Shown here in pieces: positions 1 to 38,809 of a stretch of DNA of 38,809 nucleotides. The DNA comes from Candidatus Woesebacteria bacterium RIFCSPLOWO2_01_FULL_39_10 (GTDB lineage: Bacteria > Patescibacteriota > Microgenomatia > UBA8517): the NCBI GenBank assembly GCA_001793015.1, contig MGHC01000029.1:15381-54189 (forward strand), in the 5' to 3' direction. The notes below the pieces were generated by a model, which searched no databases, was not told the origin of the DNA, and saw only the letters and a list, made by a program, of their open reading frames with translations. The first letter of the stretch is position 1. Each line of letters begins with the position of its first letter. The position numbers and the translations under genes were made by a program.

Positions 1-301
1 CCCATTTGCCGTAAAATTCTAAAGTATTAAAACCTAAGTCGTTTAAAAACACGGGTAATTCTTCTAAAAAGATACCAAGACCAATAGGAGTAAAATTATT
101 ATTTTTTAACAGTTTATTTAACGGAAGCGCTAAAATTAGGATAACCAGACCTATTTGATAATGATGCAAAGAGTCATTTATTACCTTGTCTATAAACTGT
201 GGGTTATTACGAAAAATAAGAAAGAGACTTAATGTCCATAACCGCGTTGCAATAACTGAGCCCACAAGAATTAAAAAGAACCTGTTAATTTTCTTTTTCA
301 T
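1..301 (-). CDS. Hypothetical membrane protein, partial (truncated at window start)
   Basis: Reverse-strand ORF from ATG at 299-301 (MKKKINRFFLILVGSVIATRLWTLSLFLIF...) open to the window edge; hydrophobic N-terminus; overlaps the end of the next gene by 17 bp. Confidence 0.6.
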   Translation of the reverse strand, partial: MKKKINRFFLILVGSVIATRLWTLSLFLIFRNNPQFIDKVINDSLHHYQIGLVILILALPLNKLLKNNNFTPIGLGIFLEELPVFLNDLGFNTLEFYGKW

Positions 302-1691
302 CCTTATTCTCTTCTAATCTCTTGAGTAGGTTTTCTCTTTCGTTTGGGACTTTTTTCTCCACGACCTCTTCGAATAATTTCTGTAACATTTCCCCGACCT
401 TTGGACTTGGTTTTATTCCTAAGACTTCCATTACATCATTACCTGATATTTTCAGATCGTGAACAGTGAAAGGTTGTTTCTGAACTTCGATAAGCCGTCT
501 TTTAAATTCCTCAAGCCTCCACGATGTTTCACGAGCGCCACCCCCCAATCGATCTCCAATTCTAAGATCAAGCATCTCAGTTATAAGATCCTGCCCAACC
601 TTTCTCAAAAAGCGTCTTACTGCAGAATCAGTTTGTCGCTCATCTACAGTGAATTGATGATATCGGACAAGGCGCCAAAGCTTATCCTTCTCCTTTTTTG
701 AAAAACGGAGTCTATCGGCAATATTTTTCGCAGTTCGCGCACCGATTACTTCGTGGTTATAAAAGGTAATTGTTCCGTTTTCTAATTTTTTGTAAGTTTG
801 TGGTTTTCCGATGTCGTGAATTAGTGTTGCAAAACGAACAATTGGGTCTGTATTTCTTTCTGCGACGTATTTCAAGGCGAGTAAACTATGCGTTCCAACA
901 TCGTATATATGGTGTCTTCCTGGGGACGCTTGTTCCACACCAAAAGTTTTTTCAAGCTCAGGTAAAATCTCTTCCGAAAGTGTTGAGTTTTTAAACATGA
1001 TAATCCCTTCGTGTGGATGAGCTGAAGCAAATATTTTCAAAAGTTCGTCTTTAACCCGTTCTTTAGAGATTTTATGAATTAAGCGAGCGTTAGCCTTTAT
1101 AGCTTCAAAGGTTTTTTCTTCGATTGTAAAACCCAGCTCAGCCGCGATACGAACAGCGCGCATCATCCGTAAGGCATCTTCAGAAAACCTCTCGTTTGGA
1201 TCTCCAACTGCACGAATAAGTTTATTATCAAGATCACTCTGTCCATCAAAGAGATCGATAATTTCAGCATCGACATTTACCATGTTGTGACTAGTGACTA
1301 GTGACTGGTGACTAGTGACTTTCAGTGCAAGGGCATTAATAGTGAAGTCACGCCGTTTAAGATCCTCTTCAAGACTTTTCCCCCACTCTACTTTGTCAGG
1401 TCGTCTTGAGTCCGAATACCCGTATTCGGTTCTGAAAGTTGTTATTTCATATGGTCTTTCGCCTTCGTTCTCGTTAGGTATTCCGACCATGCCAAAGTCA
1501 TTTGTATAATAAGAATCATCAAAAAGTTTCAAAATTTCCTCGGGTTGCGCATTTGTTGTGAAGTCCCAGTCATAGACTGACTTTGACATTAATATGTCGC
1601 GAATGGCACCTCCAACAACGTAGATTTCGAATCCTTTTTCTTCAAACTTATCTATTATTTCATGAACTTTTGGAGGAACCTTTACTTTCAT
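285..1691 (-). CDS. CCA tRNA nucleotidyltransferase / polyA polymerase family with HD domain
   Basis: GGAIRDILM, DWDFTTNA, RRDFTINALAL, RMMRAVRIAAELGF and HDIGKP motifs. Confidence 0.93.
   Translation of the reverse strand: MKVKVPPKVHEIIDKFEEKGFEIYVVGGAIRDILMSKSVYDWDFTTNAQPEEILKLFDDSYYTNDFGMVGIPNENEGERPYEITTFRTEYGYSDSRRPDKVEWGKSLEEDLKRRDFTINALALKVTSHQSLVTSHNMVNVDAEIIDLFDGQSDLDNKLIRAVGDPNERFSEDALRMMRAVRIAAELGFTIEEKTFEAIKANARLIHKISKERVKDELLKIFASAHPHEGIIMFKNSTLSEEILPELEKTFGVEQASPGRHHIYDVGTHSLLALKYVAERNTDPIVRFATLIHDIGKPQTYKKLENGTITFYNHEVIGARTAKNIADRLRFSKKEKDKLWRLVRYHQFTVDERQTDSAVRRFLRKVGQDLITEMLDLRIGDRLGGGARETSWRLEEFKRRLIEVQKQPFTVHDLKISGNDVMEVLGIKPSPKVGEMLQKLFEEVVEKKVPNERENLLKRLEENKDEKEN
1287..1321. 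repeat. Heptanucleotide tandem repeat (GTGACTN)x5 inside the CCA-adding enzyme gene
   Basis: gtgacta gtgacta gtgactg gtgacta gtgactt; encodes ...VTSHQSLVTSH... just after the RRDFTINALAL motif. Confidence 0.95.
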
Positions 1692-1717
1692 ATCTCACTC
1701 ATTATACTTCAAGGAAA

Positions 1718-1750
1718 GGATATCAGGATATCAGGATTTTAAGATATCAA
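1718..1750. repeat. Octamer-like direct repeats (GGATATCA) in the divergent CCA-enzyme/recJ intergenic region
   Basis: ggatatca ggatatca ggattttaa gatatcaa. Confidence 0.8.
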
Positions 1751-1756
1751 GAAAAA

Positions 1757-3676
1757 ATGAAAAATAATTCTTTAAAGTGGGAAGTACTCCACAAATCGCC
1801 AGTCACTAGTCACAAGTCACCAGAAATTATTGATATTCTTTTGGAAAATCGGGGACTTAACACAAAGAAACAAAAAGATGAATTTTTTAATCCTACAGAC
1901 CCTAAAAAGATAGAACTAAAGGAATTAGGAATTAGCGATAAATCTTTAAAAAAGGCAATTAAGAGGATAAAAAAAGCAATCGATAAGGACGAACATATGA
2001 TAATTTACGGTGACTATGATGCTGACGGGGTATGTGCAACAGCAATTTTATGGGAATGTCTTTATTCTTTAACTAAAAACGTTCAACCTTATATTCCCGA
2101 TCGGTTCACTGAAGGGTATGGAATGAATGCTGATACAATCTCAAAACTCAAATCGGAAAACTCAAAACTGAGACTAATAGTGACTGTAGATAACGGTATA
2201 GTAGCTAATGAGGCAATTGATTGTGCAAACGAACTAGGAATTGATGTTATCGTTGCTGATCACCATTTGGAGGGAAAGAAACTTCCAAAAGCACATTCCA
2301 TAATTCACACGACCAAGATTTGCGGATCAGCTATTGCTTGGATATTCTCTCGCGAAATCAATAAAAAACTAATCACTAGTCACACCCTCGGCCTGAGCTC
2401 GGGTCGAAGGCAGTCACCAGTCACCAATCTTGAACTTGCTGCCATAGGAACGATTGCCGATCAGATGCCACTTCTTGGACCAAACCGTTCCTTTGCGAAG
2501 CATGGACTTGAAGCGTTGAATAAAACCAAAAGACCGGGACTAATCGCTCTTTTTGAAGAAGCGGCGTTGATTGAGAGTCAAACCCGCCTTCGCCAAAAGG
2601 CTTCGGCGAGGCAAGTCGGAACTTATGAGGTTAATTTTGTTATTGCTCCACGGATTAACGCTATGGGGAGAATGGAGCATGCGATAGATTCGCTAAGACT
2701 TTTATGTACAACCAATAAACCTCGGGCTAATGAATTGGCGCGACACTTGGCAAAGACTAACCGTGAGAGACAAAGAATAGTTGATGAGATCGTTTTACAT
2801 GCAAGAAATGCTGCCCTGAAAATAAAGTGGCGAGGAGCAATTATCCTTGTCCATGAATCGTATCACGAGGGAGTCATAGGTCTAGCGGCGTCAAAACTAG
2901 TGGAAGAATTTTATCGACCTTCAATAGTTATTTCTAAAGGATCGGAATTTTCCAAAGCATCTGCCCGTTCAATTTCAGGAATTAACATAATAGAGTTGAT
3001 TAACAAAGTTGGAATTATTGAGGGCGGCGGCGGTCATCCAATGGCCGCAGGATTTACTATAAAAACTGAAAAGATTGAGAAATTTATACGAAAGTTCGAT
3101 AAAGCCACCAAGCCCTATTTTACTGAAGATGTTTTACATAAAAAACTTAAAATAGATAGTGAAATTGATTTTGAGGCGATTAATTTAGATCTTTGGGAAG
3201 TTTTAAAGAAATTCGAGCCGACTGGCATTGGGAATCCAAGACCTTGCTTTGCAACAAAACAGGTTAACGTCGCGAGTGCCAGAGTTGTTGGGGGAGATGG
3301 AAAACATTTGAAATTAAATTTGGAAAAACAAGGAGTAACTTTTGAAGCAATAGGATTTGGGATAGGAAATCTTTACGTGAACCTTTCTTCTACAAAGCCA
3401 ATCGATGTTGCATATACCGTTGATGAGAATATCTGGAACGGGAATAAAAAATTACAACTTAAAATTAAAGATATGAAGCTCCCCACGACCTTACGGTCGG
3501 GGTATCCCTTCGGTCTGAGCACTCAGGGTCGAAGACTTCTCCCCTCGCTTCGTCGGGAGCGGAATCCCTCGCGCCGTCGGCAAAGCCTTTGGCGACGTTC
3601 GACCGAAGCGAAGGTCCTTCGCTCCATCCGCCGAGTCAGACTCGGGGGTATTTCGCGAAGGGGGATAAAAGTTTAA
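1757..3676 (+). CDS. recJ: Single-stranded-DNA-specific exonuclease RecJ (DHH/DHHA1), C-terminus extended by repeat-derived sequence
   Basis: YGDYDADGVCATAIL, VTVDNG, VADHH, APRINAMGR and GGGGHPMAAG motifs; start moved from 1583 to MKNNSLKW at 1757, because the upstream ORF overlaps the divergent gene. Confidence 0.93.
   Translation: MKNNSLKWEVLHKSPVTSHKSPEIIDILLENRGLNTKKQKDEFFNPTDPKKIELKELGISDKSLKKAIKRIKKAIDKDEHMIIYGDYDADGVCATAILWECLYSLTKNVQPYIPDRFTEGYGMNADTISKLKSENSKLRLIVTVDNGIVANEAIDCANELGIDVIVADHHLEGKKLPKAHSIIHTTKICGSAIAWIFSREINKKLITSHTLGLSSGRRQSPVTNLELAAIGTIADQMPLLGPNRSFAKHGLEALNKTKRPGLIALFEEAALIESQTRLRQKASARQVGTYEVNFVIAPRINAMGRMEHAIDSLRLLCTTNKPRANELARHLAKTNRERQRIVDEIVLHARNAALKIKWRGAIILVHESYHEGVIGLAASKLVEEFYRPSIVISKGSEFSKASARSISGINIIELINKVGIIEGGGGHPMAAGFTIKTEKIEKFIRKFDKATKPYFTEDVLHKKLKIDSEIDFEAINLDLWEVLKKFEPTGIGNPRPCFATKQVNVASARVVGGDGKHLKLNLEKQGVTFEAIGFGIGNLYVNLSSTKPIDVAYTVDENIWNGNKKLQLKIKDMKLPTTLRSGYPFGLSTQGRRLLPSLRRERNPSRRRQSLWRRSTEAKVLRSIRRVRLGGISRRGIKV
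1801..1821. repeat. Heptamer repeat (AGTCACN)x3 in the recJ N-terminus
   Basis: agtcact agtcaca agtcacc; same unit (reverse complement) as 1287-1321. Confidence 0.9.
2371..2425. repeat. Composite repeat in recJ: four heptamers split by a 27-bp palindromic piece
   Basis: aatcact agtcaca [ccctcggcctgagctcgggtcgaaggc] agtcacc agtcacc; bracketed part resembles cccttcggtctgagcactcagggtcgaag in the 3471-3670 element. Confidence 0.85.
2582..2618. repeat. GC-rich palindromic insertion in recJ
   Basis: acccGCCTTCGCCaaaaggcttcGGCGAGGCaagtcgg; encodes TRLRQKASARQVG immediately before the conserved RecJ block TYEVNFVIAPRINAMGR. Confidence 0.75.
3471..3670 (+). repeat. Modular palindromic element, copy A (~200 bp), in frame at the 3' end of recJ
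   Basis: Starts ATATGAAGCTCCC, ends CGCGAAGGGGGATAAAA; near-identical over long stretches to the reverse complement of 18090-18328. Confidence 0.95.
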
Positions 3677-3680
3677 ATTT

Positions 3681-5183
3681 ATGAGCTTAGAAAAACAGTT
3701 TAAAGAGTTATTGATACAGGTAAAGTCTCTAAATGGTGAACATTTCAATCTGAAATTAATTAAGGACGCTTGGAATTTCGCAAAATTAGCTCATACAGGA
3801 CAAAAAAGATATAGTGGTGAGCCATACGTTATTCATGCTCTGGAAACCGCAAAGATTCTGACTTCGTGGAGATTAGATACAACTACGATTATTGCTGGAA
3901 TATTACATGATACGGTTGAGGATGGTGCTGCAGAAGTTGAAGATATTGAAACGTCCTTTGGTAAGGAAGTTGCGGCTCTTGTGGATGGAGCAACAAAAGT
4001 ATCTCATATAAAACTCCGATCGAGTGTTGAAGAAGAATTTGTCGAGAATTTAAGGAAAATGTTTTTGGCAATGGCAAAGGATTTACGGGTAATCTTTGTG
4101 AAACTTGCTGACAGACTTCACAATGTGAGAACCCTTTCGTATGTTCCAAAAGATAATCAAAAAAGGATCGCTCAGGAAACGTTGGAAATTTATGTGCCGC
4201 TTGCAGACAGGCTTAGTATGGGAAATGTTAAAGGAGAATTAGAAGATTTAGCTTTTGTCTATTTGTATCCAAATGACTACAAAAAAGTTTTAAAACTTTC
4301 TCAACTTCATTATAGGAAGGGAGATGCCCGTATAGAGAAAATGAAGCATACTATTTTAAAAGTTTTGGCTCAGGAGAAAGTAGTAGCAAAGGTGGTAGGA
4401 CGGAAGAAGAGGCTTTACTCACTATGGAGAAAATTGGAAAGGCCAGATATCGAATGGGATTTTAGTAAAGTTCACGATATAGTTGCTTTACGGGTTATTG
4501 TAAATACTGTCAACGATTGTTATACCGCATTAGGTATAGTTCATAGACATTTCAAATTAGTTCCAAAGATAGGTATATCGGATTTTATTGCCCAACCTAA
4601 GCCGAACGGATATCAATCGATACACACAAAAGTATTTGGACCAGGTGGAGGCGTAGTTGAAGTTCAAATTCGCACGAATGATATGCATGAGCAAGCAGAG
4701 CACGGAATTGCTGCCCATTGGGGCTTGTCGGCTTTAAAGTCAACTGGGGAATTAGATTCTAAAGGCATAGACGAAGGAAAATGGATTATTAATAAAGACA
4801 AGTTTTCTTGGGTAAGACAGCTAGCTGAATGGCAAAAGGAAATTTCAGATTCTAAAGAATTTCTTAATGCGGTGAAATTTGACGCCTTGTCAGAAAGAAT
4901 TTTTGTTTTTTCGCCAAAAGGGGACGTTTTCGACTTACCTATAAACTCAACGCCACTTGATTTTGCCGCAACAGTACATACAGACTTATTAAACATGGTT
5001 AAAGCGGCAAAAGCCGACGGCAAAATGGTTCCTTTAGAGTATAAGCTTAAAAGTGGCCAAGTTGTTGAGGTAGTGAAAGATAAGCATCCTAAACCGCCAA
5101 GCCGCGACTGGTTGGAATTTGTAGTTACAACACAAGCTCGACGTGAGATAATGAAAAAATTAAAAAAACAAGGTAAAATCTAA
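3681..5183 (+). CDS. rel: RelA/SpoT-family (p)ppGpp synthetase/hydrolase
   Basis: HD motif GILHDTVEDG, synthetase motif KPNGYQSIHTKVFGP, TGS segment IFVFSPKGDVFDLP. Confidence 0.93.
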   Translation: MSLEKQFKELLIQVKSLNGEHFNLKLIKDAWNFAKLAHTGQKRYSGEPYVIHALETAKILTSWRLDTTTIIAGILHDTVEDGAAEVEDIETSFGKEVAALVDGATKVSHIKLRSSVEEEFVENLRKMFLAMAKDLRVIFVKLADRLHNVRTLSYVPKDNQKRIAQETLEIYVPLADRLSMGNVKGELEDLAFVYLYPNDYKKVLKLSQLHYRKGDARIEKMKHTILKVLAQEKVVAKVVGRKKRLYSLWRKLERPDIEWDFSKVHDIVALRVIVNTVNDCYTALGIVHRHFKLVPKIGISDFIAQPKPNGYQSIHTKVFGPGGGVVEVQIRTNDMHEQAEHGIAAHWGLSALKSTGELDSKGIDEGKWIINKDKFSWVRQLAEWQKEISDSKEFLNAVKFDALSERIFVFSPKGDVFDLPINSTPLDFAATVHTDLLNMVKAAKADGKMVPLEYKLKSGQVVEVVKDKHPKPPSRDWLEFVVTTQARREIMKKLKKQGKI

Positions 5184-5202
5184 TACTGTAAACTATATAT
5201 TA

Positions 5203-6546
5203 ATGGAAAGAACTTTAATTAAAGATACCCTCACAAAAATCGGCGAAAAAGTTAGTTTGGCCGGTTGGGTAAATACAAAGCGTGACCACGGAAAAATTAC
5301 TTTTATAGATCTGCGTGATCGCAGTGGAATTGTTCAAGTCGTCGGACAAGGATCATCCTTGTCAGTCGGGGCCGAGTGGGTAATCGAAGTCGAAGGTGTT
5401 GTCAAAAAAAGGCCTGAGAATTTAGTAAATCCAAATATTGAAACGGGTATGGTAGAGGTAGAAGCCCAAGATATAAGAGTTTTATCAAAGGCAGCAGAAC
5501 TTCCTTTTGATATGGGTAAACCTGATTTGGACTTGGGTCTTCCAACACTTCTTGATTTCCGCCCGTTGACTTTGAGAAACCAAAAAATAAATTCCATCTT
5601 TAAGATCCAGGAAGTTGTTATCGACTCTTTTCGACGAGCTCTTAAAGAAAAGGATTTCTTTGAATTTCAGGCGCCTGTGTTTATTCCCGAAGTTGCCGAA
5701 GGAGGAGCTGAGGTTTTCAAAGTCCCATACTTTGACCACGAAGTTTATTTATCGCAAAGCCCTCAACTTTATAAACAAATTTTGGTCGGTGCATATGAGA
5801 GAGTTTTTTCTGTCAACAAAACTTTAAGGGCAGAGCCTTCGATGACTACTCGACATCTTACTGAAGTAACAACACTTGATGCCGAATTTGGATTTATTGA
5901 CAGCTATTTAGATGTTAAAGAAATGGCGGAATATACAATAAAGTACATGCTTAATGCTGTTGAAAAGGAGTGTGGGGATATTTTGAAAAAATTCAATGCT
6001 ACCGTTCCTAAATTCACGGATAGTATTCCTATGATTAAGTTAAGAGAAGCGCAAGAAATAATTTTTAAACGCACTGGACGCGATAATCGGCAGGAACCGG
6101 ACTTACAGCCAGAGGATGAACGAGAAATCTGCAAGTGGTCCTTGGAGGAAAAGGGAAGTGATCTTATTTTTATTTCTCATTACCCCACGAAAAAAAGACC
6201 ATTCTATACATACCAGGATCCTGAAGACCCCGACTACACAATGAGTTTTGATTTATTGGGGAGAGGGACTGAATGGATGACAGGAGGTAGACGAATAAAC
6301 GATTATGATATTTTGTTGAAAATGGCAAAGGAGAGAGATGTTGACCCGAAAAAATTAGAACTTTATTTACAGGCTTTCAAGTTCGGCATGCCTCCCGAGG
6401 GTGGTTTTTCGTTCGGATCGGAAAGAGTTACGATGCATATACTAGGACTTGCTAATATTCGTGAGGCTTCACTTTTCCCGAGAGATATGGAGAGGGTTGA
6501 TATTCGGCTTTCACTTTTGGAAAAACCCAACAAAAAAGTTAAGTAA
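5203..6546 (+). CDS. aspS: Aspartate--tRNA(Asp/Asn) ligase, short archaeal-like type
   Basis: Class II aaRS motifs: YLSQSPQLYKQ, TTRHLTEVTTLDAEFGFI, GFSFGSERVTMHILGLANIREASLFPRD; 447 aa is too short to contain the bacterial GAD insertion. Confidence 0.9.
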   Translation: MERTLIKDTLTKIGEKVSLAGWVNTKRDHGKITFIDLRDRSGIVQVVGQGSSLSVGAEWVIEVEGVVKKRPENLVNPNIETGMVEVEAQDIRVLSKAAELPFDMGKPDLDLGLPTLLDFRPLTLRNQKINSIFKIQEVVIDSFRRALKEKDFFEFQAPVFIPEVAEGGAEVFKVPYFDHEVYLSQSPQLYKQILVGAYERVFSVNKTLRAEPSMTTRHLTEVTTLDAEFGFIDSYLDVKEMAEYTIKYMLNAVEKECGDILKKFNATVPKFTDSIPMIKLREAQEIIFKRTGRDNRQEPDLQPEDEREICKWSLEEKGSDLIFISHYPTKKRPFYTYQDPEDPDYTMSFDLLGRGTEWMTGGRRINDYDILLKMAKERDVDPKKLELYLQAFKFGMPPEGGFSFGSERVTMHILGLANIREASLFPRDMERVDIRLSLLEKPNKKVK

Positions 6547-6557
6547 CTTTCGGTAAT

Positions 6558-7484
6558 ATGAAGCTCTTTTTCTTGTCGTTGTTATCCTTTTTCTTTATTG
6601 CAACATCCACTCTTGCGATAACGAAGTTTATTCCTGCGTTTAAAAATGAAATCAGTAAAGTTGCCCCAACAGAAAATTTTGAAAATACTTCACTGCCAAT
6701 GTTACCGGTTTTAACCGGTAGTAACCCCTCTCCCTCATTTACTGCTCATTCCGTCCTTGCGGTTGATGTGTCTTCTCAAGTGAACTTATACGAAAAGGAT
6801 CCGGATTCGCGGGTCTTACCGGCATCCACCACAAAAATTGTAACTGCCTTGGTAGCGATGGATTTTTCCTTCCCCGCCGAGATTCTGACGGTTGGCGAAG
6901 AAGCGAGAATAGAAGGTCAAAAAATGGGTCTCGTAAAAGGCGAAAGAATTTTGGTGGAGGATCTTTTGTATGGACTTTTGGTTTTCAGCGCTAATGATGC
7001 TGCGGAGGTTCTTGCGAATAATTATCCTGGAGGAAGAGCTTCGTTTATTACTGCAATGAATCTTAAAGCCGAAGACTTGAATTTATTCAACACATCCTTC
7101 AACAATCCTTCCGGATTGGACGGAAATGGGCTTATGACTTCGGCGCGTGATTTAGTACGTGTTGCAGAATTTGCAATGGAAAATTCTCTTTTTCGAAAAA
7201 TTGTGGGAACAGAAGAGAAAGTTGTTGAGGGAAGCGAAGGCAAATTTAAACATAAGCTTGTCAATCTGAATGAACTTTTAGGCAAGGAAGAGGGAGTGCT
7301 TGGTGTAAAAACCGGATGGACCGAGGGTGCAAGAGAAAATTTAGTGACTTATGTTGATAGAGACGGTAAAAAAATAATAATTGTTGTTTTGGGAAGTCAA
7401 GATAGATTCGGAGAAACTAAGGTGCTTTTAGACTGGATTTTTGAAAATTACGAGTGGAAAGAAGTTACCGGCTATTCTTCCTGA
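6558..7484 (+). CDS. Serine-type D-Ala-D-Ala carboxypeptidase (peptidase S11)
   Basis: Signal-like N-terminus; STTK, SAND and KTGWT active-site motifs. Confidence 0.92.
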   Translation: MKLFFLSLLSFFFIATSTLAITKFIPAFKNEISKVAPTENFENTSLPMLPVLTGSNPSPSFTAHSVLAVDVSSQVNLYEKDPDSRVLPASTTKIVTALVAMDFSFPAEILTVGEEARIEGQKMGLVKGERILVEDLLYGLLVFSANDAAEVLANNYPGGRASFITAMNLKAEDLNLFNTSFNNPSGLDGNGLMTSARDLVRVAEFAMENSLFRKIVGTEEKVVEGSEGKFKHKLVNLNELLGKEEGVLGVKTGWTEGARENLVTYVDRDGKKIIIVVLGSQDRFGETKVLLDWIFENYEWKEVTGYSS

Positions 7485-8578
7485 TTTTGCTCATTTCCGT
7501 AGTGAGTATCAACCACTGCCGGTACGTAAGCAAAAAAGTTATTATCTCCTTCGAAAACAAAAACGGGCTGATAGTATTCTGTATACTGTCCAGGGTCGTA
7601 ATACCCTAAGTAAACTCTGCGTATGACAGCTTCACCGCCAAGGCCGGGATTGGCGATGTATCCTTTGCCTTCCTGAAGTTCCTGCCAAGCGATTTCGCTT
7701 GTCTTTAGCGGGTACGTTCCAACAGATTTTGCGTCAATTGGGAAATAATGATATTCACCTGCAACTATTTGTCTTTCACCTGCAACTATAAACCAAATAT
7801 TTGCCTCGGGCATATCAGGGGTCACACTTATAACATCCGAGTTGGCTAGTTCTTCAGGTGTTCCAGTTACGGGTTTAGGGTCAAGGCCAAAACCCTTTCT
7901 GAAAAGGTTTACTTTTATTGCATTTGCTTCATTTAAGGCAATGGCATCTACAAATTTATTTCCTTCGTATTTAAGAAATTCGTATGTTGCTACCCCATCT
8001 TTTATATCGTCAGTCTGAAGTTTTGCCTGTTGTAGAAATTGACGGACATGTGTAATTGCTTGCTCGGGTAAGATCGGAGTACCGGAAACAACAGCTGGAT
8101 TTTCATTAATATTGTAATTAATGGAAAATATTCCCGTAATAATATTCATTGTAAGTCTTGATGGAACATTTATTTTTTCAAATATATAGACATTAGGAAT
8201 GCTTTCAACCAAAACTTTTCCATCAGGTTTAAATCCGAGAAGTTGTGCTTTATTTCTGGCGTCATCAACTACAGTAATACTAGTTTGAAATAATGGCATT
8301 GCGTAAACTTCCGCCTGTTCTGTAAGTTTTGGTAATGACCCTTCCGGTAGTTCAAGTTTATAAGTAATATTTTCTGGTATCGATTTTTCAGGAAATGGTA
8401 ATGTTGGTAATTTTCCAAAAGCTACATTCGGTTCAGGCGGTTTGGGAGGAAATATCCGCCTGTATATTGAAAGACCTACATTATAGGTAAGCCTTATGAA
8501 CAAGATAAGGACCAGTAAATATATTCCATACCTGATTGTACGTCTCGAGGCGATTGAGATTTGTGTGAGTGAGCTCAT
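7472..8578 (-). CDS. Hypothetical protein with N-terminal transmembrane segment
   Basis: Long ORF with a single hydrophobic N-terminal segment; converges on and overlaps the 3' end of the carboxypeptidase gene by 13 bp. Confidence 0.75.
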   Translation of the reverse strand: MSSLTQISIASRRTIRYGIYLLVLILFIRLTYNVGLSIYRRIFPPKPPEPNVAFGKLPTLPFPEKSIPENITYKLELPEGSLPKLTEQAEVYAMPLFQTSITVVDDARNKAQLLGFKPDGKVLVESIPNVYIFEKINVPSRLTMNIITGIFSINYNINENPAVVSGTPILPEQAITHVRQFLQQAKLQTDDIKDGVATYEFLKYEGNKFVDAIALNEANAIKVNLFRKGFGLDPKPVTGTPEELANSDVISVTPDMPEANIWFIVAGERQIVAGEYHYFPIDAKSVGTYPLKTSEIAWQELQEGKGYIANPGLGGEAVIRRVYLGYYDPGQYTEYYQPVFVFEGDNNFFAYVPAVVDTHYGNEQNQEE

Positions 8579-8735
8579 AAATTTTGGTAAAGAAAAAGGT
8601 TCAGATCCTTTTGAGTATAACCACCTGCGTGAGATAATTCAATTTCCTATATTGTAGAAATAACTTTGTAGAAATTCGCGTTCAATTTCAGTTGATATAG
8701 AAATAAAATTGTGGAAATTGTAGAATTCAATCAAT

Positions 8736-10166
8736 ATGGCTGGTAAAAAGGTAAGAACTCGAATGGCCCCAAGCCCTACTGGCGAATATCACATCGGTCA
8801 TATTAGAACCCTTCTTTATAACTGGGCGTTTGCCAAGAAGATTAAAGGCGACTTTATTCTTCGTATTGAAGATACTGACAGAGAAAGATATGTGGAAGGT
8901 GCAACAGAAAGAATTTTAGAAGTAATTAAGTCATATGGGTTTGATTGGGATGAAGGGCCGGAAATTGGAGGCCCTTACGAACCATATTTTCAATCAAAAA
9001 GACTTGAAATTTATCAGAAATACTCGCAAGAGCTTATTGATAAAGGAGCTGCATATCATTGTTTTTGTAGCGAAGATAGGCTAGCGAAGATGCGTGAGGA
9101 ACAAAAAACCCGCGGAATTGTTTCAACAAAATACGACAGGTTCTGTTTAAAGCTAACAAAGGATGAAGTTGTCAAAAATCTTGAAAATAAATTGCCTTAT
9201 GTTATAAGAATGAAAGTTCCTGATAATAAAGTTGTTTCATTTAACGACATCATTTCCGATAAGATTTCAGTTTCGTCAAACGAAATAGACGATCAGGTTC
9301 TTATCAAATCGGATGGGTTTCCTACTTACCACTTTGCGGTTGTGGTCGACGATCATTTAATGAAAATAACGCATATTATGCGAGGAAATGACTGGATCCC
9401 GTCAACACCAAAGCACGTTCTTTTATACCAATCTTTTGGTTGGGAATTGCCTTACTTTGCTCACATTCCGAATCTAAAAGAGATGGGGGCAGAAAAAAAA
9501 TTATCGAAAAGATATGGTGCGGTTGGAGCAAAAGAGTTTCTTGATGAAGGGTATCTCCCAGCAGCAGTTTTAAATTATTTAATGTTTCTGGGATGGAGTC
9601 CTGATACCGAGAAGGAAATTTATACACTTGAGGAATTTGTTAAAGATTTTTCTATTGAAAAAATTCACAAAACAGATTTGGTTTCCTTCGACCGCAAAAA
9701 ACTTCTCTGGATGAACGGACAGTATATTCAAAAATTAACAGATGAAAATTTTGCAGAAGTTTCTTTAAAATTTGCTCCCGAGGGTATCGATAAAAAGTTT
9801 TTAATTAAAATTGCATCACTTGTGAAATCAAGACTTAAAACACTATCTGAATTGAAAGACCTGATTGAGTTTTTTGTTAAAAAGCCAAAGGTGGACAAAA
9901 AGATATTGGGTGAAAGTTGGGAGAAACATTTGAGGAGTGCTAAAAGTATTATCGAGAAAGAAGACTCTTGGAGTCTAGAAGACTTAAACGATAATTTAAT
10001 GAAAGAAATCGAAGAAAAAGGGTTCAAAACCGGTAAGTTTTTCATGGATCTGAGAATTGCAATAACAGGAAAGAAAGAAACACCTCCAATTAACGACTCG
10101 ATAATTATTTTGGGTAAAGATGAAGTTATAGAAAGATTAAATTCTGTTTTAAGTATTAAGCCATAA
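8736..10166 (+). CDS. gltX: Glutamate--tRNA ligase
   Basis: APSPTGEYHIGHIRTLLYNW (HIGH) and KKLSKRYGAVG (KMSKS-like) motifs. Confidence 0.96.
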   Translation: MAGKKVRTRMAPSPTGEYHIGHIRTLLYNWAFAKKIKGDFILRIEDTDRERYVEGATERILEVIKSYGFDWDEGPEIGGPYEPYFQSKRLEIYQKYSQELIDKGAAYHCFCSEDRLAKMREEQKTRGIVSTKYDRFCLKLTKDEVVKNLENKLPYVIRMKVPDNKVVSFNDIISDKISVSSNEIDDQVLIKSDGFPTYHFAVVVDDHLMKITHIMRGNDWIPSTPKHVLLYQSFGWELPYFAHIPNLKEMGAEKKLSKRYGAVGAKEFLDEGYLPAAVLNYLMFLGWSPDTEKEIYTLEEFVKDFSIEKIHKTDLVSFDRKKLLWMNGQYIQKLTDENFAEVSLKFAPEGIDKKFLIKIASLVKSRLKTLSELKDLIEFFVKKPKVDKKILGESWEKHLRSAKSIIEKEDSWSLEDLNDNLMKEIEEKGFKTGKFFMDLRIAITGKKETPPINDSIIILGKDEVIERLNSVLSIKP

Positions 10167-10172
10167 GTTAAT

Positions 10173-11156
10173 ATGGGACAGCTGCCTACTCAGACATATC
10201 ATAATATCGGGAGGAAAAAAGTTGATTCGGATGTTCTTCGTCAGAAACTTAAACTCAAACAGTTTGAAGTAAAAAGAAATGTTTTTGGAAAATATCCTCA
10301 TGTTGGAAAATTCTTCGCCGATAGAGGAATTGACCCAGGAAAAATAAGGGAACATTCAGCAAAATTAATTGGAACTGGTGCAATAGTTGGATCCCTACTT
10401 TTTCTGCCTCCCGTAAGTGTTAAATTCCTTCCAAGTCCACCGGAGCTTCTGGATAAATTTAAAAATAAAATTGACGAATCCGAGGGCAGTGTTAGCAAGA
10501 AAAAAATTCTAGTTGAAACTTTTAACTCTATTTTACCAGTGCGTCCGAGACCGTTAACTCGGGATGAGGAAAAATTGCTCGAACAGATATTTGGTAATAT
10601 TATTGGTATTCCTGCCAGAGCAACGCTTGAAGGAGAGCATCTAAATACGACATACGGATTTATTGGAGCCGAACAGCACCTCCGCCGTTATCCAGGGGAT
10701 TCGGTAAGCGAGCATGGCGAAGGCATCATCTTAAAAGAGGGAATGGCTCCTGGGCTTGGGGCTTGGGGTTATTTTTCACAGTCTCGTGAATCATTAACAG
10801 AAGATTTGGAAGATGTTGAGCGTTGGTACGCAGTTGTTCAAACACTTTATCTTTCTGACTGGAATAAAAGACAACCTTATTTAAAAAATTGGTATAAATA
10901 TAGAAAAGTGCTTATAGTGAATACTCAGAATGGTAATGCGGTTGTTGCGTCAATTGCTGATTCAGGACCGGCTGCTTGGACTGGAAAGCACTTTGGTGGG
11001 AGCCCAGAAGTAATGGAATATCTGGGTGGATCTCGATATAAAAAGGGGGCGGTTATTATTTTTTTTGTTGACGACCCTAAGAATAGAATTCCACTTGGGC
11101 CTGTGGAATACGCTAATCTTAAACTAGGTAGTATGCTTATAAACATAAATAAGTAA
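10173..11156 (+). CDS. Hypothetical protein
   Basis: 327-aa ORF 7 bp after gltX; one hydrophobic segment; no family recognised. Confidence 0.7.
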   Translation: MGQLPTQTYHNIGRKKVDSDVLRQKLKLKQFEVKRNVFGKYPHVGKFFADRGIDPGKIREHSAKLIGTGAIVGSLLFLPPVSVKFLPSPPELLDKFKNKIDESEGSVSKKKILVETFNSILPVRPRPLTRDEEKLLEQIFGNIIGIPARATLEGEHLNTTYGFIGAEQHLRRYPGDSVSEHGEGIILKEGMAPGLGAWGYFSQSRESLTEDLEDVERWYAVVQTLYLSDWNKRQPYLKNWYKYRKVLIVNTQNGNAVVASIADSGPAAWTGKHFGGSPEVMEYLGGSRYKKGAVIIFFVDDPKNRIPLGPVEYANLKLGSMLININK

Positions 11157-11203
11157 TAAAAACATTATGAGTAAAATTTTTTACTACCGGAGGGAACTAT
11201 AAA

Positions 11204-11524
11204 ATGTCACACATTTTCTACGATCATCTAATAATTCTCGAGGAGGTCGAAATTGAAGTTAAAAATATTGCCTCAAGTTCTGAAGAAAGAGAAGAACTTT
11301 GGAAACTTATTGATGAAATTATTCACCACCGGGTTTTGGAAAGCATTTTTGATATTTTGCCCCGAGAACATCACGAAGAATTTCTAACAAAGTTCCACGA
11401 AGCCCCTTATCATGAAGAACTTTTTAATTACTTAAAAGAAAAAACACAACAAGATGTGGAAAAAGTTCTTAGTGAGAAAATACAGGCCTTAGAAAAAGAA
11501 ATTCTGAAAGAGATCAAAGGATGA
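11204..11524 (+). CDS. Hypothetical small acidic helical protein
   Basis: ORF preceded by ggaggg Shine-Dalgarno-like sequence. Confidence 0.7.
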   Translation: MSHIFYDHLIILEEVEIEVKNIASSSEEREELWKLIDEIIHHRVLESIFDILPREHHEEFLTKFHEAPYHEELFNYLKEKTQQDVEKVLSEKIQALEKEILKEIKG

Positions 11525-11534
11525 AATTGTGAAG

Positions 11535-12479
11535 TTATCGTTTGAACTTACCAACTTGCTTCTTTGCCCATTTTAAAACTTTTTCTTTATCAATTGTTGC
11601 TAAACAAACGACTTTGTCTCCTGCCCCATAATAAACTAGATACTCATTATTTTTTTCTATTGCCCCACAACTGAAGACAACGTTATTTACCAACCCTTCT
11701 TTTTCATACGACTCCTTGGGTTCCAATATTGGATCGGTTGTCCTCGCTAAAACTTTTGTTGGGTCATTTAAATCCAAAAAGACAATACCAAGTCTATAAA
11801 CTCTTTCGCTAGTCAAGCCATGATAAAATAGTAACCAACCGCATTTTGTTTTTATCGGTGGGCCACCAGCCCCCACCTTAAAAGAATCCCAAGATCCTTG
11901 CCTAGGACCAAAAACTTCTCCTACATCTTTATAATTAACACCGTCTTGTGAAGTTGCTAGCTTAATAGAAGGACTGATCCTATGAAGTAAGTAAAATTTG
12001 CCACCTATTTTTTCAGGAAAAAGTGCCCCGTTTTTGCTATTCACATCTCGTATTATCACACCAGATCTTGAAAACACTTTGAAGTCTTGTGTTGTTGCTA
12101 AGCTCACTCTTATTCTCCACCCCTCGCGCTCATAAAGATCAGAGGCGTAAGGAATAGGTTCAACTCTCGATGCAGCAGTATAAACGACGTAAAAAGTATC
12201 ATTTATCTTTGTCACTCTTGGATCTTCAACGCCAGAGGATTCGTACTTATTTTTTGGCTCAGGCGAAAATACCGGCGTAGAAAGTCTTTCTTCAACTGTA
12301 TCTGGTGATGACAGTCTTGCTAAGCCAAAATAAGAAACGTTTTCTTCGCCTTGCGCTCTATAGAGAAGATTAATTTTCCCTTCATATTCAAAAACTGCAC
12401 AGTTCATGACAGCTTTGGATTCCCAACCGTTTCCTGTGGTTTGCAATATGGGGTTTTTGGGAGATCGGGCAAGTTTCAT
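11535..12479 (-). CDS. GH130-family beta-mannoside phosphorylase-like protein
   Basis: Five-bladed propeller pattern: NCAVFEYEGKINLLYRAQG, GVEDPRVT, GGPPIKTKCGWLLFYHG, VFSCGAI...YLVYYGAGDKVVCLA. Confidence 0.88.
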   Translation of the reverse strand: MKLARSPKNPILQTTGNGWESKAVMNCAVFEYEGKINLLYRAQGEENVSYFGLARLSSPDTVEERLSTPVFSPEPKNKYESSGVEDPRVTKINDTFYVVYTAASRVEPIPYASDLYEREGWRIRVSLATTQDFKVFSRSGVIIRDVNSKNGALFPEKIGGKFYLLHRISPSIKLATSQDGVNYKDVGEVFGPRQGSWDSFKVGAGGPPIKTKCGWLLFYHGLTSERVYRLGIVFLDLNDPTKVLARTTDPILEPKESYEKEGLVNNVVFSCGAIEKNNEYLVYYGAGDKVVCLATIDKEKVLKWAKKQVGKFKR

Positions 12480-12482
12480 GGG

Positions 12483-13511
12483 CTATAGTTTATCCGCAAG
12501 TAATTTTTTGTAAACTTCCAGATAACCTTTCGCCATTTTATCCGCGCTAAATTTATCAAAAGCTAAATTCCTGACTTCTACCGGGTTGAATGAAGTTAAA
12601 TTTTTAACAGCATCTGCCGCCTCGTCCAGATTATTTACAATTATTCCCATCCTATTGTCAAAAACTAACTCTGGAAAAGCTCCGCGAGGATACCCTATTG
12701 CTGGAACTCCAGAAGCCAAAGAATCAACTATAGATAAACCAAATGGTTCGTCCCAACTTATCAAAAAAAGCGTGGCAGCAGCCTTTTTAAGCACGGGCAC
12801 ATATTCTGTATAAGCTAAATTACCCAAATACTCAATTTTCCCTGGAGATAAATTTGGTTCAACAGTTTTTCTATAATACTCGGCATCTGTTATTATTCCG
12901 GCAATTTTTAACGGGAAACCTGTCCTTTTAGAAAGTTCTATGGCATCTTCTATTCCTTTTTCTTTTGTTATCCTTCCTGAAAAAAGTAGATACTCTCCTT
13001 TTCCTTCAGAAATTTCATACTTATTAAAATCAACACCATTGTAAACATTTTCGACATAGTTTAAGTAAGGAGCAAATTCTCTTTCCGCATAGGAAATTGA
13101 AACGTAATTTTCCTCTTTCAAATACTCGTGATAAGGTTTATTTTTCCTCTCACAACCCGCTCCATGAAGTGTTGTAACCATTCTCACCCCTAAAAGTTTT
13201 GCAAAAAGAACTGGATGAATATTCAAATGGTTATGGACTATATCAAAGTCTTTTGCTACTTTTATGGCTTCGCTTATGTGAATTAGATTTTTACTATCAC
13301 TGTCTATGCTTTTTTCATCAACTGGTTCTTCCCAAAAAGCTAATAACTTGGCTCGCGTTTTAGCGCTTTTCGTTGCAAAAACAGTTACCTCCACTCCCAT
13401 CTTAACCAACTCTTCGCAGAGGTTATACGAAATAAGCTCCCATGGTCCATAACCTTTTGGTGGAAAATCGTGTTGTATGGGAGCCAAGATTAAGACTTTG
13501 GGTAAATTCAT
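12483..13511 (-). CDS. Glycosyltransferase family 4
   Basis: PPKGYGPWELISYNLCEELVKMGVEVTVFA, FSGRITKEKGIEDAIEL, WDEPFGLSIVDSLASGVPAIGYPRGAFPELV; start at MNLPKVLILAP overlaps the upstream stop by ATGA. Confidence 0.92.
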   Translation of the reverse strand: MNLPKVLILAPIQHDFPPKGYGPWELISYNLCEELVKMGVEVTVFATKSAKTRAKLLAFWEEPVDEKSIDSDSKNLIHISEAIKVAKDFDIVHNHLNIHPVLFAKLLGVRMVTTLHGAGCERKNKPYHEYLKEENYVSISYAEREFAPYLNYVENVYNGVDFNKYEISEGKGEYLLFSGRITKEKGIEDAIELSKRTGFPLKIAGIITDAEYYRKTVEPNLSPGKIEYLGNLAYTEYVPVLKKAAATLFLISWDEPFGLSIVDSLASGVPAIGYPRGAFPELVFDNRMGIIVNNLDEAADAVKNLTSFNPVEVRNLAFDKFSADKMAKGYLEVYKKLLADKL

Positions 13512-14500
13512 GTGGCTAAGAGTCCTCGATTCTTCATTTCCAGACTTGCGATAAGAAAACAAATATTTGATTCTGCTCCTGCGTTGGGATTGGGGCCGTA
13601 CTCATATAAACCATCGTAACACGCCCCGTCTTCTCTTATCATATTTTGTTTTTTTAAATTATTCCCCAAAAACCAGCTATAGTAAAACTTGGCTTTATCC
13701 AAATATTTTTCTTTACCCGTAATTTTTTTAGCAGAAAGACAGGTAAGTGTCATATAAGAAATGTCTATTGGTTGCTGATCATAAAAAGCCATATCTTTGC
13801 CCTTTATCCACCAACCCTCATTTCCAACTACAATAGGTACTCCTTCTTTTGTTAAATTATTAAACAAAAATTTTAAGGTTTTTTGTGCAATTACTAAGTA
13901 TTCTCTCTTTTTCAAAAGAGAGTAAGCTGAGAAAAGACTCCAAGGCAGAAGAGCGTTGGCATAAGTCATTTTACTTTCAAACCAAATCCACTCCTCACTT
14001 TTGTTTTTCGAATAAATGTTGGTAAGATTATTCGCTAGAAGTTGAACCGTTTTCAAATTATTAAGTTCTGCTAGTCCAAGTAGCGTGTATGCCATAACCC
14101 TAGGATACGGAGTTTTTACTAAACCTTTCTCTAAGTCCAAAACCACACTATCAATGCTCTTTTTATAGGAATCTCCAAATTTAGAATTTCTAAGTTTTGA
14201 TAGCGCCCATAGAACCTCTGCTGAAGCTTCCTCAAAGTTGTCGAAATTTCCGGTCAATTTCCCAAACTTATCTCTTAACATATCCACTCCTTTATCTTTT
14301 GTAACAGATTCTTCTATTGAATTAAAAAATTGGTCAATTAGTTTCCTGTCCTCCAACAAAATTGCCACCAATAGAGCTCTTGCCTGATCCTCAATTGCAT
14401 AGCCGTAGGAATAATCTTTTTTGTAGCCTTTTGTGAATTGTATAATTCCATTTTTATCTATAAGGCTTTTGAAATAGTCAATGCTTTTAGTGATATCCAT
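13508..14500 (-). CDS. Six-hairpin (alpha/alpha)6-barrel glycosidase-like protein
   Basis: Helical-repeat sequence with YGYAIEDQARALLVAI and YDQQPIDISYMTLTCLSA; lies between two GT4 genes. Confidence 0.6.
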   Translation of the reverse strand: MDITKSIDYFKSLIDKNGIIQFTKGYKKDYSYGYAIEDQARALLVAILLEDRKLIDQFFNSIEESVTKDKGVDMLRDKFGKLTGNFDNFEEASAEVLWALSKLRNSKFGDSYKKSIDSVVLDLEKGLVKTPYPRVMAYTLLGLAELNNLKTVQLLANNLTNIYSKNKSEEWIWFESKMTYANALLPWSLFSAYSLLKKREYLVIAQKTLKFLFNNLTKEGVPIVVGNEGWWIKGKDMAFYDQQPIDISYMTLTCLSAKKITGKEKYLDKAKFYYSWFLGNNLKKQNMIREDGACYDGLYEYGPNPNAGAESNICFLIASLEMKNRGLLAT

Positions 14501-15698
14501 TTATGGCGTATTTAAATAAGTGAAGGTATTGATGAGCTACATTATTCCAAGTCATTGTTCTTCCAATAAGGTAAGAATTTGTTTCGTAAAGTTCTCTTTC
14601 TTTACTGTCTCTCATAACCCTAACAACAGCTTCTGCGACCGATTCACTGTCCTTAAAGGGAACCAAAATGCCCCTTAATTTTCCAAGCATCTCTTGGGCA
14701 TAAAGATAGGGGGTAGAAATACAAACTTTACCTGCCCCTATTCCATAAGCGAGTGCACCCGAAGCTGCTTGTTGAGCATCAAGGTATGGAGTTATGTAAA
14801 AATCGCTAGCACCAACATAATTCATCAAACTCTTTATGCTTAGGTATTGGTTTACAAACCTAACATGTTTTCCAATGCTTAAATCTTTTACAAGCTTTTT
14901 AAGCTTTTTTCTATAAACATCATTCCCGTTATTTTTTTTCAAGTAAACAGGATGTGTTTCTCCGATTATCAAATAGAGAAAATTTGGAATCTTTTTAACT
15001 ATTCCAGGCACCGCTTGTATTGCAAACTCAAGTCCCTTTGATGGAGAAATAAGATTAATACTTGACATGATTGTGTATTTAGAAAGTTTAATTTTTCTCT
15101 TCCAAGTTTCGGCCTCAAGTTTGGGAAAATCCGGTACTCCGTGATGAATAACAACAATTTTATTTCTATCAACACCATATTTTTCTACCAATATATTTTT
15201 AGCGTTACTTAGCATTACAACTAAAAATCTTGATTTGTTGCAAATGATTCCAAGTATTTTCTCTTGGTTAGCTGAAGGGTTTTCCAATACTGTGTGAAGA
15301 GTTGTTACTATCGGTTTTTTCATTAGGTCTATAAACTCTAAAATTTCCTCCCCGTCGTTCTTACCGTAAATCCCATACTCATGCTGAAGAGAGATTAAAT
15401 CATAATTATTTTCGTTGTTTCCTGTCTTTAATCTATAAGCCAACTCTTTATAATCAAAATTTTCATTTTCGTATAATCTAAACTTAACTTCATGAGGATA
15501 GTGAAGAGATGTACTTATATCGTTATCCAAAGCTGCAATATCGGCAATTTTCGAAGGATTAAGCATATTTATTGCGTTTGTCAGATCTTTAGTGAAAGTT
15601 GCTATTCCGCATTTTCGGGGAATATATGAAGATAGATACAGAACACTTATAGGTTTTATAAGATTATTTAGTTCTTCACCGATGTTTTGCTTTACCAT
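14487..15698 (-). CDS. Glycosyltransferase family 4
   Basis: SSYIPRKCGIATFTKDL, LQHEYGIYG, ISPSKGLEFAIQAV, YLDAQQAASGALAYGIGAGKVCISTPY; overlaps the next gene by 14 bp. Confidence 0.9.
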   Translation of the reverse strand: MVKQNIGEELNNLIKPISVLYLSSYIPRKCGIATFTKDLTNAINMLNPSKIADIAALDNDISTSLHYPHEVKFRLYENENFDYKELAYRLKTGNNENNYDLISLQHEYGIYGKNDGEEILEFIDLMKKPIVTTLHTVLENPSANQEKILGIICNKSRFLVVMLSNAKNILVEKYGVDRNKIVVIHHGVPDFPKLEAETWKRKIKLSKYTIMSSINLISPSKGLEFAIQAVPGIVKKIPNFLYLIIGETHPVYLKKNNGNDVYRKKLKKLVKDLSIGKHVRFVNQYLSIKSLMNYVGASDFYITPYLDAQQAASGALAYGIGAGKVCISTPYLYAQEMLGKLRGILVPFKDSESVAEAVVRVMRDSKERELYETNSYLIGRTMTWNNVAHQYLHLFKYAINGYH

Positions 15699-15959
15699 AA
15701 AGTGGTAAAAAAAAGTTTCTAGAGAGCACCAAGTCTACTAGGTATGAGAAAAGGCAGAATCGCCTGGAGCAGAAAAAGAAAGCGCTTAACTTGTCTCACT
15801 AAAACCATTTTATACCTAAAAACAGTTGAGATCAAACTTAGACTTATGGTTTTTTTGAAGTGAGAAAAGCGAATCAAAGTGCTGCGAACTGTGGATTTAT
15901 GGGGAATACTTCGACTTAGCTTAAGTTTAAATCTATCTAACCACAGAGTTAGAACCTCC

Positions 15960-16931
15960 TTAAATTCTGGACACATCAACGGTGGCTACAGCGGAACGTC
16001 GATCCGCAATCGTGTAATAAAGATTCTGGGTTACTCCACCTTCCTCTTTTACCAAAGAATTGGCAAAAGCGATAAGCTGATTATCTGGACCTATTTCCCC
16101 CGGAGGGATAATCAGTGGCTTTTCTGATCTCTGAAATATACTCTCGCGAACAGGGTCAATTATGGCACAGCCCACAGCCCAAGTGGGAGTCTGATCTTCT
16201 GGGCTTCTTGGACCACGACCATTATAAAAAATAAATATGTCACCTCTAGACGTCGCAAAAATAGGTCCGGGACTAACATGTTGAGAATCCCATTTATCTT
16301 CTCTAACGTCAAACAAAAGTCTGTGTCCTTTATAAGGACCCTCCACATTCTTACCCGTACTCCTTGCCATTGCTATCCTTGATCTCTCGTTATCAGCAAA
16401 CTCGTAGATCATAAGCCAGTCTCCATCCTTCGTCATAAAAAATTCGGGCTCTTTAACCATATTTACCTTCCCCAATTCGGTTTTCACATCCTGAGGTGTA
16501 AGGACGAGTTTTCTATCTCCGATCTTGTCGAGTGAAGGTCCAGTTGCAAGCTGAATGGCTGTTTCGACTCCCACTGAAACAGGTCTTACTGCAGTATGAA
16601 AAACATGGTATTTGTTTCCCTTCTCTGTCTGGACAACCACCACAGTAGGATCTTCAACGGCAAGACGATCCCAACTATCTGGCCTTTTATCAGGACTAAG
16701 AGCGACAATTCCGCTCCTTTCGAAGTCAATACCATTGGGACTAGTTACAAATCCCAACGCAGAGTACAAAACTGGCTCAGAAACATTGGGCCTATGCAAC
16801 TCCCTATATAGCGCCTCGTAATAATCCTCTATTCTCAAGACTGCCATACTCATGGCCCCAACTACTTCCGGATCCGACTCTATTGAGGGATTAAAGGTCA
16901 CATTTTGGGTTTCTTTTACTCCGACTTCCAT
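15960..16931 (-). CDS. GH130/GH43-like beta-propeller glycosidase/phosphorylase
   Basis: VEDPTVVVV, EPEFFMTKDGDWLMIYEFADN, SPGPIFATSRGDIFIFYNGRG. Confidence 0.75.
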   Translation of the reverse strand: MEVGVKETQNVTFNPSIESDPEVVGAMSMAVLRIEDYYEALYRELHRPNVSEPVLYSALGFVTSPNGIDFERSGIVALSPDKRPDSWDRLAVEDPTVVVVQTEKGNKYHVFHTAVRPVSVGVETAIQLATGPSLDKIGDRKLVLTPQDVKTELGKVNMVKEPEFFMTKDGDWLMIYEFADNERSRIAMARSTGKNVEGPYKGHRLLFDVREDKWDSQHVSPGPIFATSRGDIFIFYNGRGPRSPEDQTPTWAVGCAIIDPVRESIFQRSEKPLIIPPGEIGPDNQLIAFANSLVKEEGGVTQNLYYTIADRRSAVATVDVSRI

Positions 16932-17036
16932 GTCTACTATATTTTATATAACAAACGGAAAACCAACTTCTGGTGCTGGTTATCTAAAAATGCTGAGCAG
17001 GGCGGTCTAGAACCTTTAAGACACATCACCATTAAT

Positions 17037-17540
17037 TTATAAAACCTTAATAGTTTTCTCTATTAATTTTCCTTTTTTATCATGATCAAAAAAGCCAAAT
17101 ATGAAAGCATTTGGGTTTTTGGAAAGGATTTTAATATATTCTTTGATATCCGTTGGAGTTGGTAGGTTATCTATTTCTTTTGGATCAATCCAATGAAAGG
17201 TTCCGTCTCCAGAAGATCTAACTTTAATTTGTTTCGTAATATTGACAATAAAATAAATATTGATCCATTCCGAGTCACTTGGTGGATATGGATGCTGAGT
17301 AACTGAATAAGGCCTTATAGACTCAAGTTCAGTAATTCCAGTTTCTTCCTCAATCTCGCGAAGTAATGCATCGTAGAAACTTTCATGAGGCTCTACTTTT
17401 CCACCAATTCCAGCATATAATCCAGGGTCAACCTTCTTTGAGTCCGCTCTTTTGAGCATTAAAACTTTACCGTTGCACCAAATTAAAGCGTTTACGGAAA
17501 GAACAGTTTTGTAATTTGTATATTTACTAAAACCCCCCAT
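17037..17540 (-). CDS. NUDIX hydrolase
   Basis: NUDIX box GGKVEPHESFYDALLREIEEETGI. Confidence 0.93.
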   Translation of the reverse strand: MGGFSKYTNYKTVLSVNALIWCNGKVLMLKRADSKKVDPGLYAGIGGKVEPHESFYDALLREIEEETGITELESIRPYSVTQHPYPPSDSEWINIYFIVNITKQIKVRSSGDGTFHWIDPKEIDNLPTPTDIKEYIKILSKNPNAFIFGFFDHDKKGKLIEKTIKVL

Positions 17541-17551
17541 CTTGCCATATT

Positions 17552-17824
17552 TTACAACTTTTTTGACCGTAATTTGTTACCCATTATGAGAGCGTCCTTT
17601 TTGGCGCGCGACCATTTCTTTAATTGGATTTCTCTTTGCATTGCCTCTTTTCTCGTTGAATATTTTTCCGAAAAAACTAATTTAGATGATTTAAAATAGC
17701 GTATATATTTTGCAGACTTGCTGGATTTATTTTGGTGTTCTTTAAGTCTATTTTCGAGATTATTTGTTTGCCCGATGTAAAGAGTGTTTGAAGAAGTTCG
17801 GAGAATGTAAACAAAATAGGACAT
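17552..17824 (-). CDS. GIY-YIG endonuclease superfamily protein (UPF0213/YhbQ-like)
   Basis: YFVYILRTSSNTLYIGQTNNLENRLKEHQ. Confidence 0.93.
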   Translation of the reverse strand: MSYFVYILRTSSNTLYIGQTNNLENRLKEHQNKSSKSAKYIRYFKSSKLVFSEKYSTRKEAMQREIQLKKWSRAKKDALIMGNKLRSKKL

Positions 17825-17838
17825 TTAACAATTATATG

Positions 17839-17903
17839 CCCTTCGACTCTGGTTCGATACTTCGACTTCTCTCAGTACTCACCATCGCTCAGGACGATTC
17901 GAC
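17839..17903. repeat. REP-like CTTCGAC/GCTCAGGAC repeat cluster
   Basis: cccttcgactctggttcgatacttcgacttctctcagtactcaccatcgctcaggacgattcgac. Confidence 0.65.
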
Positions 17904-18089
17904 ACAAATTTAAACATATTCTGGTCATTGATTAAGTGGCTATAGCCGTGAGTGAACCCTTTTGAAAGGGTGGGTCGAATTGGCTGCGAACTGTGGACAC
18001 TATTCGAACTTTTTGGCAAACAATGAATGACAGTTTTTATATTCCAAGTTATGAGTAAAGAATAGGGAATAGCTTTGGCTTTAAAACTA

Positions 18090-18328
18090 TTTTATCCCCC
18101 TTCGCAGAAAACCTTGGGCGTCCTTCGACAGGCTCAGGATGGTGAGCATTGTCGAACCATAAGCCCGTGGATGAATGCGAAGAAATTTCTGCTTCGGTCG
18201 AACGTCGCCAAAGGCTTTGCCGACGGCGCGAGGGATTTCGCTCCCGACGAAGCACGGGGAGAAGTCTTCGACCCTGAGTGCTCAGACCGAAGGGATACCC
18301 CGACCGTAAGGTCGAGGGAGCTTCATAT
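18090..18328 (-). repeat. Modular palindromic element, copy B (~240 bp), intergenic, with a nested REP-like insertion
   Basis: Reverse complement runs ATATGAAGCTCCC...CTGCGAAGGGGGATAAAA, matching copy A; extra tccttcgacaggctcaggatggtgagcattgtcgaacc at 18121-18158. Confidence 0.95.
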
Positions 18329-18342
18329 TGCTTAGTTATTTT

Positions 18343-18678
18343 TCATGATTCTGTAAACAATTTACGAACCTTCAGTAAAATGGCGCTCTTTTTACTTGCT
18401 GTTAATTCTCCAGCCTTACCCTTAAGAATAGACGCATCAGCAGTAAATAGCTTATCTGGCCTTACGAAGCTTTTCAATGGAAGCATTCCTTGTGCAAAAT
18501 CGGATTGTTCAACACTAATCGCAGTTTTACTTGAATATGATTTTGAGGTGATTTGGCATAAAATCAAATTTCCAAATTCAACTTGAGCTAATACTAAGGC
18601 TGGACGAATCTTCTTTCCTTTCAGATTAGAAAATGGAAAGGAAACTAAGACAACACTTCCTACCGTAAAGATTTCCAT
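18343..18678 (-). CDS. MazF/PemK-family toxin (endoribonuclease)
   Basis: GSVVLVSFPFSNLKGKKIRPALVLA...LILCQITSKSYSS...SFVRPDKLFT. Confidence 0.9.
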   Translation of the reverse strand: MEIFTVGSVVLVSFPFSNLKGKKIRPALVLAQVEFGNLILCQITSKSYSSKTAISVEQSDFAQGMLPLKSFVRPDKLFTADASILKGKAGELTASKKSAILLKVRKLFTES

Positions 18679-18899
18679 GCTTCATCCTCTTCTGGTCTAT
18701 CCCAATCCGTTCCCAGCGATTTCTCTGATAATAATAGAGTATCATTTACTATACTCTCCTTCAGTTTTGCTGGAATAATTCTTATTTCCCCCTTTTTAAC
18801 CTCTAATTCAACTTCATTATCTAAACCACTTTCATCAAGCAATATTTTAGGAATACGTATGCCTCTAGAATTTCCTATAGATATAATTGTAGTTATCAT
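18660..18899 (-). CDS. AbrB/MazE-family antitoxin
   Basis: ISIGNSRGIRIPKILLDESGL swapped-hairpin motif; C-terminus DWDRPEEDEAWKSLR; overlaps the toxin gene. Confidence 0.9.
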   Translation of the reverse strand: MITTIISIGNSRGIRIPKILLDESGLDNEVELEVKKGEIRIIPAKLKESIVNDTLLLSEKSLGTDWDRPEEDEAWKSLR

Positions 18900-19005
18900 A
18901 TGTAATTACATTGTATATACACACTAACATCATGTCAAGCCCTAATTGAATTGAAGGTTCGAATCCGAGATGGGTGTTTTTGCTGCAGGACAGGGATTCG
19001 CTACG

Positions 19006-19074
19006 CTCACTCAGGACATTCGACATTATACATAGGGCCGAAGGCCATGAGCGACCGAAAGGAGTCGAATGGCT
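19006..19074. repeat. ~69-bp repeat, copy 1
   Basis: ctcactcaggacattcgacattatacatagggccgaaggccatgagcgaccgaaaggagtcgaatggctg; two substitutions relative to 20167-20236. Confidence 0.9.
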
Positions 19075-19172
19075 GGCGACTGTAGACGCTATTCGAACCT
19101 ATTTTATCACGACAAAAGAGCCTGTTTTTATCCCCTCTTTTGTATAGCTAGCTTTCGAGATATTATTTATAT

Positions 19173-20054
19173 ATGTCGGAAAGTGCTGTAGGAATAACTT
19201 ATGAAGCCGCTTATTGTTATGGGCTAAGGCAATTTACTGATTACAGATGCCTGGACTTAGCCAATCCTGAACTGTTTTTTTGGTTAATAAGTATTGCCCT
19301 AATTATTGTTCTAGCTGCAATTGTTTTCCTTCTTATTAGAGCCTGGCGAAATAAAAAATTACCTGTGTTATATAAGATATTAATCAGTTTTTTAGGTCTA
19401 ACGTGTATTCTTATTCTGTTTTATGTAGAGATTTGGAACCTTGAGCATACGTCTTATAGAAAAATTGGTAGGCTTTGGGAAGATTTAGAGACAAGTTCAC
19501 AAATAAGACAGGTGGATATTCCCAGTTACGCCATAGAAACAGCAAATAATCTCATTATCGATCAGACCGGAAGAGAAAGATTTTATAAGGATATAAAATA
19601 TAACGAGCAGGAAACGAAAAAAGTTAATATAGCAAAAGTATTAGGGAAAGCCACTTACCAAGTATACAAAATTGCTTATAATTATACTCCTCTAGAGATT
19701 TTAAACGGGTCTTCGGAAGACTCTCTCTTTTATGTAGATATAGTAGATATAGACTCACCTTATTACGAACAACATAAAATTATTCGAACAAGAATAGTAA
19801 ATAACCATTTACCTAGATGTACTGCAGACCCGTCTTTATGCGACTTTCACCTAACGCGCAAGGAAGCAATTCAGATTGCAAATAAAAATGGCTTTAAAGC
19901 GACGGATTTAAGTGTAAGCTGGAATTCTTGGGAATATCAAAAATTAACAATAAAGTTAACGAGTTGTGCTGAAAATAAAGCTATGTATTTAGATTATCGA
20001 GATGGCAGTGTAATTAAATTTCAGGACGAAGTAATCTGTGGCGGTGTGTTTTAA
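19173..20054 (+). CDS. Hypothetical membrane protein
   Basis: ORF with two predicted hydrophobic segments (LFFWLISIALIIVLAAIVFLLI; VLYKILISFLGLTCILILFYV). Confidence 0.7.
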   Translation: MSESAVGITYEAAYCYGLRQFTDYRCLDLANPELFFWLISIALIIVLAAIVFLLIRAWRNKKLPVLYKILISFLGLTCILILFYVEIWNLEHTSYRKIGRLWEDLETSSQIRQVDIPSYAIETANNLIIDQTGRERFYKDIKYNEQETKKVNIAKVLGKATYQVYKIAYNYTPLEILNGSSEDSLFYVDIVDIDSPYYEQHKIIRTRIVNNHLPRCTADPSLCDFHLTRKEAIQIANKNGFKATDLSVSWNSWEYQKLTIKLTSCAENKAMYLDYRDGSVIKFQDEVICGGVF

Positions 20055-20166
20055 TTCTTGCCACACACGTCGGTTGCAACAAAGGAAACGCTTCAAAAGT
20101 CGAGCTGCGGGACAGGGTATCCTTCGATTCGTCATGAGCGGTTCGACTTTGCTCACCGTCGAATGA

Positions 20167-20236
20167 CTCACTCAGGACATTCGACATTATATATAGGGCC
20201 GAAGGCCATGAGCGACTGAAAGGAGTCGAATGGCTG
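20167..20236. repeat. ~69-bp repeat, copy 2, running into the 3' end of tRNA-Gln
   Basis: Same sequence as 19006-19074; its last bases tggctg are the tRNA-Gln CCA tail, discriminator and first acceptor bases (reverse strand). Confidence 0.9.
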
Positions 20237-20304
20237 CGGGGCTAGGATTTGAACCTAGATTGCGCGGTTCAGAGCCGCGATGCCTACCATTAGCAGACCC
20301 CGCA
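20231..20304 (-). tRNA. tRNA-Gln (CUG), CCA encoded
   Basis: Acceptor TGCGGGG/CCCCGCA, anticodon arm CGCGG-CTCTGAA-CCGCG, T-arm CTAGG-TTCAAAT-CCTAG, discriminator G then CCA. Confidence 0.93.
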
Positions 20305-20418
20305 ATAAAGAGATCAGGAAACCTTGTTATTTTATCACAAACTGAACCTAAACCGAATTGGTGATGGAGTTGAAAGCGGACTTTTCAAGTTAATCTCCAA
20401 GATGATAAAGTTAAGTTA

Positions 20419-20706
20419 ATGGTAAAAGGGATAATAATAATTTCTTTCAGTGTTTTTTCTATTGTTCTTTTACTATTTAGTGTTTGGATGAACTTCACAC
20501 CCGGTCATTTTCAAAGGGAATATTGCGGATGTAGGGTTGGTTATTTCACTTTTGAGGAAATGAGGGTACAAGAAGTAAGAGCAAATCAAATCTATCCGGT
20601 AAACGGACAAGGCGGTAAGTATGAGAAACCTCAGTGCCCGGTTTGTTACGGAAACTTCAAGGCTGTAATTGGTGAAGCACTATCACGTCTGGACTCCTTC
20701 AAATAG
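20419..20706 (+). CDS. Hypothetical protein with N-terminal membrane anchor
   Basis: 95-aa ORF, hydrophobic N-terminus followed by Cys-rich segments (YCGCRVGY, CPVCYG). Confidence 0.6.
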   Translation: MVKGIIIISFSVFSIVLLLFSVWMNFTPGHFQREYCGCRVGYFTFEEMRVQEVRANQIYPVNGQGGKYEKPQCPVCYGNFKAVIGEALSRLDSFK

Positions 20707-20709
20707 TTC

Positions 20710-21489
20710 TTAAAATAACCCAGCTTGTTTAGTTGGTGTGTCTTTTGGATAGGAGAAATCGACCTCGACTTTTTGTAAGGTGTTCCATTTATCTTTAAGA
20801 AGAAGGTGTCCGTTTTGAAGCGCGTAGTCGTAAATATCTCGGGTAATTAACACATCTGCCTCGCAATATTTTTTTAATTTTTCCAAACTTTCCTTATCTC
20901 CCTTTTGCCAATAATATACGGCATTTATTCCCACATCCGTTTTTTCCCGATCCAGTGTTTCTTTTGCGATTGCGTCCAAGGCGATTCGATGACCAAAGAC
21001 TTCTTTGACTTTTTGCATAATGTCAAAGTGTGGAAGTTTTTGAAAAGGGAAGTTGGTGTATGGAGAAAGAGCGGGAATATCAAATCCAAGCGAATTAAAT
21101 CCAATTATCCTATCAGCACTTTGGAAAAGCGGCCACATTTTATCCCCCTTCGCGAAATACCCTGGGCGTATGCCCGCGGATGAACGCGAAGAATATTTCG
21201 CTTCGGTCGAACGTCGCCAAAGGCTTTGCCGACGGCGCGAGGGATTTCTCTCCCTACGAAGCGAGGGAGATTCATCAAAATCCTTTTCCCAGAAGCTTTG
21301 CATTTTGCCTTCGACTACGCTCAGGACAGTGTGTCCTTCGATAGTTCGATTTTGCTCACCACTAAAGCTTTCATCAATTTTTCTTGAATAAACTGAAACA
21401 ATTGAGACTCCAAGATCAGCTGGGTTAAATCCCTCAATATCTCCAAAAAGTTTCTTCGTTTCAACATCGAAAAATACTTCCGAAAGCAT
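20710..21489 (-). CDS. RNase H-like 3'-5' exonuclease (DEDD type) containing in-frame repeat insertions
   Basis: Exo I FFDVETKK, Exo II RIIGFNSLGFDIPAL, Exo III YCEADVLITRDIYDYA; repeat-encoded SPSLRRERNPSRRRQSLWRRSTEAKYSS... lies between Exo I and Exo II. Confidence 0.85.
   Translation of the reverse strand: MLSEVFFDVETKKLFGDIEGFNPADLGVSIVSVYSRKIDESFSGEQNRTIEGHTVLSVVEGKMQSFWEKDFDESPSLRRERNPSRRRQSLWRRSTEAKYSSRSSAGIRPGYFAKGDKMWPLFQSADRIIGFNSLGFDIPALSPYTNFPFQKLPHFDIMQKVKEVFGHRIALDAIAKETLDREKTDVGINAVYYWQKGDKESLEKLKKYCEADVLITRDIYDYALQNGHLLLKDKWNTLQKVEVDFSYPKDTPTKQAGLF
21138..21275 (-). repeat. Modular palindromic element, copy C (138 bp), in frame within the exonuclease gene
   Basis: Reverse complement ATGAATCTCCCTCGCTTCG...CGTCGGCAAAGCCTTTGGCGACGTTCGACCGAAGCGAA...CGCGAAGGGGGATAAAA; lacks the first two hairpins of A and B. 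Confidence 0.95.
21308..21360. repeat. REP-like repeat within the exonuclease gene
   Basis: ccttcgactacgctcaggacagtgtgtccttcgatagttcgattttgctcacc; related to 18121-18158 and 20119-20190. Confidence 0.8.
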
Positions 21490-21639
21490 GTGAAGAATAT
21501 TATATCAAGCTTAAATGGAATATTTTTAATCTGAGACTTTTTACCTACTTACAAAAAGAATATCCGCGCACCAGAATTGCTTCGTAATACGGCGCGGGAC
21601 TTCGCATTCGGAAGGTCACGACCGGGTGATTTTGGATTA

Positions 21640-21855
21640 TTACGCTGTTGTAAAAAATTTTTCCTTAACTTCTTTGGGTAATTCCTTGGAAGCAATATTA
21701 AAGAATTTTGAGGCTTTCAAGATTTCTAATGACACAGGAGAATTCTCTTTGTCAACTTCAAGTATTGCGTTTTCAACTTCAAATGAATCATCTACAGGTT
21801 TTGTCGAAAACCTGATAACTAGGATATCGTCATCTTTGTAGTATTTCAGCTTCAT
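21640..21855 (-). CDS. DUF2283-like protein (putative antitoxin)
   Basis: MKLKYYKDDDILVIRFSTKPVDDSFEVENAILEVDKENSPVSLEIL pattern. Confidence 0.8.
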   Translation of the reverse strand: MKLKYYKDDDILVIRFSTKPVDDSFEVENAILEVDKENSPVSLEILKASKFFNIASKELPKEVKEKFFTTA

Positions 21856-22103
21856 TTGTATCGCTGCTTTCTGGCTATATGAAATGTTATTACTTTGATT
21901 CCAACCTCAATTATATCATAGATTATTCTAACGTCGTGTTCTTGGTCAATTTGGTCAACTACAGCAAAATTTCCGTATTTTGTCTTGGATCTAGATCTTG
22001 GATTTTCTAAAAATTTCCTTAATTTTCTTTTGGTGATTTTGAATTTCTTGATATCTTTACGCTTGAGTTTCTCTTCGGCGTGTTTTGTTAATATAACTTT
22101 CAT
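21852..22103 (-). CDS. DUF4258-like protein (putative toxin)
   Basis: MKVILTKHAEEKLKRKDI...VRIIYDII..IKVITFH; start trimmed from 22169 to 22103; overlaps both neighbours by 4 bp. Confidence 0.75.
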   Translation of the reverse strand: MKVILTKHAEEKLKRKDIKKFKITKRKLRKFLENPRSRSKTKYGNFAVVDQIDQEHDVRIIYDIIEVGIKVITFHIARKQRYK

Positions 22104-23356
22104 TTCCCTATGAATAAGATTACATTGGGTAAGTTGCGGCCGGGGCCGATTTTGTAGCCTCCGCTCCATAAAGCAGTTGAACCACCGTCGTCGAGATTTA
22201 GAGCATTTTCCATACCCATTGTCCGAAGTACACGTGCGGCTTCAGCAACAGTTGCTGAATGAACAACACCTATATAAACAGTATTTCCTTTGTTTGCAAC
22301 AAAACTTCTGCCTCCTTTAGAACCTTTTTTGGGATCGTCATCTCCTCCGAATGCAATATTTCCGCCTTGTACTAGCATTGGAAAATTCGAGAGCATACTG
22401 TCAATTCCAGTATCTCTACCCCATTGCGATGCCTGTCCCACGAAACGGATATATGAACCACCAAAAATAACTGCTGGATTGTTGCTGTAGACATTATTTC
22501 CAGAATTAAAGTAGGTTTTTTTATAATTCATCACCAAAAGATCGTAAGTGTTAGTTTTTCCAGCACATGAAGGGTATTCGGCAGGGCAAAAGTAGCTGCC
22601 GTTTACTCCTGCGTATGCACCGTTTCTGGAAACATATGTTGCTAAAGGAAGAACCGGGCAATCATTCGAACAATCGCTATCAGAGGCTGTATCTACAATT
22701 ACTTTTGTTGAACCCAAATCTCCTGCAACAATACTTACTAAGTATGAACCAAGTCCTTCAACAGCAACTTGCTGACGACTGTATCCAGCACCCGGTGGAG
22801 CATTATTCTGGGGAACATTAGCAGGAATTGTGAATGACGTAGCAAGTTCTTCTTCTTCTTTTTTGATTGCCGCTGTAATTTGGGAAAGCACATCGTTGGC
22901 GCCACTAAAATCTCTTTGGGAAATTTTAAATAAGACATCAGCATATTGTTTCTCGAGAGCGAGAGTGTCTTTTGATTTTGATCTTAAGTCGAGTAAATCC
23001 TCATAAACAGCAATTGATTGATTGAATGTTTTTTGCATGGTCGCAATTTCCTTTTGCAGCTCTTCATTTTTCTTTTGAGGGTCTTGATTTTTCAGTTCTT
23101 CCAACTCTTTGGCAATTTTTTCCAATTCAACCAAATTCTTATCTTTTTCTTCTGTTAAATTTTGGACGATTGTGGTGAGAGTTGTTATTTTTCTATTTGC
23201 AAAAAGATAGCCGACCGCCAGGATAATTATTAGAATAACTATTATTGGAATGTGCTTGTCGGGTTTAAAACGAAACTTTGCAAGCTTATATTTGGGTAAA
23301 TTTATCCCCCTTCGCGAAATACCTTGGGCGTAAGCTTGAGTGAGATTCATTTTCAC
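22100..23356 (-). CDS. Phosphodiester glycosidase (NAGPA-domain) family protein with coiled coil and transmembrane anchor
   Basis: GAYAGVNGSYFCPAEYPSC, NLDDGGSTALWSGG; transmembrane segment IPIIVILIIILAVGYLFA. Confidence 0.88.
   Translation of the reverse strand: MKMNLTQAYAQGISRRGINLPKYKLAKFRFKPDKHIPIIVILIIILAVGYLFANRKITTLTTIVQNLTEEKDKNLVELEKIAKELEELKNQDPQKKNEELQKEIATMQKTFNQSIAVYEDLLDLRSKSKDTLALEKQYADVLFKISQRDFSGANDVLSQITAAIKKEEEELATSFTIPANVPQNNAPPGAGYSRQQVAVEGLGSYLVSIVAGDLGSTKVIVDTASDSDCSNDCPVLPLATYVSRNGAYAGVNGSYFCPAEYPSCAGKTNTYDLLVMNYKKTYFNSGNNVYSNNPAVIFGGSYIRFVGQASQWGRDTGIDSMLSNFPMLVQGGNIAFGGDDDPKKGSKGGRSFVANKGNTVYIGVVHSATVAEAARVLRTMGMENALNLDDGGSTALWSGGYKIGPGRNLPNVILFIGK
23301..23350 (-). 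repeat. Modular palindromic element, minimal copy D (~50 bp), encoding the N-terminus of the NAGPA-domain protein
   Basis: Reverse complement ATGAATCTCACTCAAGCTTACGCCCAAGGTATTTCGCGAAGGGGGATAAA shares both termini with copies A-C. Confidence 0.85.
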
Positions 23357-23417
23357 AGGTACTTCTCAGAATAATGCAAAAGATCAGATATTTTCAACTA
23401 GGTAAAGTTTTGTTGCG

Positions 23418-24140
23418 ATGGTTGCGGTTACTGAACTACACTTAATAATAATGTTGTATCTAGCCCTCTTTTTTCTACAACTTTCTGCAATATATTTTCT
23501 TTCGCGACGACTCAATCATGAGCTTATTCAATTCTTTTATCATTTGACAAAAAGTAAAAGTTGGGCAGTATACCTATTTTCAATCGTATTTTTGCCCGGG
23601 ACATTTATACACGAAATATCCCATTTTTTGGCAGCACTTTTTCTTTTAGTACCCGTGGGTAAGTTGGAAATTATTCCTCAATTTGACGAATTGGAAAAAG
23701 GAGTTGAATTGGGAAGCGTTTCTATCGGGAAAACCGATCCCGTGCGCAGATTTTTAATAGGAATTGCACCTTTTATTTTTGGAACAGGACTGATTTTAGC
23801 TACTACCTATTTAGTATTCATGAACCCGCCTGCGCAGGCAGGTCGATTCATAGATACAAAATGGGGGTTAGTGTTTGCAGGATATGCAATCTTTTGTGTT
23901 GGAAACTCGATGTTTGCAAGCAAAAAAGATCTAGAAGGCGCATTCACTTTAGCAATATTTCTTTTGATAGCTTTCTCGTTCGCCTACGTTCTTGGTATCC
24001 GAATCCCTGCCGTAAACTTCGAACTTATTTTTTCAGAAGGATTTATTAATGTACTCAGAATTGCTAACACTTTTTTGCTCGTCCCAGTTCTTTTAGACCT
24101 AGTTGTTCTTTTTCTTTTAAAACCGTTAAGAAGAAGATAA
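23418..24140 (+). CDS. Integral membrane metalloprotease-like protein (M50-like, HExxH)
   Basis: TFIHEISHFLAALFL plus several hydrophobic segments. Confidence 0.7.
   Translation: MVAVTELHLIIMLYLALFFLQLSAIYFLSRRLNHELIQFFYHLTKSKSWAVYLFSIVFLPGTFIHEISHFLAALFLLVPVGKLEIIPQFDELEKGVELGSVSIGKTDPVRRFLIGIAPFIFGTGLILATTYLVFMNPPAQAGRFIDTKWGLVFAGYAIFCVGNSMFASKKDLEGAFTLAIFLLIAFSFAYVLGIRIPAVNFELIFSEGFINVLRIANTFLLVPVLLDLVVLFLLKPLRRR
23825..23843. repeat. Short GC-rich palindrome in frame within the membrane metalloprotease gene
   Basis: cccGCCTGCGCAGGCaggt encoding PPAQAGR. Confidence 0.75.
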
Positions 24141-24161
24141 AGATTATTTGATAGATGCTGG

Positions 24162-24167
24162 TATAAT
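24162..24167 (+). promoter_or_regulatory. Extended -10 promoter (TGgTATAAT) very close to the deformylase start codon
   Basis: tgctggTATAATcctgataatATG; only 9 nt between the -10 box and the ATG. Confidence 0.55.
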
Positions 24168-24176
24168 CCTGATAAT

Positions 24177-24836
24177 ATGACTAAGTGGAAACCCACTCCT
24201 TCTTTTGTTAAGCATAAAAGGGAAGTTTTTAAAAATGAAATTAATATAAGTAGTTTTATTTATAAAATTGGTGAGTCGAAAAAATTAAGGCTTCCTTCGA
24301 AAGAAATTCCAGTTACAAAAATAACTTCATCCGAAACAAAAGAAAAAATAAACTATTTAAAAAAATGTTTATTAAATTATAGAAAGTTAACTGGGTATGG
24401 AAGGGGCGTCACTGCCGTGCAGGTAGGAATTCCCGAGCGGTTTTCAGTTATTTATAAAGGACAAACAATTACGAATATTAAAAATAAGAAAGATGTAACT
24501 GATAAAAATATACAAGTAATAATAAATCCTAAGATCACTAAGAAGTCGAAACATCTTCTTAACTACCCAGAAAGCTGCATGAGTGCAAGTCCTGTTATAG
24601 TTCCAACAATCCGTCCTTCCTGGATAGAATTTGATTATTACGACGAAGAAGGAAATTTAAAACATTGGGATACGAAAGACGAAACTGATGTTGGTAAGAT
24701 GATGAATAGGGTATTCATGCATGAATTTGATCATATGGAAGGTATAGTAAACGTAGACATCGTAAAAGATCCTAGCAAAATTATTTTATGGTCTGACCCA
24801 GATTTTTACAAAAATGCGGAGTTTACAAAAGTATAA
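24177..24836 (+). CDS. def: Peptide deformylase-like protein
   Basis: [10 protein letters not shown] (motif 1), ESCMS (motif 2, EGCLS variant), HEFDH (motif 3). Confidence 0.88.
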
Positions 24837-24843
24837 TATTTTT

Positions 24844-25260
24844 ATGGGAGGTATGAAATCTAAATCTGAAGAGTATTGGAAGAAAAAACTTACTCCCGAA
24901 CAGTATCGAGTTTTAAGAGAAAAAGATACTGAGCAACCATTCACCGGAAGACTTTTGAATAATAAAGAGGGGGGAATGTATTTTTGCGGGGCCTGCGGGT
25001 CTCCTTTATTTTCCTCTGATACAAAGTACGAATCAGGGACCGGCTGGCCAAGTTTTGTTGATGCTCTTGATAAAGATAAAGTTGAATTGGAAGAAGATAA
25101 TTCTTTGGGTATGCATCGCGTTGAAGTGAAATGCGCAAAGTGCGGAGGGCATCTTGGCCACCTTTTTGACGACGGTCCGACAAAAATGCCTGATGGTAAA
25201 GAGGCGACCGGAAAGAGATATTGTATTAACTCCTGTGCACTTAAATTTAAAGGCAAATAA
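24844..25260 (+). CDS. msrB: Peptide-methionine (R)-S-oxide reductase
   Basis: [51 protein letters not shown]. Confidence 0.96.
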
Positions 25261-26000
25261 TGAATGCTTTATGGGCGATTGTATTGGGAATTTTGCAGGG
25301 ACTGACTGAATTTATCCCGGTGTCTTCTTCGGGGCATTTGGTTTTAGCACAAAGCTTAATTCCGGGTTTTTCTCAACCAGGAATATTATTTGATGTGGTT
25401 CTTCACTTGGGAACTCTTTTTGCAGTTTTCTATTTTTTCAGAAAAACAATTCTAAGGCTCGGTCGAAAATATTATTTACTTCTAATCGTTGGAAGTATTC
25501 CTGCCGCACTGATCGGTTTTTTATTCCAAGAACAACTAGTGTCAACTTTCGGAAACGTTAAAATGGTAGGTTTGGAGTTAATAATTACGGGTGTTTTAAA
25601 TTTATTAATTGACAGATTTGAGGCGAATAAACAAAAAATCTCATTTCTAGACTCTTTTTTGGTTGGTATTTCACAAGCTATAGCCATCATCCCCGGAATT
25701 TCCCGCTCGGGTGCAACAATTTTTAGCGCTGTAAAATTAGGGATTGATAAGAAAAAGGCGGCAGAATTTTCATTCCTTTTGTCAATCCCAGCTATCGCTG
25801 GCGCAAATATACTTCAATTTCTAAGTAACGACGTTTCCTCGCTAGAAAATCCCCTAAATTATGTTATTGGTTTTGCGGCAGCTTTTGTTACAGGATTTTG
25901 GTCGATTAATTTGGTATTAAAGTCTCTGGCAAAGAGAAAGTTTAGCGTATTTGGAGTTTATAGTATTGTCTTGGGATCTATAGTTTTACTCTTTAAGTAA
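25260..26000 (+). CDS. uppP: Undecaprenyl-diphosphatase
   Basis: GILQGLTEFIPVSSSGHLVLAQ and GISRSGATI motifs. Confidence 0.96.
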   Translation: MNALWAIVLGILQGLTEFIPVSSSGHLVLAQSLIPGFSQPGILFDVVLHLGTLFAVFYFFRKTILRLGRKYYLLLIVGSIPAALIGFLFQEQLVSTFGNVKMVGLELIITGVLNLLIDRFEANKQKISFLDSFLVGISQAIAIIPGISRSGATIFSAVKLGIDKKKAAEFSFLLSIPAIAGANILQFLSNDVSSLENPLNYVIGFAAAFVTGFWSINLVLKSLAKRKFSVFGVYSIVLGSIVLLFK

Positions 26001-26361
26001 AAAGTGAAGCAAGTTTCGGGATAAAGAGGACAATTCCTACTAATAAAGCGGCAATCGCAGCAACCAAGACCATAGCCGCTGAGACATCTTTTGCTACTTT
26101 TGCATCAGGTTTGACTTCAGGACTTACCAAACTTACAACTGCTTCAAGTACCGTGTTAAGAAGTTCAAGTGCAATCACGAAAGATATTGTAAAAGCTAAT
26201 ATTAGCCATTCAATTGAATTGAATTTAAAAAAGATTGCTGCCAAAAGTACAATAACAGCTATAAAAGTATGTATCCTTAAATTTGGTTCCCTTCTGAATG
26301 CGGTTCGTATCCCCTCAAAAGCGTAAATAAAACTTTTGGTTGTAGAGTGTCTTAAGCCCAT
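25993..26361 (-). CDS. dgkA: Diacylglycerol kinase family protein
   Basis: AFEGIRTAFRREPNLRIHTFIA, ALELLNTVLEAVVSLVSPE. Confidence 0.92.
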   Translation of the reverse strand: MGLRHSTTKSFIYAFEGIRTAFRREPNLRIHTFIAVIVLLAAIFFKFNSIEWLILAFTISFVIALELLNTVLEAVVSLVSPEVKPDAKVAKDVSAAMVLVAAIAALLVGIVLFIPKLASLFT

Positions 26362-26515
26362 ATATTTTTAGTATACTACGCAAACCAGTTGGAAAAGTAA
26401 AAGAAATACAGTATTCTAAGATTATCGTTAATTTTATGAAAAAGTACTATGTATTTCTTCTTTCTGTCTGCACAAACTCTGAAAATATAGTAACGAGGAT
26501 TGTAATCTACGAATA

Positions 26516-27019
26516 ATGAACCCGGCTGTTTTATCAGGTCAGACATCCCTCACAATTACCTTTTTGGCAAGTTTTTTAATTTGGTTTATGTTCTTGGGTT
26601 TGACAATCCTTTGGCTAATTGATGGAAGAATTAAAAAAGAACAAGCATTCCACGCATTTTTAAGTGCGCTTATTGCATGGGGAATTGCAAGTATGATTAA
26701 AAACTTGTTTCCCACACCCCGACCGTTTGAAACCTTAGGATTAACACCTTTGACCATAACAATACCTAGCGATGGTGGATTCCCCTCCGAACACGCAGCA
26801 ACAGCTTGGGCGCTTGGACTAACAGTATGGATGCACGATAAAAAATACGGCCTTTTATTTATTCTTGGTGCAATAGGAGTAAGCATGGGTAGAGTTTTAA
26901 GTAATGTTCACTTTCCCGCGGACATCATTGTTGGAAGTTCAATTGGAATTGCCGTATCCTATCTTTTTGAGAAACTACATTTATATAGAGTTCTAACCGG
27001 AAGAAAAAATAGAGGTTGA
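26516..27019 (+). CDS. PAP2-family phosphatase
   Basis: KNLFPTPRPFE, PSEHAATAWAL, GRVLSNVHFPADIIVG. Confidence 0.92.
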   Translation: MNPAVLSGQTSLTITFLASFLIWFMFLGLTILWLIDGRIKKEQAFHAFLSALIAWGIASMIKNLFPTPRPFETLGLTPLTITIPSDGGFPSEHAATAWALGLTVWMHDKKYGLLFILGAIGVSMGRVLSNVHFPADIIVGSSIGIAVSYLFEKLHLYRVLTGRKNRG

Positions 27020-27027
27020 TATTCCTA

Positions 27028-27056
27028 TTGACTTTTAGCAGATAACCAGTTAGACT
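27028..27056 (+). promoter_or_regulatory. Candidate sigma-70 promoter of lon
   Basis: TTGACT (27028-27033), 17-bp spacer, TAGACT (27051-27056). Confidence 0.5.
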
Positions 27057-27063
27057 GCTAAAA
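27033..27063. promoter_or_regulatory. CIRCE-like inverted repeat (possible HrcA operator) upstream of lon
   Basis: TTTTAGCAG-N13-CTGCTAAAA; equivalently TTAGCAGAT-N9-GACTGCTAA versus CIRCE TTAGCACTC-N9-GAGTGCTAA. Confidence 0.65.
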
Positions 27064-27075
27064 CAAATTAAATTC

Positions 27076-29544
27076 ATGGCTGAAGAAGTTACAAAACTAT
27101 TTCGTCAAATTCCAGTTGTTGCAATTCGCGGATCAGTTGTATTTCCTCACACAGACGCTGTTCTATCCTTCGGAAGAAAGAAAAGTGTTGCTGCTATTAA
27201 TGCTTCTTTTCAAGAAGATAAGGTTATAGGAATTTTTACTCAAAAAGACGCACGAATGCCTGATCCGGACGTTGAAGATCTATATAAAGTTGGAACTATA
27301 GCAACTATTACTCAAATGATGTCAACGGAAGGAGAAATTCATGCCGTTGTAAAAGGTCAAGCAAGGATTCGGCTAGTTGATTTGATCTCTCGTGAACCCC
27401 ATTTAATTGCCAAGGTAGAAGAGATTTATACAGAACTTGGTGCTGCAGGAGATCAGATTGAGGCGCTTGCAAATAAAATTTCAGAACTTTTTAAAAAGTC
27501 AATTAATCTTGGTAAACAGGCAGAGATTATGGCTGTAATGAAACTAGTATCTGGAAAAGTTGAACCTGAGGAATTAGTAGATCAAGTGGCATCTTTACTT
27601 GAAGTTAAAACTAAAAGTAAGCAAGAACTTCTTGAAACAATATCACTAAAGGCTCGCTTGCAGAAAGTTTTGGAACACCTTGCTCACGAGGTGAATGTAT
27701 TGGAACTGGAGCGGACAATTTCCACAAAGACCCAAAAAAGGTTTGAAGATCAGATGAGGAAGGCAATGTTACGAGAGAAAAAGAGAACAATTGAAGAAGA
27801 ACTAGGAGAGGGTGAGGAAGGGGATTTAAGTAATGAGGAATTAGATGACTACAGAAAAAAAATTAAGAGTGCGAACATGCCCAAGGATGTTCATGAGAAA
27901 GCGGATAAAGAACTAAAACGGCTTTCTCAGTTATCTCCCCACAATCCTGAAGGCGGTTACATAAGAAATTATCTTGATTGGTTGACTGACATGCCGTGGG
28001 ATATTCAATCGCCTAATAATGTTTCAATTGCCAAAGCAGCAAAAATTTTGGAAAAGGATCACTACGGTATCAAAAAAGTCAAAGAAAGAATTTTAGAATA
28101 TTTGGCCGTGATGCAGATTAAAAAGGAGTCTAAAAAAAATTTGAAGGAAGATGATAAAGATAAAAGTAAAGATACTGACCAAACGCCGAATGTAAGCGAT
28201 TCACAACCCACAATCCTTTGCTTTATAGGCCCCCCCGGAGTCGGCAAAACTTCAATTGGAAAATCAATTGCTCGAGCACTTGGAAGAAAATTTGTGAGAA
28301 TGTCACTTGGAGGGATAAGGGATGAAGCAGAAATTCGAGGTCATAGAAGGACATATGTAGGTGCCTTACCTGGCCGAATAATTCAAGGAGTTAAAAACGC
28401 TGGGACAAAAAATCCTGTTTTTATGCTTGATGAAATAGATAAAATCGGGATTGATTTCAGAGGAGATCCTTCTTCTGCACTTTTGGAAGCACTGGATCCT
28501 GAACAAAATAGAGAGTTTTCAGATCATTACTTGGAAGTTCCGTTCGATCTTTCACAAGTTATGTTTATTTGTACAGGAAACGTGATGGAGAAAATTCCAG
28601 TTGCACTAAGAGATAGAATGGAAGTAATACGCTTTCCTGGTTACACACAAGATGAAAAGTATAATATAGCAAAACAATTTCTTTGGCCAAAACAATTAAG
28701 ACTTCATGGATTAGAGAAAAAAGAAATTAAAGCTGAAAAGAGCGCTCTTGATGAAATTATCAACCGTTATACAAGAGAGGCCGGTGTACGAGAACTTGAG
28801 CGCAGTCTTGCGACAGCCTTCAGAAAAATTGCCCGTCTTGTTGCGGAAGGCAAAAATTATCCAAAAGTCGTAAAAATAACTGATGTCAGAAAGTTTCTGG
28901 GGCCGCAGAGATTCAGTTCTCAAATTGCAGAGAAAAATGATGAAGCAGGTATGGCTACAGGACTTGCAGTTACAGCTGCCGGCGGGGAAATATTATTTAT
29001 TGAAGTAGCACTTACCCCTGGGAAAGGAAAACTTACTTTAACAGGGCAGCTAGGTGATGTTATGAAAGAGTCGGCTAAAGCTGCTTTCACTTGGGCAAAA
29101 GCGCATTATTTGGAATTGGGACTTAATGCCGACTACGTCCAGGCAATTGACGTTCATGTACACGTCCCGGAGGGTGCGGTTCCGAAAGATGGCCCATCGG
29201 CAGGAACTGCTATTGCAACAGCACTAGTATCAGCTTTAACCGGAGTTACTACAAAAAGAGATGTTGCAATGACAGGCGAAATTACCTTGAGAGGTCGGGT
29301 TCTTGAGATAGGTGGAGTTAAGGAAAAAGTTATTGCAGGGCACCGTGCAGGACTTAAGAAAATAGTTTTACCAAAAGATAACGAAAAAGACATGGAAGAT
29401 GTTCCGGAAAAAGTACAAAAAGATATTAAATTTGTATTTGCTAGCAGTATTGACGAGGTACTCGAACAAGCTCTTAATAAATGGCCGGTTGTTAAAGAAA
29501 AACCCACTCTCATCAGGCATCAAACTTATATCGCAGCAAGTTAG
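27076..29544 (+). CDS. lon: ATP-dependent Lon protease (LonA)
   Basis: GPPGVGKTSIGKSIARALGRKFVRMSLGGIRDEAEIRGHRRTYVGALPG; catalytic KDGPSAGTAIATAL. Confidence 0.97.
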   Translation: MAEEVTKLFRQIPVVAIRGSVVFPHTDAVLSFGRKKSVAAINASFQEDKVIGIFTQKDARMPDPDVEDLYKVGTIATITQMMSTEGEIHAVVKGQARIRLVDLISREPHLIAKVEEIYTELGAAGDQIEALANKISELFKKSINLGKQAEIMAVMKLVSGKVEPEELVDQVASLLEVKTKSKQELLETISLKARLQKVLEHLAHEVNVLELERTISTKTQKRFEDQMRKAMLREKKRTIEEELGEGEEGDLSNEELDDYRKKIKSANMPKDVHEKADKELKRLSQLSPHNPEGGYIRNYLDWLTDMPWDIQSPNNVSIAKAAKILEKDHYGIKKVKERILEYLAVMQIKKESKKNLKEDDKDKSKDTDQTPNVSDSQPTILCFIGPPGVGKTSIGKSIARALGRKFVRMSLGGIRDEAEIRGHRRTYVGALPGRIIQGVKNAGTKNPVFMLDEIDKIGIDFRGDPSSALLEALDPEQNREFSDHYLEVPFDLSQVMFICTGNVMEKIPVALRDRMEVIRFPGYTQDEKYNIAKQFLWPKQLRLHGLEKKEIKAEKSALDEIINRYTREAGVRELERSLATAFRKIARLVAEGKNYPKVVKITDVRKFLGPQRFSSQIAEKNDEAGMATGLAVTAAGGEILFIEVALTPGKGKLTLTGQLGDVMKESAKAAFTWAKAHYLELGLNADYVQAIDVHVHVPEGAVPKDGPSAGTAIATALVSALTGVTTKRDVAMTGEITLRGRVLEIGGVKEKVIAGHRAGLKKIVLPKDNEKDMEDVPEKVQKDIKFVFASSIDEVLEQALNKWPVVKEKPTLIRHQTYIAAS

Positions 29545-29916
29545 TTACCTCCAAGGAGTTTTATTCAAAACAGGTTTTGTAGGATCTGGAGTATTTGGAG
29601 TAATTACGTCTTTTGTTGCGGTCTCGTTTTCGATCTCAACTTCTATACCGCCAAAACGCTTTGCTATAAAGTTATAAGTGGCAGCGGAAATTGCAACCAT
29701 CACGCCGCCAAGAATTGCATAAAGAAAAGGTAGTACTAACATAAAAATACCTCCGAAGATTGCTCCGAACATACCAAAATTACCTGAATTAGTAAAACCA
29801 CCTATCAAAAGTGAGATTACGAAAAGAGGAATAAAAATAGGAAGAGTTATAGCAAAATAAAAAATGGCAACGACTTTTGCCGTCTGTTTCACTCCGATTC
29901 TTTTGATCTGTGCCAT
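29545..29916 (-). CDS. Hypothetical membrane protein
   Basis: Start set to MAQIKRIGVKQTAKV (29916), because the longer ORF to 30132 reads through tRNA-Glu; two hydrophobic segments. Confidence 0.75.
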   Translation of the reverse strand: MAQIKRIGVKQTAKVVAIFYFAITLPIFIPLFVISLLIGGFTNSGNFGMFGAIFGGIFMLVLPFLYAILGGVMVAISAATYNFIAKRFGGIEVEIENETATKDVITPNTPDPTKPVLNKTPWR

Positions 29917-30000
29917 CAATTTATCATAACATACGTTGAGGTTGAGGCGTATTTGAGATAAAATACAGGTTGAATTCTTTGGTAATTGAAAATTAATCGC

Positions 30001-30073
30001 GGCCCTGTCATCTAGTGGACTAGGATACTGGGTTCTCATCCCAGACACTGGGGTTCGAATCCCCACAGGGTCA
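30001..30073 (+). tRNA. tRNA-Glu (CUC)
   Basis: Acceptor GGCCCTG/CAGGGTC, anticodon arm CTGGG-TTCTCAT-CCCAG, T-arm TGGGG-TTCGAAT-CCCCA; CCA not encoded. Confidence 0.93.
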
Positions 30074-30085
30074 CACGTAGGTTCT

Positions 30086-30100
30086 TCCGCCAGAGGCGGA
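30086..30100. repeat. Short palindrome TCCGCC-AGA-GGCGGA just downstream of tRNA-Glu
   Basis: Perfect 6-bp arms. Confidence 0.7.
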
Positions 30101-30187
30101 CAGGCATCCTGCAAACCTGGATGAGTAACCAATTTGATTACAAATTGTCGAATTCCAGTAGGGTCACCGCGACTTATAGCCTTATAT

Positions 30188-30778
30188 TCATTCGATGGTG
30201 TTGGAAATTATGATTTGGTGTAGCTGATCTAAGTATCTACCATTAGAAATATCGTGATTAACCTCTTCTAAAAAGATCAAATGCTTATCTCCTTTTAAAT
30301 TCTTGAACACGTCTTTGGCTCTTTTCTCAATTTGCGGTCCTTCTTTGGTACCATATAGTACATATGTTTTAGTACTTATTTTTTGAGCTGCATTTTTACT
30401 ATTTATAGCCTCTAAATCTTTGACGCGATTTTTCCCAACATTTTCCTTCCAAGACTTTTTAAGATATGGTAAATCCTCTGAAAAATAAGGCGACAGAGAG
30501 CATAAAATAAGAAGATCCATCTTAATTTTACTGGCAGCTATAAAGGCAATAAGGGTCCCAAAAGAAAATCCTAAGACACATGTGTACTCAGATTGTTTGC
30601 TATTGGCCAAACTTATAAAGTTTTCAGTGTTTTGTGAAATTGTTGAGTTATCCCACTTCACATCTACATATATAGGTTCAATGTTTGCTTCTCTAAAAAA
30701 CCTACCTATGTTGAGATAAGCTTTTTCTTTAGGAGATGATTTGAACGAAGGGATGATATAAGCTATTTTTCTTCCCAC
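30188..30778 (-). CDS. Alpha/beta hydrolase-like protein
   Basis: VLGFSFGTLIAFIAAS nucleophile-elbow motif; C-terminal EVNHDIS. Confidence 0.6.
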   Translation of the reverse strand: MGRKIAYIIPSFKSSPKEKAYLNIGRFFREANIEPIYVDVKWDNSTISQNTENFISLANSKQSEYTCVLGFSFGTLIAFIAASKIKMDLLILCSLSPYFSEDLPYLKKSWKENVGKNRVKDLEAINSKNAAQKISTKTYVLYGTKEGPQIEKRAKDVFKNLKGDKHLIFLEEVNHDISNGRYLDQLHQIIISNTIE

Positions 30779-30865
30779 ATACCCATATTACATGAGGTTT
30801 ATCGTATGTATGAAATAGACGTTTTACAAAGGTGTTCAAATTACAGTACAGTGGGCTCACTCAAA

Positions 30866-31303
30866 TTATTCCCATCTTAGATATGCCAAAGTTATTGCAC
30901 TAATGATTGCGTAAGGAATACTAAGAATCGTTAAAACCATTAGTGTCGGTATTAATACAGCTGCCAGGCCACAAACGGATCCGAAAAGTATGCCATAGCA
31001 ACCATCCGGTCTAAGACCACTCATACCACCAGCAACTGCAGGGATTATTAAGAACACTATTAAGTCAAATACAAAGTATATAGGTATTGCGTATCTGGTT
31101 AATTTTTTGTAATTGTTATGCATATAAAAAAGAGTTGCGATTTGGACTGAGGCAAGAATGAAGGTTACTAAAAAAACTATCAAATTTCCGTATTGTCCTA
31201 GAACAATATAATATATTGACGTGCTCAAAAATCCTTTCAGCGGAGGAAAAATAAGTTGAACGATACGCTTCACTATCCAAATTATATGCAAATCGAAGGG
31301 CAA
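30866..31303 (-). CDS. Hypothetical integral membrane protein
   Basis: Multiple hydrophobic segments. Confidence 0.65.
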   Translation of the reverse strand: MPFDLHIIWIVKRIVQLIFPPLKGFLSTSIYYIVLGQYGNLIVFLVTFILASVQIATLFYMHNNYKKLTRYAIPIYFVFDLIVFLIIPAVAGGMSGLRPDGCYGILFGSVCGLAAVLIPTLMVLTILSIPYAIISAITLAYLRWE

Positions 31304-31419
31304 GGTAAACAGATCAACTGATTAGTTGGTCCGAGTCCCTGTTTACACTTAAAAATTTCATATGAAATTTTAATAGTGTGGGGTCACAGATGTTAAACTA
31401 CGCCTTTTTATTCGTATAT

Positions 31420-32154
31420 TTATTTTGTGTACAGATCGTTCAAAGTGACGAATGATCCAGGCCGATTTATTGTTTCTCTTATACGATCTTTCATGACAGT
31501 TTCTGTAGTCTGCAATACAACCGATTGATTGTAGTATGGATCGACATAATAGCAATTTTCTCCGAGCTTGACCCAGCTCGTTGCATGATTTCCCGATCCG
31601 ACAAAGACGGCGACAGTTTCTTGAGATGATATCCTCGCTAAAGCATTTTCTGGATCTCCCTGTACAACATCCCCACCTTCAAATCTCTGTACGTTGGGAG
31701 AAACTGCAGTTCTAAATAGTAATGCCGAATTTGTGTTTGTTAAAGGTTCGTAAGGGTTATCAACCTTAATGTATAAATTATCAACATCATCTTCTCCACT
31801 GAAAAGCTCAGCATGTTCTTCTTGTGCATTTAATATCAATGGAATAGTTAAGTCGGTTTCTACTGACGACAAATCGAATTGTGGATTAGCTTTTAAATAC
31901 TCTTCTATTGCAGGATTAATAGCCATACCAGCTTTTGATAAAATGATCGCTGTATTTAAAGCTGTATATTCAGCACAGTTGCCTTCAAATGTTTGCTTAA
32001 TTAACTCAAGACTTTGTTGTCTTCCGTTAAGCTCCAAAACGGTCGTTCTTACTTCATAATCGCGAGGTGCAGCCAATCTACCTTCAGGTACAACAATTGG
32101 TCTAATTTCTTGAGCTGTCTGTTCTAGAACTACTTCATCTTCTGACATAAACAA
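31420..32154 (-). CDS. Hypothetical protein, possible papain/transglutaminase-like fold
   Basis: GNCAEYTALNTAIIL (Cys) and GSGNHATSWVKLGENCYYVDPYYN (His...Asp) spacing. Confidence 0.55.
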   Translation of the reverse strand: MFMSEDEVVLEQTAQEIRPIVVPEGRLAAPRDYEVRTTVLELNGRQQSLELIKQTFEGNCAEYTALNTAIILSKAGMAINPAIEEYLKANPQFDLSSVETDLTIPLILNAQEEHAELFSGEDDVDNLYIKVDNPYEPLTNTNSALLFRTAVSPNVQRFEGGDVVQGDPENALARISSQETVAVFVGSGNHATSWVKLGENCYYVDPYYNQSVVLQTTETVMKDRIRETINRPGSFVTLNDLYTK

Positions 32155-32194
32155 TACTTTATTATATAACTACTAAGCTTGCAAAGAGTTATCA

Positions 32195-33247
32195 TCACTT
32201 TGCCTTCTCCTTTTTAGTCAATAGTTTTTCTTCGTAAATAAGGTATTGCAACACATTTAAAATTAATAAACCGATAATAAGTCCTGTTATTGCTCCGAGC
32301 TCCTCCTCTAAAAACCTAAAAAACTGTGTTAAGAAAATAGAAACAAGAACGGCATATTTGAAAATTTCGTATGCTTTTTTTCTTGAACCTTTGTGAAGTA
32401 GAAAATATACACCTACAATTACCAAAACACCTGATATTACTGAAAAAATAAGTTGCCCCCATTGTGCAAAAGACTCAGTATTTTGCAGAGACAACAAGGC
32501 TTGGATAACATTAAAAATTGAAGCTACAACAAAAAATGATACAATTGCTTTCACAAATTTTGAGGCATGAATAAGTTGAATATATTTTTCTTTTGCAACA
32601 CTTCTTATCTTGTGGAAAATATTAGGTACCGAAAGCGGACTTGTTGAAATTTTATCCAAGGCCTGTGTAAGCAAGTTTACGATCGGATTATCTTGGTCGC
32701 TTTTTTTTAAAAATCTATAGGCTTTCCTTTTTTCCAAAACGTCCAAGTCGTGCATAATAACTTGCTTGATCATTTCGAGTGCATTAATCGCATATTCTTG
32801 TTTATTGGGTTTGAAATATTTTTCTATAGCCCGCGCGCCTAAAAAAAGGAGAACAAAAATAACATAAATTAGGGCAATTGTTGGTTGATAAAAATAGTCG
32901 TTATCATTTGTGATAAATTTCCCAAGTTCGTCTAAAAACATTCCGAATCCTATCCCACCAACATATGAAGCGATATGTTTGGTTTCTTTGTTTAGAAAAA
33001 CCAAAAGTCCAATGAGGGCTAAAAACATCAAAAATCCTCCCACAAGCATATGGGCTATATGGAAGTTTTCACCTCCAAGTTGAGGGTAGCCGGTTATTGC
33101 GAGAAAAAGTCTAATTACAAGAATAGAGGCTATAGCTGAAACCAAAAAATTTTCAACTAAATCTCCAGCTTCGACATCTCGAGGGAAGTAGTGAAAGCTT
33201 AGTCGCGTCACAAATAAATTATGCATCAAAAAGTTACTCCAAGCCAC
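32195..33247 (-). CDS. Hypothetical integral membrane protein
   Basis: Multiple hydrophobic segments in the N- and C-terminal parts. Confidence 0.7.
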   Translation of the reverse strand: MAWSNFLMHNLFVTRLSFHYFPRDVEAGDLVENFLVSAIASILVIRLFLAITGYPQLGGENFHIAHMLVGGFLMFLALIGLLVFLNKETKHIASYVGGIGFGMFLDELGKFITNDNDYFYQPTIALIYVIFVLLFLGARAIEKYFKPNKQEYAINALEMIKQVIMHDLDVLEKRKAYRFLKKSDQDNPIVNLLTQALDKISTSPLSVPNIFHKIRSVAKEKYIQLIHASKFVKAIVSFFVVASIFNVIQALLSLQNTESFAQWGQLIFSVISGVLVIVGVYFLLHKGSRKKAYEIFKYAVLVSIFLTQFFRFLEEELGAITGLIIGLLILNVLQYLIYEEKLLTKKEKAK

Positions 33248-33477
33248 TTTTTAAACTTTTCGAACCTAAAATTACAAGATTAGAAGCCGCGATCCATCTT
33301 GACAAGAGGTCAAAGAATATATACAATTTCGTCTATTGTGTACATGCTAAGAGTTCCCTCCCTTATTTTTTGCACCCAGATTAACAAGGTCTCTGGGTAG
33401 TTTGTGGGAGCGTTTTTCGCAAAAAACTTTTCCACAAGATACCAAAAAATGGCGGGGAATTTTTTTTTGAAACAAAT

Positions 33478-33945
33478 ATGAACGGACATAAAAAAATTCA
33501 AGTTACAAAAGAAGGTTTGGATTCGATAAAAGATGAACTCGATATACTCATTGAGGTCAAAAGACCCAAAGTAGTCGAGAGGCTTTCCAATGCCAGGACC
33601 CAAGGAGATTTGGCAGAAAATAGTGATTATCACAACGCAAAAGACGAGCTGGAATTTTTGGACGGACGAATTGCCGAACTTGAAGATGTTTTGAAAAATT
33701 CAGAAGTTCTTAGTCAAGGCTCAAACGGTGGTGGAATTTCAGTGGGAACCAAAGTCACTCTAAAAACAAATGGCCAAAAACACATTTTTCATATCGTTGG
33801 AGAGTGGGAAGCGGATCCTATTCAGAAAAAGATTTCCCACACTTCTCCTTTGGGACACGCATTGATTGGGAAAAGAGTGGGAGAGAAAGTGGAAGTCGAA
33901 GCGCCTGTCGGAAAAGTAATATATGAAATATTATCGATTGAGTAA
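33478..33945 (+). CDS. greA: Transcription elongation factor GreA/GreB family
   Basis: RTQGDLAENSDYHNAKDELEFLDGRIAELEDVLKNSEV; SHTSPLGHALIGKRVGEKVEVEAPVG. Confidence 0.96.
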   Translation: MNGHKKIQVTKEGLDSIKDELDILIEVKRPKVVERLSNARTQGDLAENSDYHNAKDELEFLDGRIAELEDVLKNSEVLSQGSNGGGISVGTKVTLKTNGQKHIFHIVGEWEADPIQKKISHTSPLGHALIGKRVGEKVEVEAPVGKVIYEILSIE

Positions 33946-34006
33946 TCAAGTTATATCTAAGAAGGCGACAGCTTCCTAACGGGGGTTGTTGTTTTGTGTT
34001 GATTAC

Positions 34007-34030
34007 AGCCTCCTAAAAGGAGGCTTTTTT
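34007..34030 (+). terminator. Rho-independent terminator after greA
   Basis: AGCCTCCT-aaa-AGGAGGCTTTTTT. Confidence 0.85.
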
Positions 34031-34042
34031 AATGGAAAAAAT

Positions 34043-35353
34043 ATGTCTGAAAGACTCTTACCAGTAGATAGCCAAGATCAAGTTGAAATAGCCCGAAATA
34101 TTGAGTCAAGGCTGTGGGAGGCAAATATTGCATACGGGCCTGATGATGATCCAAGGCTATGGAGAATTAGTCCAAGGTATTTTGTTATTAGGCAGCAATC
34201 TCTGGATCAGATTAAGGCACAGGCCGCGATTATGCCCAGAATCGTTCATGCAATCAATTCTTTAGACGATGATTCTTGGAATCCTAGCACTCCATACTAT
34301 TTCAGGTTTGATGCAACAGTAGACGACAAAGGAAAAGTGGTACCCATGGAGTTTCAGAATGAGGTTCCTGTTGAAGATGCTACAGTAGACACAAACAGAG
34401 GAATTTATGAAGATTTGGTTCCCCTGCCAGCGGGTTGTAGCAATCCTTTTGTGGGCAGTGTCAACGGAATAACACGTGCTTTGAAAAGAAGCGAGAATAG
34501 TCATGGAGGAGTCGGAATTGTCGTACCAAGTACTAGGGAATACTATCTTAGGGACTATAGGAAAACTGCTAGAATGCTTCAGCAAAGGGGAATCAACGCC
34601 TGGGTTGAGGAAGGGAGTTTGGATTTAAATGGAGATGGACTTCATGGCACAAATGGAAGGATACACACAGTGTACAGGGCTTTTACGAGAAAAGATCTTT
34701 TGGAAGAGGGGAGATTAATCGGCAATGACACTATAAAAAGAGCTTATGAAACGGGCCAAGTGGATATTTTCCCTCAGTTTTCTAGTGCAGTTGAAGATAA
34801 AGGAGTTATGGCCGCTTTGTTTATGCCAGACTTCCAGGACAGGTTAACAGATGCTTTAGGTGGCGAGGAAGCGTATAGATTCGCCCAGAGTCAGTTTCCG
34901 TTCACTTGGCTATGTAACGCTGGGGCTCCGCCTACTGCAGGTGGGAAAGAAAGAGGTTGGGGGTCTTACTATATGAGCGAGGGAGCATGGAAAGAAGGCT
35001 ATGTGCTCAAACCTCGGAGGAGCTTTGGCTCTGCCGGGATGTTTACTTCTAGAGATTTATCACTGCCAAAATGGAGAGAGGCAGTTTTGGAAGCATTAAC
35101 AAACCAACACGGAAATTACGTAATACAAAAACAAGTCGAACAAAGGAGATTTTGGGCAGAAGTTTTGGAAGGTGGGCAAATAGTAAGGACTGATCCAAAC
35201 CTTGGAGTAAGATTATCGGTTACATGCATTGTTGAAGAGGGCAATTCCGAAGTAGTAGAGGTTGATGCATGTTTATCGCGGGGATCTCGTGTTCACGGAA
35301 CTAGAGAATCAGTGCTTATGCCGGTTGTTGTTAAAGGCAATAAACATGATTAA
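34043..35353 (+). CDS. Hypothetical protein, possibly ATP-grasp-like
   Basis: Start trimmed to MSERLLPVD after the terminator; YVLKPRRSFGSAGMFTSRD resembles an ATP-grasp loop; YYFRFDATVDDKGKVVPMEFQ. Confidence 0.55.
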   Translation: MSERLLPVDSQDQVEIARNIESRLWEANIAYGPDDDPRLWRISPRYFVIRQQSLDQIKAQAAIMPRIVHAINSLDDDSWNPSTPYYFRFDATVDDKGKVVPMEFQNEVPVEDATVDTNRGIYEDLVPLPAGCSNPFVGSVNGITRALKRSENSHGGVGIVVPSTREYYLRDYRKTARMLQQRGINAWVEEGSLDLNGDGLHGTNGRIHTVYRAFTRKDLLEEGRLIGNDTIKRAYETGQVDIFPQFSSAVEDKGVMAALFMPDFQDRLTDALGGEEAYRFAQSQFPFTWLCNAGAPPTAGGKERGWGSYYMSEGAWKEGYVLKPRRSFGSAGMFTSRDLSLPKWREAVLEALTNQHGNYVIQKQVEQRRFWAEVLEGGQIVRTDPNLGVRLSVTCIVEEGNSEVVEVDACLSRGSRVHGTRESVLMPVVVKGNKHD

Positions 35354-35789
35354 AGCTATTATATTTGACTTCAATCGTACTTTATTCGATCCTCTCAGAA
35401 ATGTTCCATTCACCGGTGCATTAGAACTCATTTTGAATTTAAAAAAAATATTTAGATTGGGACTAGTAAGTACTGGGGGAGAAAGTCGAGTCGCTACAAT
35501 TTCGGAAAGTGGTTTGAGAGAACACTTTGACTATATAAGAGTAGTAGAACAAAAAAATGAACAGGTGTTTCTCGATTTCCTGAAAAGATTCAATTTTGAG
35601 CCTCAAGAACTTGCGGTTGTTGGAGACTACTTAGGCGACGAAATAGCATGCGGTAACAAAATTGGTGCGGTAACTATATGGTACAAAGAGTGGGCAGCGC
35701 TAACAATGAAAGTAGAAAATGAAGGACACAAGCCTCAATTTATTGCAGAAAGCTATAAAGACATTCAAAAAATACTGAGTGTGAAATGA
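35347..35789 (+). CDS. HAD-superfamily hydrolase
   Basis: IIFDFNRTLFDPL (DxDxT-like), LVSTGGESR, VVGDYLGDEIACGNKIGAVTIWY; start at MIKAIIFDF. Confidence 0.85.
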
Positions 35790-35818
35790 AGTAGTACTTT
35801 TGCTAAACTTGGAGGAGT

Positions 35819-37303
35819 ATGGCTGAACAAAGTTTGGATGAAATGAAAAGAGTACGTCTTGAGAAGCTTGAGGAGCTCAAAAGACTTGGAGTTAATCCCT
35901 ACCCGTCAAAAACTAAAGGAGTTCCGATAAAAATCGGAAAAGCTCGCGAACTGATGGATCAGGAAGTTGAAGTTGCAGGGAGAATTATGTCATGGAGAGA
36001 ACATGGCAATATTGTATTTGCTGATTTGAAGGATGAAACAGGTCAAATTCAACTTTGGTTTCAGAAAAATAATCTGGGTGAAAATTTTAAAACCCTTAGA
36101 CTTTTTGATATTGGAGATATATTTTTTGCTAAAGGCAAAATTGTAAAAACCGTAGCAGGAGAGTTAAGTGTTGATATTGTTGATTTTCAACTATTGAGTA
36201 AATCCATACGCCCATTACCTTCAAAATGGCATGGAGTTAAAGACGTTCAGGAGCGATATAGGAAAAGATATCTTGATCTAATTTTAAATGAGGGAGTAAG
36301 AGAAAGGTTTAATGTACGAACTAAACTTGTTAGGGAAATAAGAAGATATCTTGATGATTTGGGGTATTGGGAAGTTGAGACACCCACACTTCAACCGCTT
36401 TACGGCGGTGCTAATGCAAAGCCTTTTATTACGCGGCATAACGCTTTAGGTCATGATTTTTATTTAAGAATTGCTGACGAACTTTATTTGAAAAGACTTG
36501 TGGTAGGGGGTTATGAAAAAGTTTACGAAATCTGTAAAGACTTTAGAAACGAAGGGATAGATCAGACGCATAACCCCGAGTTTACAATGATTGAATATTA
36601 TGAGGCGTACGCGGATTACCACAGAGTAATGGATGTGACAGAGGGACTTTTCAAGCACTTAGCTCAACAAGTATTGGGAAAAATGGAAATGGAGGTTGGT
36701 GAAAAAATAATTGATATTAGTAAAAATTGGCCAAGGATAACCATGGTGGACATTATTAAGGAGAAACTTGGGTTAGATGTTAGGGCTGTGTCGGTGGAAG
36801 AACTAACCAATTATTGCACGGAAAACGGAGTTGAAATTTTAGGAGGAGAAACCAAAGGACAACTAATTTTCAATCTTTTTGAAACTAAAGTAACCGGCAC
36901 GCTTGTTGAACCGACATGGATAATTGATTATCCAAAAGAAGTGTCCCCTCTGTCCAAAGGAAAATGGGAGGAGCCGGAGTGGGTGGAAAGATTTGAGGGT
37001 TATATAGGTGGTAAGGAAATTTGTGATGGTTGGAGCGAGTTAACTGATCCTGTAGAGCAAAGAAAAAGGTTTGAAGCCGATGTTAAAGCAACAAGAAAAG
37101 ACAAAGCAGAAGCTCAACAAGTTGATGAAGATTTCTTGGAGGCGATGGAATACGGTTTGCCTGCTTTAGGCGGAATAGGAATAGGGATTGATAGACTTAC
37201 AATGTTTTTTACAAATACATGGTTGATTAAGGAGGTTATCCTTTTTCCAACTTTAAGGCCCGATAATGAAGACATTAAAAGAAAAAGACGAAAAAAAAGA
37301 TAA
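35819..37303 (+). CDS. lysS: Lysine--tRNA ligase (class II)
   Basis: RYRKRYLDLI, GGANAKPFITRHNALGHDFYLRIADELYLKRLVVGG, GGIGIGIDRLTMFFTN; GGAGGAG upstream. Confidence 0.95.
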   Translation: MAEQSLDEMKRVRLEKLEELKRLGVNPYPSKTKGVPIKIGKARELMDQEVEVAGRIMSWREHGNIVFADLKDETGQIQLWFQKNNLGENFKTLRLFDIGDIFFAKGKIVKTVAGELSVDIVDFQLLSKSIRPLPSKWHGVKDVQERYRKRYLDLILNEGVRERFNVRTKLVREIRRYLDDLGYWEVETPTLQPLYGGANAKPFITRHNALGHDFYLRIADELYLKRLVVGGYEKVYEICKDFRNEGIDQTHNPEFTMIEYYEAYADYHRVMDVTEGLFKHLAQQVLGKMEMEVGEKIIDISKNWPRITMVDIIKEKLGLDVRAVSVEELTNYCTENGVEILGGETKGQLIFNLFETKVTGTLVEPTWIIDYPKEVSPLSKGKWEEPEWVERFEGYIGGKEICDGWSELTDPVEQRKRFEADVKATRKDKAEAQQVDEDFLEAMEYGLPALGGIGIGIDRLTMFFTNTWLIKEVILFPTLRPDNEDIKRKRRKKR

Positions 37304-37490
37304 TTACTTAGTCCCCTGGATTATATTGGTTGCAGTGATTATTGTAGGAATTGGCGGACTGGTGCTTCTTCAAAAATATTCAAGAAATAACAAATACATA
37401 TGTAGTTACTTGGGCGGTTTGTGGATGAGAAAAGATACTGATCAAGCTCATCGGTGTTATACTTACGAAGAATTTTACAAATATGATTAA
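37266..37490 (+). CDS. Hypothetical small membrane-anchored protein
   Basis: 74-aa ORF with transmembrane segment YLVPWIILVAVIIVGIGGLVLL, overlapping the end of lysS. Confidence 0.5.
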   Translation: MKTLKEKDEKKDNYLVPWIILVAVIIVGIGGLVLLQKYSRNNKYICSYLGGLWMRKDTDQAHRCYTYEEFYKYD

Positions 37491-38259
37491 GCGAGATGAA
37501 TTGATCGATTTTATTAATCAAACCATCGGGAAAGAGTTAATTAGCAAGGCTCTCCAAAAAGACGAGATGCTTAATGGAATTCAATTTTTAGGAGGCGAAA
37601 ATGTAGAAAAAGTTGCCCTTGGGGTCAGTCTCAACGAAGAATTCCTTCAAGAAGCGGAAAAGTTTGGTTCTAATTTTTGTATATTTCATCATGGATTTGA
37701 CGTAAGAACTTGGAAATCTAGATACCCGACGTATTCACAAAAAAGGCTTCGATTAATTTTTAAAAACGACATAACAGTAATGGGCTTTCATTATGCCTTG
37801 GATGCGCATCCAAAAATAGGTAATAACGCACAAATTGTTAAAAAGTTGGGCGCAAATATAAAAGAACCCCTATTTGATGAGTGGGGCTACACTGCCACTT
37901 TTGAAAAATCGCAAGACATTCATGATCTTGCTGAGAAGTGCCAGAAAATTTTCAACCACGAAGTATTTGTGGTTGAAAACGGCCCGCATAAAGTGAAAAA
38001 AATCGGAGTTGTTTCAGGAGGCGCAAAACCATATGAGGCAGAGGTTGCCGAGATGGAAGAAAAAGGAGTGGAACTATTTTTGTCCGGAGAAACATCAGAA
38101 TCAACTCCCTATAAAATGAAAGAAGCGAAAATTAACTATTTTGTTTGTGGGCATTATGCGACTGAGAAATTTGGTGTCCAAGAACTTGGGAAGAGTATAG
38201 AATCTAAGTTTAATGGAAAGATTAATGTAAAATTCATAGAAGTGGAGAACCCAATATAA
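37483..38259 (+). CDS. Nif3-like dinuclear metal center protein
   Basis: FCIFHHGFD, TVMGFHYALDAHPKIGNNAQI, GVVSGGAKPYEAEVAEMEEKGVELFLSGE, CGHYATEKFGVQELGK. Confidence 0.9.
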   Translation: MIKRDELIDFINQTIGKELISKALQKDEMLNGIQFLGGENVEKVALGVSLNEEFLQEAEKFGSNFCIFHHGFDVRTWKSRYPTYSQKRLRLIFKNDITVMGFHYALDAHPKIGNNAQIVKKLGANIKEPLFDEWGYTATFEKSQDIHDLAEKCQKIFNHEVFVVENGPHKVKKIGVVSGGAKPYEAEVAEMEEKGVELFLSGETSESTPYKMKEAKINYFVCGHYATEKFGVQELGKSIESKFNGKINVKFIEVENPI

Positions 38260-38292
38260 ATTTGTGTTCATGAATTGATTCACAGATACAAT

Positions 38293-38809
38293 ATGACTAG
38301 AGAACAAGCTTTAAAATTACTCCACGATAATGTTCAAAATCAAAACTTAAGACGGCATTGTTATGCGGTTGAGGCTGTAATGAGGGCTTTATATAAACGA
38401 TTAGAAGGTGGCGGATCCTCTTACTCCAAGGCTTCGGAGGACAAGTGGGGAATGGCTGGACTTTTGCATGATGCTGACTACGAACTTACAAAAGAGACAG
38501 CAAAGACAGAGCATACGAAACATGTTTTAAAATGGCTTAAAGATTTAGACACAGAAATTGATATATATGATGCAATTGCCGCTCATGCCTGGGGATTTGT
38601 TGATGGAGCTCCGCAGCCTGTAACTAAAATGCAGTGGGCTTTGTATGCGTGTGATGAATTAACAGGACTAATTGTTGCAGTTGCACTTGTTAAGCCTGAT
38701 AGAAAACTTGCATCAGTAACAGTTGAATCTGTCATGAAAAAATGGGACTCGCCTTCTTTCGCGGCCGGGGCTAATAGGAAACTGATTGCGGAGTGTGAAC
38801 CACGTCTGG
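38293..38809 (+). CDS. HD-domain hydrolase, partial (runs off window end)
   Basis: GMAGLLHDADYELT ... AAHAWGF; open frame to the window end. Confidence 0.85.
   Translation, partial: MTREQALKLLHDNVQNQNLRRHCYAVEAVMRALYKRLEGGGSSYSKASEDKWGMAGLLHDADYELTKETAKTEHTKHVLKWLKDLDTEIDIYDAIAAHAWGFVDGAPQPVTKMQWALYACDELTGLIVAVALVKPDRKLASVTVESVMKKWDSPSFAAGANRKLIAECEPRL
38411..38441. repeat. Short palindromic insertion in frame in the HD-hydrolase gene
   Basis: gcggaTCCTCttactccaaggcttcgGAGGA encoding GGSSYSKASED just before the HD motif block. Confidence 0.55.

Follow-up and report, generated by a model that had tools for sequence, protein, structure and literature searches.

The question raised by this locus is how tandem repeats of a 7-bp unit, a length that is not a multiple of three, come to lie inside two housekeeping genes. 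The window, that is, the whole 38,809-nucleotide stretch of Candidatus Woesebacteria bacterium RIFCSPLOWO2_01_FULL_39_10 that was analyzed, contains the gene for the CCA-adding enzyme (tRNA nucleotidyltransferase) at positions 285–1691 on the minus strand (468 aa; Pfam PolyA_pol, PolyA_pol_RNAbd, tRNA_NucTran2_2 and HD) and recJ at positions 1757–3676 on the plus strand (639 aa; Pfam DHH, DHHA1 and RecJ_OB); the two genes are divergent neighbours in relatives too. An earlier note on this DNA had placed five, three and four heptamer units at three sites in these genes. Five units were indeed present in the CCA-adding enzyme gene at 1287–1320 on the minus strand (sense sequence AGTCACTAGTCACCAGTCACTAGTCACTAGTCAC), encoding VTSHQSLVTSH at about residues 124–136, and tandem repeat analysis gave a period of 7, 4.9 copies and 92% matches. 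The first recJ array (1801–1820, plus strand) consisted, as claimed, of three units, AGTCACTAGTCACAAGTCAC (AGTCACT/AGTCACA/AGTCAC), specifying SPVTSHKSP in the loop that follows the first strand at the RecJ N-terminus. The four units reported further inside recJ, at 2371–2425, were also found but are not contiguous: on the plus strand, one pair (AATCACTAGTCACA, 2371–2384) is separated from the other (CAGTCACCAGTCACC, 2411–2425) by a GC-rich, palindrome-like insert of 26 bp, CCCTCGGCCTGAGCTCGGGTCGAAGG (2385–2410). The same strand of recJ holds a degenerate second heptamer family, (CTCAAAA), in frame at 2140–2169, and a GC-rich in-frame insert at 2583–2614 encoding QTRLRQKASAR, which is common to the sister genome G017.

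AlphaFold models built on family alignments of the CCA-adding enzyme and RecJ placed the CCA array at the tip of a β-hairpin (strands 122–133 and 137–145; local pLDDT about 70–81). The region of the first RecJ array comprised a strand (residues 7–16) and a helix (21–31), and pLDDT was below 50 for the second RecJ array (residues 208–221), for the 2583–2614 insert (residues 275–284) and for the C-terminal tail. The models show the arrays in predicted disordered or turn loops of these essential proteins, and the arrays mark sites where essential bacterial proteins tolerate extra residues.

The 1.15-Mb genome (38 contigs) was searched for related heptamers. The pattern ARTCACNARTCAC matched 53 times, in 26 clusters, against a single match for the reversed control, and AGTCACNAGTCAC matched 12 times against none, so that other arrays do exist in the genome, as the proposal of the earlier note required. 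The arrays are direct repeats of 14–36 bp genome-wide and are without terminal inverted repeats, and the tandem 7-bp unit is over-represented above chance in this genome. All 26 clusters of ARTCACNARTCAC lay on the sense strand of ORFs of at least 177 aa, with none antisense or intergenic; gene calls were longest-ORF heuristics, and the cluster of the CCA array, first assigned through ORF choice to a spurious short antisense ORF, is actually sense in the CCA gene. The clusters encode peptides such as VTSHQSLVTSH and ITNHQSPIT. Exact three-unit arrays gave the same picture (14 coding vs 0 intergenic), as did a fuzzy scan with at most three mismatches over 527 kb of the genome, 14.5% of which falls outside ORFs of 100 aa (24 sense, 0 antisense, 0 intergenic); the reversed-sequence control of that scan was not clean, because a reversed ARTCACN array resembles itself, and the conclusion rests on the sense/antisense/intergenic split. 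The hosts named by Pfam are mostly essential core genes: the CCA-adding enzyme, RecJ, a Pol I-type 5′–3′ exonuclease, UvrB, UvrD, ArgRS, TrmD, Pth, CTP synthase, SecA, SpoIID and a PALP+CBS protein, together with three glycosyltransferases, Wzy_C and two PMT_2 proteins.

The genetic code accounts for the single orientation. Read forward, ARTCACN encodes S/N-H-(NAR)-S-(CNR)-(I/V)-T whichever of the three frames is used, and a stop codon (TAG/TAA) arises only where the NAR codon has T as its N; on the backward reading, TGA turns up within three units. At the NAR codon, N was A in eight cases, C in four, G in three and T in none, compared with T in 16 of 38 at the other two phases (Fisher p = 0.002). 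Since N is never T at this codon, the coding arrays are evidently read and selected for readability. Such a stop-codon limit on orientation has already been described for TAACTGA heptamers (PMC4679880). AGTCACN arrays occur in many phyla: other genomes of the same phylum had 13 intergenic, 11 sense and no antisense arrays, and in other phyla arrays of at least three units were intergenic in 74 of 113 cases (65%), the remaining 39 being coding-sense and none antisense. The deficit of intergenic arrays here relative to the rest of the phylum (14:0 vs 11:13, coding to intergenic) corresponds to a probability of about 5e-4 by hand calculation. We conclude that the orientation bias is a general rule, whereas this genome is exceptional in having no intergenic copies and is also the richest in the unit among the 379 genomes of our phylum sample. 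Three-unit AGTCACN as a phylum marker or clade-wide element was considered and rejected, because it is rare in the phylum (5 of 379 genomes).

Removal or addition of one or two units truncated the predicted CCA-adding enzyme at residues 135–137 of 468; the same changes truncated RecJ at 19–49 aa when made in its first array and at 220–234 aa when made in its second, while removal of three units kept the frame open in the CCA and RecJ arrays. The expectation that slippage by a single unit would frameshift either protein was therefore correct, and it is the one feature expected of phase-variable contingency loci, in which unit gain and loss would alternately silence and restore the CCA-adding enzyme or RecJ, the 7-bp unit not being a multiple of three. 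However, the hosts are core enzymes (UvrB, SecA, Pth, TrmD, ArgRS, CTP synthase and the CCA-adding enzyme), unlike typical surface contingency genes, although some glycosyltransferases are among the hosts as well, and the arrays are short and degenerate. Comparison of sister genera, at about 75% protein identity, also argued against switching. The CCA array had five units in both G000 and G017, with register kept and equal length, and its spacers read NAG in one and NGA in the other throughout; the UvrB array likewise kept five units, register and length in both genera, with eight differences. To judge from these two genes, the arrays seem to mutate very little in copy number, the other possibility the earlier note had raised; unit number fixed across species, which that note had regarded as evidence against its proposal, was found for these two genes between two genera. 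A role for the arrays of these genes as phase-variation switches is not supported by the compared sequences, and we regard it as extremely unlikely.

Although copy number was kept in these cases, unit sequence was not always kept. Across about 29 relatives for each protein, the array loops of the CCA-adding enzyme and RecJ proved hypervariable, with flanks that align cleanly; the CCA loop remains in frame across 30 genomes while varying greatly in length, and many relatives are without any array in the loop. Among UvrD orthologs drawn from the sampled stretches, a loop of equal length held (AATCACG)4 in G000 and (AGCTACN)4 in G048, and G017 held a decayed array. Two other genes behaved similarly at equal length: one on contig C27 (177-aa protein) carried four copies of TTTCCAA vs four of CTACYAN, and one on contig C29 (244-aa protein) carried four copies of TTTCCAA vs four of a GTTAGAG-type unit, the latter two arrays being only 31% identical to each other, with 7-bp periodicity significant in each. 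In all, matching loops of the CCA-adding enzyme, RecJ, UvrD and these two proteins hold heptamer arrays of differing units in sister genera, a pattern that a single spreading element cannot account for. Besides any dissemination, arrays must also have grown repeatedly at loops that permit them. The persistence of period and position while the unit changes argues against both a copy-number switch and a sole spreading cassette. The comparison leaves two candidate routes, independent +21 events at one permissive loop or length-neutral homogenization. When UvrB and CTP synthase were examined for a 21-bp gain relative to an empty site, the loops were found to vary in 3-bp steps and some array-free relatives had equal length; for UvrB, such equal-length loops are as compatible with decay or overwriting of an array as with its insertion.

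Dissemination of the unit, which the earlier note had favoured over independent growth, found only partial support. Array sites are clustered (7 pairs less than 2 kb apart vs 1.04 expected, p = 0.00035), and TTTCCAA-type arrays often share a gene with an ARTCACN array; together these observations support hot-spot genes or local copying. The clustering, the occurrence of one unit family at 26 sites and the richness of this genome among the 379 would also suit a mobile or copying cassette, analogous to the protein-coding palindromic elements of Rickettsia, that spreads (ARTCACN)n and inserts it in frame, as would the GC-rich palindrome-like elements nested in the heptamer arrays of recJ and contig C6. 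Such a cassette is nevertheless unlikely: neither conserved ends nor a target duplication nor a carrier gene was found, the matching loops of relatives hold arrays of unrelated units, and a neutral cassette should have left some intergenic copies.

To examine array length, we took a census of perfect period-7 runs over 2.06 Mb, of which about 527 kb came from this genome and 1.53 Mb from other members of the phylum. Within ORFs, 28 runs measured 28–34 bp (mode 31) and six measured 22–27 bp, and none reached 35 bp; outside ORFs, six runs of 22–27 bp, one of 28–34 bp and one of 67 bp were found. Although the numbers are modest, coding and intergenic run lengths differed (28:6 vs 1:6, p = 0.0012), and the contrast was unchanged when runs from stretches chosen for their array were dropped (roughly 7 of the 28 in ORFs, and the one of 67 bp outside them). 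An order-4 Markov null over the 2.06 Mb produced no perfect period-7 run of at least 21 bp, and no perfect array of at least four copies was found there for units of 8, 10 or 11 bp. These results show that perfect coding arrays are quantized at about four copies. A four-copy array amounts to an original unit with three more added, and those 21 bp are the shortest gain by which the reading frame is kept. Runs usually extend about 3 bp beyond 28, which suggests slippage between 3-bp direct repeats lying 7 bp apart. The degenerate arrays of the window break the four-copy rule, with five units in the CCA gene and three and 2+2 units in recJ.

The reading that we prefer, at a probability of roughly 0.6, is that heptamers slip recurrently, that reading frame and stop codons filter the products, and that the arrays then persist as frame-locked passengers in loops. 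New arrays would form again and again where short direct repeats allow a strand to slip by 7 bp or the template to be switched, and within genes only events of net +21 bp or net zero (slip and return) would survive. Copy number would then be frozen, because single-unit changes would be lethal, while the unit sequence could still be homogenized or overwritten at constant length. The four-copy coding peak is what the addition of three units would be expected to give. Counting against frame-locking, other phyla have many AGTCACN arrays in intergenic DNA (74 of 113) but this genome has none, and frame-locking accounts for the missing intergenic arrays only if such arrays erode fast. A related but rather unlikely scheme is that repeat-templated slip-and-return synthesis repeatedly writes arrays of 7-bp periodicity into the loops of proteins, or rewrites them there, without altering loop length; if so, the period, the position and the number of copies would pass to descendants but the unit itself would be exchanged as a whole, amounting to a frame-preserving, concerted diversification of loops in essential genes.

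Two further explanations attribute the arrays to properties of the repeat itself. Between genera, the TCAC cores of the UvrB array showed no changes at 20 positions vs 8 at 22 elsewhere (p = 0.003), and different units give similar-looking peptides (NHQSPIT, NFQFPIS, SYQLPAT), as might be expected if selection acted on the peptide as such, or on the TCAC phasing of the DNA or RNA, for a role such as that of linker or protein-binding site. Yet orthologs differ in unit sequence, many relatives are without an array in the loop, the peptides are alike as a consequence of the units belonging to the stop-free class, and the core conservation was seen in one gene only, making such selection distinctly improbable. 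Alternatively, AGTCACT/AGTGACT strands could fold back with one mismatch per unit, as in triplet repeats, and the hairpin could drive growth. The AGTCACT array and the AGTGACT strand of the CCA array did fold well (DNA-fold z-scores of −3.9 and −3.5), but AATCACG and ATTGGAA arrays folded no better than shuffled sequences; we rejected hairpin-driven expansion as a general cause on this ground, and give it very little probability here.

Heptamer simple-sequence repeats are on record in prokaryotes (Mrazek 2007, as cited in PMC4679880 and PMC4692102; SPADE survey, PMC6344855); in many prokaryotes no short tandem repeats are more abundant between genes than heptamers, whose function is acknowledged as an open question (PMC6344855). 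Our arrays resemble these repeats and the cyanobacterial STRR heptamers in their 7-bp unit and sporadic taxonomic distribution; however, the prokaryotic heptamers were reported to be mostly intergenic, whereas every AGTCACN/AATCACN array here lies within a gene and in sense orientation, for the most part in core genes. The TAACTGA heptamers of Beggiatoaceae and cyanobacteria (PMC4679880) are similarly dispersed, with their orientation in ORFs limited by stop codons, but most of them are intergenic and sit immediately before start codons, and those within ORFs are peripheral; the arrays here lie inside essential proteins and their unit sequence varies between orthologs. Rickettsia palindromic elements (reviewed in PMC2229807) are also in-frame repeats in conserved genes, tolerated as passengers, but form stem-loops of 105–146 bp rather than tandem heptamers of 14–36 bp without defined ends; the GC-rich inserts nested in our arrays come nearer to such elements than the heptamers do. 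Borg tandem repeats (PMC9879509) create disordered protein regions under strong frame selection, but every unit length in their ORFs is divisible by three, whereas here the frame is kept through the copy number of a 7-bp unit. Heptamer repeats and stop-codon control of orientation are therefore already known. By contrast, the four-copy quantum and same-length unit replacement appear to be new: a literature search on heptamer repeats in this bacterial group retrieved nothing specific, and no prior report of exclusive intragenic placement, a four-copy quantum or same-length unit replacement was found in the open literature searched. Genes that tolerate only multiples of 21 bp are a natural recorder of slippage step size, and the four-copy gene peak, together with same-length arrays of different units, makes step size and turnover mechanism directly testable.

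Several minor observations concern the repeats of this genome and of others. Elements similar to CCTTCGAC..GCTCAGG, comparable to the 26-bp recJ insert, occur elsewhere in the genome; a like insert splits a heptamer array at C6:33905–33955 and probably another at C1:34621–34677, and these GC-rich palindrome-like elements are nested in heptamer arrays repeatedly, as if the arrays were landing sites. A dispersed GC-rich repeat at 3481–3676 (plus strand) supplies the recJ stop codon and a tail of about 65 residues; relatives end about 65 residues earlier, at about KDIK, and other copies of the repeat lie at 18169–18318 and 21138–21267 of the window and in contigs C6, C26 and C27. Octamer arrays (GATATTAA, TACTGGNN and CTAGTTCA types) were intergenic in 14 of 21 cases in this genome, the opposite of the heptamers; they include (AGGATATC)4 at 1717–1749, in the gap between the CCA gene and recJ, and others in the C5, C19, C26 and C31 stretches. 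Among the AGTCACN loci sampled elsewhere, L027 and L113 carry arrays of different units after a matching motif (ILAQMMEPL and ILGQMMEPL), and are apparently one protein and so a further case of arrays sharing a loop. The cyanobacterium Sphaerospermopsis kisseleviana NIES-73 had 260 three-unit AGTCACN matches, and all five loci checked were intergenic. On two viral contigs (L132 and L134), a span of about 140 bp contained AGTCACN arrays of either orientation, and a third (L145) had seven four-unit matches in 14.8 kb.

Follow-up and report, generated by a model that had tools for sequence, protein, structure and literature searches.

The recJ gene of Candidatus Woesebacteria bacterium RIFCSPLOWO2_01_FULL_39_10 carries four repeat segments that are read in frame, and the catalytic core of the encoded nuclease is intact. 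Tolerated in-frame repeat insertion is well supported as a description of this gene. We consider it probable that palindromes linked to RAYT transposases, together with other dispersed repeats, landed in disordered loops of conserved proteins, and that recJ is the heaviest case of this. The window, a stretch of 38,809 nucleotides, corresponds to C29:15381-54189 of a genome of 1.15 Mb in 38 contigs, and the analysis covered about 890 kb of genome sequence, in stretches. The features of recJ are the following.

1757..3676, plus strand: recJ coding sequence of 639 codons, recognised by its open reading frame, domains and invariant residues
1801..1821, plus strand: insert 1, a run of three TAGTCAC-type heptamers located in the N-terminal linker, encoding the peptide PVTSHKSP (seen in the sequence, the alignment to relatives and the heptamer scan)
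2370..2426, plus strand: insert 2, heptamers split by a hairpin, in the loop that connects helix 190-206 to helix 225-234
2385..2410, plus strand: hairpin core of insert 2, CCCTCGGCCTGAGCTCGGGTCGAAGG, which resembles the palindrome nested in copy A
2586..2612, plus strand: insert 3, an imperfect hairpin GCCTTCGCC...GGCGAGGC in the loop that connects helix 260-268 to helix 289-306
3473..3667, plus strand: copy A, a multi-hairpin element ATGAAGCTCC...GGGGGATAAA that takes the place of the stop codon and encodes a 62-residue tail
3506..3535, plus strand: 30-nt palindrome nested in copy A, absent from all 12 other aligned copies

The region had been read as a single recJ gene in the first-pass annotation. 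One uninterrupted reading frame spans 1757-3676 on the plus strand, and it matches the NCBIfam recJ model with an E value of 5e-139. The domain order DHH, DHHA1, OB is that of a full RecJ. The motifs DYDADG, DHH, APRINAMGR and GGGGHPMAAG, which had been described as intact, are all present, and an alignment of 25 RecJs shows every invariant residue to be retained. By its catalytic motifs and the order of its domains, the product is a RecJ. The closest RecJs by sequence, all from Candidatus Woesebacteria, share 65, 62 and 60% identity with it, which places the genome in the Microgenomates (CPR). Judged from its sequence, this RecJ is probably active with the inserts present. Immediately 5′ of the gene, at 1717-1749, lies an octamer tandem repeat, AGGATATC.

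The heptamers, the composite, the GCCTTCGCC...GGCGAGGC hairpin and copy A were all found at the positions reported earlier, and they are inserted repeats in frame, as had been assumed. The further statement that all of them interrupt recJ between conserved motifs holds for inserts 2 and 3 but not for insert 1 and copy A when 29 relatives are aligned. The heptamers at 1801-1821 precede the first motif, in a linker that is of different length in different relatives. Copy A is a C-terminal extension: the relatives end at its start or a few residues from it, and this recJ continues for about 62 residues past the last domain. Most of the 29 relatives lack the segments, and by this comparison inserts 2 and 3 are true loop insertions. 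The number of four is correct for the segments, but it undercounts the elements, since some of the repeats are nested. Insert 2 consists of heptamers, a 26-nt hairpin and again heptamers, a palindrome of 30 nt is placed within copy A, and a hairpin also lies within a heptamer array at 48.1 kb of contig C26.

The inserts were also mapped on a structure model, a check that had been suggested with the original reading. In the AlphaFold model of RecJ, which has a mean pLDDT of 85.6, the only segments with pLDDT below 50 are residues 209-220, 275-282, 579-614 and 623-639. These correspond to inserts 2 and 3 and the tail, which are thus confined to low-confidence loops and the C-terminus, positions compatible with the predicted fold. 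The segments would have survived in recJ because they are in frame, lie in disordered loops and at the stop codon and leave the core untouched.

The repeats are dispersed in the genome, and many of the copies lie in genes. Copy-A-like sequences occur at 24 places, and insert 3 has relatives at three further loci, of which two are intragenic. The copy-A family comprises structured elements with the fixed ends ATGAAGCTCC...GGATAAA. The folding z-score of copy A is −2.7, and pairing in its first stem is preserved through changes on both sides, so that the stem is covarying. None of the inserts matched a family in an Rfam search. At the site of copy A, the nearest relative reads GAT-TTA-AAG-CTT-AGT-TAA; here GAT-ATG-AAG-CTC is followed by the element and then by AGTTTAA. 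The conserved RecJ end is replaced by the first residues encoded by copy A. The exact insertion site is ambiguous because the host AAAGCTT resembles the start of copy A, although the ends of the element are fixed. The following further members of the family lie in the window.

18169..18328, minus strand: sister copy of copy A, 93% identical, outside any called gene
21138..21283, minus strand: sister copy of copy A, in frame within an RNase_H_2-type nuclease gene (20710-21489)
23277..23323, minus strand: fragment from the 3′ end of a copy-A-family element, in which an open frame of 416 residues (22100-23350) begins

In the RNase_H_2-type gene, which is on the minus strand, the copy-A relative amounts to 44 residues, and the gene contains a second hairpin insert. 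The 3′ fragment (MNLTQAYAQGISRRG...) may supply the start codon and the N-terminus of the 22100-23350 frame, also on the minus strand. A 70-nt direct repeat at 19006-19075 and 20167-20236 (97% identical, 1.2 kb apart) is unrelated to copy A.

Eleven arrays of TAGTCAC-type heptamers were counted in 612 kb, versus none in shuffled sequence. All 11 lie within predicted genes and in one common orientation relative to the gene; the opposite strand of the heptamers reads TGA and TAG. Coding sequence makes up 87% of the total, so the location inside genes is not surprising by itself. Besides those of recJ, the following array was found in the window.

1287..1320, minus strand: array of heptamers read in frame within the gene of the CCA-adding enzyme (285-1691), encoding the peptide VTSHQSLVTSH

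A second heptamer family, AATTTCC, adjoins the TAGTCAC type in a 5′-3′ exonuclease gene; it is seen in L079 (C27:51.1-51.2 kb), in L073-L076 and elsewhere too.

In eight other genera the same two loops of RecJ are occupied by inserts that are unrelated and for the most part palindromic. Of 30 RecJs, 26 have a loop 3 of 6-8 residues. It is longer in this genome, G017, G020 and G011, where the loop sequences are unrelated to one another; three of the four give clear hairpins, that of G017 with perfect 9-nt arms. Loop 2 reaches at least 20 residues in seven genomes, six of them with strong hairpins; in G030 (L054) it contains the palindrome ATTCCCGCGAAAGCGGGAAT, which encodes HSRESGNP. The CCA-adding enzyme, encoded next to recJ, follows this pattern: one of its loops holds heptamers in this genome and also inserts in three related genera, again heptameric in G014 but of other kinds in G017 and G020. 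Because unrelated inserts are found in the same loops, loops 2 and 3 of RecJ and the loop of the CCA-adding enzyme can be read as repeated landing sites. The insert trait is scattered on the RecJ tree, with 7 changes versus 7.9 for shuffled labels. A similar hotspot pattern is known in Rickettsia for the palindromic elements RPE-4, -6 and -7 (PMC3767692).

A link of the repeats to Y1/RAYT transposases is better supported than one to RecJ function. The Y1 transposase family PF01797 (Y1_Tnp) is matched 8 times in the genome, 7 times above the cut-off, and most of these genes encode about 225 residues and are flanked by palindromes. For one Y1 gene checked against NCBIfam, the REP-associated tyrosine transposase (REP_Tyr_transpos) was the sole match, under the cut-off. 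The association was assessed in 30 genomes, with insert status fixed after the first genomes and before the remaining 19 were searched. Y1 genes above the cut-off are present in all nine genomes with RecJ loop inserts and in 6 of the 21 without them (p = 0.00035), and the held-out 19 genomes alone gave 3/3 versus 5/16 (p = 0.058; 0.017 by ranks); these values take no account of kinship, as supported independent pairs on the RecJ tree were too few for a kinship-paired test. Genomes with inserts are larger on average (p = 0.006), and the link persists among genomes of at least 0.9 Mb (9/9 versus 3/11). As controls, rve transposases were found in none of the nine insert genomes versus 8 of the 21 others, and DDE_Tnp_1 in none of the nine versus 2 of the 21; the association seen for Y1 is absent from both. 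Three genomes, G016, G006 and G007, have Y1 genes and no RecJ inserts. The association suggests that Y1 proteins move these palindromes, as a correlation and not as proof.

The palindromes flanking the RAYT genes do not match recJ inserts 2 and 3, and the flanks were rejected as their direct source for this reason. The DNA adjoining one RAYT gene partly matches an insert in IF-2. The RAYT-like gene at L103:56-625 (contig C10) itself carries a repeated peptide insert, KSPRFSRKGSN...KSPRFSRS. Relatives of copy A occur in G008, which has no Y1 gene; copy A may therefore move by other means. A RAYT engine is thus likely for the palindromes and open for copy A, and it is not needed for the heptamers.

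We propose that the present recJ arose through separate insertions of three kinds of repeat, namely heptameric tandem arrays, GC-rich single-hairpin palindromes and the multi-hairpin copy A. RAYT-like Y1 transposases would act on hairpins in single-stranded DNA and so move the palindromes, and the heptamers would grow by slippage. Selection would retain only the in-frame landings in permissive loops, where the added peptides may be near neutral. The palindromes could instead have been made locally, by template switching or replication slippage, with no mobile element involved. Hairpins and tandem repeats are the usual products of such errors, and the heptamers fit this origin well. However, homologues of copy A and of insert 3 lie at distant loci, palindromes are placed into palindromes at set points, and the inserts are associated with Y1 genes. 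A purely local origin is therefore unlikely.

The position of recJ among the genes of this organism was assessed in a survey of its own genes against orthologs in stretches of three relatives, comprising 312 genes and 95.5 thousand aligned residues. A strict scan for perfect-arm hairpins failed to detect the hairpins of recJ because these are imperfect, and ortholog-based detection was used instead. An insert was counted if it was internal, in frame, 7 or more residues long and encoded by hairpin or heptamer DNA. This gave 29 inserts in 22 of the 312 genes, of which a few may be false, the hairpin threshold being the 5% tail of control windows. Repeats are thus inserted in frame in conserved genes and absent from the orthologs; the carriers include IF-2, TsaD, GatB, Obg and peptidyl-tRNA hydrolase. 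Only one such insert was found in the three relatives, so the repeat load is specific to some lineages. With three inserts, recJ is the first of the 312 genes (insert 1 was uncounted, and the tail was taken as internal by the aligner). The unusual density attributed to recJ is confirmed in this respect, but it exceeds expectation modestly: with inserts placed at random, a count of three would be reached in at least one gene with a probability of about 0.07, and a count of four with one of about 0.003. Equal density in other genes had been named as the finding that would make recJ unexceptional, and the survey goes part of the way towards it, with two inserts in each of five other genes. The recJ gene is the top of one distribution and the heaviest case of a genome-wide process, neither a separate case nor a special target. 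The recF gene (L079:4909-5913, minus strand), which is partly masked with N, carries apparently more than one repeat-like insert (NLPAGRQ; MVRHAHHPERSRGI).

The first-pass annotation had also speculated that the repeats depend on recombination or repair. In a broader form, repair genes including recJ would preferentially be hit by repeats or keep them, and altered repair would aid the spread of repeats or make the cell a mutator. REPs have earlier been proposed to lie often within repair genes in other phyla (PMC3733652). Of the 20 class-L genes (replication, recombination and repair) in the first sample, 7 contained inserts, versus 9 of 160 others (p = 0.0004), with gene classes assigned by eye and some carriers already known. 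The seven carriers are recJ, rarA, recF, mutM, the 5′-3′ exonuclease gene, an Ogt-like gene and the RNase_H_2 nuclease gene, and three of them lie within 6 kb of one another on C27. In the held-out sample, for which the hypothesis was fixed beforehand, the enrichment was absent, with inserts in 0 of 8 class-L genes versus 6 of 124 others. The pooled counts of 7/28 versus 15/284 rest on the first sample. Many carriers, such as IF-2 and the others named above, have functions other than repair. A preference for repair genes was dropped as a claim, and we regard it as improbable. We give still less credence to a far-reaching version of the transposase model, in which RAYTs insert hairpins into coding genes across Microgenomates so often that a few disordered loops (loops 2 and 3 of RecJ and the loop of the CCA-adding enzyme) are hit repeatedly, while selection would retain the inserts of recJ and other repair genes, which in turn would feed back on the spread of repeats.

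The insert count of recJ, the highest among the tested genes, could also mark relaxed selection on a dispensable gene that is decaying. The 639-codon frame is free of frameshifts, every invariant catalytic residue is retained, and the predicted fold is confident with inserts restricted to loops and tail, all of which makes decay very improbable. The remaining idea, the second of the refuting outcomes named beforehand, is that RecJ possessed the segments ancestrally and lost them in other lineages. It would suit the variable length of loop 2 across the class and can practically be dismissed, as most of the 29 relatives lack the segments, GC-rich repeats of this kind occur elsewhere in the genome, and the nearest relative reads straight to the stop codon at the copy-A site.

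Tolerated insertion of repeats, the reading that we prefer, has known counterparts. In Rickettsia and Wolbachia, short palindromic repeats lie in frame in many unrelated conserved genes, and orthologs carry different elements at hotspots (PMC10969869, PMC3767692). The likeness of the present inserts to these palindromic elements of Rickettsia (RPE) and Wolbachia is one of kind. RPEs belong to another phylum, and the heptamer arrays, the nested repeats and the stop-replacing element distinguish the present case. A link to Y1 genes, which was measured here, is unreported for RPEs in these two papers. Intragenic REPs are known from several phyla, several of them in repair genes (PMC3733652). Like RAYT/REPtron systems, the genome described here combines hairpins of 20-40 nt inside genes with Y1_Tnp matches that are mostly palindrome-flanked. 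It differs in that recJ inserts 2 and 3, as read from the sequence, lack a GTAG or CGTC tag at the hairpin foot and have no cognate match in the RAYT flanks, and in that the transposase checked falls under the REP_Tyr_transpos cut-off. MITEs carrying open frames are small non-coding repeats that fuse new peptides to genes (PMC10969869). Copy A similarly adds a peptide to a gene, but none of terminal inverted repeats, target duplication or a partner transposase is established for it. No earlier report of coding palindromes, heptamers or RAYTs in CPR was found in the open-licence literature. In-frame palindromes and intragenic REPs are already known; new here is that heptamers, nested palindromes and a stop-replacing element occur together, and that a link to Y1 genes was measured.

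What moves RPEs is unstated in the cited papers on in-frame palindromic repeats. Long hairpin-forming loops of RecJ, which can be read in any genome, track one transposase family and not two others, and the engine is therefore testable by comparative genomics and biochemistry. A small CPR genome is able to bear a heavy load of coding repeats, and this load misleads the annotation of insert and tail peptides.

Follow-up and report, generated by a model that had tools for sequence, protein, structure and literature searches.

We found that the exonuclease-like gene of the window (the whole analysed stretch, 38,809 nt of Candidatus Woesebacteria bacterium RIFCSPLOWO2_01_FULL_39_10) carries, between its Exo I and Exo II motifs, a copy of a dispersed repeat (copy C). 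We regard this copy, with a probability of roughly 85%, as a member of a non-autonomous, MITE-like family of coding palindromes with insertion sites 3′ of TTAT or TTTAT, which survives within genes because its net length is divisible by three and up to four of its six frames are stop-free. The family is multi-copy, its insertion is clean when compared with homologues, and ∼20 host genes in several Patescibacteria genomes contain it in frame, with the host domains intact on both sides. An in-frame family repeat at this position of the exonuclease had been proposed from the letters of the window (the sequence-only reading), and both the alignment of homologues and the intact open reading frame (ORF) agree with that proposal. 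The features of the window are collected in Table 1.

Table 1. Repeat copies and exonuclease features in the window (positions count from its first nucleotide).
Feature	Position	Strand	Basis
DEDD(y) 3′-5′ exonuclease-like ORF of 259 aa that contains two additional in-frame stretches	20710..21489	-	PF13482, catalytic motifs intact, homologue in relatives
Exo I aspartate D8 (FFDVET)	21466..21468	-	sequence
Exo II GFNSLGFD, residues 130-137	21079..21102	-	sequence
Exo III YCEAD, residues 208-212	20854..20868	-	sequence
Element copy C, read AT/GAA/TCT..GAT/AAA, frame f2, encodes ESPSLRRERNPSRRRQSLWRRSTEAKYSSRSSAGIRPGYFAKGDK, net insertion 132 bp	21139..21275	-	repeat and homologue comparison
Short hairpin repeat of an unrelated second family (CCTTCGACTACGCTCAGGAC..), adding 14 residues (SGEQNRTIEGHTVLS region) in frame before VVEGK	21307..21349	-	homologue alignment
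Full-length element copy, 197 bp, 3′ end of recJ (ORF 1583-3676), frame f0	3473..3669	+	family match
Element copy, 236 bp, no long ORF through it, second-family hairpin nested in loop	18091..18326	-	family match
Element copy of 50 bp with an internal deletion and both ends retained, N-terminus of phosphodiester-glycosidase ORF 22100-23356, frame f0	23301..23350	-	

A blastn search of positions 21120-21310 against the window's own genome (1.15 Mb, a draft of 38 contigs) returned 36 alignment rows, the best of them elsewhere in the genome at 90-92% identity; the stretch 21139-21275 is therefore a repeat and not a chance similarity. Copy C has the ends that are common to the family (TTTATCCCCC...GATTCAT) and a length of 137 bp. 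It lacks the 5′ hairpin (coding orientation) of full copies, being 30 bp, or 10 codons, shorter than its closest relatives (137 versus 167 bp). Both the ends (ATGAAGCTCC...GAAGGGGGATAAA in coding orientation) and a set of hairpins are common to the aligned copies, and full copies measure ∼131-239 bp, the longer ones containing one more hairpin module or, nested within them, a hairpin of a second family. A covariance model of the family (R1) detected ∼22 strong copies in this genome, which, together with the consensus helices, fit the short dispersed palindromic repeats (∼100-200 bp) of a class like the Rickettsia palindromic elements (RPEs). At least one two-sided change was present in 7 of the 18 predicted pairs of these helices, with an overall covariation term near zero. 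An Rfam scan returned two tRNAs only, the element itself matching no known RNA family, and the insert peptides had no match at E ≤ 1 in NCBIfam, a library that presumably includes the RPE domain models. A further subfamily of ∼145-160 bp that starts with TTAATCCGCCTTCGC occurs in genome G000 (C7:29482, C27:46146, C29:9363, C31:5626 and C33:4472). At the end of recJ, the element is followed by one native codon and the stop, 4 bp ahead of a RelA/SpoT-like ORF; this native stop appears to have been kept, the net length of the element being a multiple of three.

Beyond this genome, R1 matches at E ≤ 0.01 were present in 39 of 142 relatives, a count that includes the window's own genome and whose weakest members lie near the threshold. 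A diagnostic 29-mer occurred in 21 stretches among 85,462 species genomes, each of which bears the title of a Patescibacteria lineage (Woese-, Davies-, Gottesman-, Ames- and Levybacteria, a Microgenomates group bacterium, unassigned Patescibacteria and one Uhrbacteria), and had no match among viral contigs. The element-bearing matches are metagenome-assembled genomes.

To what extent these copies lie within genes was assessed with an empty-site test, in which the flanks of a copy were joined by script, an ORF open for at least 30 codons on each side was sought, and the filled ORF was then checked. In eighteen cases, such an ORF surrounded the copy and remained open across it, and two more copies (in an AbiEii-like ORF and in a Gottesmanbacteria sortase) bring the number to ∼20 host ORFs; with the likely start codon taken into account, some of these insertions are N-terminal. 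These unrelated ORFs were entered without a break of the frame, again as in an RPE-like class. According to Pfam and NCBIfam, the hosts are UvrA, GatB, a Sua5/TsaC fused to TsaE, two DHH proteins (one of them RecJ-like), MurF, FemAB, TIM (TpiA), Ribul_P_3_epim, DUF2298 and DUF4012 membrane proteins, PPDK_N, AbiEii, sortases and a VanW-type protein. Three further copies extend termini, namely the N-termini of a NUDIX protein and a sortase and the C-terminus of recJ in the window. The insert of UvrA coincides with a linker of ∼10 residues in PDB 2r6f, on either side of which the alignment is strong. Relatives with a gatB gene, among them this genome, lack the insert of GatB: their matches break off at residues 127-131 and in most cases pick up again at 174-181. 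For TsaC and TpiA, both flanks of the insert could likewise be aligned, the N-terminal one of TpiA only weakly. Among the internal copies, 13 use frame f2, 5 use r2 and 2 use r1, so that both orientations occur. For annotators, this is a warning that unexplained stretches of 40-60 aa in Patescibacteria proteins (e.g. xRRExNPSEAxxSSxSS..FSAKGDK) can be mobile-element peptide.

Frames f2 and f0 of one strand, and r1 and r2 of the other, are often open in the element. Among non-genic copies, 62% were open in f2 compared with 24% expected from Markov-simulated sequences, so that coding capacity is intrinsic to the family. A length of 2 mod 3, which equals a net multiple of three after subtraction of 5 target-like bases, was found for all 23 genic copies and for 34 of the 47 others (Fisher p = 0.003), a comparison that is circular in part, since any copy that broke the frame of its gene would have dropped out of the genic class, and in which the copies share descent. 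In genome G052, this length class was kept in four of four genic copies and in none of five others. The less circular joined-flank test yielded one convincing broken gene, a zinc-carboxypeptidase-like ORF (identified by eye) that is split into 114 + 176 codons by a copy with stops (L063; G000:C1:23786-23919); the other broken cases were shorter or antisense ORFs, i.e. putative genes. L063 is a frame-incompatible insertion that escaped purging. Gene-compatible copies look like the survivors of random insertion and subsequent purifying selection, by which frame-breaking insertions would have been removed. A bolder idea, which we consider rather doubtful, is that of a Patescibacteria-wide mobile class that evolved for gene compatibility, with up to four of six frames stop-free, a net multiple of three and hairpin modules swapped in whole codons. 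If true, such a class could settle, in either orientation, in the essential genes of minimal genomes with a high gene density, seeding new protein segments.

The same observations bear on whether the element reaches the protein. It might be cut from the mRNA or bypassed by the ribosome, leaving a protein without the insert, and such a process would suit both the presence of the family in housekeeping genes and the folding of copy C, which is moderately more stable than that of shuffled sequences (z = -2.2). However, neither an open frame nor a multiple-of-three length would then be needed, and genic copies show both; moreover, copies are read in three frame/orientation combinations, and the stops of L063 break the host ORF. 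We consider removal or bypass improbable. For a translated coding palindrome, the reading that we prefer, the 44 additional residues would be part of the protein and would be kept as a loop in an active exonuclease.

The exonuclease ORF itself is intact and contains no stop. It matched RNase_H_2 (PF13482) with E = 1.5e-10 in a Pfam profile search and has kept Exo I (FFDVETKK), Exo II (IIGFNSLGFDIPAL) and Exo III (YCEADVLITRDIYDYA), in line with the earlier statement that the catalytic motifs on either side of the insert are intact. Together with this profile match, D8/E10, D137, D212 and the YxxxD motif identify a DEDD exonuclease (RNase_H_2 / PolB exo2-like). When compared with homologues, the flanks gave a pN of 0.11-0.31 and a pS of 0.72-0.91, with dS mostly saturated and a proper dN/dS largely impossible. 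Since pN is lower than pS, the exonuclease has been under purifying selection, which the sequence-only reading had proposed for the frame; selection after the insertion cannot be proven from pN/pS alone, as this ratio averages over a long divergence. It is quite improbable that the gene is a decaying pseudogene whose frame is open by chance. GC-rich repeats are indeed stop-poor, and about a quarter to a third of the Markov-simulated sequences of matching composition were open per frame, but the catalytic motifs are all intact, pN is well below pS, and GatB, UvrA, TpiA and other hosts likewise carry the element in frame and are stop-free elsewhere in the ORF. The insert, which is R/S-rich and falls on the disordered side of the charge-hydropathy plot, lies between the KMQSFW and MWPLF segments. 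A PDB search with the exonuclease returned polymerase-delta exonuclease matches alone, too weak for placing the insert, and AlphaFold on the single sequence gave a mean pLDDT of 32, too low to be of use. From the intact motifs, the conserved flanks and the many parallel cases, we infer that the site is a tolerated loop.

A protein match to the exonuclease was found in 75 of the 142 related genomes, most of these being homologues and a few matching via the element alone. The homologues, stop-free ORFs of ∼200-220 aa, usually matched as two segments with their junction at query residues ∼72 and ∼117. At the site between DF and MW (e.g. FWEKDFEH/MWPIF), each aligned homologue has 2 residues, whereas 46 are present here, giving a net insertion of 44 codons, or 132 bp; DFDKMW in one relative is what the window would be expected to read without the element. 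The size first given for the insert, 138 bp or 46 codons (21138-21275), was thus too large, as this count takes in target-like bases, and the shared ends delimit 137 bp. Alignment with insert-free homologues had been set beforehand as the check, and a comparable native loop is absent from the alignable ones, so the refutation fails. This alignment already refutes the very improbable alternative that the stretch is a native variable loop of the exonuclease family and no inserted element, which has the loop position in its favour and nothing more; its DNA also recurs at ∼22 places in the genome and in unrelated genes. A chimeric assembly at a repeat is just as remote: repeats cause misjoins and the genome is a draft, but the flanks are two halves of one gene in conserved order, orientation and frame, and the pattern recurs in genomes from separate assemblies, one of which (G008) consists of a single contig.

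The core motif of the second repeat family was present at 17 sites in the genome, compared with none for a reversed-pattern control. At the position of its 14-residue stretch, a homologue in genome G014 has a different addition of 9-10 residues. The two extra stretches indicate that two repeat families have added codons to the exonuclease in frame, within ∼30 residues of each other. Second-family hairpins (CCTTCGACAGGCTCAGGATGGTGAGC..GTCGAACCAT) are also nested in loops of the first family, in the 236-bp copy of the window and in G000 C6, C11 and C20, often as multiples of three. Separately, the window contains a 70-bp direct repeat pair (CTCACTCAGGACATTCGACATTATA..) of 97% identity at 19006-19075 and 20167-20236, the second copy of which adjoins a tRNA gene (20234-20304).

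In the non-coding orientation, the left end of the element is TTAT/CC in most copies and TTAG in a subfamily, and 59 of 73 copies have NTTATC at one end. The right end is TTCAT or TTCAA, and the flanks beyond are without a strong consensus. There was no target duplication beyond the AT common to both ends, and a 2-bp duplication is thus possible. A fixed tetranucleotide, subterminal hairpins and the lack of a long duplication resemble IS200/IS605 or REP/RAYT systems. By this analogy, insertion 3′ of TTAT with a duplication of at most 2 bp hints at IS200/IS605-type (Y1) mobilisation, in which the element, folded as a single strand, might be moved in trans by a Y1 transposase (IS200/IS605- or RAYT-type). 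Eight Y1_Tnp matches occur in the genome, seven of them over the cut-off; no family ends were found at these eight loci of the incomplete assembly. Similarly, no autonomous parent was found by left-end and right-end patterns or by element similarity near Y1 ORFs, and the loci surrounding the 73 copies yielded no Y1 motif when scanned. The only R1 copy tied to a Y1 ORF is diverged and lies in frame inside that ORF (L165:375-489; G000:C10).

Several known systems share some of these features. REP/REPIN elements and IS200/IS605-type MITEs are similar in their imperfect hairpins near both ends, TTAT at one end, the lack of a long duplication and the Y1 ORFs in the genome, but no transposase with matching ends was found here, and many copies are genic rather than mainly extragenic. 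QMITE1 and QMITE2 of Coxiella (PMC5896051) are likewise small non-autonomous repeats that are sometimes in frame or extend C-termini, as does the recJ copy; QMITE2, however, has direct repeats of 7-11 nt and resides mainly in 3′ UTRs and intergenic regions, whereas the Patescibacteria family has a duplication of at most 2 bp and many internal insertions. PARCELs (PMC2996958) are also palindromic DNA encoding protein, but form repeat arrays and not single dispersed copies in housekeeping genes. The same paper cites in-frame coding palindromes from Wolbachia and Methanocaldococcus. RPEs (Ogata 2000, 2002), as summarised in a 2024 review, are ∼150 bp long, and nearly half of them lie in ORFs, in frame; the review calls the same in other prokaryotes 'conceivable' (PMC10969869). 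Our search of the open-access literature found no paper on palindromic elements in Patescibacteria. RPEs are the closest precedent for the family described here, which like them and the Wolbachia elements (WPEs) consists of dispersed palindromic repeats (100-150 bp) that keep the frame of unrelated housekeeping ORFs in small genomes. It differs from both in being apparently unrelated in sequence, in belonging to another phylum and in occurring in both orientations and three frames. Here, a family of coding palindromes that is apparently unrelated in sequence occupies core genes in the Candidate Phyla Radiation. Furthermore, RPE inserts are shared at the same locus by Rickettsia orthologues, as reported for R. 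japonica (PMC3767692), whereas the insertions checked here are lineage-specific and recent enough for relatives to show the empty site. The long-standing question of whether palindromic elements drive the evolution of proteins or are simply tolerated thereby becomes accessible to direct comparison and simple enzymology.
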